From Nitrospiria bacterium (GTDB taxonomy: Bacteria > Nitrospirota > UBA9217): a stretch of DNA of 41,567 nt. Positions within the stretch are counted from its first letter, which is position 1, and each line of letters opens with the position of its first letter. Under the pieces are notes generated by a model. The model saw only the letters and a program-made list of their open reading frames with translations, was not told the origin of the DNA and made no database searches. Location of the stretch: contig CAKKRC010000052.1 of assembly GCA_919902495.1 (NCBI GenBank), forward strand, positions 1 to 41,567. Reading direction: 5' to 3'. Shown in pieces: positions 1 through 41,567 of this stretch. Made by a program: the position numbers and the translations under genes.

Positions 1-990
1 GACACGTCCATCGAGATCGGCAAACCGGAGGTCAAGCTCAGGATCAACCGTGACCGCGCTGCAAATTACGGGGTCAGCGCCTCTGCCATCGGCGGTGCGG
101 TCAATACGATGATCGGCGGGGAGGTCGTCGGCAAGTATAAGGACGAGAAGGAAGGGGAGCGCTACGATATTACGGCGCGTCTCCTCAAGACGGAGCGGGA
201 CCAGCCCGGCGACATTGGCGTCCTGCAGGTCCGGTCGTCCACCGGGGAGCTCGTCCAACTGCGGGATGTTACTGAGCAGTCTACCGGTACCGGGCCCACG
301 GTGATCATGCACATGAACCGGCAGCGCGGCGCTGCAGTGTTCTCGAACATCGAAAAGACGAAACCCATGGCGACGGCGGTCAATGACCTCGAAGCCATCA
401 TCAAAAAGAACCTGACGCCTGACATGTCCTTCAAGCACGTGGGCATGGCTGATGCTATGCTTGACGCCTTCAAGAACATTGCCTTTGCCCTGGTCATCGC
501 CGTCATCATGGTCTATATGATCCTGGCAGCGCAGTTCGAGAGCTTCGTGCATCCCTTTACCATCATGTTCTCCCTGCCGGTCAGTCTCATCGGCGCCGTG
601 GGCCTGCTGCTTATCACCGGCGAACGGATCAGCATCTTCAGCCTTATCGGCATCATCATGCTGATGGGCCTGGTGACCAAGAACGCCATCCTGCTGGTCG
701 ATTACACCATCACATTACGGCACAAGGGAATGAGCAGGGACGATGCGCTGATGAAAGCCGGTCCGGTTCGGCTCCGGCCCATCATCATGACCACCGCCGC
801 AATGGTGTTCGGCATGCTGCCCACGGCGCTCAAGATCGGAGAGGGATCGGAACAAAGGGCACCCATGGCCATCGCGGTCATCGGAGGCTTGATCACCTCG
901 ACGCTGCTCACCCTGGTGGTCGTCCCCGTTGTCTACTCACTGATCGACGACCTGGAGAATAAGTTTAGAAAAAGCAATGTAACATATTGA
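1..990 (+). CDS. RND efflux permease, HAE1 type (C-terminal 329 residues, 5' truncated)
   Basis: The reading frame is open from base 1, so the start lies outside the window and about a third of a typical 1030-1050 residue permease is visible. It begins in the periplasmic porter/docking region, then shows the C-terminal membrane block: a helix ending AQFES, a helix with SLPVSLIGA, the segment TKNAILLVDYT and a final hydrophobic helix before a short polar tail. KNAILLVDY and the following R-RPI-MTT-A run are characteristic of HAE1 (AcrB/MexB-like) proton-driven pumps exporting hydrophobic compounds. An adaptor and outer-membrane channel would be expected upstream. Substrate cannot be inferred. 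The next gene, mqnA, is functionally unrelated. Confidence 0.93.
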   Translation, partial: DTSIEIGKPEVKLRINRDRAANYGVSASAIGGAVNTMIGGEVVGKYKDEKEGERYDITARLLKTERDQPGDIGVLQVRSSTGELVQLRDVTEQSTGTGPTVIMHMNRQRGAAVFSNIEKTKPMATAVNDLEAIIKKNLTPDMSFKHVGMADAMLDAFKNIAFALVIAVIMVYMILAAQFESFVHPFTIMFSLPVSLIGAVGLLLITGERISIFSLIGIIMLMGLVTKNAILLVDYTITLRHKGMSRDDALMKAGPVRLRPIIMTTAAMVFGMLPTALKIGEGSEQRAPMAIAVIGGLITSTLLTLVVVPVVYSLIDDLENKFRKSNVTY

Positions 991-1017
991 AATAACAAGA
1001 TTAAATAAATATTCGTA

Positions 1018-1041
1018 AATATCGAGTGTTACTCGAATTTA
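1018..1041 (+). terminator. weak hairpin after the RND gene
   Basis: TCGAGT-gtt-ACTCGA forms a 6-bp stem with flanking AAAT and ATTT able to extend it, 30 bases after the RND stop codon. The following bases are only moderately U-rich (ATTTATCTTT), so termination is plausible but not secure. Confidence 0.35.
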
Positions 1042-1076
1042 TCTTTCTGGATTGAAAGAACTTTACGCAGGCGCTT

Positions 1077-1904
1077 ATGCTGAGACTCGGCCATATCGTA
1101 TACTCGAACTGCTTTCCTATCCATGCCGGGATACTTACCGGAAAGGTCGCTTTTCCCTTTGCGATCGTCGAGGGGATACCGACGGAGCTGAACCGGTACC
1201 TTGTGGAGGGCAAGATCGATGTTTCCCCGTCGTCTTCCATCGAGTATGCCATGAACCCGGGAAAGTACCGAATCCTTCCCGGTCTGTCGATCACCTCTCG
1301 GAACAAGGTCATGAGCATCCTGCTGGAGAGCAAGGTGCCCCTGGAGGATTTGGACGGCAAGACGGTCGCGCTGACAACGGCATCGGCCACATCGGTCGTA
1401 CTGCTCAGGGTGATCCTGGAGCTCTTTACGGGTGTATGCCCGGACTTTCTGCAGTATGAACAGGGTAGTGAGGACCCCTATGTCCAGGCAGATGCGGTGC
1501 TGACCATCGGCGACCTGGCCATTCAGCGAGCAGCGAGCCCCCGGTTTCCTCATGCCTATGACCTCGGCGAGGTTTGGCACCGGCAGACGGGATTGCCTTT
1601 CGTGTTCGCGCTCTGGCAGGTGAACTACCGGAGATCGATGGACCAGGACCTGGCTCGGCTCAGTAACATTCTGAAGGAGTCGAAAGAGTACGGTCTGTCC
1701 CGGCTCAATGAGCTGGCAGAAGGACATGCAGCACAGTTCGGGATCCCTGTTGAGACGCTTGTTCGGTACTGGAACTGCTTCAGTTATGATCTCGGTCCTG
1801 AAGAGCAGAAGGGGCTCCTGGCCTATTATGGATATGCGATGGAGCTGGGCGTCATCGATTCCGTGCCGGGCCTCAAAATATGGACACCCGATGCGGCCCG
1901 GTAG
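1077..1904 (+). CDS. mqnA: chorismate dehydratase MqnA (futalosine menaquinone pathway)
   Basis: A 275-residue cytoplasmic protein of the MqnA/MqnD periplasmic-binding-protein fold. The N-terminus LRLGHIVYSNCFPIHAG matches the MqnA opening (GxIxYxNxxP), and the next block has the family serine-rich substrate pocket VSPSSSIEYA. MqnA dehydrates chorismate to 3-enolpyruvoyl-benzoate, the first committed step of the futalosine route to menaquinone. Length agrees with the family (about 270-290). ATG 1077 is chosen because homologues begin within a few residues of the LRxGHI motif; its ribosome site is weak. No other mqn gene lies in the window. The gene implies a menaquinone-based, probably anaerobic, respiratory chain. 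Confidence 0.88.
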   Translation: MLRLGHIVYSNCFPIHAGILTGKVAFPFAIVEGIPTELNRYLVEGKIDVSPSSSIEYAMNPGKYRILPGLSITSRNKVMSILLESKVPLEDLDGKTVALTTASATSVVLLRVILELFTGVCPDFLQYEQGSEDPYVQADAVLTIGDLAIQRAASPRFPHAYDLGEVWHRQTGLPFVFALWQVNYRRSMDQDLARLSNILKESKEYGLSRLNELAEGHAAQFGIPVETLVRYWNCFSYDLGPEEQKGLLAYYGYAMELGVIDSVPGLKIWTPDAAR

Positions 1905-1984
1905 GCATTCCACGTATGGGCGACAATGGATTTGAGTATACATGTTGTTGAAACGACTTGTTACGACAAAAACGCACCCTGAAG

Positions 1985-2045
1985 GGTGCGGCTACCAGTG
2001 AAAAACAAACCGCATTTTGGTAGCCGTTCCACTTGAGCGGGACGA
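1985..2045. repeat. dispersed intergenic palindrome, family R1, copy 1
   Basis: GGTGCGGCTACC, about 22 bases, then GGTAGCCGTTCC and a GC-rich end. GGCTACC and GGTAGCC form an inverted repeat. A second copy with the same order and spacing lies at 27632-27689. It fills the gap before the CDF gene and overlaps no convincing coding frame. Confidence 0.7.
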
Positions 2046-2106
2046 CAGAGAGATTTTCAAGAGCCGGTATATATCCGTGTTTCAACGAGGCCTGGAGCTA
2101 TTTTCT

Positions 2107-3087
2107 ATGACCGCACCAAAAAGACAGCCGGAACACCATGATCACGATCATGAGCACGGGCACGCCCACGGTCATGCCCATGATCACGGGCTGACAGGCG
2201 GCAGAAAAGGCCTCCTCATGGCCCTTGCCATAACGCTGTTCATGATGATCGCCGAGATCGTCGGCGGCCTTCTGTCGAACAGCCTTGCCCTCCTTTCGGA
2301 CGCCGGCCACATGTTCACCGACACCCTGGCGCTCGCTCTCTCGTTCTTTGCCATGAAGTTCGCGGGGATGCCGGCGACGGAGAAGAAGACCTTCGGGTTC
2401 TACCGTCTCGAGATCCTTGCGGCGCTCCTGAACGGCGTCACCCTCGTCATCATCTCCCTGTATATCATGTACGAGGCCTATCAGCGCATCCTGGACCCCC
2501 AGCCGGTGGCGGGTACGCTGATGCTGATCGTTGCTGTCATCGGCCTGTTGGTGAATATCATCGGCGCGCTGTTCCTGATGAAACACCGTGAGACGAACCT
2601 GAACATCCGGGGCGCGTTCCTGCATATCATCGGGGACGCGGTCTCGTCAGTGGGGGTCATTATCGGCGGGATCGTCATTCTCTATACCGGCTGGTATCTC
2701 ATCGATCCGATCCTGAGCATTCTCATCGCGCTCGGCATCATTGCCGGGGCCATCAGCCTGGTTTCCGAGTCCGTGAGCATCCTTCTTGAATCCGCCCCTT
2801 CGCACATCAATATCGCCGCGGTGGCGGAGGAGATCGCCAGGGTAGACGGCGTTCGGGAAGCATACCACGTCCATGTCTGGACCATAACCTCCGGTGTCTA
2901 TGCCTTGAGCGCACATGTCATCATCGACGACAGGCCGGTAAGCGGGAGCAGGGAACTGCTTGATGCCATCAGGAAGCGGCTGATCGACCGGTTCAAGATC
3001 ATGCACAGTACGATCCAGTTGGAGTGCGAACGGTGCGACGAAAACGGTTCCTGTTCTCTCCCTGCCGATATCAAGAATCACCGCTAA
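2107..3087 (+). CDS. cation diffusion facilitator (CzcD/ZitB-type Zn/Co/Cd exporter)
   Basis: A 326-residue inner-membrane metal/proton antiporter. The N-terminus carries a histidine-rich metal-binding stretch with alternating HD, HE and HGHA units, followed by six predicted membrane helices. Transport-site motifs are visible: SDAGHMFTD in helix 2 and HIIGDAVSS in helix 5, the paired HxxxD of the family. A cytoplasmic ferredoxin-like domain follows (around residues 230-320). A Cys-containing tail (CERCDENGSC) may add a metal site. An upstream in-frame start at 2017 would add 30 residues that overlap repeat R1, so ATG 2107 next to the usual Thr-rich start is preferred. Probable role: export of excess Zn2+ or a related divalent metal. 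Confidence 0.92.
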   Translation: MTAPKRQPEHHDHDHEHGHAHGHAHDHGLTGGRKGLLMALAITLFMMIAEIVGGLLSNSLALLSDAGHMFTDTLALALSFFAMKFAGMPATEKKTFGFYRLEILAALLNGVTLVIISLYIMYEAYQRILDPQPVAGTLMLIVAVIGLLVNIIGALFLMKHRETNLNIRGAFLHIIGDAVSSVGVIIGGIVILYTGWYLIDPILSILIALGIIAGAISLVSESVSILLESAPSHINIAAVAEEIARVDGVREAYHVHVWTITSGVYALSAHVIIDDRPVSGSRELLDAIRKRLIDRFKIMHSTIQLECERCDENGSCSLPADIKNHR

Positions 3088-3100
3088 GTCCTCATAATTC

Positions 3101-3129
3101 TTGACAGAATACCCGGCATTCGCTACACT
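3101..3129 (+). promoter_or_regulatory. sigma70-type promoter before the SDR/sphingolipid gene
   Basis: A perfect -35 TTGACA at 3101-3106 is followed by a 17-base spacer and TACACT at 3124-3129. The expected start near 3136 gives a leader of about 24 bases before ATG 3160. Confidence 0.75.
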
Positions 3130-3159
3130 TACTCGACTTCGCAACGTACATTCACCATT

Positions 3160-4161
3160 ATGAAACATTCTGTTACCGGCTCGATCCTGGTCACCGGCGG
3201 CACCGGTTTTGTGGGCAGCCATCTCGTGGAACTGCTGGTCAGCAGAGGTCACGAGGTGACCTGTCTGGTGCGTGACCCGGGGACTATCCGATGGCTCAAA
3301 GGCCAGCAGGTTAGTCTCGTTCAGGGCGATTGTAGCGACCGGAATTCTCTGGAAGCAGCCGTCCGGAATGCCTCGACCGTGTATCATGTGGCAGGACTTA
3401 CCAAGGCGGCCCGACGGCGCGACTACTATGCAGTCAATCATATAGGCACCAGGAACCTTCTGGATGCTTGCGCTCACCATGGTTCCAAAACACAAAAGTT
3501 CGTTCTCGTCTCCAGTCTTGCCGCCGCCGGTCCGGCGCAGGCTGAACGGCCGGTAAAAGCTACGGACACCGCCCACCCGGTGTCTGATTACGGCAGGAGC
3601 AAGCTCCTTGCGGAAGAAGAAACACTCAAGTTCAGTGACCGCTTTCCTGTCGTCATCCTCCGTCCCTCCGCCGTGTATGGCCCGCGGGATACCGATGTCT
3701 TCGAACTGTTCCGCTGGGCGGCAAAGGGCTATATCCTGGACATGAGCGGCAGTGAGCGCTACCTGAACTGGTGCTATGTGAAGGACCTCGCGGAAGCGCT
3801 TGTGATGGCCGGCGAAAAGGCCGTGCCGAGCGGCAGCGTCTATTTTGTTGCCGAGGACCGGATACACTCCATGACCGGTTTCCAAAAGGCGCTCCAGGAG
3901 TCAGGCGGCGTTACTGCGAAGGTCATCAAGGTGCCCGTCTGGGCAGGTTACCTGATAGGACTTGCAGCGGAAGCAGCAGGGCTCCTGAGCGGCAGGACGA
4001 CCATCATAAGCCGTCAGAAGGTGCGTGAGGCGGCACAGCGCTACTGGACCTGCGATCTGGACACGATCCGGGACGACCTTGGTTTCCAGGCAGCCATGCC
4101 CCTGGAGCGGGGACTGTCAGAAACGTGGAAATGGTACCGCGAGAACGGATGGGTCGGCTGA
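3160..4161 (+). CDS. extended SDR NAD(P)-dependent reductase, candidate ceramide reductase (CerR-like)
   Basis: A 333-residue Rossmann protein. TGGTGFVG (residues 12-19) is the dinucleotide-binding glycine motif; YGRSK (Y144, K148) with S118/S119 supplies the catalytic Ser-Tyr-Lys set. Length and motifs fit the dihydroflavonol-reductase-like extended SDRs. This family includes the reductase that reduces the 3-oxo group in bacterial ceramide synthesis (CerR of Caulobacter). That specific role is inferred only from the neighbours: a serine-palmitoyltransferase-like gene follows, then a bCerS-like acyltransferase. Hopanoid-associated or nucleotide-sugar SDRs are alternatives. It has its own promoter at 3101, and a 270-base gap separates it from the next gene. 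Confidence 0.8.
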   Translation: MKHSVTGSILVTGGTGFVGSHLVELLVSRGHEVTCLVRDPGTIRWLKGQQVSLVQGDCSDRNSLEAAVRNASTVYHVAGLTKAARRRDYYAVNHIGTRNLLDACAHHGSKTQKFVLVSSLAAAGPAQAERPVKATDTAHPVSDYGRSKLLAEEETLKFSDRFPVVILRPSAVYGPRDTDVFELFRWAAKGYILDMSGSERYLNWCYVKDLAEALVMAGEKAVPSGSVYFVAEDRIHSMTGFQKALQESGGVTAKVIKVPVWAGYLIGLAAEAAGLLSGRTTIISRQKVREAAQRYWTCDLDTIRDDLGFQAAMPLERGLSETWKWYRENGWVG

Positions 4162-4235
4162 TACTACCTAACCCGGACAAGCCCCGTTAGTGGCGGATGC
4201 CTCTAAAGCGGGGCAAGCCGTGTTCAAAAGGTTGC

Positions 4236-4302
4236 GGTAACGGTGACGACGCCCGTTTCGTCCAGCGGTTACGTGATTCGGTCTTTTTAGATTACCGTTA
4301 CC
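4236..4302. repeat. inverted repeat in the gap between SDR and SPT genes
   Basis: GGTAACGGT (4236-4244) and ACCGTTACC (4294-4302) are perfectly complementary 9-base arms. The 270-base gap 4162-4431 otherwise shows no coding frame; an acyl carrier protein gene was looked for here and not found. Function unknown: possible structured leader or mobile-repeat remnant. Confidence 0.45.
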
Positions 4303-4431
4303 CGGAAGACGTTTGACGATACGGGCTTAGTAACCATAAGACGTTACCGGAAATTCCGCCATTTTGGCAAGATTTCATTTATAACGGACTGCATTACGAA
4401 ATTACGAACCAGAAGTGGGGGAGGCAGAACA

Positions 4432-5610
4432 TTGGACCTTTTTGAAAAGTGCGGAAAGTATACGGCTGCGAAAGAGGTGATGGCGGCCGGGTTCTATCCC
4501 TATTTCCGGGTGGTGGAATCGGAGCAGGATCCCGAGGTGATCGTCCAGGGCAGGAAGATGATCATGCTCGGTTCGAACAACTACCTGGGCCTCACGAGCC
4601 ATCCGAAGGTCAAGCAGGCGGCGATCGATGCGGTGAAGAAGTACGGCAGCGGATGCGCCGGCTCCCGCTTTCTGAACGGCACGCTCGATATCCATGTACA
4701 GCTCGAGGAGAAGCTGGCGAAGTTCTTCCGGAAGGAGAACGCCCTGACCTTTTCCACCGGGTACCAGACCAACCTCGGTATCATTTCCTCCCTGGCCGGA
4801 AAAGACGATGTCGTGGTGATCGATAAGCTTGACCACGCGAGCATCATCGATGCCTGCCGGCTGTCGTTCGCCGATATCAAGAAGTTCAAGCACAGCGACA
4901 TGAACAGCCTCGAGTTCGTCCTCTCGGAGTGCGGCGACAGGGGCAAGCTCGTGGTTGTCGACGGCGTGTACAGCATGGAGGGGGACATCGCGCCGCTGCC
5001 GGAGATCGTGAAGCTCTGTAAAAAGTACGGCGCCCGGCTCATGGTGGACGACGCGCACGGCGTCGGCGTGCTGGGCAGGACGGGCCGCGGCACGGCGGAG
5101 CACTTCGGGGTCGAGAAGGACGTGGACGTCATCATGGGCACCTACAGCAAGTCCCTGGCGTCCATTGGCGGCTTCGTGGTCGCAAGCGAGGACGTGATCC
5201 ATTACATCAAGCACACGTCCCGGCCGCTGATCTTCTCCGCCAGTCCGCCGCCGGCCTCGGTCGCGTCGGTCATCGCGGCCCTTGATATCATCGACCAGGA
5301 ACCTGAACGGCGGGAACGTCTCTGGCACAATACGAACAAGATGATGAAGGCCTTCAAGCAGATGGGCTACGACACCGGAATATCGGAAACACCCATCATC
5401 CCGCTGCTCATGGGTGAGATAGACCGCGCGTTCATGATGTGGAAGGTCCTGAGCGACGAAGGTGTCTTCGTGAATCCCGTGGTGCCGCCGGCGACGCAGC
5501 TGGGCCGCAGCCTCATCCGCACGAGTTACATGGCGACCCATACCGACGAGATGCTCGACCGGGTGCTGGTGATCCTGGAAAAGGCGGGGAAGAAGTTGGG
5601 CTTCATATAG
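4432..5610 (+). CDS. spt: alpha-oxoamine synthase, serine palmitoyltransferase-like
   Basis: A 392-residue PLP enzyme of fold type I. NNYLGL (residues 49-54), [13 protein letters not shown] (72-84), the PLP-stacking H135 in LDHASIID, the VDDAHGVG motif (205-212) and the PLP lysine K240 in [11 protein letters not shown] are all present. These identify the alpha-oxoamine synthase family, which condenses an amino acid with an acyl thioester. GSRFLNGT and the length favour serine palmitoyltransferase over KBL or BioF, and the neighbouring acyltransferase supports 3-ketosphinganine formation. The start is TTG at 4432, preceded by a strong GGGGGAGG site; no ATG is better placed. Cytoplasmic. BioF or KBL activity cannot be excluded from sequence alone. 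Confidence 0.82.
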
Positions 5611-5667
5611 TGTAGTGAGTCGTAAATTACTTTACCTATGCAATTCAACTGAAATCACCCCACCTAA

Positions 5668-5772
5668 CCTCCCCTTAGCAAGGGGAGGGACTCTTTACTG
5701 CCCCTCGATGGTAAAGCCCCCTCTCCCTTTCTCCCTCTCCCACTGGGGGAGAGGGGCAGGGGTGAGGGGAGA
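5668..5772. repeat. two GC-rich dispersed-type palindromes
   Basis: CCTCCCCTT-agc-AAGGGGAGG at 5668-5688, then a longer C-rich/G-rich inverted repeat over about 5717-5772 (CTCTCCC...GGGAGAG core). Both resemble common intergenic repeat elements. They occupy most of the 286-base gap 5611-5896, which has no other recognisable content. Confidence 0.65.
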
Positions 5773-5896
5773 TGTTAAAGGGGTTGAGGAGGTGGTTCGA
5801 ACCTGATGTCGTGAAGGACTGTAATCCCCCCTTTTCAAAAAAGAGAGACCGCTTAAGTAAAGAAGCGTTGGACGCACTACACTAATAATCATATCT

Positions 5897-7018
5897 ATGA
5901 AGATCGATCTCGTTTCCGACAAAAAAAGCATGGCGCAGTTCATCCGTTTCCCCTGGGCGGTGTATGAGGGGAATACGAACTGGGTTCCGCCGCTCATCAG
6001 CGACATGGAGTTCATCCTGGGCGAGAAAAATCCCTTCTTCCATCACGCCGAGTCCGCCTGCTTCCTCGCAAAAGAGGGGGAGAACATTATCGGCCGCATC
6101 GCCGCCATCATCGACCGCAATCACATCAACACCCACAAGGAGCAGGCGGGCTTCTTCGGCTTTTTTGAATGTCTTCCCGATGCCGCCATCGCATGCGGCC
6201 TTCTGGATGCGGCGTCGGCCTGGTTGAAGGAACGGGATATCGAGGTCATGCGCGGTCCCATGAACCCGTCGACGAACGATGAGTGCGGATTCCTTCTCGA
6301 AGGGTTCGATTCCCCGCCGATGATCATGATGACCTATACGCCGCCTTACTATATCGATTATATGGAGCGGTGCGGCCTGGTCAAGTCCAGGGACCTCTAT
6401 GCCTACCTGTCGATCATCAAGGATGTATCCGCCGGCGGACGGCTTGAACGGCTTGCGGCGGGGGTGCGGGCGAGGGTCCCCGGGCTCACCGTGCGGCCGG
6501 CGAACATGAAGGACTTTGCTCACGAATTGGAGATCGTGAAGGACATCTATAATTCCGCGTGGAGCCACAACTGGGGATTCGTCCCCATGACCGACGAGGA
6601 GATCTCGTCCATGGCGAAACGGCTCAAACCTCTCATCGTGCCGGAACTGCTCATCATGGCAGAGGTGAACGGCGACCCTGCCGCGTTCTACATGGCCGTG
6701 CCGGATTACAACCAGGTCCTGCGCCGGGTCAATGGGCGGCTCGGCCCCGTCGGACTCCTGAAATTCCTGTGGTATTCCCGGAAGATCACCGATGTCCGTG
6801 TGCTGACTATGGGGGTGAAGGAAGAGTATCGAAAGAAGGGCATCGAAGGCATTCTCTATCTCGAGGGATTAAATGCCATAAGCAAAAGAGGCTATGCGCG
6901 GGCTGAGTTGTCCTGGATCCTCGAGGAAAATCTTCTGATGCGACGGGCTTGCGAACACATGGGCGGGAAACTGTACAAAAAATATCGGATCTACGAGAAA
7001 AGTCTCAAATCTCAATAA
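5897..7018 (+). CDS. bcerS: GNAT-fold acyltransferase of the YghO/bacterial ceramide synthase (bCerS) type
   Basis: A 373-residue cytoplasmic protein. The N-terminal part (FIRFPWAVYEGNTNWVPPL, about 14-32) and the block MRGPMNPSTNDECGFLLEGF are hallmarks, as I remember them, of the YghO-like family that contains Caulobacter bCerS. The C-terminal half has a GNAT-like element (EEYRKKGIEG, then LSWILEEN). bCerS N-acylates the sphingoid base with acyl-CoA. With the SPT-like gene just upstream and an SDR before it, the three core steps of bacterial ceramide synthesis would be present. ATG 5897 has no strong ribosome site; ATG 5930 would cut into conserved sequence. Confident of the family, less so of the substrate. 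Confidence 0.75.
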   Translation: MKIDLVSDKKSMAQFIRFPWAVYEGNTNWVPPLISDMEFILGEKNPFFHHAESACFLAKEGENIIGRIAAIIDRNHINTHKEQAGFFGFFECLPDAAIACGLLDAASAWLKERDIEVMRGPMNPSTNDECGFLLEGFDSPPMIMMTYTPPYYIDYMERCGLVKSRDLYAYLSIIKDVSAGGRLERLAAGVRARVPGLTVRPANMKDFAHELEIVKDIYNSAWSHNWGFVPMTDEEISSMAKRLKPLIVPELLIMAEVNGDPAAFYMAVPDYNQVLRRVNGRLGPVGLLKFLWYSRKITDVRVLTMGVKEEYRKKGIEGILYLEGLNAISKRGYARAELSWILEENLLMRRACEHMGGKLYKKYRIYEKSLKSQ

Positions 7019-7112
7019 TCAAATTACAAACCACAAATAATATCCAAATACGAAATGCCACGTGCGATTCATTGGGCCGTTGAGTATTGGTACTTGGGAT
7101 CTATTAAAGTTT
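7012..7112. repeat. AT-rich dispersed palindromic repeat, family R2, copy 1
   Basis: Alternating CAAAT/ACAAA-type words on the left and TTGGG/ATTGG/TTGGGAT words on the right form an imperfect inverted repeat. Related copies lie at 10312-10420, 23398-23528 and 36795-36925. It overlaps a possible GTG start (7062) of the next gene, which argues for the later ATG. Confidence 0.6.
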
Positions 7113-7136
7113 GCTGCGTGGAGTGTGTCATTCAAG

Positions 7137-7730
7137 ATGAAGCATATCGGTCGCAAGCTCTATCATCTCCTTGGCGGTCTCGGACTCCTGTCTCTCTATT
7201 TCCTTCTGGGACGGCAGAACGCGCTTGTGTGCTATGGCCTTCTGTTCCTGGTCGTCCTTGCCCTTGACATCACCCGCCTTCGCGTACCCGCGTTCAACCG
7301 GTTCGTCCAGACGCGGTTCAGCAGCTTTATCCGGAAGAACGAGGAGAACAGGCTCACGGGGACCGCGCCGTATGTGCTGGGCATCGGGCTGACGCTCTTC
7401 TTCTACCGGACCGATATTGCGACGGCGGCGATCTGTTTTCTTGCGTTCGGAGATGTTGCGGCGACAACGGTGGGGGAGCGGTATGGAAGAACGAAGATAT
7501 CGGGAGAAAAGAGCCTTGAGGGGACCCTGGCCTTTGTTGCAGCTGCGTTGACCGTCGGTTTCCTGCTGCCGCTGGCCGGAATCAGCCTAATGCACGGCAT
7601 TATGCTGGCCGGTGCGATTGCCGCCGCAGGTGTCGAACTCGTCCCGCTGCCGGTGAACGACAATCTTGTCATTCCCCTGGTATCAGGAGGGGTAATGGAG
7701 TTGATCTGCAGGGTGACCGGCTGCTCGTGA
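7137..7730 (+). CDS. CTP-dependent lipid kinase-like membrane protein (DGK1/SEC59 family)
   Basis: A 197-residue protein with about six hydrophobic helices. It opens MKHIGRKLYHLLGG, and has GDVAATTVGERYG (mid-protein) followed by KSLEGT. Together these are the signature of the dolichol kinase/DGK1/phytol kinase (VTE5) superfamily, which phosphorylates lipid alcohols with CTP. ATG 7137 has a GGAG site and avoids the repeat at 7012-7112; GTG 7062 would add 25 residues drawn from the repeat. Next to the sphingolipid genes it could phosphorylate ceramide, a sphingoid base or diacylglycerol; the actual substrate is unknown. Its 3' end overlaps the convergent PAP2 gene by 48 bases. Confidence 0.75.
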   Translation: MKHIGRKLYHLLGGLGLLSLYFLLGRQNALVCYGLLFLVVLALDITRLRVPAFNRFVQTRFSSFIRKNEENRLTGTAPYVLGIGLTLFFYRTDIATAAICFLAFGDVAATTVGERYGRTKISGEKSLEGTLAFVAAALTVGFLLPLAGISLMHGIMLAGAIAAAGVELVPLPVNDNLVIPLVSGGVMELICRVTGCS

Positions 7731-8588
7731 CAGCAGCGCCGAAAGCGGGCGGGCAAGGTATACGGTCAACACCGTGAGCGCAATGCCGGCAATGACATCG
7801 ATCACGTAGTGGTAGCGGAGATAGACCGTGGAAACAATGAGACCGGCGACCGAGGGGATGAGCAGGGCGACAAGGACCCGCTCCCGGAACTTCCATGCGT
7901 AATAGAGCGTCATCAGGGCAACAGCGGTGTGACCGCTGGGAAAGGCGTCGGTCTTGGTGTTCTCCAGCGTGTTCAGCGTGTCCTGCAGGGCGATCACGAG
8001 GGGACTCGCAGCGAGGTCCCGGGTCTGCAGGTGCGCGAGGGTGAAGCGGGGGCCCACGGCGGGGACCAGCAGGTAGCCGATATAGGACAGGTAAAAGCAA
8101 AGAATGATGCCGAAGACCGCTTCGTTGAAGACGGTCTCTTTCTTTTTCACGAGAAGCACCACGGCAAGGACAATTGTCATGGGATAATAGCTGATATAAG
8201 CGAACTGCATAATCGTTGTGAGCCAGGGACGGATGAACCGTTCGAGCAGGACCGTGGGGTGATGGCCGCCGAAAAGGCTGAAGTCAATGGTAATAAGCAG
8301 TTCGTCGAAATAGTGCGGCCAGATCCAGGGGATCAGGTCCCCCATGCTGTTGAACAGGACGGGAATAAGGATGACCGGCAGAAAGGCGTGGAGCGCACGA
8401 GCCCACTTCGCACCATCAGGATGTCCCGCAGTGCGGCTGATGATGACCAGTACGGCCATGAGGGCGATATAGCGGGCGAACAGGAGGCTGCCGTGAGGAA
8501 GGCGGGGCAACGCGAAGAGCGTTACCACGGCCATGCATGCGATGAACATGATCGAGAGCAGATCGACAGGCTTGATGTTCCTGAGCAT
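7683..8588 (-). CDS. PAP2-superfamily membrane phosphatase/phosphotransferase, Aur1-like
   Basis: A 301-residue polytopic membrane protein with about six to eight helices. VGPRF (178-182), FPSGHTA (216-222) and YHYVIDV (259-265) correspond to the conserved PAP2 blocks; H220, H260 and D264 would be the catalytic triad. The HYxxD form and overall layout match the PAP2_3 group that includes inositol-phosphorylceramide synthases (Aur1) and lipid phosphatases. Position beside ceramide-type genes suggests head-group transfer to, or dephosphorylation of, a sphingolipid; this is inference. It is convergent with and overlaps the lipid-kinase gene, so it is not in its transcript. ATG 8588 lies only five bases from a good -10 box. 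Confidence 0.8.
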   Translation of the reverse strand: MLRNIKPVDLLSIMFIACMAVVTLFALPRLPHGSLLFARYIALMAVLVIISRTAGHPDGAKWARALHAFLPVILIPVLFNSMGDLIPWIWPHYFDELLITIDFSLFGGHHPTVLLERFIRPWLTTIMQFAYISYYPMTIVLAVVLLVKKKETVFNEAVFGIILCFYLSYIGYLLVPAVGPRFTLAHLQTRDLAASPLVIALQDTLNTLENTKTDAFPSGHTAVALMTLYYAWKFRERVLVALLIPSVAGLIVSTVYLRYHYVIDVIAGIALTVLTVYLARPLSALLSRAAGHPADQLHYPS

Positions 8589-8593
8589 GTTTT

Positions 8594-8622
8594 CTTATAC
8601 AGTACCTTCCAGCTAATTGCAA
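8594..8622 (-). promoter_or_regulatory. promoter of the PAP2 gene, near-leaderless
   Basis: On the minus strand TTGCAA (8617-8622), 17-base spacer, TATAAG (8594-8599). Only five bases separate the -10 from ATG 8588, and no Shine-Dalgarno sequence sits at normal distance, so the message may be leaderless. Confidence 0.55.
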
Positions 8623-8631
8623 GGACATCTG

Positions 8632-8640
8632 TGTTATACT
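8632..8640 (+). promoter_or_regulatory. extended -10 promoter of the SRPBCC/exporter operon
   Basis: TGTTATACT is an extended -10 (TGn plus TATACT at 8635-8640). No good -35 is spaced correctly. The start near 8647 would leave a leader of about 105 bases before ATG 8753. It lies back to back with the minus-strand PAP2 promoter. Confidence 0.5.
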
Positions 8641-8752
8641 AAAGAGGACGTATGTGGTCCTTGGCAGTACCGTGAACAAGCGGCTTTAACGGATCGATAT
8701 CGATGTGCGCGCGATCCCTCCTGGCAAGGCGGGGATCGGAGAGGAAGGGAGC

Positions 8753-9214
8753 ATGCCAAGAGTAGAATCCATATTCAGGGTCAACCTGCCGCTGAAGGCT
8801 GTCTGGTCCTTCATGTCCGACCGGAACGAGGTAGGCTGCCTTTTCCCGGGATGCAAGGGGGTCAAGATCCTGGATCACCTGGATGCGATCTGGAACGTGC
8901 GGGTGACCTTCGGCCCTTTTGCCAAGATAGTGAACCTGAGGACCCATACGACGGTGTTCAAGGAGTTCGAACAGCTCTCATGGATCGGAAGCGGGGACAA
9001 CATCCACATGTCAGGGGACGTGATGTTGAAAAAAATTGCCGACGACGAGACCGAGGTCACGTATCACCTGGAAGGGCATGTGACCGGACACTTTGCCGCG
9101 CTGCAGGACATCGTCGTGGCCGAAAAACTGCGGGAAGTGAAGAAAAAATTCATCAAGAACATCAAAGAAGAGCTGGAATGGCAGATCGTTGAAGACGAGG
9201 AGAAAAGAAAGTGA
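8753..9214 (+). CDS. SRPBCC/CoxG-like lipid- or ligand-binding protein
   Basis: A 153-residue soluble protein with no signal peptide. The opening RVESIFRVNLPLKAVWSFMSD, the later VTYHLEGHVTG and the length fit the SRPBCC (START/CoxG-like) helix-grip fold, which binds hydrophobic ligands. ATG 8753 is preceded by a strong GAGGAAGGGAG site; an earlier in-frame start at 8705 lacks one. The stop overlaps the GTG start of the membrane-fusion protein by four bases, so the two are translationally coupled. This suggests a role linked to the exporter, perhaps handling its lipid substrate. A CoxG role in CO dehydrogenase maturation is unlikely because no cox gene is near. Confidence 0.75.
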   Translation: MPRVESIFRVNLPLKAVWSFMSDRNEVGCLFPGCKGVKILDHLDAIWNVRVTFGPFAKIVNLRTHTTVFKEFEQLSWIGSGDNIHMSGDVMLKKIADDETEVTYHLEGHVTGHFAALQDIVVAEKLREVKKKFIKNIKEELEWQIVEDEEKRK

Positions 9215-10299
9215 TCTCGTTCAGGAGCAGGAAGATCATTTGGGCGGCTGCAGCTGCTGGAGCGATCATCGCTGTCATCGTGGTGCTGGCAGGCAAAAAG
9301 CCCGTGTCGGTGAAGGTCCTCGAGCTCAAGCCGGGGGAACTGCGTGTCATCGTGAACGCGACGACCACGTCGACCATCAAATCGGAGTACGAGGTCATTC
9401 TTTCCGCGCAGCGCACCGGCAGGGTCGTCAAACTTCCGGTCCGGGAGGGTGACCGCGTCCAGCAGGGGCAACTGATCGCCGGGCTCGACCTCACGGAAGA
9501 ATCGGTCCAATCGGAGAACCTCCTTGCCCAGAGCAAGGCGACCCATGAGGAAGCGGCAAAGAACCTGAAGCGGTCCGATGACCTTTTTGCAAAAGGCATG
9601 ATCTCCCAGCAGGAACAGGAAAGCGCGCGCAGGGCCTATGAGGTCGCGCGGTCCCAGTACGAGGCCTCCCGGGACGACGTCAGGGTAAAGAAGGACTATT
9701 CCGCCATTAAAGCTCCGTTTGCCGGCGTTGTGTCAAAGAAATACACGGAGGTCGGGGAGCTCCTGCTGCCGGGCAAACAGATCGTGACCATCGTGGACCC
9801 CGACCGGATCTACGTACTGGCAACGATCGATGAGGTCGATGTGGGCAGGCTTCGTCTGGGGCTTCCGGTGAGCATTTCCATCGATGCTTTCGCCGGTGAA
9901 CGGTTCGAGGGAGCCATACGCCGGATCTCGCCCATCGTCAGCGGCGGCAAGCTTGAAACAAGGACCGCGGATGTATGGGTCTATTTCAGCAGGAAGGACG
10001 CCAGGATCAAACCGGGGATGTCCGCCGACATAGAGATCCTCATCACGACGCTGACGGAGGTTCTTTCCGCGCCATCCCAGGCCATCATCGAACGGGATGG
10101 GAAAAAGCAGGTCTATGTGGCGGAAGGCAAAGGTCTTGCTGCCGGCTCCGGCACCCGAGTGCGTTTACGTCCCGTTGAGGCTGGGGAAAGCAACTGGATC
10201 AACACCGAGATAAAGAAAGGGCTGTCGCCTGGAGAATTTATCGTCACCACTCCTGAGGCTGAGGGATTGAAGACCGGCGCAAAGGTGAGGATCGAGTGA
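9211..10299 (+). CDS. periplasmic adaptor (membrane fusion protein) of an ABC exporter, MacA-like
   Basis: A 362-residue protein with an N-terminal membrane anchor (about residues 8-27), a barrel-sandwich half (VKLPVREGDRVQQGQLIAGLD), an alpha-helical hairpin (around residues 90-160) and the second lipoyl half (SAIKAPFAGVVSKKYTEVGE). A beta-barrel and a membrane-proximal domain follow. This is the HlyD/MacA order. GTG 9211 overlaps the upstream stop codon. With the ATPase and permease downstream it should form a tripartite-type exporter linking inner and outer membrane; the outer-membrane TolC-like partner is not in the window. Substrate unknown (antibiotics, lipids or lipoproteins are typical for relatives). 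Confidence 0.88.
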   Translation: MISFRSRKIIWAAAAAGAIIAVIVVLAGKKPVSVKVLELKPGELRVIVNATTTSTIKSEYEVILSAQRTGRVVKLPVREGDRVQQGQLIAGLDLTEESVQSENLLAQSKATHEEAAKNLKRSDDLFAKGMISQQEQESARRAYEVARSQYEASRDDVRVKKDYSAIKAPFAGVVSKKYTEVGELLLPGKQIVTIVDPDRIYVLATIDEVDVGRLRLGLPVSISIDAFAGERFEGAIRRISPIVSGGKLETRTADVWVYFSRKDARIKPGMSADIEILITTLTEVLSAPSQAIIERDGKKQVYVAEGKGLAAGSGTRVRLRPVEAGESNWINTEIKKGLSPGEFIVTTPEAEGLKTGAKVRIE

Positions 10300-10311
10300 G
10301 TCATTGTAAGT

Positions 10312-10420
10312 TGCAAATTGTAAATTGGAAATATTAAAATTTGGATTTGATAATATGAGAAATCATGGCCGTCCGCCATACCACAAATTTGCAATTTGAT
10401 ATTTACAAATTGCAATGCTG
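10312..10420. repeat. AT-rich dispersed palindromic repeat, family R2, copy 2
   Basis: Words such as GCAAATTGTAAATTGG on the left and CAAATTTGCAATTTG / ACAAATTGCAAT on the right form an imperfect inverted repeat between the adaptor stop and the ATPase start. Its insertion splits the exporter operon without an obvious terminator. Confidence 0.6.
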
Positions 10421-10431
10421 ATCCAACTTTC

Positions 10432-11109
10432 ATGATCCATCTCTCCGACATATCCAAAACCTACCGCATGGGTGAACTGGATATCTGCGCGCTCTGCGGC
10501 GTATCGCTTACGGTGAAGGCGGGCGAGATCATCGCCATCATGGGGCCGTCGGGCTCGGGAAAGTCGACGCTTATGAACGTTCTGGGCTGTCTCGACCGGC
10601 CGACCGGCGGGACCTACACCTTTGAGGACCGCGAGATCAGCGCCATGAACGATGACGAACTCGCCCACGTTCGGAACGCGAAGATCGGTTTCGTGTTCCA
10701 GTCGTTCAATCTTCTTCCTCGCTTCTCCGCCCTCAAGAACGTGGAAATGCCGCTCGTCTACAGCGGTGTACCCTCGAAATACAGGACCGAGCGGGCCGTG
10801 CCGGTCCTGGAAAAGGTCGGTCTCGGGGACAGGATGGAGCACAAACCCACGGAGCTTTCAGGCGGCCAGCAGCAACGCGTCGCGATCGCCCGGGCGCTCG
10901 TGAACAACCCGCCGCTCCTGCTCGCCGATGAACCTACAGGCAACCTGGACAGCCGTTCGGGCGAAGAGATCCTGAACATCCTGGTGGACCTGAACAACCA
11001 GGGCGTGACCATCATGATCGTGACCCATGACCACGATGTCGCCGCGCGCTGCAAGCGGATCATCAACCTCAAGGATGGCCAGGTCGTGGGGGACCGGGTA
11101 CAAGCATGA
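10432..11109 (+). CDS. ABC transporter ATPase, MacB/LolD type
   Basis: A 225-residue cytoplasmic ATPase. Walker A GPSGSGKST, the Q-loop region FVFQSFNLLPR, signature LSGGQQQR, Walker B LLLADEPTGNLD and the H-loop IVTHDHDVA are all present. LLPRFSALKNVE and the short length are typical of the LolD/MacB/FtsE clade that pairs with FtsX-like permeases. ATG 10432 is preferred; an in-frame ATG at 10396 lies in the preceding repeat. The stop overlaps the permease start (ATGA), indicating coupling. It powers the exporter encoded with the adjacent adaptor and permease. Confidence 0.93.
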   Translation: MIHLSDISKTYRMGELDICALCGVSLTVKAGEIIAIMGPSGSGKSTLMNVLGCLDRPTGGTYTFEDREISAMNDDELAHVRNAKIGFVFQSFNLLPRFSALKNVEMPLVYSGVPSKYRTERAVPVLEKVGLGDRMEHKPTELSGGQQQRVAIARALVNNPPLLLADEPTGNLDSRSGEEILNILVDLNNQGVTIMIVTHDHDVAARCKRIINLKDGQVVGDRVQA

Positions 11110-12314
11110 ACTTCCTCGAAACGTTCAAAGTCGCTCTTGAAGCTATCCTGTCGAATAAGATGCGGTCGGGCCTCACCATGCTCGGGGTGATCATCGGCGT
11201 ACTCGCGGTCATATTGCTGGTTTCCATCGGCGAGGGGGCCCGCGTCTACATCACCAAGGAATTGACCGGCCTCGGGACGAACCTGCTCATCATTACTCCG
11301 GGCAAGACCACGACCAGCGGCGGATTTCACCCGCCGTCGGCAGGGACGGTCAGAAAACTTACCTATGACGACGCCCAGGCGCTCCGCCGGCGCGCATGGC
11401 TCTTGACCGACGCCGTCCCCATTGTGCTTGGAACGGGAAGGATCAAGTTCAAGAACCTCGGCCGCGATACCATGGTCATCGGCACGACGCCGGAGTTCCA
11501 GCGGGTGCGAAACCTCTTCATAGGGATCGGAAATTATGTGTCCCAGAACGATGTAGACACCAAGGCAAAGGTCGCTGTACTGGGCACCAAGGTCAAGGAG
11601 GAACTGTTCGGCGATCAGAACGCCCTCGGGCAGGTGGTCATGCTTTCCGACGCGCGCTATCGTGTGATCGGGGTGATGCAGAAGAAGGGGACAAGCCTGG
11701 GCTGGGATGTGGATGATGTGATCTTCATCCCCGTGACCAGCGGCCAGGAGCTTTTCGACACCGATTCGCTGTTCGAGATCCTCGCTTCGACGCCGCGCGC
11801 GGAGGACGTCGAACGGGCCATCGCGCAGATCAAGAATATCCTGATCAGGCGCCACGCGCACAAGGAGGATTTCTCGATCCAGACCCAGGGCGCCATGCTT
11901 TCGACCATGGACACGATCCTCGGCGTTTTGACGGCGGTGCTTGGCGGGATCGCCGGGATATCGCTGCTCGTCGGAGGCATCGGCATCATGAACATCATGC
12001 TCGTCTCGGTGCGGGAACGGACCCGGGAGATCGGCATCCGGAAGGCCATCGGCGCCCGGAACAGCGATATCATGGCGCAGTTCCTGATCGAGGCCATTAC
12101 GCTCTCCGGTGTCGGCGGCGTCATCGGCATCATTCTGGGCGTGGGGATCGCTCTTCTGATCCCGCTCTTCGTCACGGTGCTCCCGACGAGCGTCTCGCTC
12201 TGGTCGATCGCCATGGCCTTCTCGTTCTCCATGGCCGTGGGAGTGTTCTTCGGCGTGTACCCGGCCCGCAAAGCCTCGCTCCAGGACCCGATCACGGCGC
12301 TTCGCTATGAATAA
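11106..12314 (+). CDS. FtsX/MacB-like ABC exporter permease
   Basis: A 402-residue protein with the MacB order: one N-terminal helix (GLTMLGVIIGVLAVILLVSI, about 20-39), a large periplasmic MacB_PCD-like domain, then three C-terminal helices. The region GGIGIMNIMLVSVRERTREIGIRKA is the conserved FtsX-domain coupling sequence. Unlike full-length MacB it has no fused ATPase; that is the preceding separate gene. Mechanotransmission-type export of a periplasmic substrate through the adaptor is expected from the family. Confidence 0.92.
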   Translation: MNFLETFKVALEAILSNKMRSGLTMLGVIIGVLAVILLVSIGEGARVYITKELTGLGTNLLIITPGKTTTSGGFHPPSAGTVRKLTYDDAQALRRRAWLLTDAVPIVLGTGRIKFKNLGRDTMVIGTTPEFQRVRNLFIGIGNYVSQNDVDTKAKVAVLGTKVKEELFGDQNALGQVVMLSDARYRVIGVMQKKGTSLGWDVDDVIFIPVTSGQELFDTDSLFEILASTPRAEDVERAIAQIKNILIRRHAHKEDFSIQTQGAMLSTMDTILGVLTAVLGGIAGISLLVGGIGIMNIMLVSVRERTREIGIRKAIGARNSDIMAQFLIEAITLSGVGGVIGIILGVGIALLIPLFVTVLPTSVSLWSIAMAFSFSMAVGVFFGVYPARKASLQDPITALRYE

Positions 12315-12349
12315 AAAATGCGGCGAGGGATAGATTGACGTTATTCTTT

Positions 12350-12358
12350 TGCTATACT
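12350..12358 (+). promoter_or_regulatory. extended -10 promoter of the DUF2892-like gene
   Basis: TGCTATACT gives an extended -10 (TATACT at 12353-12358). A TTGACG at 12335-12340 lies only 12 bases upstream, too close for a standard -35, so it may instead pair with TAGAGT at 12358-12363 (17-base spacer). Confidence 0.45.
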
Positions 12359-12405
12359 AGAGTACAGAGCAGGGGAGAACATCAGCGATCGGGAGGACAT
12401 GATCC

Positions 12406-12909
12406 ATGGCGAAGCGGACAGGCGTCTTTATGGTCAAGACGAACTGGTGGTACATTGAACGGCTGGTCTGGCTCATCGCAGGGACCGACGTTCTCGTCAG
12501 CTCTCTCCTTGCGGCGACCCATCATCCGAACTGGACGTTCTCGATCCTGTTCGTCGGCCTGTGTTCCATTTGCGTCGCGCTTACCGGTTTTTGCATCGTC
12601 GGCAACGTCCTGTACTGGTGCGGCATACAGCCGCTGGTGCCGGACAAGAAGACCCTGCAGAACGGCAAATGGGGCAGCCTGTATTTCATGCAGACCGATG
12701 AGTGGTTCCTGGAGCGTTACATCTATATCTTCGTCGGTGTGAACCTTTCCCTGTCGTCGATGCTCGCCCGGTTCGTAACCCCCTCCTGGCTGTTCTTCAC
12801 CGGGTTCGTCGGCTCAGCTACTATCGTGTTCGCGTTCACGGGATTCTGCATCATGGCAAACCTGCTCTACCGGCTGGGAGCGGAGCCGAAGATGTGCCGC
12901 TTTATCTAG
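12406..12909 (+). CDS. small membrane protein made of two tandem DUF2892-like units
   Basis: A 167-residue inner-membrane protein with four hydrophobic helices arranged as two homologous halves. Half one runs from WWYIERLVW to GNVLYWCGIQP; half two from EWFLERYIYI to ANLLYRLGAEP. Shared positions include the WxxER start, LSSxLA, WxFxxxFVG and the FTGFCI/LTGFCI segment. Each resembles DUF2892, a YgaP-like inner-membrane domain normally found once. Function unknown; relatives accompany rhodanese and sulfur-handling proteins. The ATG has a GGGAGGA site. It converges on the DUF2318 gene 13 bases away. Confidence 0.7.
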   Translation: MAKRTGVFMVKTNWWYIERLVWLIAGTDVLVSSLLAATHHPNWTFSILFVGLCSICVALTGFCIVGNVLYWCGIQPLVPDKKTLQNGKWGSLYFMQTDEWFLERYIYIFVGVNLSLSSMLARFVTPSWLFFTGFVGSATIVFAFTGFCIMANLLYRLGAEPKMCRFI

Positions 12910-12922
12910 ACCACGAGCCAGG

Positions 12923-13375
12923 TCAGAACTTGTCCGCCTGACCTTCCAACGTTGCAAGGGGAATAAGATAGTTTCCCTTTTCCATTCTGCCGCTGATCCG
13001 GATAGGATAGCACCCCCCCAGGCCCTTCTCCAATTTATACACCGAGAAACTCATATCGCAGGCACGGCACAGAACGTAACCCTCCTTCTCCTGATATCCC
13101 CGTTTTTTCGGATAGCAGGTCACGCAGGCGTCGAGGAACGAAAGGACCTTGTCTTGGACCTTCAAAATGAAGAAGTTAACGTTCTTGTCCCGGTGACGGT
13201 AGGTGAAGAACCGGGGGACCTCGGGTTGGAGCATGGCGGGATCAATGCTGATCGTGCTGCCTTCGATCGGTGGGGCGGGATAGTGCGGCTGGCTCGAACA
13301 GGAGATCACTAGTGCTGCAAAGGCAATAAGGAGAAGTATAATAGTCGGAACATGGTGCGTTATGATCTTTTTCAT
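12923..13375 (-). CDS. DUF2318-like exported lipoprotein with paired cysteines
   Basis: A 150-residue protein with a lipoprotein signal (cleavage before C26 in LVISCSSQ). The C-terminal half, LDACVTC...GYVLCRACDMSF...GGCYPI, matches the DUF2318 pattern of two CxxC pairs followed by a GGCxPI motif, which probably binds a metal or an Fe-S centre. DUF2318 proteins often accompany iron- or copper-handling systems. It is the last gene downstream of the barrel/FG-GAP/cytochrome operon, separated by a strong hairpin at 13403-13435, and may be co-transcribed at lower level. Expected location: periplasmic face of a membrane. Confidence 0.75.
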   Translation of the reverse strand: MKKIITHHVPTIILLLIAFAALVISCSSQPHYPAPPIEGSTISIDPAMLQPEVPRFFTYRHRDKNVNFFILKVQDKVLSFLDACVTCYPKKRGYQEKEGYVLCRACDMSFSVYKLEKGLGGCYPIRISGRMEKGNYLIPLATLEGQADKF

Positions 13376-13402
13376 GTCAAATACTCCCGAACCATAATAC
13401 CG

Positions 13403-13435
13403 CTGCGGGACCGGTTTGGCAAGCCGGTCCCGCAG
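13403..13435 (-). terminator. strong hairpin between the dihaem cytochrome and DUF2318 genes
   Basis: CTGCGGGACCGG and CCGGTCCCGCAG are perfectly complementary 12-base arms with a 9-base loop. No U-tract follows on the minus strand, so it may set a partial stop or protect the 3' end of the upstream message rather than fully terminate. Confidence 0.55.
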
Positions 13436-13447
13436 ATAGTACCAGCT

Positions 13448-14545
13448 TCAGTTGTTATTTGCTCCTTCTGCGATCCATTGCCTGACAGCTTTGTAATCAG
13501 CGTCATCGATCGTCCAGAAGGAACCTCCTGCGTGAATCGTCGTCCCCGGGTCCTGAACTTTAGTTTTCGTCAATACGGGACTTTCATCGGGATTCGACGT
13601 GTTGACGAAATCCTTGATGCCCTGCTTGGTCACTGTTGTCGAGCCGCTCGTGTAGATTGAGCCAGCGTAGGACATGAAATCCTGATTATTGCTGTAGTCG
13701 ATGGACGTGACCGTCGTGTTCGTGAGCTGAACGTTCGATGTGTTGGTTGACGAGGTAGTAACGTCGCTCATCGTCGCGAGTCGGGTCATCCGGGAGCCGG
13801 GGATGTGACAGGGCGCGCACTTGCTCACAAATATCGGCAGGATGTGCTTCCGGAGGCTGAGCGACGAGGTAGGATAGGTCGCAAGGGAGTTCTTCCTCGA
13901 TGCCCATGCAGCTCCCGTGCTGCCGAAGGGAGAGTGGTGCATGTTGCAGCTCATTCGAGCCGTTGAAGCCGAAGAACCGCCGACAGGCGCTATGGTCACC
14001 ATCTGGCGGATCGCGCCGTCGGAGTTCTTCACCCAGGCCTTGTACTGCCAAGTCCTCGAATCAGTCGGGCTTGCCTGTGTGACCGATCCGTCGGCATTCA
14101 CGGCGTAGAGATAATCAGTGATCCCGCTATGGCTCGAAAGCGCATAGTGATTGCCCGCCATTTCCGCATAGGTCCAGAAGTTGCCGGCTTCATTCGTCGT
14201 CATGCTGATTACAGTTCCCGCGTAATCCTGGAGGATCACTTCAGCGCCCTTGAGCGGCCTCCGGGCGGCGCGGTCTTCGTAGATCGTGCCCGCCACGGTG
14301 AACACATAGTTGCCGGCCTTGCCGTTCGGCGTATGACAGATGCCGCAGTCCTCGCCGGAGTTGTGCAGGCCCTGGCCGGGCCCGCTGTCCTTGCCCACAG
14401 TGTGGCCTGTCGGCGCGGGCTGCAGTTTCCGAGCGTCGGCGTTGAAGTTCGTCGAATCATAGGTAAGCGTTTGCGCGTAGAGCATGCCGAAAACGGCTAC
14501 GCCGAGCAAACCGATAATTGCTGTAGCGATAAGCTTTCGTTTCAT
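13448..14545 (-). CDS. exported dihaem c-type cytochrome with a carboxypeptidase-regulatory-like domain
   Basis: A 365-residue protein with an N-terminal signal (hydrophobic to about residue 24). Haem-binding motifs are CGICH (67-71) and CAPCH (244-248); a CNMHH at 201-205 is not a standard site. Between them, AGTIYEDRAARRPLKGAEVILQDYAG is a carboxypeptidase-regulatory-like beta-sandwich. The C-terminal part resembles planctomycete-type cytochrome modules. It is the third gene of a minus-strand operon after an outer-membrane barrel and an FG-GAP lipoprotein, only 33 bases after the latter. This suggests a surface or periplasmic electron-transfer role; partner unknown. Confidence 0.8.
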   Translation of the reverse strand: MKRKLIATAIIGLLGVAVFGMLYAQTLTYDSTNFNADARKLQPAPTGHTVGKDSGPGQGLHNSGEDCGICHTPNGKAGNYVFTVAGTIYEDRAARRPLKGAEVILQDYAGTVISMTTNEAGNFWTYAEMAGNHYALSSHSGITDYLYAVNADGSVTQASPTDSRTWQYKAWVKNSDGAIRQMVTIAPVGGSSASTARMSCNMHHSPFGSTGAAWASRKNSLATYPTSSLSLRKHILPIFVSKCAPCHIPGSRMTRLATMSDVTTSSTNTSNVQLTNTTVTSIDYSNNQDFMSYAGSIYTSGSTTVTKQGIKDFVNTSNPDESPVLTKTKVQDPGTTIHAGGSFWTIDDADYKAVRQWIAEGANNN

Positions 14546-14578
14546 GGTAATTGGTTCCTCCTTGGGTTCCTGTCTCGA

Positions 14579-15976
14579 TCAATGGCAGTCGCCGGTGCCG
14601 CCGGTCGCGCCGCCGCTGCTGCCGCCGGGGACCGCCTGGCCTGTCGCGGGATCGACCATCATCACGCCGCCGGTATCCATGTTGGACCGGGGAGCTCCGA
14701 TCAGAAGCATTCCGCTCGCGCTTTTCGCCAATGACGTGCCGAACTGATGGTTCTTCACCAAGCCTTCAAATTCCGTCGAATTGGCGAGGGTCGTTGTTGA
14801 GGTGATGTCCTTTCCCTTGAAAAGATACACCTTGCCGCTCAGGATGTTCTGGCCTGACAATGTGGTTATGTCGGCCATGGGGGCCCCGACCGCGAAGTCG
14901 GGCTTCCCCCCGTCTCCGTCCACGTCTCCTATAGACGATATGGATGCTCCGAAACGGTTGAACAGACCGGCGCCGTTAATACGCACCAATAGGTCCGCCG
15001 GTGCAGTGTCAAGGGCTACCAGGCCTGTCGCCGAGCCCTTGACGATGAATACGCTGCCGGTATCCCGGAGGTTGTTAATCACCGCGTTCGGCGCGCCGAT
15101 GGCAATTTCGTTCTTGCCGTCGCCGTCGAGATCGCCGATCACAGCAATAGCTTTGCCGAAACCGGCTGCTGTGCTCGTCAGGGTGATGTTCGGTGCATTG
15201 ATCGCCGGCGCAAAGGCTGTTCCGCCGAAATACACAAGGACCTTTCCACTCGCGGCTATCAGCAGATCAGCAATGCCGTCGCCGTTCACATCGCCTGCTG
15301 CTACGCCGAGACCGAGAGCCTTGTTCGTTGTGGACGCGTAAAGCGCAACGCGCGTCGTAAAATCAGGCGCGAAATAGACATAGCCCGCGCCGCTCTGGTA
15401 GAGGGCAGGGTCATTGGTGTTGAACGGAGCGCTGACAATGATATCTGGCTTTCCGTCACCGTCGATGTCTCCGGCCGCAAGGGCATAGCCGAACTTGTCC
15501 ATGGGTCCGTCGCCGCCGATCTTTTTGATGATCCGGCCGTTGCCGCCGCCTTTGTAGATCGTGACCGTGCCGGAGAGCGATGTGTCGCCCGCATCGTCGC
15601 CGCTCCCGTGGATCGCGCTGATCGCAAAATCTGCCTTACCGTCTCCGTCAACGTCTCCCAGGTTAACAAAGGAGTATCCGAAATTATCGTTTCCTGCCTT
15701 GAGAAGGTCTGTGTTGGACGAGCTGTACCCCGAAGTCATGCCTGAGTACACGAGAACGGCGCCGGTGGACGATGCGGATGCCGCATACGGAGCGCCCACG
15801 ATCTTGTCCTCGATTCCGTCGCCGTCAACGTCCACGAATCCCACAGCGAGTCCCTGTTTGCTGCCCACAAGATTTACGGATTGACTTGTCATGCCGCTGC
15901 TATTACTGTTACTGCAGCCCAATGCCATGCCGAAAGCCGCGATGGAAACAGCAAGTAAGATCAACCGATTGCCCAT
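14579..15976 (-). CDS. FG-GAP (integrin-alpha-like) beta-propeller lipoprotein
   Basis: A 465-residue protein with a lipoprotein signal (lipobox ALGC, Cys21) and about seven repeats. Each has a Ca2+-binding DxDGDGxxD loop (for example DVDGDGIED, DVDGDGKAD, DIDGDGKPD, DLDGDGKNE) followed by a GAP/GAPxA turn. This is the FG-GAP fold of integrin-alpha propellers; bacterial members are surface-exposed. ATG 15976 is chosen because it gives an ideal 20-residue lipoprotein leader and has a GGAG site. The alternative ATG 16021 overlaps the barrel stop codon and adds 15 polar residues. The C-terminus is Gly-rich. It sits between a barrel and a cytochrome gene. Confidence 0.85.
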   Translation of the reverse strand: MGNRLILLAVSIAAFGMALGCSNSNSSGMTSQSVNLVGSKQGLAVGFVDVDGDGIEDKIVGAPYAASASSTGAVLVYSGMTSGYSSSNTDLLKAGNDNFGYSFVNLGDVDGDGKADFAISAIHGSGDDAGDTSLSGTVTIYKGGGNGRIIKKIGGDGPMDKFGYALAAGDIDGDGKPDIIVSAPFNTNDPALYQSGAGYVYFAPDFTTRVALYASTTNKALGLGVAAGDVNGDGIADLLIAASGKVLVYFGGTAFAPAINAPNITLTSTAAGFGKAIAVIGDLDGDGKNEIAIGAPNAVINNLRDTGSVFIVKGSATGLVALDTAPADLLVRINGAGLFNRFGASISSIGDVDGDGGKPDFAVGAPMADITTLSGQNILSGKVYLFKGKDITSTTTLANSTEFEGLVKNHQFGTSLAKSASGMLLIGAPRSNMDTGGVMMVDPATGQAVPGGSSGGATGGTGDCH

Positions 15977-16020
15977 GCCTGAGATACTCCTTTCATAATA
16001 ATCATATTGAAATCGCTTCA

Positions 16021-17046
16021 TTAAAATCTATATGCCATGCCGATGACCAGCCGGTAGCGGGTCACCAATTGAATGCCGTTCACGTCTTCCCAGACCGGGA
16101 ACTGCACTTTCATTTCCACCATTGCGTTCTTGATCGGCAACACCTGTATCCCCGGAGACACCCAGAGGCTGTCTCCTCCGGTGTTCGCGGGATCGTCCAT
16201 GAGGCTGTTCAAGTTCGTGTAGTTGCCGTCCCGGTCGCTGGCACTGCCTAAATGTAGATAGGTCATACCGGCGCACACATTGAACTCGCTCGACACGGCG
16301 TACGTTGCGCCGAGATTGACTGCGGTAGAATCACCGAACTCGTATCCTTGCCGGTTCCTTGTGGAGAACTGATGGGTCACATCCGCCCGAAGCAGAAACG
16401 GGTTTGCCATCTGCGTATAGAGGAGGGAAACGAGGGGGTCCCAGGAACCTGTGCCCGGCTGCATGTGAGCATGGATGTACTTCCCGCTCGATGTGGTTTC
16501 CGTTGATGAGCCTGTTGCTGTTTTCACGCCGATTCCCGCGGTCAGCGCCTTGTTCGGCCATATCTCGCTGTCCGTATATATCCGGTAGAGGCCCATGACG
16601 GTCGCATCGCCGGTAGCGGAAATAGGTTCCATGGTCATATCCATCCACCCCAGACCCACACCGTTGCTCATGGTCATGTTCATCGTGTTCCGGAGATAGG
16701 GGATGGAAACGAATCCCTTGAACCGGGAGGAGAAACCGTAGCCCGCGGTGAAGGTGTACTTGATCATGTCCATACTGACGGGGAGGGAGGTGTAGCTCGT
16801 CGAGGCGCTCGCCTCATCGAGCGACTTCGCGGACGTCCCTTGCTTCAGCTTGTCCATGCGGGTGAAACTGTAGGTAAATTGCACGGATATTTCCTCGGAA
16901 GCGGGAGCCGCAACGCCCGAAAGGCTCTCCTGGACGCCGCTGGAAAGCTGGCAGCAGAGACCGGCGGCAAATGACGATGAAGCAAGCAGTAGAGTTATGA
17001 GGACGGTGAAAAGGCTGATCGATATTTTCCGATATCTGCGAACCAT
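16021..17046 (-). CDS. outer-membrane beta-barrel protein, Met-rich loop
   Basis: A 341-residue protein with a Sec signal peptide (cleavage after SSSFA, residue 27). Alternating amphipathic strands and a C-terminal aromatic (VIGMAYRF) mark an outer-membrane barrel. A pair of cysteines (LCCQL) follows the signal. A Met-rich stretch (NTMNMTMSN and GWMDMTMEP, around residues 115-140) could bind soft metals. No family was recognised; it resembles general transporter or MetA-pathway-like barrels only in layout. First gene of the operon with the FG-GAP lipoprotein and dihaem cytochrome. An intrinsic terminator ends just 26 bases upstream of its ATG, so expression may depend on read-through. Confidence 0.75.
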   Translation of the reverse strand: MVRRYRKISISLFTVLITLLLASSSFAAGLCCQLSSGVQESLSGVAAPASEEISVQFTYSFTRMDKLKQGTSAKSLDEASASTSYTSLPVSMDMIKYTFTAGYGFSSRFKGFVSIPYLRNTMNMTMSNGVGLGWMDMTMEPISATGDATVMGLYRIYTDSEIWPNKALTAGIGVKTATGSSTETTSSGKYIHAHMQPGTGSWDPLVSLLYTQMANPFLLRADVTHQFSTRNRQGYEFGDSTAVNLGATYAVSSEFNVCAGMTYLHLGSASDRDGNYTNLNSLMDDPANTGGDSLWVSPGIQVLPIKNAMVEMKVQFPVWEDVNGIQLVTRYRLVIGMAYRF

Positions 17047-17072
17047 GTTTCTCCCTTGTATTATTCAGCATT

Positions 17073-17104
17073 AAAAACGGGCGGGGCCGAAGCCCCGCCC
17101 GTTT
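17073..17104 (-). terminator. intrinsic terminator after the Tat-exported cytochrome gene
   Basis: AAACGGGCGGGGC and GCCCCGCCCGTTT pair over 13 bases around a UUCG tetraloop (read on the minus strand), then UUUUUAA. It directly follows the stop at 17114 and precedes the barrel gene ATG by 26 bases. Confidence 0.9.
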
Positions 17105-17113
17105 CGAATTCAA

Positions 17114-17926
17114 TTACTTCTTTGCAGTCGGCGCGGTCGGGATTTTCGTCGGATGGCATTCGGTGCAGTTCTGTTGCGCTGGTATACCGACGGTTGCACC
17201 CGCCTTCCATGTTGATTTTGGGACAAACTTACCATCTTTCCATGCATTGAGATCGACAACGAGCTTGTGGGCGACGCTTGCCGCGACGCGGGCACACCGG
17301 TCTTTCCGCTCAGCGCTGCCAAGGGCAAATCCGGACTTATCCATCCATTTGCCGACTGATACATGGCAAAGCGGGGATTCGCTCTTGGTCTGAATGATGG
17401 CGGTTTTCTGTTTGGGCTCCTTGGGGGAGAATGTGGGAAGCGCCGTATTGGAATACCAATCCATCATGTCCGCGCCGATCGTATGGCCGTGCTCACAGTC
17501 CGGGCCGCCGATACGGGGGCCGATGATCACATTACTAACGACATTGGCGCCTGCGTTGGAGCCGCAGACCGTTCCCCAACCTGCCATTCCTCCTTCAAGG
17601 AAAATGAATGAGTCGATGGGGAATGACTTGTAGGGTTCTCCCACTTTTTCCCGCAGCTGGCTGAAAACACTGTTGATGACCGCGGCGCCGCAGAAGACAC
17701 GGTACCATTCCTTGTAGGCAATTTCAGCGGTCGTGTCCGGATCGAGCTTTACATAGGGCCAGGGCCACTTCTCCGATGATCCTCCGAGGGCGGTTGCTGC
17801 CTTTGCTGACAGGAAGCCTCCCGGAAGCACAGCCGCTGCGGCTGTCGCGCCGAGCGCGAGCTTGCCGGCATTGATGATCAGTTCTCTTCTTGAGATCGGT
17901 GTGGCTGACTTATTTTCTGAATCCAT
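17114..17926 (-). CDS. Tat-exported split-Soret-like c-type cytochrome (C_GCAxxG_C_C family candidate)
   Basis: A 270-residue protein with a twin-arginine signal (SRRELI, residues 12-17, then a hydrophobic run to about 45). Conserved elements are FCGAAVINSVFSQL, GGMAGWGTVCGSNAGAN, several further single cysteines, and one haem site CTECH (254-258) near the C-terminus. This order, a Tat signal, a Cys/Gly-rich body and a single C-terminal CxxCH, recalls the split-Soret cytochrome and C_GCAxxG_C_C proteins. Tat export suggests a cofactor inserted before export. ATG 17926 has a strong GGGAGG site; a start at 17965 is less likely. It lies after copy 1 of a duplicated small-gene unit; a tatA gene is at 21437. 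Confidence 0.68.
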   Translation of the reverse strand: MDSENKSATPISRRELIINAGKLALGATAAAAVLPGGFLSAKAATALGGSSEKWPWPYVKLDPDTTAEIAYKEWYRVFCGAAVINSVFSQLREKVGEPYKSFPIDSFIFLEGGMAGWGTVCGSNAGANVVSNVIIGPRIGGPDCEHGHTIGADMMDWYSNTALPTFSPKEPKQKTAIIQTKSESPLCHVSVGKWMDKSGFALGSAERKDRCARVAASVAHKLVVDLNAWKDGKFVPKSTWKAGATVGIPAQQNCTECHPTKIPTAPTAKK

Positions 17927-17953
17927 GATCGTTACCTCCCGGTGGTAAAGAAT

Positions 17954-17972
17954 ACACCTGATCAACAGGTGT
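17954..17972 (-). promoter_or_regulatory. operator-like inverted repeat upstream of the split-Soret-like gene
   Basis: ACACCTG-atcaa-CAGGTGT, perfect 7-base arms, 28 bases upstream of ATG 17926. Symmetry and position suit a dimeric regulator; a hairpin in the leader is the alternative. No clear -35/-10 pair was seen next to it. Confidence 0.45.
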
Positions 17973-18009
17973 TGTGCTTATGATATGGTTCAATAATGCC
18001 TTGATAGGT

Positions 18010-18026
18010 AAAAAGTGGCCCCACTT
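18010..18026 (-). terminator. terminator of duplicated unit, copy 1
   Basis: Minus-strand AAGTGG-GG-CCACTT followed by UUU. The stem is short, but the aligned site in copy 2 (20156-20180) keeps GGGGCCA followed by U residues, which supports it. Confidence 0.5.
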
Positions 18027-18065
18027 CGGGAATATCTTTATGAAAATTGGGATGATGGATACTCC

Positions 18066-18198
18066 CGAAGCGGAGCCGAGCGTAAAGGGAAGACACGTCC
18101 AATGAGCTTGCGCAACGGCTTGCAGGACGATGCGCGAACATACCTAGGACGTTGATGCACTGCGGTCAGCGCTTTCGGAAATACTGGGTATGAAGAGA
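18066..18198 (-). other. conserved non-coding tail of duplicated unit, copy 1
   Basis: About 130 bases directly after the stop of the small exported-protein gene. They match copy 2 (20254-20385) at roughly nine bases in ten, including long blocks such as TATTTCCGAAAGCGCTGACC and TATGTTCGCGCATCGTCC. No shared frame looks like a gene. Conservation outside the coding part suggests a structured 3' UTR or small RNA, or simply a recent duplication. Confidence 0.5.
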
Positions 18199-18486
18199 CT
18201 ATGCCTTGGGGGGTTGTTCGTTAGGAGCGGTGAAGACAACTTCGGTGAATAGGGGATGGAACGTATCTGAGGCCGTTATAGTGAGGTAAAGCGGCAGTTG
18301 AGAAGTGTGTATACTTACGCAGGGCATTTCGCCGTTCGAAGAAAGGGCCGGGGCGGCAGAGTTGCAGACGTCCAGGTTCCCGAGGAGCGGCTGTTCCTGC
18401 CGGTCAAGGATGAGTGCGAACGGAGAAAGGGGTGCCAATACCGTGAATGCCAGAACAACAAGAAGGTTGATAGTTACCCATTTCAT
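18199..18486 (-). CDS. small exported protein of unknown function, duplicate copy 1
   Basis: A 95-residue protein starting MKWVTINLLVVLAFTVLAP, a signal-peptide-like hydrophobic N-terminus. The mature part has two cysteines (DVCNSAAPALSSNGEMPC) that could form a disulfide, and a C-terminal beta-rich segment. A paralogue at 20386-20673 is about 80 percent identical, so it is a real gene. GTG 18492 would add two residues, but the paralogue supports ATG 18486. A -10 box ends six bases before this ATG, so the mRNA is probably leaderless. It lies upstream of the split-Soret-like gene. No family recognised. Confidence 0.75.
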   Translation of the reverse strand: MKWVTINLLVVLAFTVLAPLSPFALILDRQEQPLLGNLDVCNSAAPALSSNGEMPCVSIHTSQLPLYLTITASDTFHPLFTEVVFTAPNEQPPKA

Positions 18487-18492
18487 AGGCAC

Positions 18493-18521
18493 ACTTTAAT
18501 TACTTCTCGCTGCCCTGTCAA
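18493..18521 (-). promoter_or_regulatory. promoter of small exported protein gene, copy 1
   Basis: Minus strand: TTGACA (18516-18521), 17-base spacer, TAAAGT (18493-18498), six bases, ATG. Spacing is identical in copy 2. The interval 18522-18733 upstream holds nothing else recognisable. Confidence 0.7.
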
Positions 18522-18733
18522 CATAAAGTTGTAATTTGAGGTCAGTGTGTGAACTTTTGCTTAGCCAAAAAGTAACGTGCTCCAGCAGCGTTTATGGCAA
18601 CTCCTCATTGAAGCTTACTGCAGCAAGCTACGTGGAATGCGTTCGCTCCGGGATTCAGCGATCACCTGAATGCGACATCCCGGCAATGACCTGAGCGACA
18701 ATATGCTGTGCAAATACCCAGGTGGTCGAATTT

Positions 18734-18761
18734 AAAAAAGACGGGGACTATCGTCCCCGTC
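18734..18761 (-). terminator. intrinsic terminator of the five-haem cytochrome gene
   Basis: GACGGGGAC and GTCCCCGTC pair over nine bases around a 4-base loop, followed on the minus strand by UUUUUU. It lies 35 bases after the stop codon at 18796, supporting one transcript that extends through the in-frame UGA at 19189. Confidence 0.9.
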
Positions 18762-18795
18762 TGTAAGATCAAAGCGTGCTGTGCGGATCGTTTTT

Positions 18796-20088
18796 CTATT
18801 TGATGGTCACGGTCTTGGTGGTCTCGAAGAAAAGGTACTTGCCTTTGTTCACCTCGACGGCCTTGTCGTCGCGGTGGTCGCCGCCGGCCGGCAGGTACCA
18901 CAGCTTGACGGTAACCTCCATCTCCTTGGCCTTGATGTCGCGGACCTTCTTGCCGTCCTTCTCGACGTCCTCATAGGGGAACTTGATGTCGAAGTTCTCG
19001 GTCTTTGTCTTGCCGGGCTGGAGGCTCGTGTCGCGCAGCATGCCGGACTTCCGGAAGGGGCCGTACACCATCTTGTCACCCCTGCCGAACGCAGGGGACT
19101 GGGGCATGTAGATCTTGGAATCGTTGAATATCTCTTTTCCATCCTTGGTCTTTGCGGTCACATCCAGGACCACTCGATTGGGGGATGGTCAGCCATCGGG
19201 AATGCGGTGTCCCGCGTTGCTGGTCATTTTCACGACCACGACTGCCGTCGGGATGTGTTCGCCCGCCTTGTAGAGCACCTGGTAGCCCTTGGCGTCCACA
19301 TCGACGTCCACGGCGGACTTGGCGATGGCGGGATCGCGGTAGCCGGGCATGAGGTGCCCCGTCTTGCCCTTATGCATGTGGCAATCCTGGCAGGTCTCGG
19401 GAGTTCCGTTCGTGCTCTGCACGTAATTGTGCAGGTAGCTGCCATAGAGCGTGGCGCACTGCGTGGGATTCGCAAGGTCGAAGTTGGGGCCCAGGCCGTG
19501 GCACTGGCCGCAGACGATGGATTCCTTCATGATGGGACTCTTCTTGAGGGCCGTGAACAGCTTGTCGCCGTGTGAGCCTTCCTTGTTCCCGTAGACCGCG
19601 TTCTTCTCCGGCTCGCCGTCCACCAGCTTGTGGATGAGCGCCTTCTCGTTATGGCAGATGATGCAGTTGATGCTGACCTTCTCCAGCGTGGCCGTATCGC
19701 CGTCGATCACCGCCTTGGCGATCTGCTGGGCAACTGCGTCCGTGGCGTTCTTGAGCTGGGGCAGGTGGCACTTCAGGCAGTGAAGCATGTGATCGACCTT
19801 GATGTCCTTCACGTCCTTGATGCCCGATTTCGCCCATTCCTTCATCATGCCGTCCTGGATGGCCGTCTTGATCGTGGCCATGGTCCGGCCGGTGCCGATG
19901 AGGGAGCGGGCATGGATGGACTTCTCCCATTCACCGTATTCCTTGGGATGACACTGCTTGCACGATGACACGTCATACATCTTGGCGAGCTCGTCGACGG
20001 TCGTCGCCTTCTTTTCCTGCGCTGCCGTCATCCCGGCCAGCAGAAGCGTTGCGAGGAAAAGTGCTGCTACAGCTTTCGTAACTCTCAT
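18796..20088 (-). CDS. five-haem c-type cytochrome with an in-frame UGA, probable selenoprotein (ExtKL-like)
   Basis: Read through UGA 19191-19189, this is a 430-residue exported protein. The signal peptide ends near residue 23. Five CxxCH sites follow: CKQCH 43-47, CLKCH 104-108, CIICH 142-146, CGQCH 193-197, CQDCH 233-237. The first lies in a cytochrome c554-like context. A beta-rich C-terminal domain follows, containing AGHRIPDG-U-PSPNRVV with the UGA at codon 300. The downstream part (to 18796) stays in the same frame with no other stop, begins without its own ribosome site, and ends before a good terminator. A SECIS-like hairpin follows the UGA. From memory, Geobacter ExtKL-type cytochromes are also read as selenoproteins. 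A nonsense mutation or sequencing error is the alternative. Strong AAAGGAGG site at the start. Confidence 0.75.
19154..19191 (-). promoter_or_regulatory. candidate bacterial SECIS element with UGA codon
   Basis: After the UGA (19191-19189), bases 16-21 (GUGGUC) pair with bases 30-35 (GACCGC), including one G-U pair. They enclose the loop CUGGAUGU with GG near its tip. The loop starts 22 bases after the UGA, within the range usual for bacterial SECIS. A competing 5-bp stem (CAUCC/GGAUG) closer to the UGA is possible. Confidence 0.45.
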
Positions 20089-20129
20089 GCGATTCCTCCT
20101 TTCAGTGATAGAGATCGTACCCGTGAGCT

Positions 20130-20138
20130 ATTATAGCA
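20130..20138 (-). promoter_or_regulatory. extended -10 promoter of the five-haem cytochrome gene
   Basis: Minus strand TGCTATAAT: a consensus TATAAT (20130-20135) with the TGn extension. The start near 20123 gives a leader of about 35 bases ending in an AAAGGAGG site before ATG 20088. It follows the terminator of the small-gene unit, so the cytochrome is transcribed independently. Confidence 0.65.
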
Positions 20139-20155
20139 AATTATCGGTGGTCAGG

Positions 20156-20180
20156 AAAAATGGCCCCGCTGCGGGATGCC
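20156..20180 (-). terminator. terminator of duplicated unit, copy 2
   Basis: Minus-strand GGC-AU-CCCG-cag-CGGG-GCC followed by AUUUUUCC. It aligns with the terminator at 18010-18026 of copy 1. Between it and 20254 about 75 bases show nothing recognisable. Confidence 0.55.
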
Positions 20181-20253
20181 GCCCGCTATGCAGCATTGTG
20201 CATCTACCTGTTTTGTTGCACAGGTTCGCATGAATGCTCAGCCAGAGGATCGC

Positions 20254-20385
20254 CGAAGCAGGGCCGAGCGCAAAGGGAAGAAACGTCCAATGAGTTTGCG
20301 CACCGGCTTGCAGGACGATGCGCGAACATACCAAGGACGGTGATGCACCGCGGTCAGCGCTTTCGGAAATACAGGTATGGAGAAG
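20254..20385 (-). other. conserved non-coding tail of duplicated unit, copy 2
   Basis: Counterpart of 18066-18198, immediately after the stop of the second small exported-protein gene. Differences between the copies are mainly single substitutions, and the central block around TATGTTCGCGCATCGTCC is unchanged. Confidence 0.5.
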
Positions 20386-20673
20386 CTATGCCTTGGGGGG
20401 GTGTTCGTTTGGAGCAGTAAAGACAACTTCGGTGAACACGGGATGGAACGAATCCGAGGTCGTGATGGATAGGTAGATCGGCAGATCGGAAGAGTGTATG
20501 GTCACACAGGGCATTTCACCGTTCGAAGAAAGGGCCGGGGCGGCAGAGTTGCAGACGTCTAAATTTCCGAGGAGCGGCTGTTCCTGGCGGTCAATGATAA
20601 GCGCGAACGGAGAAAGGGGAGCAAACACCGTGAATGCGAGAACAACAAGAAGGATGCATGATACCCATTTCAT
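20386..20673 (-). CDS. small exported protein of unknown function, duplicate copy 2
   Basis: A 95-residue paralogue of the product at 18199-18486, starting MKWVSCILLVVLAFTVFAP. The signal-like N-terminus, the CNSAAPALSSNGEMPC block and the C-terminal FTEVVFTAPNE segment are almost unchanged. An upstream ATG at 20694 would overlap the promoter, so ATG 20673 is preferred. A strong promoter ends six bases before it, predicting leaderless translation. It precedes the five-haem cytochrome gene, as copy 1 precedes the split-Soret-like gene. That repeated arrangement hints at a link with exported redox proteins, but function is unknown. Confidence 0.78.
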   Translation of the reverse strand: MKWVSCILLVVLAFTVFAPLSPFALIIDRQEQPLLGNLDVCNSAAPALSSNGEMPCVTIHSSDLPIYLSITTSDSFHPVFTEVVFTAPNEHPPKA

Positions 20674-20679
20674 GAAGGC

Positions 20680-20708
20680 ACTATAGTGACACATGCGATT
20701 TCTGTCAA
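20680..20708 (-). promoter_or_regulatory. promoter of small exported protein gene, copy 2
   Basis: Minus strand: TTGACA (20703-20708), 17-base spacer, TATAGT (20680-20685), six bases, ATG. The start point should fall on or next to the A of ATG. Confidence 0.8.
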
Positions 20709-20839
20709 TGTAAAATTCTAAATTTTAAATCACTGAGCGGTCCTTTTCATATCGAAAAGTAACGTGCGGACCTGGTTCTTGGCCTTTCAAAAGTTGATTT
20801 TCATCCATTCATGGACGATGGAACCGTGCCACTTCTTTA

Positions 20840-20872
20840 TTGACACCTCACGGTAAATGCTGTAATTATAAT
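20840..20872 (+). promoter_or_regulatory. possible promoter of mobA, leaderless arrangement
   Basis: TTGACA at 20840-20845; TGTAAT at 20861-20866 (15-base spacer) or TATAAT at 20867-20872 (21-base spacer). Neither spacing is ideal. Either implies a transcript starting at or just after ATG 20874, and no ribosome site precedes that ATG. Confidence 0.35.
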
Positions 20873-20873
20873 C

Positions 20874-21449
20874 ATGAACGGCATCATTCTCGCTGGTGGT
20901 GAGAACCGGCGCATGGGCAGGGACAAGGCCTTTCTCGATATCGACGGCAGGCCCATGATCGCCCATATCCTTGACGTTTTCTCGAAGTTGTTCGAGCGGA
21001 TCATCGTTGTAACGAATATGCCTGACCGCTACAGAAACTACGATGTTGACGTGACGGGCGATGTCCTTGATATCCGCGGCCCCTTGACGGGGATATACTC
21101 GGGACTGCTCAGATCTACCGATGAGTACAATTTTGTCGCCGCCTGCGACATGCCCTTTCTAAATCCCCGGCTCATATCGTACATGGGGAAGATAGCTGCG
21201 GGGCAGGATGCCGTGGTCCCGCAGTTCAATGGCTTTCTGGAGCCGCTCCACGCGATCTACAGCAAACGGACCCTGTCGACGATCGAGTCCCATATTCGGA
21301 GCAATGAACGCAGGATATACCCGATATTCGACCATCTCGATGTCAGGTATCTTACGGAAGATGAGATCCACAGGTTCGATCCTGACAGGCGGTCATTAAA
21401 GAACATCAATACACCCGAGGAGTATAAGGAGGCAGTATGTTTGGACTAG
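20874..21449 (+). CDS. mobA: molybdenum cofactor guanylyltransferase MobA
   Basis: A 191-residue cytoplasmic nucleotidyltransferase. The N-terminus [18 protein letters not shown] is the GTP-binding loop of MobA (LAGGxxxRMGxDKA), and [11 protein letters not shown] is the metal-binding aspartate motif of the family. MobA attaches GMP to molybdopterin to make the MGD cofactor of DMSO-reductase-family enzymes. It overlaps tatA by 13 bases; MGD enzymes are commonly Tat-exported, so the pairing is sensible. ATG 20874 is required because the GTP loop starts at residue 4. Confidence 0.93.
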
Positions 21450-21619
21450 GTATGCCGGAGCTGTTGGTCGTTCTCGTGATCGTTGTGATCATATTTGGCG
21501 CCAGCCGCCTCCCGCAGCTGGGCGAAGGGCTGGGGAAGGCGATCAAGGGATTCAAAAAAGGGATATCCGAATCCAACGAAGCGAACAAGGATTCTTCCAA
21601 GCCCGAGAACAAGTCATAG
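21437..21619 (+). CDS. tatA: Tat translocase subunit TatA/E
   Basis: A 60-residue protein with a single N-terminal membrane helix ([15 protein letters not shown]), the hinge [13 protein letters not shown] and an amphipathic helix AIKGFKKG, then a charged tail. This is the TatA/TatE pattern. It starts inside the end of mobA with an AAGGAGGC site, suggesting co-translation. Substrates may include MGD enzymes and the Tat-signal cytochrome at 17114-17926. tatC is not in the window. Confidence 0.95.
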
Positions 21620-21641
21620 CCACGAGAGCAGGCGGCAAACA

Positions 21642-23408
21642 ATGAAATGGGTACTCGCAGAACATGATGCGGGGGCCGTTTCGCGGCTCTCGGACCAAGC
21701 CGGCATCCACCCGCTCATCGCACGTCTGATGTTAGCCCGGGGGGTCGCCGACGCTGCCGCTGCGCTCTCATTTCTCAGCAGCGATCTTACCACTCTTTCC
21801 AATCCTCTTATTTTCCGCGGCATGGACACGGCGGTCGCACGGATCCATGAAGCGCTTTCCGCGCGCCAAAAGATCGTGGTCTTCGGGGATTATGATGTTG
21901 ACGGCGTTACCGGAGCAGCGCTCCTGTACTTGATGCTTCGTGACCTCGGCGCCGATGTCGACTGCTACATTCCGGACCGCATGACCGAGGGATATGGCTT
22001 GAATACCGGCGCCCTCAGGAAGCTGCAGGGATCCGGCGCGCGCCTTGTCATTACCGTTGACTGCGGGATCAGTGCAGTCAACGAGGCGGAGGCGGCCAGG
22101 TCCCTGGGGATCGACCTCATCATCACGGACCACCACGAATCAGCTGCGGTCCAGGGGAACGGATCGGTCCCGGCCGGGGAACGGCTTCCCAACGCGCTCG
22201 CGGTCATTCACCCCCGGATTCTCCAGCCGGATACCACCGACGATATTAAAGTGAGCGTTGGCTGGCTTACGGGCGTGGGCGTTGCCTTCAAACTGGCGCA
22301 GGCATTGCTCGATGCACCGGCCGATGATGAACGTCTGAAAAAGTATCTCGACCTGGTCACCCTCGGAACGGTGGCAGACATGGGGCGGATCACGGGTGAG
22401 AACCGGGTCCTGGTGAGGCATGGCCTGGACATCCTTTCGTCCGATCCCGCCTCACTGCGTCCCGGCATCGCCGCTCTGAAACAGGTTGCCGGCCTGAACG
22501 GCAAGCGGGTGAATGTGGGGAACGTGGGCTTCAACCTCGCTCCGCGGATCAACGCGAGCGGCAGGCTTGAAAAGGCGGATACGGCATTCCGGCTCATGAC
22601 CACCGATTCCCCCGATGAAGCGGCCCGTCTTGCTGTTCAACTGGACACGGTCAACCGGGAGAGGCAGGTCGTCGAAGAGGGCATCTGGGGAACGGCGCGC
22701 GAACTCTGCCTCCAGGCGGACCTGGCGAGCACCGGCGCGTTCATTCTGTCGTCCGAGGACTGGCACCCGGGCGTCATCGGCATCGTTGCGTCGCGGATCG
22801 TCGATGAGTTCTATCGGCCCGCGGCCCTCATATCCGTAAAGGATGGCGTGGGAAAAGGATCTGCGCGGAGCATTCCCGGCTTCGATCTCTATCAGGGGCT
22901 TACGGCGTGTTCGGACCTGCTGTTGGGTTTCGGCGGCCACAAATATGCGGCCGGTCTTTCCGTTGCGGCTGACCATATCCCCCGGTTCCGTGAACGGTTG
23001 AGCGCGGCGGTCCTTGATCAGTTCGGCGCAGCCGGCTTCGTGAGGACCATTACGATCGACTCGCCGGTAGGCTTTGATGAACTCACGTTCGACCTGATGC
23101 GTGATATCGAGCGGATGGCGCCATTCGGCCAGGGAAATCCGGAACCGCGGTTCGGCGCAAAAGGTCTCGAAGTCCAATCGATCCGGCCGGTAGGGAACAA
23201 CAAACACTTGAAACTCCGGTTCCGGCAGCAGAACGGCCAATCCTTCGATGCGATCGCGTATAACAAAGGGGCTTCGATCGGAAGCTGGCTCATGAACGGC
23301 GCCCGGGTCGCAGCGGTGTTCACGCCCCGCATCAATACCTGGAATGGGATGACGAACATTGAACTGGATATAAAGGATATTAAAATAGAAAAAGAAAAAA
23401 ATAAATAA
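21642..23408 (+). CDS. recJ: single-stranded-DNA exonuclease RecJ
   Basis: A 588-residue cytoplasmic 5'-3' exonuclease used in recombination and mismatch repair. DHH-family motifs are clear: VVFGDYDVDGVTGAALL (DxD), ITVDCG and ITDHHE (motif III). Later come LGTVADM and the DHHA1-domain FGGHKYAAGLSV. A C-terminal OB domain ends the protein. Length agrees with the family. An upstream in-frame extension to 21495 overlaps tatA and is not RecJ-like, so ATG 21642 is used; it lies 22 bases after the tatA stop. Confidence 0.95.
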   Translation: MKWVLAEHDAGAVSRLSDQAGIHPLIARLMLARGVADAAAALSFLSSDLTTLSNPLIFRGMDTAVARIHEALSARQKIVVFGDYDVDGVTGAALLYLMLRDLGADVDCYIPDRMTEGYGLNTGALRKLQGSGARLVITVDCGISAVNEAEAARSLGIDLIITDHHESAAVQGNGSVPAGERLPNALAVIHPRILQPDTTDDIKVSVGWLTGVGVAFKLAQALLDAPADDERLKKYLDLVTLGTVADMGRITGENRVLVRHGLDILSSDPASLRPGIAALKQVAGLNGKRVNVGNVGFNLAPRINASGRLEKADTAFRLMTTDSPDEAARLAVQLDTVNRERQVVEEGIWGTARELCLQADLASTGAFILSSEDWHPGVIGIVASRIVDEFYRPAALISVKDGVGKGSARSIPGFDLYQGLTACSDLLLGFGGHKYAAGLSVAADHIPRFRERLSAAVLDQFGAAGFVRTITIDSPVGFDELTFDLMRDIERMAPFGQGNPEPRFGAKGLEVQSIRPVGNNKHLKLRFRQQNGQSFDAIAYNKGASIGSWLMNGARVAAVFTPRINTWNGMTNIELDIKDIKIEKEKNK

Positions 23409-23528
23409 CAAATGACAAATAAATCACAAGCACCAATATCTAGACTACAACCATTTGACATTTGGCCATTGAAATTTAATGTTTGGAGCTTAATTGTGAT
23501 TTGGTGCTTGCTATTTCGTGTTTGCGTG
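23398..23528. repeat. AT-rich dispersed palindromic repeat, family R2, copy 3
   Basis: Left words AACAAATGACAAATAAATCACAAGCACC; right words TTGTGATTTGGTGCTTGCTATTTCGTGTTTG are nearly their reverse complement (positions 23405-23430 against 23494-23525). It fills the recJ-rel gap. Confidence 0.75.
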
Positions 23529-23535
23529 AAAATCT

Positions 23536-25692
23536 ATGTCGAACGTCCGTCTTGAAGACATCGTAGAGCGGCTCCAGCACAACAATCCCGAGGCCGACGT
23601 GGACCTGGTGAGGCGCGCCTATATCTTCTCCGCAAGGGCGCATCAGGGACAGACGCGCCTTTCCGGAGAATCCTACCTGATCCATCCGCTCGATGTGGCA
23701 AAGATCCTGGCGGAGCTCAAGCTGGATGCCGCAACCGTGGCTGCCGGCATCCTCCACGACACCATCGAGGACACGACCTCGACCACGGAGGAGATCCAGT
23801 CCCTGTTCGGCGACGAGGTTGCCAAACTCGTGGACGGCATGACCAAACTGTCCCGCATCGAGCTCCAGAGCCGCGAGGAACGCGAGGCCCAGAACTTCCG
23901 CAAGATGATCGTTGCCATGTCCAACGACATTCGGGTGATCCTGATCAAGCTCGCTGACCGGCTGCACAATATGCGTACGTTGAAGTTCCTCTCCCCGGAA
24001 AAGCAGAAGCGAACCGCCCAGGAGACCCTCGATATCTATGCGCCCCTCGCCAATCGCCTCGGGATCGCGAAGATCAAGACCGAGCTCGAGGACCTTTCGT
24101 TCATGTACCTGCATCCCGAGGAATACCGGGAGATCGCCGACAAGGTCATCCAGAAACGCCTTGAACGCCAGGCCTACATCGATGAGCTGATCGAGATCGT
24201 GAAACGCCAGCTCGCGGAGCATGGGTACAAGGGTGACGTGAAGGGCAGGCCCAAGCATCTCTACGGCATCTGGCAGAAGATGCAGAAACAGGGCATATCC
24301 TTTGATGACGTCTACGATCTCATTGCCGTAAGGATCATTACCGACACGAAGGTCAACTGCTACGCCATTCTCGGCCTGATCCATTCGCTCTGGACCCCGG
24401 TCCCGGGCAGGTTCAAGGACTTCATCGGCGTTCCCAAGTCCAACCTCTATCAGTCGCTCCATACGACGGTCATCGGCCCCAAGGGCGAGCGTGTGGAGTT
24501 CCAGCTTCGCACCGAGGAGATGCACCGGCTCGCAGAAGAAGGCATCGCCGCGCACTGGCGGTATAAGGAAAAGACGGCCCTGAGCCAGCGCGAGGAACAG
24601 CAGTTCGCGTGGCTTCGCCAGCTCCTGGAGTGGCAATCCGACCTGACCGACGCCAAGGAGTTCATGGACACGGTCAAGGGCGACCTGTTCCCGGACGTGG
24701 TGTATGTATTCACACCGAAGGGTGATGTGCGTGAACTTCCCCAGGGGTCCACGCCCGTGGACTTCGCCTATGCCGTGCATACCGACATCGGCCACCAATG
24801 CGTGGGCGCCAAGATCAACGGCAAGATCGTTCCGATCAAATACGTTCTCCGCAACGGCGACCGCATCGAGGTCATCACGCAGACCGGCCATACTCCGAGC
24901 CGCGACTGGCTCAAGTTCGTCAAGACATCAAAGGCGCGAACCAGGATCAAGGCCTGGGTCAAGACGGAAGAACGGCGAAGGAGCATCCTTCTCGGGAAAG
25001 AACTGCTGGATAAGGACCTGCGGAAGCACGAACTCAGTCCTTCAAAGGTGTTCAAATCGAACGACATTCACCGCGTGGCCCATGAAATGTCGCATAATAC
25101 GGTGGATGACATGCTCGCGGCCATAGGCTACGGCAAGGTATCGGCACACATGGTGGCGAACAAACTCGCGCCGGACCGTCCCCATACCGAGCCCCTGCCG
25201 AAAAAGCCGCTGAAGAAGCCCGCTCCGGAGAAGAAGGGCGCCGGCGGCGGCATGAAGATCGGCGGTATGGACCAGATGCTCTTTCATCTGTCCAAGTGCT
25301 GCAGCCCGGTGCCCGGCGACAAGGTCGTCGGTTTCATCACAAGGGGCCGCGGCATCTCGATCCACACATTGGATTGCCCGAACGTTGCGGACATGACCGT
25401 CGACAAGGAACGCATGGTGGAAGTGACGTGGGGTGAGTTCAAGTCGGGCGCACATGCGGTCAAGATCTCGGTCCTTACGCGGGATAAACCCGGCATCCTG
25501 GCAAGCGTATCGTCATCGATCAGCGCCGCCGAGGCGAACATTTCCCACGCCGAGGTCACCACCGGAGCGGACAAACAGGCTTCCTTGAATTTCACCATCG
25601 AGATCAGCGATGTTGAGCACCTGAACCGTATCATCAAGAGCATTGCATCCGTCGACGGCGTGATGGATGTAAGGCGGGTGAAAGCGGGATGA
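23536..25692 (+). CDS. rel: bifunctional (p)ppGpp synthetase/hydrolase (Rel/SpoT)
   Basis: A 718-residue long RSH protein. The HD hydrolase domain includes HDTIED (74-79). The synthetase domain spans about 235-350, with YDLIAVRIIT, FKDFIGVPKSNLYQSLHTTV and FQLRTEEMHRLAEEGIAAHW. A TGS domain follows (about 390-450, VFTPKGD...). A zinc-finger/conserved-cysteine segment LSKCCSPVPGD precedes the C-terminal ACT domain (about 645-718). The intact HD motif indicates hydrolase as well as synthetase activity. It controls the stringent response. Repeat R2 copy 3 lies immediately upstream. Confidence 0.95.
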   Translation: MSNVRLEDIVERLQHNNPEADVDLVRRAYIFSARAHQGQTRLSGESYLIHPLDVAKILAELKLDAATVAAGILHDTIEDTTSTTEEIQSLFGDEVAKLVDGMTKLSRIELQSREEREAQNFRKMIVAMSNDIRVILIKLADRLHNMRTLKFLSPEKQKRTAQETLDIYAPLANRLGIAKIKTELEDLSFMYLHPEEYREIADKVIQKRLERQAYIDELIEIVKRQLAEHGYKGDVKGRPKHLYGIWQKMQKQGISFDDVYDLIAVRIITDTKVNCYAILGLIHSLWTPVPGRFKDFIGVPKSNLYQSLHTTVIGPKGERVEFQLRTEEMHRLAEEGIAAHWRYKEKTALSQREEQQFAWLRQLLEWQSDLTDAKEFMDTVKGDLFPDVVYVFTPKGDVRELPQGSTPVDFAYAVHTDIGHQCVGAKINGKIVPIKYVLRNGDRIEVITQTGHTPSRDWLKFVKTSKARTRIKAWVKTEERRRSILLGKELLDKDLRKHELSPSKVFKSNDIHRVAHEMSHNTVDDMLAAIGYGKVSAHMVANKLAPDRPHTEPLPKKPLKKPAPEKKGAGGGMKIGGMDQMLFHLSKCCSPVPGDKVVGFITRGRGISIHTLDCPNVADMTVDKERMVEVTWGEFKSGAHAVKISVLTRDKPGILASVSSSISAAEANISHAEVTTGADKQASLNFTIEISDVEHLNRIIKSIASVDGVMDVRRVKAG

Positions 25693-25750
25693 TGATCAAG
25701 GAATGGGGTCAGGAGACAGTGGACAAAAGTCAGGAGAAGAAAGTTCAATT

Positions 25751-26131
25751 ATGAAGAAGATCATTAGGACCACGGAAGCACCTCAGGCGATCGGCCCGTA
25801 CTCCCAGGCGGTCGAGGCGAACGGATTCGTGTTCGTCTCGGGGCAGATACCGCTCGATCCGAAGACCGGAAATATCGTAACCGGTGACATCAGGGAACAG
25901 ACGAAGCGGGTGATGGAGAACGGGAAGGCGATACTTTCAGCTGCAGGCTGCGCGATGTCCGATGTGGTCAAGTCAACGATCTATCTCAAGAATATCGGCG
26001 ACTTCGCAGACGTGAATGAGATCTACGGAAGCTACTTTCCTGCGGACCCGCCTGCACGCGCAACCGTCGAGGTGTCGCGACTGCCGAAAGACGTTGCGGT
26101 GGAAATGGATTTTGTTGCTGTCAAAGTGTAA
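25751..26131 (+). CDS. ridA: RidA family imine/enamine deaminase
   Basis: A 126-residue cytoplasmic protein. The N-terminus APQAIGPYSQAVEANGFVFVSGQIPLDP and the C-terminal RATVEVSRLPKDVAVEMDFVAVK (with the substrate-binding Arg) are diagnostic of RidA. It hydrolyses reactive 2-aminoacrylate-type imines formed by PLP enzymes. ATG 25751 fits the family start; an in-frame start at 25703 adds 16 low-complexity residues. Confidence 0.95.
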   Translation: MKKIIRTTEAPQAIGPYSQAVEANGFVFVSGQIPLDPKTGNIVTGDIREQTKRVMENGKAILSAAGCAMSDVVKSTIYLKNIGDFADVNEIYGSYFPADPPARATVEVSRLPKDVAVEMDFVAVKV

Positions 26132-26222
26132 CCGAACAGGCTGGAGTTCAGATCCTGAAAACTCATTGAACATCAATTCTCATTCAGCAGGCAGCCTGAA
26201 GCAGGCCTCGAACAGCGTGAAC

Positions 26223-26738
26223 ATGCGCATTGCGCTGCTTGTCCTCACAGTCACCCTCTCCGGATGCGGGCCAGGAATCAACGCGTCCATCACCGTCTAC
26301 CACACACTCCCGGACAGTTCGGCACTGACCCGCTACGCATTCGTCCCCATGCAGGACCAGGATGAGAACAGTGAAAATACAGGCTATAAGAACGCCATCC
26401 GGCGGGAGCTCATGAGATACCGCTATATGGAGTCCGATGTGCCGAATGCGTCGCTGCTGCTCTCCTTCAGCTACGGGATCAACGAGGGCAGGGAGGCGGA
26501 GTCTCGGGGAGTATTTCTCAATTCATCGTATACTGAATACCGGCGGGGGCTGTGGATGTTCATGTTCAAGAAGGGGGCCGCCACGGAAGATGAAGCGAAG
26601 GTCGTTTATGAAGGAAGCGTGATGTGCGCCGGAACATTAACGCAGGTGTCCACGATACTGCCGGAAATGATCAGGGTGTTGTTCAGGGACTTCCCCGGGG
26701 AGTCGGGAACGACACGAAGAGAGTTCATTGGACCGTAA
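26223..26738 (+). CDS. lipoprotein, DUF4136-like
   Basis: A 171-residue protein with a lipoprotein signal (MRIALLVLTVTLSGC, lipobox LSGC). The body has YAFVPMQDQDEN, then a helix IRRELMRYRYMES and a beta strand ASLLLSFSYGI, the layout of DUF4136-type envelope lipoproteins. An upstream in-frame open stretch to 26016 overlaps ridA and is discarded. Function unknown. Confidence 0.7.
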   Translation: MRIALLVLTVTLSGCGPGINASITVYHTLPDSSALTRYAFVPMQDQDENSENTGYKNAIRRELMRYRYMESDVPNASLLLSFSYGINEGREAESRGVFLNSSYTEYRRGLWMFMFKKGAATEDEAKVVYEGSVMCAGTLTQVSTILPEMIRVLFRDFPGESGTTRREFIGP

Positions 26739-26776
26739 TGCAGGGACCGTGGTGAAGGGTATGATCCCTGCCAGGC

Positions 26777-27559
26777 TCACTTCTTCCGGTGTTCATGGTT
26801 GTCGATGTGGTCCATGCAGTACCCCAGGCCGCCGCAGTCTGCACAGTAGCGGAACTCCATCTCGGGGTGGGTAAGGTCGGTCTTTGCGCAAGATGCGCAC
26901 CGGTGGAACGCTTCTCGAGTTCCCGACAGGGACCGCGCCTGCTCAGCCATCTTCTTCTTCCCCGTCTTCATCTTCCACCAGATGTCCCTGCCGAAGAACA
27001 AGAGAAAATTGCCGATCGATGCAGTGACGAGCAGCCGCGTGGACCAGTCGCCGGAAATGAATGATATCCCGTACCCGATCCAGGCGAGGAGCGCCAGCCA
27101 CTTGACCTTCACCGGGATGATGAAAAAGAGGTAGAACTGGAAATCAGGATAGAGCGCGGCGAATGCAAGGAACACCGATCCACCGACAAAGACGTTGCTT
27201 GCCGCGTGGTAAGGGAAGAGAAACGATACCGCCACGGTCATCACGTATCCGGTCAGCAGAAAGACGTTGTACCGGAACGCGCCCCAATGACCTTCCAGCG
27301 CGCCGCCCATGAGGTAGAAGGCATAGAGCGCGAAAAATATGAAGAACAGGCTCGAACCCGGCGGTATGAATGGGAAGGTAAGGAGCCGCCACCACTCTCC
27401 GGCGAGGACGAGTTTGGGGATCAGGAGCGCCCGGGTGATGTCCAATTGACCGGAATAGGAGAAGAGATACAGGAAGGCCTGTCCGATCACGATCGCGAAC
27501 GTGACGTTGGGTACCGCGTAGCGGCCGTATTTACGTTCGAGGTTGTCTAATAAAGCCAT
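26777..27559 (-). CDS. rhomboid-like membrane protein with C-terminal zinc ribbon
   Basis: A 260-residue protein with about six helices starting at residue 20. The fold is rhomboid-like (WWRLLTFPFIPPG after helix 1). The expected catalytic GxSG appears only as FVGGSVFLAF, and no catalytic His is evident, so it is probably a non-proteolytic relative. The soluble C-terminus has CASCAKTD...RYCADCGGLGYC, a zinc-ribbon-like Cys set, then a His-rich end. ATG 27559 follows AAGGA at 7 bases; GTG 27565 is the alternative. Function unknown. Confidence 0.65.
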   Translation of the reverse strand: MALLDNLERKYGRYAVPNVTFAIVIGQAFLYLFSYSGQLDITRALLIPKLVLAGEWWRLLTFPFIPPGSSLFFIFFALYAFYLMGGALEGHWGAFRYNVFLLTGYVMTVAVSFLFPYHAASNVFVGGSVFLAFAALYPDFQFYLFFIIPVKVKWLALLAWIGYGISFISGDWSTRLLVTASIGNFLLFFGRDIWWKMKTGKKKMAEQARSLSGTREAFHRCASCAKTDLTHPEMEFRYCADCGGLGYCMDHIDNHEHRKK

Positions 27560-27631
27560 GGTCACGTCCTTATCTGATATTATTTACAAAGCTGGAGGAA
27601 TAGGCATCTCATCATCAAAACGAACTCCAAA

Positions 27632-27689
27632 GGTGCGGCTACCTCATTATACTAGTTCGATCTGGTAGCCGTCCCGCTTTGCGGGGCGA
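27632..27689. repeat. dispersed intergenic palindrome, family R1, copy 2
   Basis: GGTGCGGCTACC (27632-27643), about 20 bases, then GGTAGCCGTCCCGC and GCGGGGCGA. It matches copy 1 at 1985-2045 and ends three bases before the Smr stop. Confidence 0.7.
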
Positions 27690-27691
27690 TA

Positions 27692-27976
27692 CTACATCTT
27701 TACCGGTTTAAGTAGTACGATCGTTGCGCCCCAGCCGCCTGCCTGTTCATCACTGAGCCTGAACGAATCCACTTCCGGCATACCGGCGAGCAGCGCATGC
27801 ACCGTTTCCCGGAGCGTCCCGATCCCTTTGCCGTGGATGATCCGTATCTGCAGAATGCCTTGTTTGCGGCATTCGGCGATATATTCCGGGACCAGGTCCT
27901 TCACGTCCTTCGGCTTGAAAGTGTGCAGGTCGAGCATTCCGCTAATCGGGATCTTTACGGGTCGTTCTTCGGTCAC
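27692..27976 (-). CDS. small Smr-domain protein
   Basis: A 94-residue protein made almost wholly of an Smr domain: LDLHTFKPKDV at the start, IRIIHGKGIGTLRETV in the middle and a GGWGATIVLL end. Smr domains are DNA/RNA endonuclease modules found in MutS2 and as free proteins. The stand-alone form cannot be assigned a precise role. Its start overlaps the upstream TfoX-like gene by 35 bases. Confidence 0.9.
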   Translation of the reverse strand: MTEERPVKIPISGMLDLHTFKPKDVKDLVPEYIAECRKQGILQIRIIHGKGIGTLRETVHALLAGMPEVDSFRLSDEQAGGWGATIVLLKPVKM

Positions 27977-28319
27977 GGATCGGTTTCTTTCTGCGTGCCG
28001 CGGGTTTTCTCATGGCGACCGCGACCGCTTTATTCGCCCACTCCTTCAGCTGGTCCTCGTCCTCCAGAACATCCGCAGGCACCTCGTAGTAGCTCATCGC
28101 GTAGGTCTCAAAGGGTCTGAACGGACCGGATCCCGCTGCCTCATAATCGGCCCGGTTCCCGTCATCAACCTTGAAGTAGAGGACATCGTTCGCGACAAGG
28201 CCGAAGAAACCGTTCTGATGATAGAGGCCGGCGCCGCCGAACATGCGCTTCACGGTGACCGGACCAAACACCTTCAACTGGTCTATAATGTAGTCGAGAT
28301 ATTCCTTGCTGACAGGCAT
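27942..28319 (-). CDS. TfoX N-terminal domain protein
   Basis: A 125-residue protein. FGPVTVKRMFGGAGLYHQNGFFGLV is the TfoX/Sxy N-terminal signature, followed by DVLYFKVDD and a Lys/Arg-rich tail. It lacks the C-terminal TfoX domain, so a role in competence is not implied. ATG 28319 is preferred over TTG 28325. It overlaps the Smr gene by 35 bases, so the two are probably coupled. Confidence 0.9.
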   Translation of the reverse strand: MPVSKEYLDYIIDQLKVFGPVTVKRMFGGAGLYHQNGFFGLVANDVLYFKVDDGNRADYEAAGSGPFRPFETYAMSYYEVPADVLEDEDQLKEWANKAVAVAMRKPAARRKKPIRDRRTTRKDPD

Positions 28320-28372
28320 GATCAAAACTCAACGGGACCCCGGGCGTCTGAAAGGAAGTCCCTTGATGTGTC

Positions 28373-28762
28373 TTATGATGCTGGTGCAGGCTTTTTCTTC
28401 AGGAGCGAATGAAAGATCATATCAAGAACCGCTTTCTGGTCGACCTCGAACTTGTTGAGAACGCCAAGGCAACTTCCCATGGGAAATTTATTATGGAGGT
28501 AGTCTGCGTCCCGTCCGGAGAGGATGATGATCCTGTTCTTGTCAACTCCGATGGAGGTGGCGTAGGCAAGGATCTTGGACCCGTCCAGTCCCGGCATCTC
28601 GAGGTCGACCAGGAGCAGGTCAAGGTCCGTCGAGATGGAAGCCAGGCACTGAACCGGATCGTTGCACGTTGCCACGGAGAGCTCCGGGTACCGCTCGCGA
28701 AGGTATTTCCGGATCCGCTCTAGAAATCCGGCATCATCATCGATGATCAGTATGTTACTCAT
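28373..28762 (-). CDS. single-domain response regulator (CheY-like)
   Basis: A 129-residue receiver domain with no output module. The acidic pair DDD (8-10), the phospho-acceptor Asp in LLLVDLEMPGLDG (about residue 52), the conserved Ser in ILSGRD and a Lys in NKFEVD complete the active site. It may pass phosphate to another component, perhaps the diguanylate cyclase encoded nearby; its histidine kinase is not in the window. Confidence 0.9.
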   Translation of the reverse strand: MSNILIIDDDAGFLERIRKYLRERYPELSVATCNDPVQCLASISTDLDLLLVDLEMPGLDGSKILAYATSIGVDKNRIIILSGRDADYLHNKFPMGSCLGVLNKFEVDQKAVLDMIFHSLLKKKPAPAS

Positions 28763-28811
28763 GGGCCTCTTGCCCCGTCACAGGGACGGGTGGTGGTTGA
28801 TGCTGTCCGGG

Positions 28812-29477
28812 TCAGGATAGTGATTTGCCGTTTATCGTTATCACCCGTCCCGCACGGTCGAACATGGCAACGAACCGCTCGCCTCCTGCAAGTTCAGCGT
28901 TCACGGTATCGCCTGTGTCGGAGAAGGGGAGGTTTTTCATCGTGAAGTAGGAAAGCAGGGTATTCCGATGATCAAAATCATACCGGGATACGAGGTCGCT
29001 CAAAGCATGCACAAGGCCCATGCGGTCAAATACCGGAGGTTGGCCGTTGTCCGCGCCGTACAGCAGGATGAACAGCGTACCGCCATCATACGGATCCCGG
29101 TAATAACCGCTCGCCGCGCAGACCCCGGTAGCGATGAGCGAGAGTATGGACCCGTCAGCGCGGTTCAGATCGACCGCAGGAGTGGTGAACTCGGTCACAC
29201 CTTCCCGTGCGCCCCACGCCTTCAGCTCCCGGGCGGACCTGAGGAGACCTTCAGAGACCTCGGGTTGCTCGTCAGCCCACGCCCAGAGCCAGGTGAGGGA
29301 ATTATCCGACTCCGTACCCAGCAACTGGAAAGGGTATGCGATATCGGCGTTGAACCTCGCCATTCCCCTGTCATGGTCAAGCTCCAGGATATGTTCGCCG
29401 AGGCGTATGATCAGGCCGTTCTGCTTTTCAAGCGTGACAAGCGCGATCTTCTCGAAATAACTGATCAATTTGTTCAT
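28812..29477 (-). CDS. conserved protein of unknown function, DUF6882-like
   Basis: A 221-residue soluble protein without signal. ARFNADIAYPFQLLGTES followed by TWLWAWADEQP is the strongest feature and recalls the DUF6882 family. A C-terminal segment resembles a small beta module (RFVAMFDRAGRVITING). Function unknown. It lies 49 bases upstream of the response-regulator gene on the same strand. Confidence 0.6.
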   Translation of the reverse strand: MNKLISYFEKIALVTLEKQNGLIIRLGEHILELDHDRGMARFNADIAYPFQLLGTESDNSLTWLWAWADEQPEVSEGLLRSARELKAWGAREGVTEFTTPAVDLNRADGSILSLIATGVCAASGYYRDPYDGGTLFILLYGADNGQPPVFDRMGLVHALSDLVSRYDFDHRNTLLSYFTMKNLPFSDTGDTVNAELAGGERFVAMFDRAGRVITINGKSLS

Positions 29478-29641
29478 AGGTGTTTCGTGAGGACGATGCG
29501 AAATGGGGACACTATAACGCCATTAGGGGGATTTTGCAAGGGATCGGTGATGGGGATCGGTGATGGGGGAAGGAGCGGCCAGAGAGTGGTCTGCGAAGCC
29601 GGTTTCTGAAACATCTCCGGAACAGTCTTCGACGAACTGCC

Positions 29642-30571
29642 TTATGCTGATTCTACCCGGTTCCTTCCGTTCTTTTTTGCCTCGTACATGGCTAGGTCAG
29701 CCGCATGGATCATCTTGTCCTGGGAGTCGAGGGAGGGATCGGGGATGCCGGCGACGCCGATGCTGATGGTCACTTTTTTGGTCTCTGTTCGGGCGAATGC
29801 GTGGCCGGCTACTGCCTTCCGCAGCCGTTCAGCGGCCAACAGGGCCTTCTCTTTGTTCGTGTTCGGGCTCAGGACCACAAATTCTTCTCCGCCCCAGCGG
29901 GCAGGTGTGTCGACCTCGCGAATGGTGGACTGTATGATCCGTGCGATCTCCTTGAGCACGGCGTCGCCTTCCTGGTGGCCGTGGGCATCGTTGATCAACT
30001 TGAAATGGTCGATATCGATCATCATGCACGTGAGCGGGAGTTGATACCGCGAGGCCCGCTTGAACTCGTTGGTGAATATGCTCTCGAAGCGCCTGCGATT
30101 GTAGATCCCGGTCAGGGGGTCCATGATCGCGAGACTTTCGACCCGGGTGAGCATGTCCTCCAACTGGCGGTTCTTCTTCTTAAGCTCATCCTGGTGCGTC
30201 TTGGTCCTCAGGCGGGCAAAGATGCGGACGTTGAGCTCGGACTCATCGAAGGGTTTGGGAAGATAATCATCGGCGCCTGCCTCTAGTCCTGATATCTTGT
30301 CGGACATGGCCCCTTTGGCGGTCAGCATGATGATGGGGGTGTCGCGGGTGGATTGGTCAAGTTTGAGCCAGCGGCAGACCTCGCTGCCGTCCATATCAGG
30401 CAGGATGCGATCGAGGAGTATGATGTCTACCGCGCTCGTCTTGGCGGCCTTGAAGGCGGCCATGCCGTCCTCGACGCAGACAACATGATACCCGTTCTTT
30501 TCCAGGTAATTTTTGATGACCTTCGCCTGGGGCTTATTGTCTTCGACCAGCAGTATGTTGGCTTTTGTCAC
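29642..30571 (-). CDS. response regulator with GGDEF output (PleD-like diguanylate cyclase)
   Basis: A 309-residue protein: a receiver domain (ILLVEDN, phospho-Asp in IILLDRILPDMDG, LTAKGA, KPF) joined by a short coiled coil to a GGDEF domain. The active motif reads RWGGEEF, and LTGIYNRRRF and DIDHFKLINDAHGHQEGD are intact, so it should make cyclic-di-GMP. The GTG at 30571 gives the usual receiver start; an ATG at 30643 would add a Cys- and Pro-containing lead of 24 residues without homology. Soluble. Target processes unknown. Confidence 0.9.
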   Translation of the reverse strand: MTKANILLVEDNKPQAKVIKNYLEKNGYHVVCVEDGMAAFKAAKTSAVDIILLDRILPDMDGSEVCRWLKLDQSTRDTPIIMLTAKGAMSDKISGLEAGADDYLPKPFDESELNVRIFARLRTKTHQDELKKKNRQLEDMLTRVESLAIMDPLTGIYNRRRFESIFTNEFKRASRYQLPLTCMMIDIDHFKLINDAHGHQEGDAVLKEIARIIQSTIREVDTPARWGGEEFVVLSPNTNKEKALLAAERLRKAVAGHAFARTETKKVTISIGVAGIPDPSLDSQDKMIHAADLAMYEAKKNGRNRVESA

Positions 30572-30806
30572 GATAGAACAGTCCTGACCATCGATCTGAT
30601 CGGCTTCTCCGGCTCCCTGCAAATGGGAGAACGGGAAATGCAAAATACCTATAGTTAAATTTTGCAGATTATGTCACAGAGGCCCCAAAAAAACAAGAAC
30701 AATTATGATGGTTTTGGGACACGCATTGGAAAACTGCGCTGCTCATCGATCATGATGCCCTGCAATGGTCAAGAATAGAGCCCGGTATTTACTTTTCTCA
30801 GTAGTT

Positions 30807-30836
30807 CTGGTAAATACCAGAGGTGTGAATTATAAT
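30807..30836 (+). promoter_or_regulatory. promoter region with operator-like palindrome before the nitroreductase gene
   Basis: CTGGT-AAAT-ACCAG (30807-30820) is a perfect 5-base-arm palindrome followed by the consensus -10 TATAAT (30831-30836). The palindrome sits where a -35 would be, and no good -35 is visible, so a regulator may act here. The rest of the 305-base gap 30572-30876 shows nothing else. Confidence 0.5.
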
Positions 30837-30876
30837 CGCCCAGGAACAATGTACGCGGGCGAGGGAGGGAGGCAGC

Positions 30877-31395
30877 ATGAGCATATTGGATACCATCATG
30901 CAGCGACGAAGCATACGGGATTTCACGGATCAGGATGTTCCGCAGGAGGCTGTCAACATGCTGGTAGAGGCGATCCGCTGGGCGCCGAGCGCGGGAAACA
31001 TGCAGAGCCGAAAGTTCTATTTCATCTTTGATCAAGAGATCAGGAAGAAGCTCGCTGAGGCCGCGTTACATCAGAATTTCATCGCGCAGGCGCCTCTTGC
31101 CGTCGTGGCCTGCCTGGACCGGCGCATTGCCGCGAGGTATGGAGACCGGGGCGTCAATCTGTACAGCATTCAGGATGTTGCCGCCAGTATTATGAACCTG
31201 ATGCTCGTGGCACAGGAACTGCGGCTCGGGACCTGCTGGGTGGGCGCGTTCAACGAGTTTGATGTAGTTGAGATCCTTGATCTGCCGGACCACCTGAGGC
31301 CGGTCGCGATCGTGCCCGTGGGCTATCCGGGAAAGGTCCCGGCGGGGCGTCAGAAGAGGATACCGACAGTGGAAGCGGTGCAGATGGTGCGGTAA
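30877..31395 (+). CDS. nitroreductase family flavoprotein
   Basis: A 172-residue FMN enzyme. The N-terminal RRSIRDFTDQDVP, the FMN loop WAPSAGNMQSR, the middle VAASIMNLMLVAQELRLGTCWVGAF and the C-terminal IVPVGYPG are the nitroreductase family blocks. At 172 residues it is short, like the single-domain NADH-flavin group. A strong GAGGGAGGGAGG site precedes ATG 30877. Substrate unknown (quinones, nitroaromatics or flavin-linked reduction). Confidence 0.92.
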   Translation: MSILDTIMQRRSIRDFTDQDVPQEAVNMLVEAIRWAPSAGNMQSRKFYFIFDQEIRKKLAEAALHQNFIAQAPLAVVACLDRRIAARYGDRGVNLYSIQDVAASIMNLMLVAQELRLGTCWVGAFNEFDVVEILDLPDHLRPVAIVPVGYPGKVPAGRQKRIPTVEAVQMVR

Positions 31396-31496
31396 GCCTG
31401 CGGCCTCATGGGCCGGCGATCCGACGGATAGAGCGATGGTTGAACGAAAACCGTTTGCATTTCAGGGCATGATATCGTAGTATCTGTCACAATACC

Positions 31497-32942
31497 ATGA
31501 GCAATCGATACCTTCTCACTATCGTTTTCCTCTGCGTTCTCTCCCTGTTCGGGACGGGCTGTACGACGTTGTCGGGCAGCCAGGCGATGAAGACAGACCG
31601 GCCCGAGACTGAAATGTCCCTGTCCGCCGGGTCCTATGAAGCTACGCCGGTCGTTTCACTGCAGCAGAAAGATCCCGGGCTTCCCTCGGGCGAGGTTGTG
31701 CCCGGGGAGCCGGTGACGGAGGATGATGAAGATCCGGATGCCGATCAGGATGAAGAAAGCGTACTCGATGCCGCGCTGGAACTGATCGATTCCTCCCGGG
31801 AGCTCTGGTCCGCAGGGGACCGGGACCGGGCGATCGATGCGCTTGACCAGGCCTACGCCATCATCCTGAAGCTGCCCGCCGATGCGGACGCCAAGGCGGT
31901 CCAGCAAAAAGAGGACCTCCGGTTCGTGATCTCCCGGAGGCTGACGGAGATCTACACGTCCCGGTTCACATCGGTCAACGGCAACGGGAATGAGATCCCG
32001 CTCACTCTGAATGACCATGTGGAACGGGAGATCAGGCTCTTTCAGACCTACGAGCGCGATTTTTTCCTGGAGTCGTACGAGCGTTCCGGCAGGTACCGTC
32101 AGCAGTTCGCGAAAACGATACGCGATGCCGGAATGCCCGAGGACCTGGCCTGGCTGCCGCTCATCGAAAGCGGTTTCAAGGTCAAGGCATTGTCCCGGGC
32201 CCGGGCGCTCGGACTCTGGCAGTTCATACCGTCAACGGGTTACAAGTTCGGGCTCAAACGGAACGAATGGGTCGACGAACGGCTTGACCCGGAAAAAGCC
32301 ACGATGGCCGCCATCGCCTACATGAAGGAGCTGCATCAGATCTTCGGCGACTGGGCGACGGTCCTTGCCGCATACAACTGCGGGGAGGGAAACGTCCTCA
32401 GGGTCATCAGGCAGCAAAAGATAAATTATCTCGACAACTTCTGGGACCTCTATGAGCGGCTCCCGCGGGAGACGGCCCGGTACTATCCCCGGTTCCTCGC
32501 GGTCCTGGCCATCGTGAAGGACCCGGCTAAATATGGGTTCACGCTCGGAGACACGGACAAACCGCTGCCCTATGAGACCGTGACGATCGAACGACCGGTC
32601 CATCTGCAGAAGCTCGCCGAGAAAGCCGGATGCGCATTCGAGGAGCTTGCGGCGCTGAACCCGGAGCTGCGGCATGCGGCCACGCCCGGCGCGTCCTACG
32701 TCCTGAAGGTCCCGCCGGGATCCCGGGAGAACATTCTGTCTGCCGCGGCGTCGCTGCCGAAATGGTCTCCGCCGAAGCAGTCCTTCGTCGTCCATCGCGT
32801 CCGGAGGGGAGAGACCTTGTCGACCATCGCGGTCCGGTATCGGACCAGCATCGGACGGATCATGGATGCGAACAACTTGCGAAGCGGCCGCATCATCCGC
32901 GCCGGCCAGAAATTGAAGATACCCCTTCGCGAATCAACGTAA
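31497..32942 (+). CDS. mltD: membrane-bound lytic murein transglycosylase D, MltD-like
   Basis: A 481-residue envelope lipoprotein (lipobox GTGC, about residue 22). An acidic spacer (DEDPDADQDEE) follows, then an SLT domain (about 200-330) with catalytic Glu in LIESGFKVKALSRARALGLWQF, AAYNCGEGNVLR and YYPRFLAVLAIVKDP. Two LysM-type peptidoglycan-binding modules lie at the C-terminus; the last, FVVHRVRRGETLSTIAVRY, is the clearest. It cleaves peptidoglycan to 1,6-anhydro products. Confidence 0.93.
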   Translation: MSNRYLLTIVFLCVLSLFGTGCTTLSGSQAMKTDRPETEMSLSAGSYEATPVVSLQQKDPGLPSGEVVPGEPVTEDDEDPDADQDEESVLDAALELIDSSRELWSAGDRDRAIDALDQAYAIILKLPADADAKAVQQKEDLRFVISRRLTEIYTSRFTSVNGNGNEIPLTLNDHVEREIRLFQTYERDFFLESYERSGRYRQQFAKTIRDAGMPEDLAWLPLIESGFKVKALSRARALGLWQFIPSTGYKFGLKRNEWVDERLDPEKATMAAIAYMKELHQIFGDWATVLAAYNCGEGNVLRVIRQQKINYLDNFWDLYERLPRETARYYPRFLAVLAIVKDPAKYGFTLGDTDKPLPYETVTIERPVHLQKLAEKAGCAFEELAALNPELRHAATPGASYVLKVPPGSRENILSAAASLPKWSPPKQSFVVHRVRRGETLSTIAVRYRTSIGRIMDANNLRSGRIIRAGQKLKIPLREST

Positions 32943-32973
32943 ACCTATCAAGCCGGAAACAAATGACCAAGGC

Positions 32974-33075
32974 GTCTCTCGCAAAGCCGCAAAGGACGCC
33001 AAGAACACCTCTAGTTCTTAAGTATAAACCGCCTTGATTTGCCTTCTTTGCGCGCTTGGCGACTTTGCGAGAAAC
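32974..33075. repeat. long imperfect inverted repeat of CGCAAAG units
   Basis: Left arm GTCTCTCGCAAAGCCGC (from 32974) matches the reverse complement of the right arm ending GCGAGAAAC (33075) over about 30 bases. The CGCAAAG/CTTTGCG words repeat within each arm. It fills most of the 328-base mltD-dnaE gap; 33076-33270 shows no other feature. Confidence 0.7.
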
Positions 33076-33270
33076 AGTCTTTCCTGTATCTGCATGGATT
33101 CTGTTCTTTCTGAGTCCTCACTTCCGTCCTTCCACTTCCTACATTCATGCTGAAAAAAATACTTCTCCGCCCGGAACTCGATCATCCATAACGAGCTGAC
33201 CATTCGCGCGTAGTCATATGATTTTAGGTTCTGATAGGTACGTCAGAGAAGGAGGTTGCAGGACGACTGC

Positions 33271-36200
33271 TTATGCCAATGACACCGAGCCCGCGCCGAG
33301 GACGGATTCGATCTCGCTGATGAGCTGGTCGGAAGGGGTCACGCGGATGTCCCTGCCCACGGAGATCAGCGACTCTTTGCGCGAGGGATTCTTCAGGCGG
33401 AGATAGACGGGGATATCGCCTTTGTATCTGAGAAGGATGTCTTTTACCTTTATAAGGTCGTCCTGGGTGAGGCCGGTGGCGTTCAGAAGAATGTCCATGC
33501 GGGTGGTGCCGCGTTTTTTTACGTCGGAGAGCAGGTGGATCCGAACGGCCTTGATCTTGTTTCCCTGTTCGCTCTTGTCGAGCTGGCCCGCCACGATGAG
33601 CGGCGTGTCGGTCAGGAGCATGTGGTTTGCCGTCGTGTAGAGGTCGGGGAAAACGATGACCTCAACGGTCCCGGCGAGGTCCTCGAGGTTGATGATGGCC
33701 ATCTTGTCGCCCTTTTTGGTGATCTTCGGTTTCAGGCCGGCAATGATCCCGCAAATGGTCACCTCTTTCCCGTCCGCCGCCTGGTCCAGCGTTTCCGTGG
33801 TCACCGAGGCATAGCGTTTCATATCCGCCTGGTAGGCCGCAAGGGGATGGCCGGTGATGTAGAAGCCGATGCTTTCCTTTTCGAAGGCCAGCAGCTGGCT
33901 TTCCTTCCACTCCGGGATGTTCGGAAGCTCGGGTTCCTTCTTCTCCACGAGAGAATCGAATATATTGAACTGTCCGATGGCCTCCTGTTCCTGGTGCCGC
34001 GCTGCCTGGTCGATCATCATATCGATGGCTTCCATCATCTGGCTGCGCCGGCTGCCCGTGGCGTCAAAGGCGCCGGACTTGATGAGCGCCTCGACGACCC
34101 GCCGGTTCACCCGCCGCTGGTCCACCTTGGTGCAGAAATCGGCCAGTGAGGTGAAGGCCCCTTTGGCCTCGCGCGCTTCGATGATCGCTTCAATGGCGGA
34201 GAGACCGATGTTCTTGACCGCGGCAAGGCCGAAGCGGACGGACCCGATGGAACTGCCCGGCTCGACGGTATCGCGATCGTGCGCCTCGATGACCGTAAAG
34301 TCCCACCGGCTCTCATTCGCGTCAGGCGGAAGGACCGAGATCCCCATCTCGCGGGCCTCGTAGATGTACTTCACGACCTTGTCGGTATCCTGGACCTCGC
34401 TCGTGAGCAAGGCGGCCATGTATTCCACGGGGTAATGGGCCTTGAGGTACGCCGTCTGGTAGGAAATGAGGGCGTAGGCGGCGCTGTGCGACTTGTTGAA
34501 GCCGTAGTCGGCGAACTTGGCCATGAGATCGAATATCGACCCGGCCTTTCGGGGATCGATGCCGTTGTTCTTCGCGCCCTCCATGAACGTGTTGCGCTGG
34601 CGCGACATCTCGGCCTGGTCCTTCTTCCCCATGGCCCGCCGGAGAAGGTCCGCTCCGCCGAGCGAGTAGCCGGCCAGGGTGCGCGCCATCTGCATGACCT
34701 GTTCCTGGTACACGATGACGCCGTAGGTGTCCTTGAGGATCGGTTCGAGCGCCGGCAGTTCGTAGGTGATCTTGGTGGAGCCTTTCTTGCGCTTGATGAA
34801 ATCGTCCACCATGCCGCTGTTGAGCGGTCCCGGACGGTACAGGGCCAGCAGGGCGATGATGTCCTCGAAGCACTGGGGCTTCATCTTGAGCACGAGGTCC
34901 CGCATGCCTGACGATTCGAGCTGGAAAATGCCCGCGGTAGCGCCCCGTCCCAGGAACTCGTAGGTCTTCGAGTCGTCCAGGGGGAGGCGGCTGACGGAAA
35001 AGCGGTCCGCCGAGGCGAGCGGCGCCTTCTGGAGGCGCTGATTGATCATGTCCTCGGCCTTGCGGATCACCGTGAGGTTCCGGAGGCCCAGAAAGTCGAA
35101 CTTCACGAGGCCGATCTTCTCGACGCCCTTCATGTCGAACTGTGTCATCACCTCGTCCTTGGCGGTCTTGTAGAGCGGAAGGTATTCGGTCAGCGGCTCC
35201 TGGGAGATGACCACGCCGGCGGCGTGCTTGGACGCGTGGCGCACCTGGCCCTCGAGGTTCAGGGCGATCTCCATGAGCTCCGCCATGCGCGGTTCCTTCT
35301 TCGTCAGCTCCTTGAGCTTCGGCTCCTGCTCCATGGCCTTTTCCAGCGTGATGTTCAGGACGTTCGGCACGAGCTTGGCGACCCGGTCCACTTCGGCATA
35401 GGGGATGTCGAGGACCCTGCCCACGTCGCGGATCACGCCCTTGGCCATCATGGTGCCGTAGGTGATGATCTGGGTCACGTGGTCAGGGCCGTACTTATCC
35501 GTCACATATTTGATCACTTCGTCGCGGCGGTCCTGGCAGAAGTCCACGTCGATGTCCGGCATGCTGATGCGTTCGGGATTCAGGAACCGCTCGAACAGCA
35601 GGTTGTAGGGGATGGGGTCCAGGTCGGTGATCCGCAGGCTGTAGGCCACCAGGCTTCCTGCGGCGGACCCGCGGCCCGGCCCGACGGGGATGCCGTGCTC
35701 GCGGGCGTAGCGGATGAAGTCCCACACGATCAGCATGTATCCGGGGAACCCCATCTTCTCGATCATCAGGATCTCTGATTCGAGCCTTTTTTTGTATGCA
35801 TCCCGGTCGATGCTGCCCGGCCCGCGCACCGCCTCGATCTCTGCAAAGCGCTCTTCGAGGCCCTTCCGCGCAAGCTCCGCCATATAGGTTTCGCGCGTGT
35901 AGCCTTCGGGGATGGGGAAATTAGGAAGGTGGTATTTACCGAGCTCGAGCTCGAGGTTGCAGCGCTCAGCGATCCTGATGGTGTTCGTAATGGCCTCGGG
36001 AATATAGGAGAAGGCCTTTTTCATCTCCTCGGGGGTCTTCATATAGAAGGTCTCCGAGGAGAACTTGAGGCGCTTTTCGTCCTTTACCAGCTTGCCCTGG
36101 TTGATGCAGAGCAGGGCATCATGGGACTTGTGGTCCTCCATGTTCAGGTAGTGGCAGTCGTTCGTGGCGACGACGGGGAGGCCCGTGTCCCGGCTCAGGC

Positions 36201-36789
36201 GTATGAGCTCTCGGTTCACCTGCTCCTGTTCGGGGATGCCGTTGTCCTGGAGCTCGAGGTAGAAATTGTCCTTGCCCATGATGTCCTGGTACTGGAGGGC
36301 GGCTTTTTTAGCTTCCTCGTAGCGGTTGCTGTTCAGGAGCGATGGGATCTCGCCGCCCAGGCAGGCGGAAAGTCCGATGAGACCTTCACTGCGCTGTCTC
36401 AGCAGCTCCTTGTCGATGCGGGGCTTGTAATAGAAGCCCTCCAGATACGCGGCGGTCACCAGCTTGACGAGGTTCTTGTAGCCCTGCTTGTTCCGGGAAA
36501 GAAGGATGAGATGATAGGAGGCTTCATCCTGGTGCCCGCCGGGGGTGGATTTTTCGAAACGCGAGCCCGGGGCGACGTAGATCTCGCAGCCGATGATCGG
36601 CTTGATGCCGGCCTTCATCGCTTTCTGATAGAAATCCAGGACGGAGAACAGGTTGCCGTGGTCCGTGACGGCCACGGCCGGCATCTTCAGTTCGATGGCC
36701 TTCTTGACGAGGTTGTCGATGCTGATGGCGCCGTCGAGCAGGCTGTATTCAGTATGAAGGTGAAGGTGGACGAACTCGGCGTGATGCAT
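33271..36789 (-). CDS. dnaE: DNA polymerase III subunit alpha
   Basis: A 1172-residue replicative polymerase. It begins HLHLHTEYSLLDG (PHP domain) and has VGPGRGSAAGSL and PDIDVDFCQDRRDEVI (catalytic aspartates). Later come YNKSHSAAYALISYQTAYLKAHYP and a C-terminal OB fold with GTVEVIVFPDLY. Length matches DnaE1 (about 1160). ATG 36789 precedes HHAEFVHLH; an earlier start at 36816 lies in repeat R2. The gene is monocistronic here. Confidence 0.97.
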   Translation of the reverse strand: MHHAEFVHLHLHTEYSLLDGAISIDNLVKKAIELKMPAVAVTDHGNLFSVLDFYQKAMKAGIKPIIGCEIYVAPGSRFEKSTPGGHQDEASYHLILLSRNKQGYKNLVKLVTAAYLEGFYYKPRIDKELLRQRSEGLIGLSACLGGEIPSLLNSNRYEEAKKAALQYQDIMGKDNFYLELQDNGIPEQEQVNRELIRLSRDTGLPVVATNDCHYLNMEDHKSHDALLCINQGKLVKDEKRLKFSSETFYMKTPEEMKKAFSYIPEAITNTIRIAERCNLELELGKYHLPNFPIPEGYTRETYMAELARKGLEERFAEIEAVRGPGSIDRDAYKKRLESEILMIEKMGFPGYMLIVWDFIRYAREHGIPVGPGRGSAAGSLVAYSLRITDLDPIPYNLLFERFLNPERISMPDIDVDFCQDRRDEVIKYVTDKYGPDHVTQIITYGTMMAKGVIRDVGRVLDIPYAEVDRVAKLVPNVLNITLEKAMEQEPKLKELTKKEPRMAELMEIALNLEGQVRHASKHAAGVVISQEPLTEYLPLYKTAKDEVMTQFDMKGVEKIGLVKFDFLGLRNLTVIRKAEDMINQRLQKAPLASADRFSVSRLPLDDSKTYEFLGRGATAGIFQLESSGMRDLVLKMKPQCFEDIIALLALYRPGPLNSGMVDDFIKRKKGSTKITYELPALEPILKDTYGVIVYQEQVMQMARTLAGYSLGGADLLRRAMGKKDQAEMSRQRNTFMEGAKNNGIDPRKAGSIFDLMAKFADYGFNKSHSAAYALISYQTAYLKAHYPVEYMAALLTSEVQDTDKVVKYIYEAREMGISVLPPDANESRWDFTVIEAHDRDTVEPGSSIGSVRFGLAAVKNIGLSAIEAIIEAREAKGAFTSLADFCTKVDQRRVNRRVVEALIKSGAFDATGSRRSQMMEAIDMMIDQAARHQEQEAIGQFNIFDSLVEKKEPELPNIPEWKESQLLAFEKESIGFYITGHPLAAYQADMKRYASVTTETLDQAADGKEVTICGIIAGLKPKITKKGDKMAIINLEDLAGTVEVIVFPDLYTTANHMLLTDTPLIVAGQLDKSEQGNKIKAVRIHLLSDVKKRGTTRMDILLNATGLTQDDLIKVKDILLRYKGDIPVYLRLKNPSRKESLISVGRDIRVTPSDQLISEIESVLGAGSVSLA

Positions 36790-36794
36790 AGAGA

Positions 36795-36925
36795 TAAGGC
36801 AAGCACCAAATCCCAAATGGCAAATTCCAAATAAGGATCAAATGCCAATGGTCAATTTCGAAACGTTCGGCGATTGGATCTTAGTGCTTGGAATGTATTT
36901 GTGATTTGAAATTTGAATTTTGAAA
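36795..36925. repeat. AT-rich dispersed palindromic repeat, family R2, copy 4
   Basis: GCAAGCACCAAATCCCAAATGGC-type left arm and TTAGTGCTTGGAATGTATTTGTG right arm repeat the plan of copy 3: AGCACC on the left against GTGCTTGG on the right. It lies between dnaE and the tRNA-Cys terminator. Confidence 0.75.
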
Positions 36926-36929
36926 ATTG

Positions 36930-36950
36930 CTTTCCCGCACGGCGGGAAAG
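36930..36950 (-). terminator. terminator of tRNA-Cys
   Basis: CTTTCCCGC-acg-GCGGGAAAG, perfect 9-base arms, two bases after the tRNA 3' end. It is followed on the minus strand by CAAUUUUC. Confidence 0.7.
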
Positions 36951-36952
36951 AA

Positions 36953-37028
36953 TGGAGGCGGCGATCGGATTTGAACCGATGAATGAAGGTTTTGCAGACC
37001 TCTGCCTTAGCCACTTGGCTACGCCGCC
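36953..37028 (-). tRNA. tRNA-Cys (anticodon GCA)
   Basis: A 76-base cloverleaf with CCA encoded. The acceptor stem is GGCGGCG/CGCCGCC, the D-arm AGCCAAGUGGCUAAGGC, the anticodon loop UCUGCAAAA with GCA, and the T-arm CGGUUCAAAUCCG. All four stems pair. It is a single tRNA; no selC-type tRNA was found. Confidence 0.96.
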
Positions 37029-37193
37029 CTGAAAACAAACGCTGTGAAATCGCGGGTATGCGTTCTCCCGCGAATGCAGCACAGGCAATAAAATACGAGA
37101 AATAGGGGGGTAAGTCAAGCCCAAAAGAGGAAACAAAGAGGGGTAAGCCTGTTTCCGTCTTAATTGAGAGTCGCATTAAGGATCGACCGCATC

Positions 37194-37544
37194 TTACGTT
37201 CTTATCAATCCGAGACTTATGGCAAGCGCGCGTTCGACCTTCTTCATTGTTTCGGCAGAGATCATTCCAAGTTTTCTGCCCAATCGTTTTTTATCGATCG
37301 TCCGGATCTGATTGAGGAGAACAATAGAGTTCTTGGGCAATCCTCCCTCACCGGCAGGCAGGGATACTTCATAAGGGTATGTCTCTCGCGTCGTGGACGT
37401 GATCGCAGCTACGATCGTCGCAGGGGAGTGCGTATTGCCGACATCGTTCTGGATGATCAGGGCAGGTCGGGTCTTTCTGATCTCCACGCCAACAGTGGGG
37501 TCGAAGGAGACGTAGTAGACCTCACTTCTTTTTGGAAGGACCAC
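37194..37544 (-). CDS. mazF: type II toxin, MazF/PemK endoribonuclease
   Basis: A 116-residue protein: KRSEVYYVSFDPTVGVEIRKTRPALIIQND is the MazF/PemK N-terminal pattern, then SPATIVAAITS and PKNSIVLLNQIRTIDKKRLG. MazF cuts mRNA at short sites. The GTG start at 37544 follows a perfect AGGAGG at 7 bases; longer forms to 37661 overlap the antitoxin in another frame. It overlaps the antitoxin by 23 bases, the usual TA order with antitoxin first. Confidence 0.9.
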   Translation of the reverse strand: MVLPKRSEVYYVSFDPTVGVEIRKTRPALIIQNDVGNTHSPATIVAAITSTTRETYPYEVSLPAGEGGLPKNSIVLLNQIRTIDKKRLGRKLGMISAETMKKVERALAISLGLIRT

Positions 37545-37833
37545 CGGTCTTCCTCCTGTAGGCCTGTTTTGGTTCGTGTACACCGATGAGCGAATCGGCC
37601 TCTTCCTCGATTGTCCGCCATGTTTCCGCTGTTTCGGCATCCTTTGCCGCATTTGCCGCATAGCCCGCGATCATCTTCTCGTGCAACATCCTTTTTTTTT
37701 CGTCCTCGAGCTTTTCCCTCAGCGCTTTGACGATATATGCACTTCGCTTCCGCTCCGGCACAAGCGACTGGAGGTCTTTCAGTACAAGGTCCGGGATCGA
37801 GATGCCGATCCGTTTTACTGCACTGTACGGCAT
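37522..37833 (-). CDS. ribbon-helix-helix antitoxin of the MazF-type pair
   Basis: A 103-residue protein. The N-terminal KRIGISIPDLVLKDLQSLVP with SAYIVKALREKLE fits a ribbon-helix-helix DNA-binding domain. The C-terminal half, acidic then Lys/Arg-rich (PSKKK), should neutralise the toxin. ATG 37833 has a GGGGGA site. A palindrome at 37860-37875 overlapping the -10 is a likely self-regulation operator. Confidence 0.85.
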   Translation of the reverse strand: MPYSAVKRIGISIPDLVLKDLQSLVPERKRSAYIVKALREKLEDEKKRMLHEKMIAGYAANAAKDAETAETWRTIEEEADSLIGVHEPKQAYRRKTGGPSKKK

Positions 37834-37859
37834 GGTATTCCCCCTTCAACTAGTATGAT

Positions 37860-37899
37860 TTGTTACGCATAACAATAACACATACTATATATATGTCAA
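37860..37899 (-). promoter_or_regulatory. promoter and operator of the toxin-antitoxin operon
   Basis: Minus strand: -35 TTGACA (37894-37899), 16-base spacer, -10 TATTGT (37872-37877). TTGTTA-cgca-TAACAA (37860-37875), perfect 6-base arms, covers part of the -10 and the start point, as expected for repression by the antitoxin. Confidence 0.6.
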
Positions 37900-37906
37900 C
37901 AAATAA

Positions 37907-37959
37907 GACCAGTCGGTGATGCCGTCCCAAAACAGCAGCAAATGATATGTCGACTGGTC
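37907..37959 (-). repeat. inverted repeat downstream of dinB
   Basis: GACCAGTCG (37907-37915) and CGACTGGTC (37951-37959) are perfect 9-base arms 36 bases beyond the dinB stop, followed by a T-rich run on the minus strand. It may help end the dinB transcript before the TA promoter. Confidence 0.5.
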
Positions 37960-37995
37960 TCCGCGAATATCCGCATCCAAATGTCTTTTTCAGGC

Positions 37996-39309
37996 TCACA
38001 CCTTGATATGCAGCATCGGCAGTCCCAGCCGCTGACGCTTGTTCTCGCCCTTGAAGAGGTCGCCTTTCCGCACCGGCACGTCGCCCCGTGCGCCCTCGTG
38101 CTGCGCCTGGAGCTTCGTAGGCAGGCTGGCCCCGTGCTGGACCGCGTGCTTGCCGTATTTCCGGGACAGCTCGTCGATGCTCTCGTAGATCTTCGCCATC
38201 TTCGCGATCTTTGCGGTGTCCTCGAACAGGCCGTACTGGACGCCGCTCTCCGCGACCAGGCCGGAAAGGACAACGCCGGTCTGGCGGTAGGGGGTCGCTG
38301 GCAGGTACAGCTCCCGGAACCCTTCGCGCAGGAGCGGGTACAGCTCGGACGGGAATGCCGTGGGCCGGCTCAGCTTCAGCTCGGCGCCGGTGCTCTGGTA
38401 GTCCTGCTGACGGAGAAAGAGGACCACCCGGCTGGCGGCAAGGTGATAGCGCCGGGCCTTGATGCAGGCGTTCTCCAGGTTCTTGGACAACTGGGCGAAG
38501 ACGAAGGCCTCGTCGCGCGACGGCGGAGTGAAGGTCTTTGCCTTGCTGATGGACTGGTAGGCGCTCTTCGTTTCGGTGGTGACCGGGTAGACGCTCCTGC
38601 CGTTCAGCTCGTGCCAGATCTCCCGGTAGGGCTTGGACAGGTATTTGGTCACGAACTCTTCGTCCTTCCGGGCGAACTCCAGGGCGGTCCTGATGCCGTG
38701 CTTGTTCAAGTAGGCCGCGGTGTTCGGCCCGATGCCCCAGACCTTCTCAACAGGAAGGTTTCCGAGGAACACGTGGATGTCCCTACCAGGGATCATGGTG
38801 AGGCCGTCCGGTTTCCTGTGTTTCGAACCGATCTTCGCAAGGACCTTGGAGAGGGAGACGCCGGCGGACACGGTGATGCCAAGTTCCTGTTTGATGGTGG
38901 CCCGCATCTTCTCGGCGATGGACTCGTACGAACCGTGGCAGGTCCTCCTGAGGCCGGTGAGGTCCACGAAGGCCTCGTCAATGGAGTACTCCTCCACGTC
39001 GGGGGAGAAGCGCCGCAATATCTCGAACATGCGCACGGAAAAAAGGCTGTAGGTCTCGTAGTCCGACGGCAGGATGACCGCGTCAGGGCAGAGCTTTTTC
39101 ACGTCCGACAGCCGCACCCCGCGCGAAACTCCCCTGGCCTTGGCCTCGTAGGAGGCAGCAGCCACGATGCCGCGCTCCTTGCCCGTGATGACTGGACGGC
39201 CCTTCAACTCCGGGTGGATCGCCTGTTCGCAGGACGCGAAAAAGGCGTCGGCATCCAAATGGAGGATGGCCTGCGGCCAGGAGGAGATGATGAGGGGCTG
39301 GTTGGTCAT
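37996..39309 (-). CDS. dinB: Y-family DNA polymerase IV (DinB)
   Basis: A 437-residue translesion polymerase. LHLDADAFFASCEQ (catalytic Asp), YSIDEAFVDLTG (catalytic DE), AGVSLSKVLAKIGSKHRKPDGL and the helix-hairpin-helix EKVWGIGPNTAAYL are in order, then the little-finger domain. No beta-clamp motif was identified with confidence at the C-terminus. ATG 39309 starts next to the polymerase motif; a longer frame to 39399 is repeat sequence. No LexA-like box was seen. It is the boundary gene of the cassette region. Confidence 0.93.
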   Translation of the reverse strand: MTNQPLIISSWPQAILHLDADAFFASCEQAIHPELKGRPVITGKERGIVAAASYEAKARGVSRGVRLSDVKKLCPDAVILPSDYETYSLFSVRMFEILRRFSPDVEEYSIDEAFVDLTGLRRTCHGSYESIAEKMRATIKQELGITVSAGVSLSKVLAKIGSKHRKPDGLTMIPGRDIHVFLGNLPVEKVWGIGPNTAAYLNKHGIRTALEFARKDEEFVTKYLSKPYREIWHELNGRSVYPVTTETKSAYQSISKAKTFTPPSRDEAFVFAQLSKNLENACIKARRYHLAASRVVLFLRQQDYQSTGAELKLSRPTAFPSELYPLLREGFRELYLPATPYRQTGVVLSGLVAESGVQYGLFEDTAKIAKMAKIYESIDELSRKYGKHAVQHGASLPTKLQAQHEGARGDVPVRKGDLFKGENKRQRLGLPMLHIKV

Positions 39310-39318
39310 AAGGCAGAT

Positions 39319-39386
39319 CCGACAAGGAGACAAGGGGACATAATGAACATCGACACGGTGACACGGGGACGCGGAGACACGGTGAA
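39319..39386. repeat. purine-rich short tandem-like repeat (GACACGGGGACGCGGAGACACGG type)
   Basis: GACAAGGAGACAAGGGGACA and GACACGGTGACACGGGGACG are variants of one unit repeated about five times across 68 bases. It lies just upstream of dinB and could not be assigned to a gene. Confidence 0.55.
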
Positions 39387-39432
39387 GAATCAAGAGCAAT
39401 TGGCCGAAAGTAGGCGCCTTTAGGCGACGCGG

Positions 39433-39488
39433 ATCAAACGTGGGACAGAACCCGCTGCGAAGCGCCGAGCCAATTGTCCCGTTCGAGC
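39433..39488 (-). mobile_element. attC-like hairpin 3 (weakest of three)
   Basis: On the minus strand CTCGAAC...GTTTGAT ends (6 of 7 pairing with a G-U) enclose GGGACA/TGTCCC and an inner CGCT/AGCG hairpin. It begins four bases after the stop of the lipoprotein gene, where an integron recombination site would lie. The sequence differs from the other two sites. Confidence 0.4.
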
Positions 39489-39491
39489 TAA

Positions 39492-40388
39492 TTACTTATT
39501 ACAGGGAAACTGTATCTTTACTGTGGAATTACACAGGGATTGAGCAAATCCGGACAGGCGTTTGCAGCCCTCCAGGCCCGTGATCTGGGCCGCGCAGTTG
39601 GCCAGTGCGTCTCCGGGAGATTGGGATTGATTATATCCCCCCGAGGCCGGGGCCTGGGCCTGGGCCGGCTGTTGCTCTCCCGACGAATACATCTCGTCGC
39701 GCCTCATCTGAAGGGGGTAGCCTCCTGCCGGGGATGCGCCTCTGCCGCTGTTTCTCAAAAGCGCTTTTTCCGCGCGTTTTGCCTCGTGCGTGGACTCAAG
39801 CATCGCCTGGATGAGATCGACGGTCAACCCCATCTGTTTCAAGGTGTCGATCTCTTCATCCGTAAAATCCCTGTATATGCCCTTCCGCACGCGGACCTTC
39901 TCCAGGACCATTCCGGACTCTGCGCCGCTCCTGATGGACTCGAGGCAATCATGGACCCGCAGGCCTTCGGGACCTGTCAGCAGGAGACGTTGACGATACG
40001 GCACGAACGGCAATCCGTCCTCGAATTCGAGCACGAACTTCCTGTAGTCCTCATAGCCGCCCTTTTGTTCATCGATGAGCCGACACATCTGCGCGAGGAT
40101 GTCCTGCCTTTTGGGCACGGAAGGACAGGTACGGAGGAAACCGGCGCATGCATCGAACGTGCCGAGCGGCTGCTCCTCCTGGCAGGGGTCCGTTCTCACC
40201 GGAGGCAGCGGCGCTTCGGCAGCAACGACCGGGACGGCCCCGGTTCTCTCCCTGTTCAAGGCGACCGACCCTGTGGTCGGAGGCAAGGGGGATTGTATGG
40301 AGGGGGAAGGGGTCGTAGCGCATCCGGTGAGGACCAGCAGGAGTGCCAGATGCAAACGCCCGTACGGGCCGGTCAAAAAGTTCGTCAT
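39492..40388 (-). CDS. Cys-rich lipoprotein of unknown function, possible cassette gene
   Basis: A 298-residue protein with a lipoprotein signal (LALLLVLTGC). A Pro-rich lead precedes a region with several cysteines (DACAGFLRTC, MCRLI, HDCLES, then CAAQI, GCKRL, LCNS, PCNK), a charged helix with DFTDEEIDTLKQMG, and a Gln/Ala/Ser-rich linker. No family recognised. ATG 40388 follows GAGGAAAATA. It sits between two attC-like hairpins, so it could be a cassette, though its length is above the usual. Confidence 0.6.
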   Translation of the reverse strand: MTNFLTGPYGRLHLALLLVLTGCATTPSPSIQSPLPPTTGSVALNRERTGAVPVVAAEAPLPPVRTDPCQEEQPLGTFDACAGFLRTCPSVPKRQDILAQMCRLIDEQKGGYEDYRKFVLEFEDGLPFVPYRQRLLLTGPEGLRVHDCLESIRSGAESGMVLEKVRVRKGIYRDFTDEEIDTLKQMGLTVDLIQAMLESTHEAKRAEKALLRNSGRGASPAGGYPLQMRRDEMYSSGEQQPAQAQAPASGGYNQSQSPGDALANCAAQITGLEGCKRLSGFAQSLCNSTVKIQFPCNK

Positions 40389-40441
40389 TATTTTCCTCGG
40401 TGATATGGTGTCAGTTCGATTTTCGACCATTTGTCTGAAGA

Positions 40442-40500
40442 AGTGAACACGCGGCTGACGCGCCGCTTTGGGCGCGTCGCAGTCGAGCCGCATGTTAATA
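40442..40500 (-). mobile_element. attC-like integron recombination site 2
   Basis: Minus strand: TATTAAC, then TGCGGCT...AGCCGC, an inner ACGCGCC/GGCGCGT stem and GTTCACT. The stop codon TAA of the upstream ORF falls inside the first box. The core GCGACGCGCC, six or seven bases, GGCGCGT is shared with site 1. Confidence 0.6.
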
Positions 40501-40911
40501 CATTTTGATAGCTTTTAAGAAGTTGATAAATGGAAGAAATCTACGCCAGACCAACAAACTAAAAACTAAACCCCATATGATAAAAGCAGCTTCGCAAACA
40601 ATTAAAAAAATGCCTGATGCACCGCCGCCTGGAGAGATTGTAGCAGCGACTCTCGGAAACGAATCTATGAGGTTAATGAAAGGGTAGCCTGGTATCAGAA
40701 ATAAAAACGATGGCCAGTAGAGAGGCCACCAAGGTGATTTCATCCCTATGAATGAAGCTACCACCATTAATAATATTGAGGCTATACCGAAAAGCAGGCT
40801 TATCTTAAAACCAGTTAGCAAGTGGCGCATACGTTCTCGATTACGATAATTCGGGCATGAGGTTTTCTTACCGGGTACTATCAACGTTAAATCGGTTTTC
40901 CTGCCGCACAA
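40495..40911 (-). CDS. small membrane protein, cassette ORF, likely frameshifted near its start
   Basis: A 138-residue frame opening at TTG 40911. After a Cys-containing N-terminus (CGRK, CPNY), two or three hydrophobic helices follow (ISLLFGIASILLMVV, FLFLIPGYPF, GIFLIVCEAAFIIWGLVFSLLV). An ATG at 40925 with a GAGGAAAAC site lies in another frame; removing two bases near 40910 would join it and give a CVLCGRK zinc-ribbon start. AT-rich compared with the backbone, no homologue recalled. The stop lies inside attC-like site 2. Confidence 0.5.
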   Translation of the reverse strand: MCGRKTDLTLIVPGKKTSCPNYRNRERMRHLLTGFKISLLFGIASILLMVVASFIGMKSPWWPLYWPSFLFLIPGYPFINLIDSFPRVAATISPGGGASGIFLIVCEAAFIIWGLVFSLLVWRRFLPFINFLKAIKMY

Positions 40912-40938
40912 AGTACACAGCCCATGTTTTCCTCTTGT

Positions 40939-41000
40939 AGTTAACGACGCGGGTCACGCGCCGCCTTCTGGCGCGTCGCCGTGGACCCGCCTCGTTATAA
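40939..41000 (-). mobile_element. attC-like integron recombination site 1
   Basis: Minus strand: TTATAAC (first box), GAGGCGGGTC...GACCCGC arms, inner ACGCGCC/GGCGCGT stem, then GTTAACT. The outer TAACGA/TCGTTA and inner stems pair imperfectly with an unpaired segment on one side, as attC sites do. It starts two bases after the stop of the next ORF. Confidence 0.6.
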
Positions 41001-41002
41001 TC

Positions 41003-41446
41003 TTAGTCAGAAAAGCGGGAGTTCTCGAGATAATCCTTAAAAGCTTTCTCAGACTCTTTTACCTGAGTTCGGAAAGTCTCGAGATCTTGCTTGCTGATTT
41101 TTCCAGCCTTCATCTTCAGTTCAGCTACCTCAAATTTTGCTTTGGCCAACTGCGCTTCAAGATAAAGAACATATCCTTCTATCCTTAATAAACTGTTGGG
41201 GTAGCCGACGTAAAATCGCGCCGAATCGACGATATCAGGGACGGTTTTTGAATTCCGAATAAAACCTTCTAGCTTTTCGAGATGCTCTATAGCTCTCTCA
41301 TATTCTCCTCGGCTGACATCGGATTCATGTACTTGTAAAGTTTCGGGTATGTCAGTTTTAGCGGTCTTTCCAGATTGAGTGGTATGTCCTGTAGCAGTCA
41401 TGAGAACAATAAACAAAATAGCCAACGTGCTCACGCTTAATTTCAT
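41003..41446 (-). CDS. small exported protein with coiled coil, cassette ORF
   Basis: A 147-residue protein with a Sec-type signal (cleavage near residue 20, TATGHTTQ). The rest is mostly helical; the C-terminal third (LEAQLAKAKFEVAELKMKAG and after) is a probable coiled coil. ATG 41446 follows GAGGAGGTC. AT-rich compared with the backbone. The leader at 41447-41567 has a doubled ATATGAGGA but no attC-like hairpin before the window ends. Function unknown. Confidence 0.65.
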   Translation of the reverse strand: MKLSVSTLAILFIVLMTATGHTTQSGKTAKTDIPETLQVHESDVSRGEYERAIEHLEKLEGFIRNSKTVPDIVDSARFYVGYPNSLLRIEGYVLYLEAQLAKAKFEVAELKMKAGKISKQDLETFRTQVKESEKAFKDYLENSRFSD

Positions 41447-41567
41447 TCAGACCTCCTCATATAATTCCTCATATAACCAGTTATTGACTATAAGGAAACT
41501 ACTATCTACATATGATGGTCTCGTAAGAATAGTATTTGCATAATCAGCCAATAATAATCGCATGAAT

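Follow-up and report, generated by a model that had tools for sequence, protein, structure and literature searches.

The window, the whole 41,567-nucleotide stretch of a Nitrospiria bacterium contig that was analysed, carries on its minus strand a gene of the extKL type. Its frame translation opens at an ATG at 20088 and closes with a TAG ending at 18796, and the sole interruption of the 430-residue frame is a TGA at codon 300, flanked by AGHRIPDG and PSPNRVV. Five CXXCH motifs (residues 43, 104, 142, 193 and 233) all lie before the TGA and are invariant across the homologue alignment. The open reading frame of the downstream half has a GTG at 19173 as its sole listed start, and inspection of the sequence found no Shine-Dalgarno sequence before it. 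An earlier reading of the same letters without database searches (the sequence-only reading) had described a five-haem cytochrome whose two halves share a frame across a single UGA, the downstream half having no ribosome site of its own and ending at a strong terminator. This description stands in all its parts: the single frame of 430 residues, the GTG with no ribosome site before it, the stem and T tail that end the gene, and the five CXXCH motifs together with the family match given below. Ordinary gene callers would cut a gene of this type into two.

Upstream of the gene are MobA-like, RecJ and RelA/SpoT genes (Pfam, NCBIfam); on its downstream side, a protein resembling split-Soret cytochromes is accompanied by a set of three genes with FG-GAP repeats. 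The split-Soret-like product has a C_GCAxxG_C_C domain, and its similarity to split-Soret cytochrome c is below the cut-off. The three-gene set (an FG-GAP repeat protein between two unknown proteins) is also found beside ExtKL in a relative from Hainich, in a different gene order. The cytochrome gene is flanked by direct repeats of about 420 bases that are 85-92% identical, each coding for a small protein of about 97-102 amino acids with a hydrophobic N-terminus. Twelve bases at 20483-20494 match the beginning of the Illumina adapter; this match was set aside, as 34 of 100 shuffles have one at the one-mismatch setting and the site lies within a native copy of the repeat.

Table 1. Features of the extKL-type locus and its surroundings, in window coordinates
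Feature	Position	Strand	Details
extKL-type gene	18796..20088	minus	430 codons + TAG, one TGA read through
Domains of the predicted product			signal peptide, five-haem domain, C-terminal beta domain
TGA codon, predicted selenocysteine residue 300	19189..19191	minus	70 TGA + 20 TGC/TGT in homologues; aligned to X (Sec) of MccSep 9wt8
Shine-Dalgarno AGGAGG	20094..20099	minus	sequence, upstream of the extKL-type ATG
SECIS-like hairpin GTGGTCC-TGGAT-GTGACCGC	19154..19173	minus	pairing starts at the 16th base after UGA
Candidate outer stem CCAUCC/GGAUGG around the hairpin	19139..19188	minus	MFE -18.2, z -2.2
Intrinsic terminator	18739..18762	minus	10-bp stem, then T run
C_GCAxxG_C_C domain protein	17114..17965	minus
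Three-gene set	13448..17046	minus
Direct repeats	18065..18486; 20253..20673
Small proteins coded in the repeats	18199..18492; 20386..20694	minus

The protein obtained by reading through the TGA matches the NCBIfam family NF040886, 'multiheme c-type cytochrome (seleno)protein ExtKL', with 532 bits (E 6.6e-160), more than twice the curated cut-off of 250 bits. In a diverse alignment of 46 sequences, each one likewise matches NF040886. Over residues 22-407 the read-through protein also matches the PDB entries of the multiheme cytochrome c selenoprotein MccSep (9wt8-9wtc) at E about 1e-134. Selenocysteine (Sec) 300 is aligned to X in the wild-type protein (9wt8) and to A in the mutant named U325A; the PDB names imply that MccSep itself contains Sec. 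MccSep is similar in length (about 450 amino acids) and in the position of its Sec (U325), but it belongs to another clade. The gene is therefore a member of an already named and curated ExtKL/MccSep family with solved structures, and not a new kind of thing. Its closest relatives are Nitrospirae/Nitrospiria records, and plasmid records gave only weak matches (Leptospira multihaem). A second ExtKL paralogue in the same genome, on contig C87, also has one TGA.

The sequence-only reading had pointed to a comparable reading for Geobacter ExtKL, and the comparison is right, both being of one NCBIfam family (PMC1914089, PMC5877670, PMC6148476). A stop-codon survey of 2007 first proposed the Geobacter pair GSU2937 and GSU2936 as a selenoprotein; a SECIS was not found and a cysteine (Cys) homologue was not known, and the choice between two separate proteins and one selenoprotein was left open (PMC1914089). 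ExtKL was later treated as a Cytc-like selenoprotein, with citation of preliminary results that connect it with the reduction of selenite (PMC5877670); it is also described in PMC6148476 and is included among the known selenoprotein families in a 2026 review (PMC13188914). The G. sulfurreducens protein shares with ours the family, five CXXCH motifs and a TGA at the corresponding place. In contrast, our gene is solitary with its own terminator, and its genome has two paralogues. The Geobacter ext cluster has extH (rhodanese), extI (porin) and extJ as neighbours, whereas no counterpart of these was recognised among ten neighbouring products searched with Pfam and a partly overlapping ten searched with NCBIfam, in which small unlabelled open reading frames could still hide one.

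A single-chain AlphaFold2 model built from the alignment has a mean pLDDT of 90 and a pTM of 0.85. Residue 300 falls within the C-terminal beta domain, in the loop that joins strands 278-290 and 305-314; a stop at the UGA would thus leave this domain incomplete. Among the fold matches listed, the best whole-length PDB match is the penta-haem cytochrome c552 of Thermochromatium tepidum (5ze8; TM 0.52, E 6e-13), at 16% identity. The MccSep entries are absent from the matches listed and were probably released after that structure library was made.

We surveyed 396 genomes of the phylum; 252 have a match at E 1e-20, and in 113 the score is higher than the curated cut-off. The residue at the site is Sec in 70 of 96 aligned homologues (all TGA) and Cys in 20 (TGC or TGT); four have Ser and two His, in remote relatives only. 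The sequence-only reading had set U or C at this site against Trp or Gly, and neither Trp nor Gly is found in any of the 96. The context GHRIPDG-U/C-P is kept in most homologues, and a maximum-likelihood tree requires Sec and Cys to have been exchanged four times or more. Among the homologues read, including a Thermodesulfobacteriota set, neither TAA nor TAG occupies the site. One ExtKL gene that codes for Cys at this position (G686:C11:70622-71821) has an unrelated in-frame TAA elsewhere and is possibly a pseudogene.

These patterns bear on the possibility that ExtK and ExtL are two separate proteins of a tight operon and that the UGA is a true stop, as the long-split Geobacter annotation and the question left open in 2007 would allow (PMC1914089). 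The second half lacks a ribosome site, a stop would divide one beta domain between its strands, 20 homologues have an open frame with Cys, and the other stop codons do not occur at the site in the homologues read. The two-protein explanation is already largely refuted, and we regard it as very improbable. A pseudogene or a one-base sequencing error might be considered in a draft genome of 110 contigs, but a gene of 89% identity from a different assembly has TGA at the same site, as do more than 100 other loci in two phyla, and the paralogue on C87 shares the feature. This explanation has, in our estimate, a negligible chance of being correct.

The selenoprotein reading also predicts a signal downstream of the UGA. 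As RNA, the hairpin reads GUGGUCC-UGGAU-GUGACCGC, and the sequence-only reading was right in placing it 16 bases after the UGA with a GG-containing loop (UGGAU). The 20-mer folds with a mean energy of -7.2 kcal/mol in 67 distinct TGA genes, compared with -1.98 (sd 0.21) for random synonymous recodings, where the sd overstates certainty because the recodings assume independent sequences. The 20 Cys genes show no excess (-0.96 vs -0.95 for recodings); this control is free of the independence weakness, but it is small and has other protein sequence around the site. Taken by itself, the window gene folds better than 99.6% of its synonymous recodings, the remaining 0.4% doing equally well. Thirty-three TGA genes of the Thermodesulfobacteriota (the phylum of locus L019), in a table that also takes in two added Nitrospirota loci, average -6.64 vs -2.07 for recodings, and paired double changes occur in the stem of this set, for example C-G to G-C in L152 and L153. 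As judged from sequence comparison, the hairpin is conserved in TGA genes far beyond the needs of the protein and is absent as an excess in Cys genes, which, with the G in its loop, agrees with the SECIS-like character first ascribed to it. In the clade nearest to MccSep (L127 and L131 among the relatives fetched) the distance from the UGA to the hairpin is shorter by about four bases; this shift may be the reason that earlier SECIS scans of Geobacter failed.

The genome of the window (3.67 Mb in draft, 97% complete) contains all four of the genes for which the sequence-only reading had proposed a search. The genes selA and selB are adjacent to each other, the tRNA-Sec gene (selC) has the anticodon TCA in DNA (UCA), and selD (G000:C28:84998-85912) has an in-frame TGA of its own. 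When selA and selB were compared among 46 genomes, both were present in the TGA-bearing genomes except G041, where neither was found, and G033, where only a fragment of selA was found. These gaps likely reflect missing contigs, because the two genes are neighbours in the genome of the window. Most Cys-only genomes also retain selA and selB, G243 being the only one of those checked without both. The idea that Cys forms mark a loss of the Sec machinery was accordingly rejected, and the presence of the machinery alone cannot separate Sec from Cys forms. Six sampled genomes of one further group (f9), without selA and selB, have remote ExtKL matches only (His in the two aligned).

A third explanation is that the UGA is decoded as another amino acid, either as Trp or Gly under a recoded genetic code or through leaky read-through. 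Within the family proper Sec is replaced by nothing but Cys, and Trp and Gly occur in none of the aligned homologues; tRNA-Sec and selB are present, and the hairpin is confined to TGA genes. We consider this explanation extremely unlikely.

The single frame, the family match, the exchange of Sec and Cys, the TGA-restricted hairpin and the Sec machinery support the original proposal of a selenoprotein read through an in-frame UGA. We estimate a probability of about 0.95 that the gene encodes an ExtKL/MccSep selenoprotein in which UGA-300 is decoded as Sec; the figure covers identity and decoding, apart from the biochemical role. Expressed from its own ribosome site and bounded by its own terminator, the message would be bound by SelB with Sec-tRNA at the hairpin just past UGA-300. 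Sec would then be inserted in this organism, as the genomic evidence suggests, to give one 430-residue pentahaem cytochrome, probably exported to the periplasm. A selenol placed in the domain beside the haems of an exported cytochrome suggests electron delivery to the Sec site: the haem chain would feed a redox-active Sec at a reaction site in the adjoining domain, perhaps for the reduction of a small oxidant such as the selenite suggested for Geobacter. A broader proposal, which we offer tentatively and hold at somewhat under even odds, is that the Sec/Cys site turns pentahaem ExtKL-type proteins into catalytic redox enzymes and not plain carriers, either with haems supplying electrons to a selenol at the active site or with a selenolate beside or on a haem. 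In this view Sec and Cys would have replaced each other repeatedly in Nitrospirota, and a genome would carry several classes of paralogue.

An ExtKL/MccSep member in a Nitrospirota-type bacterium is in itself an ordinary find, the family being curated and its structures solved. The two doubts attached to the 2007 proposal (PMC1914089) are answered, in that Cys homologues exist and selection acts on a SECIS-like hairpin. The family occurs widely among Nitrospirota, often in duplicate, and natural Sec/Cys pairs are available for asking why a multihaem cytochrome uses selenium.
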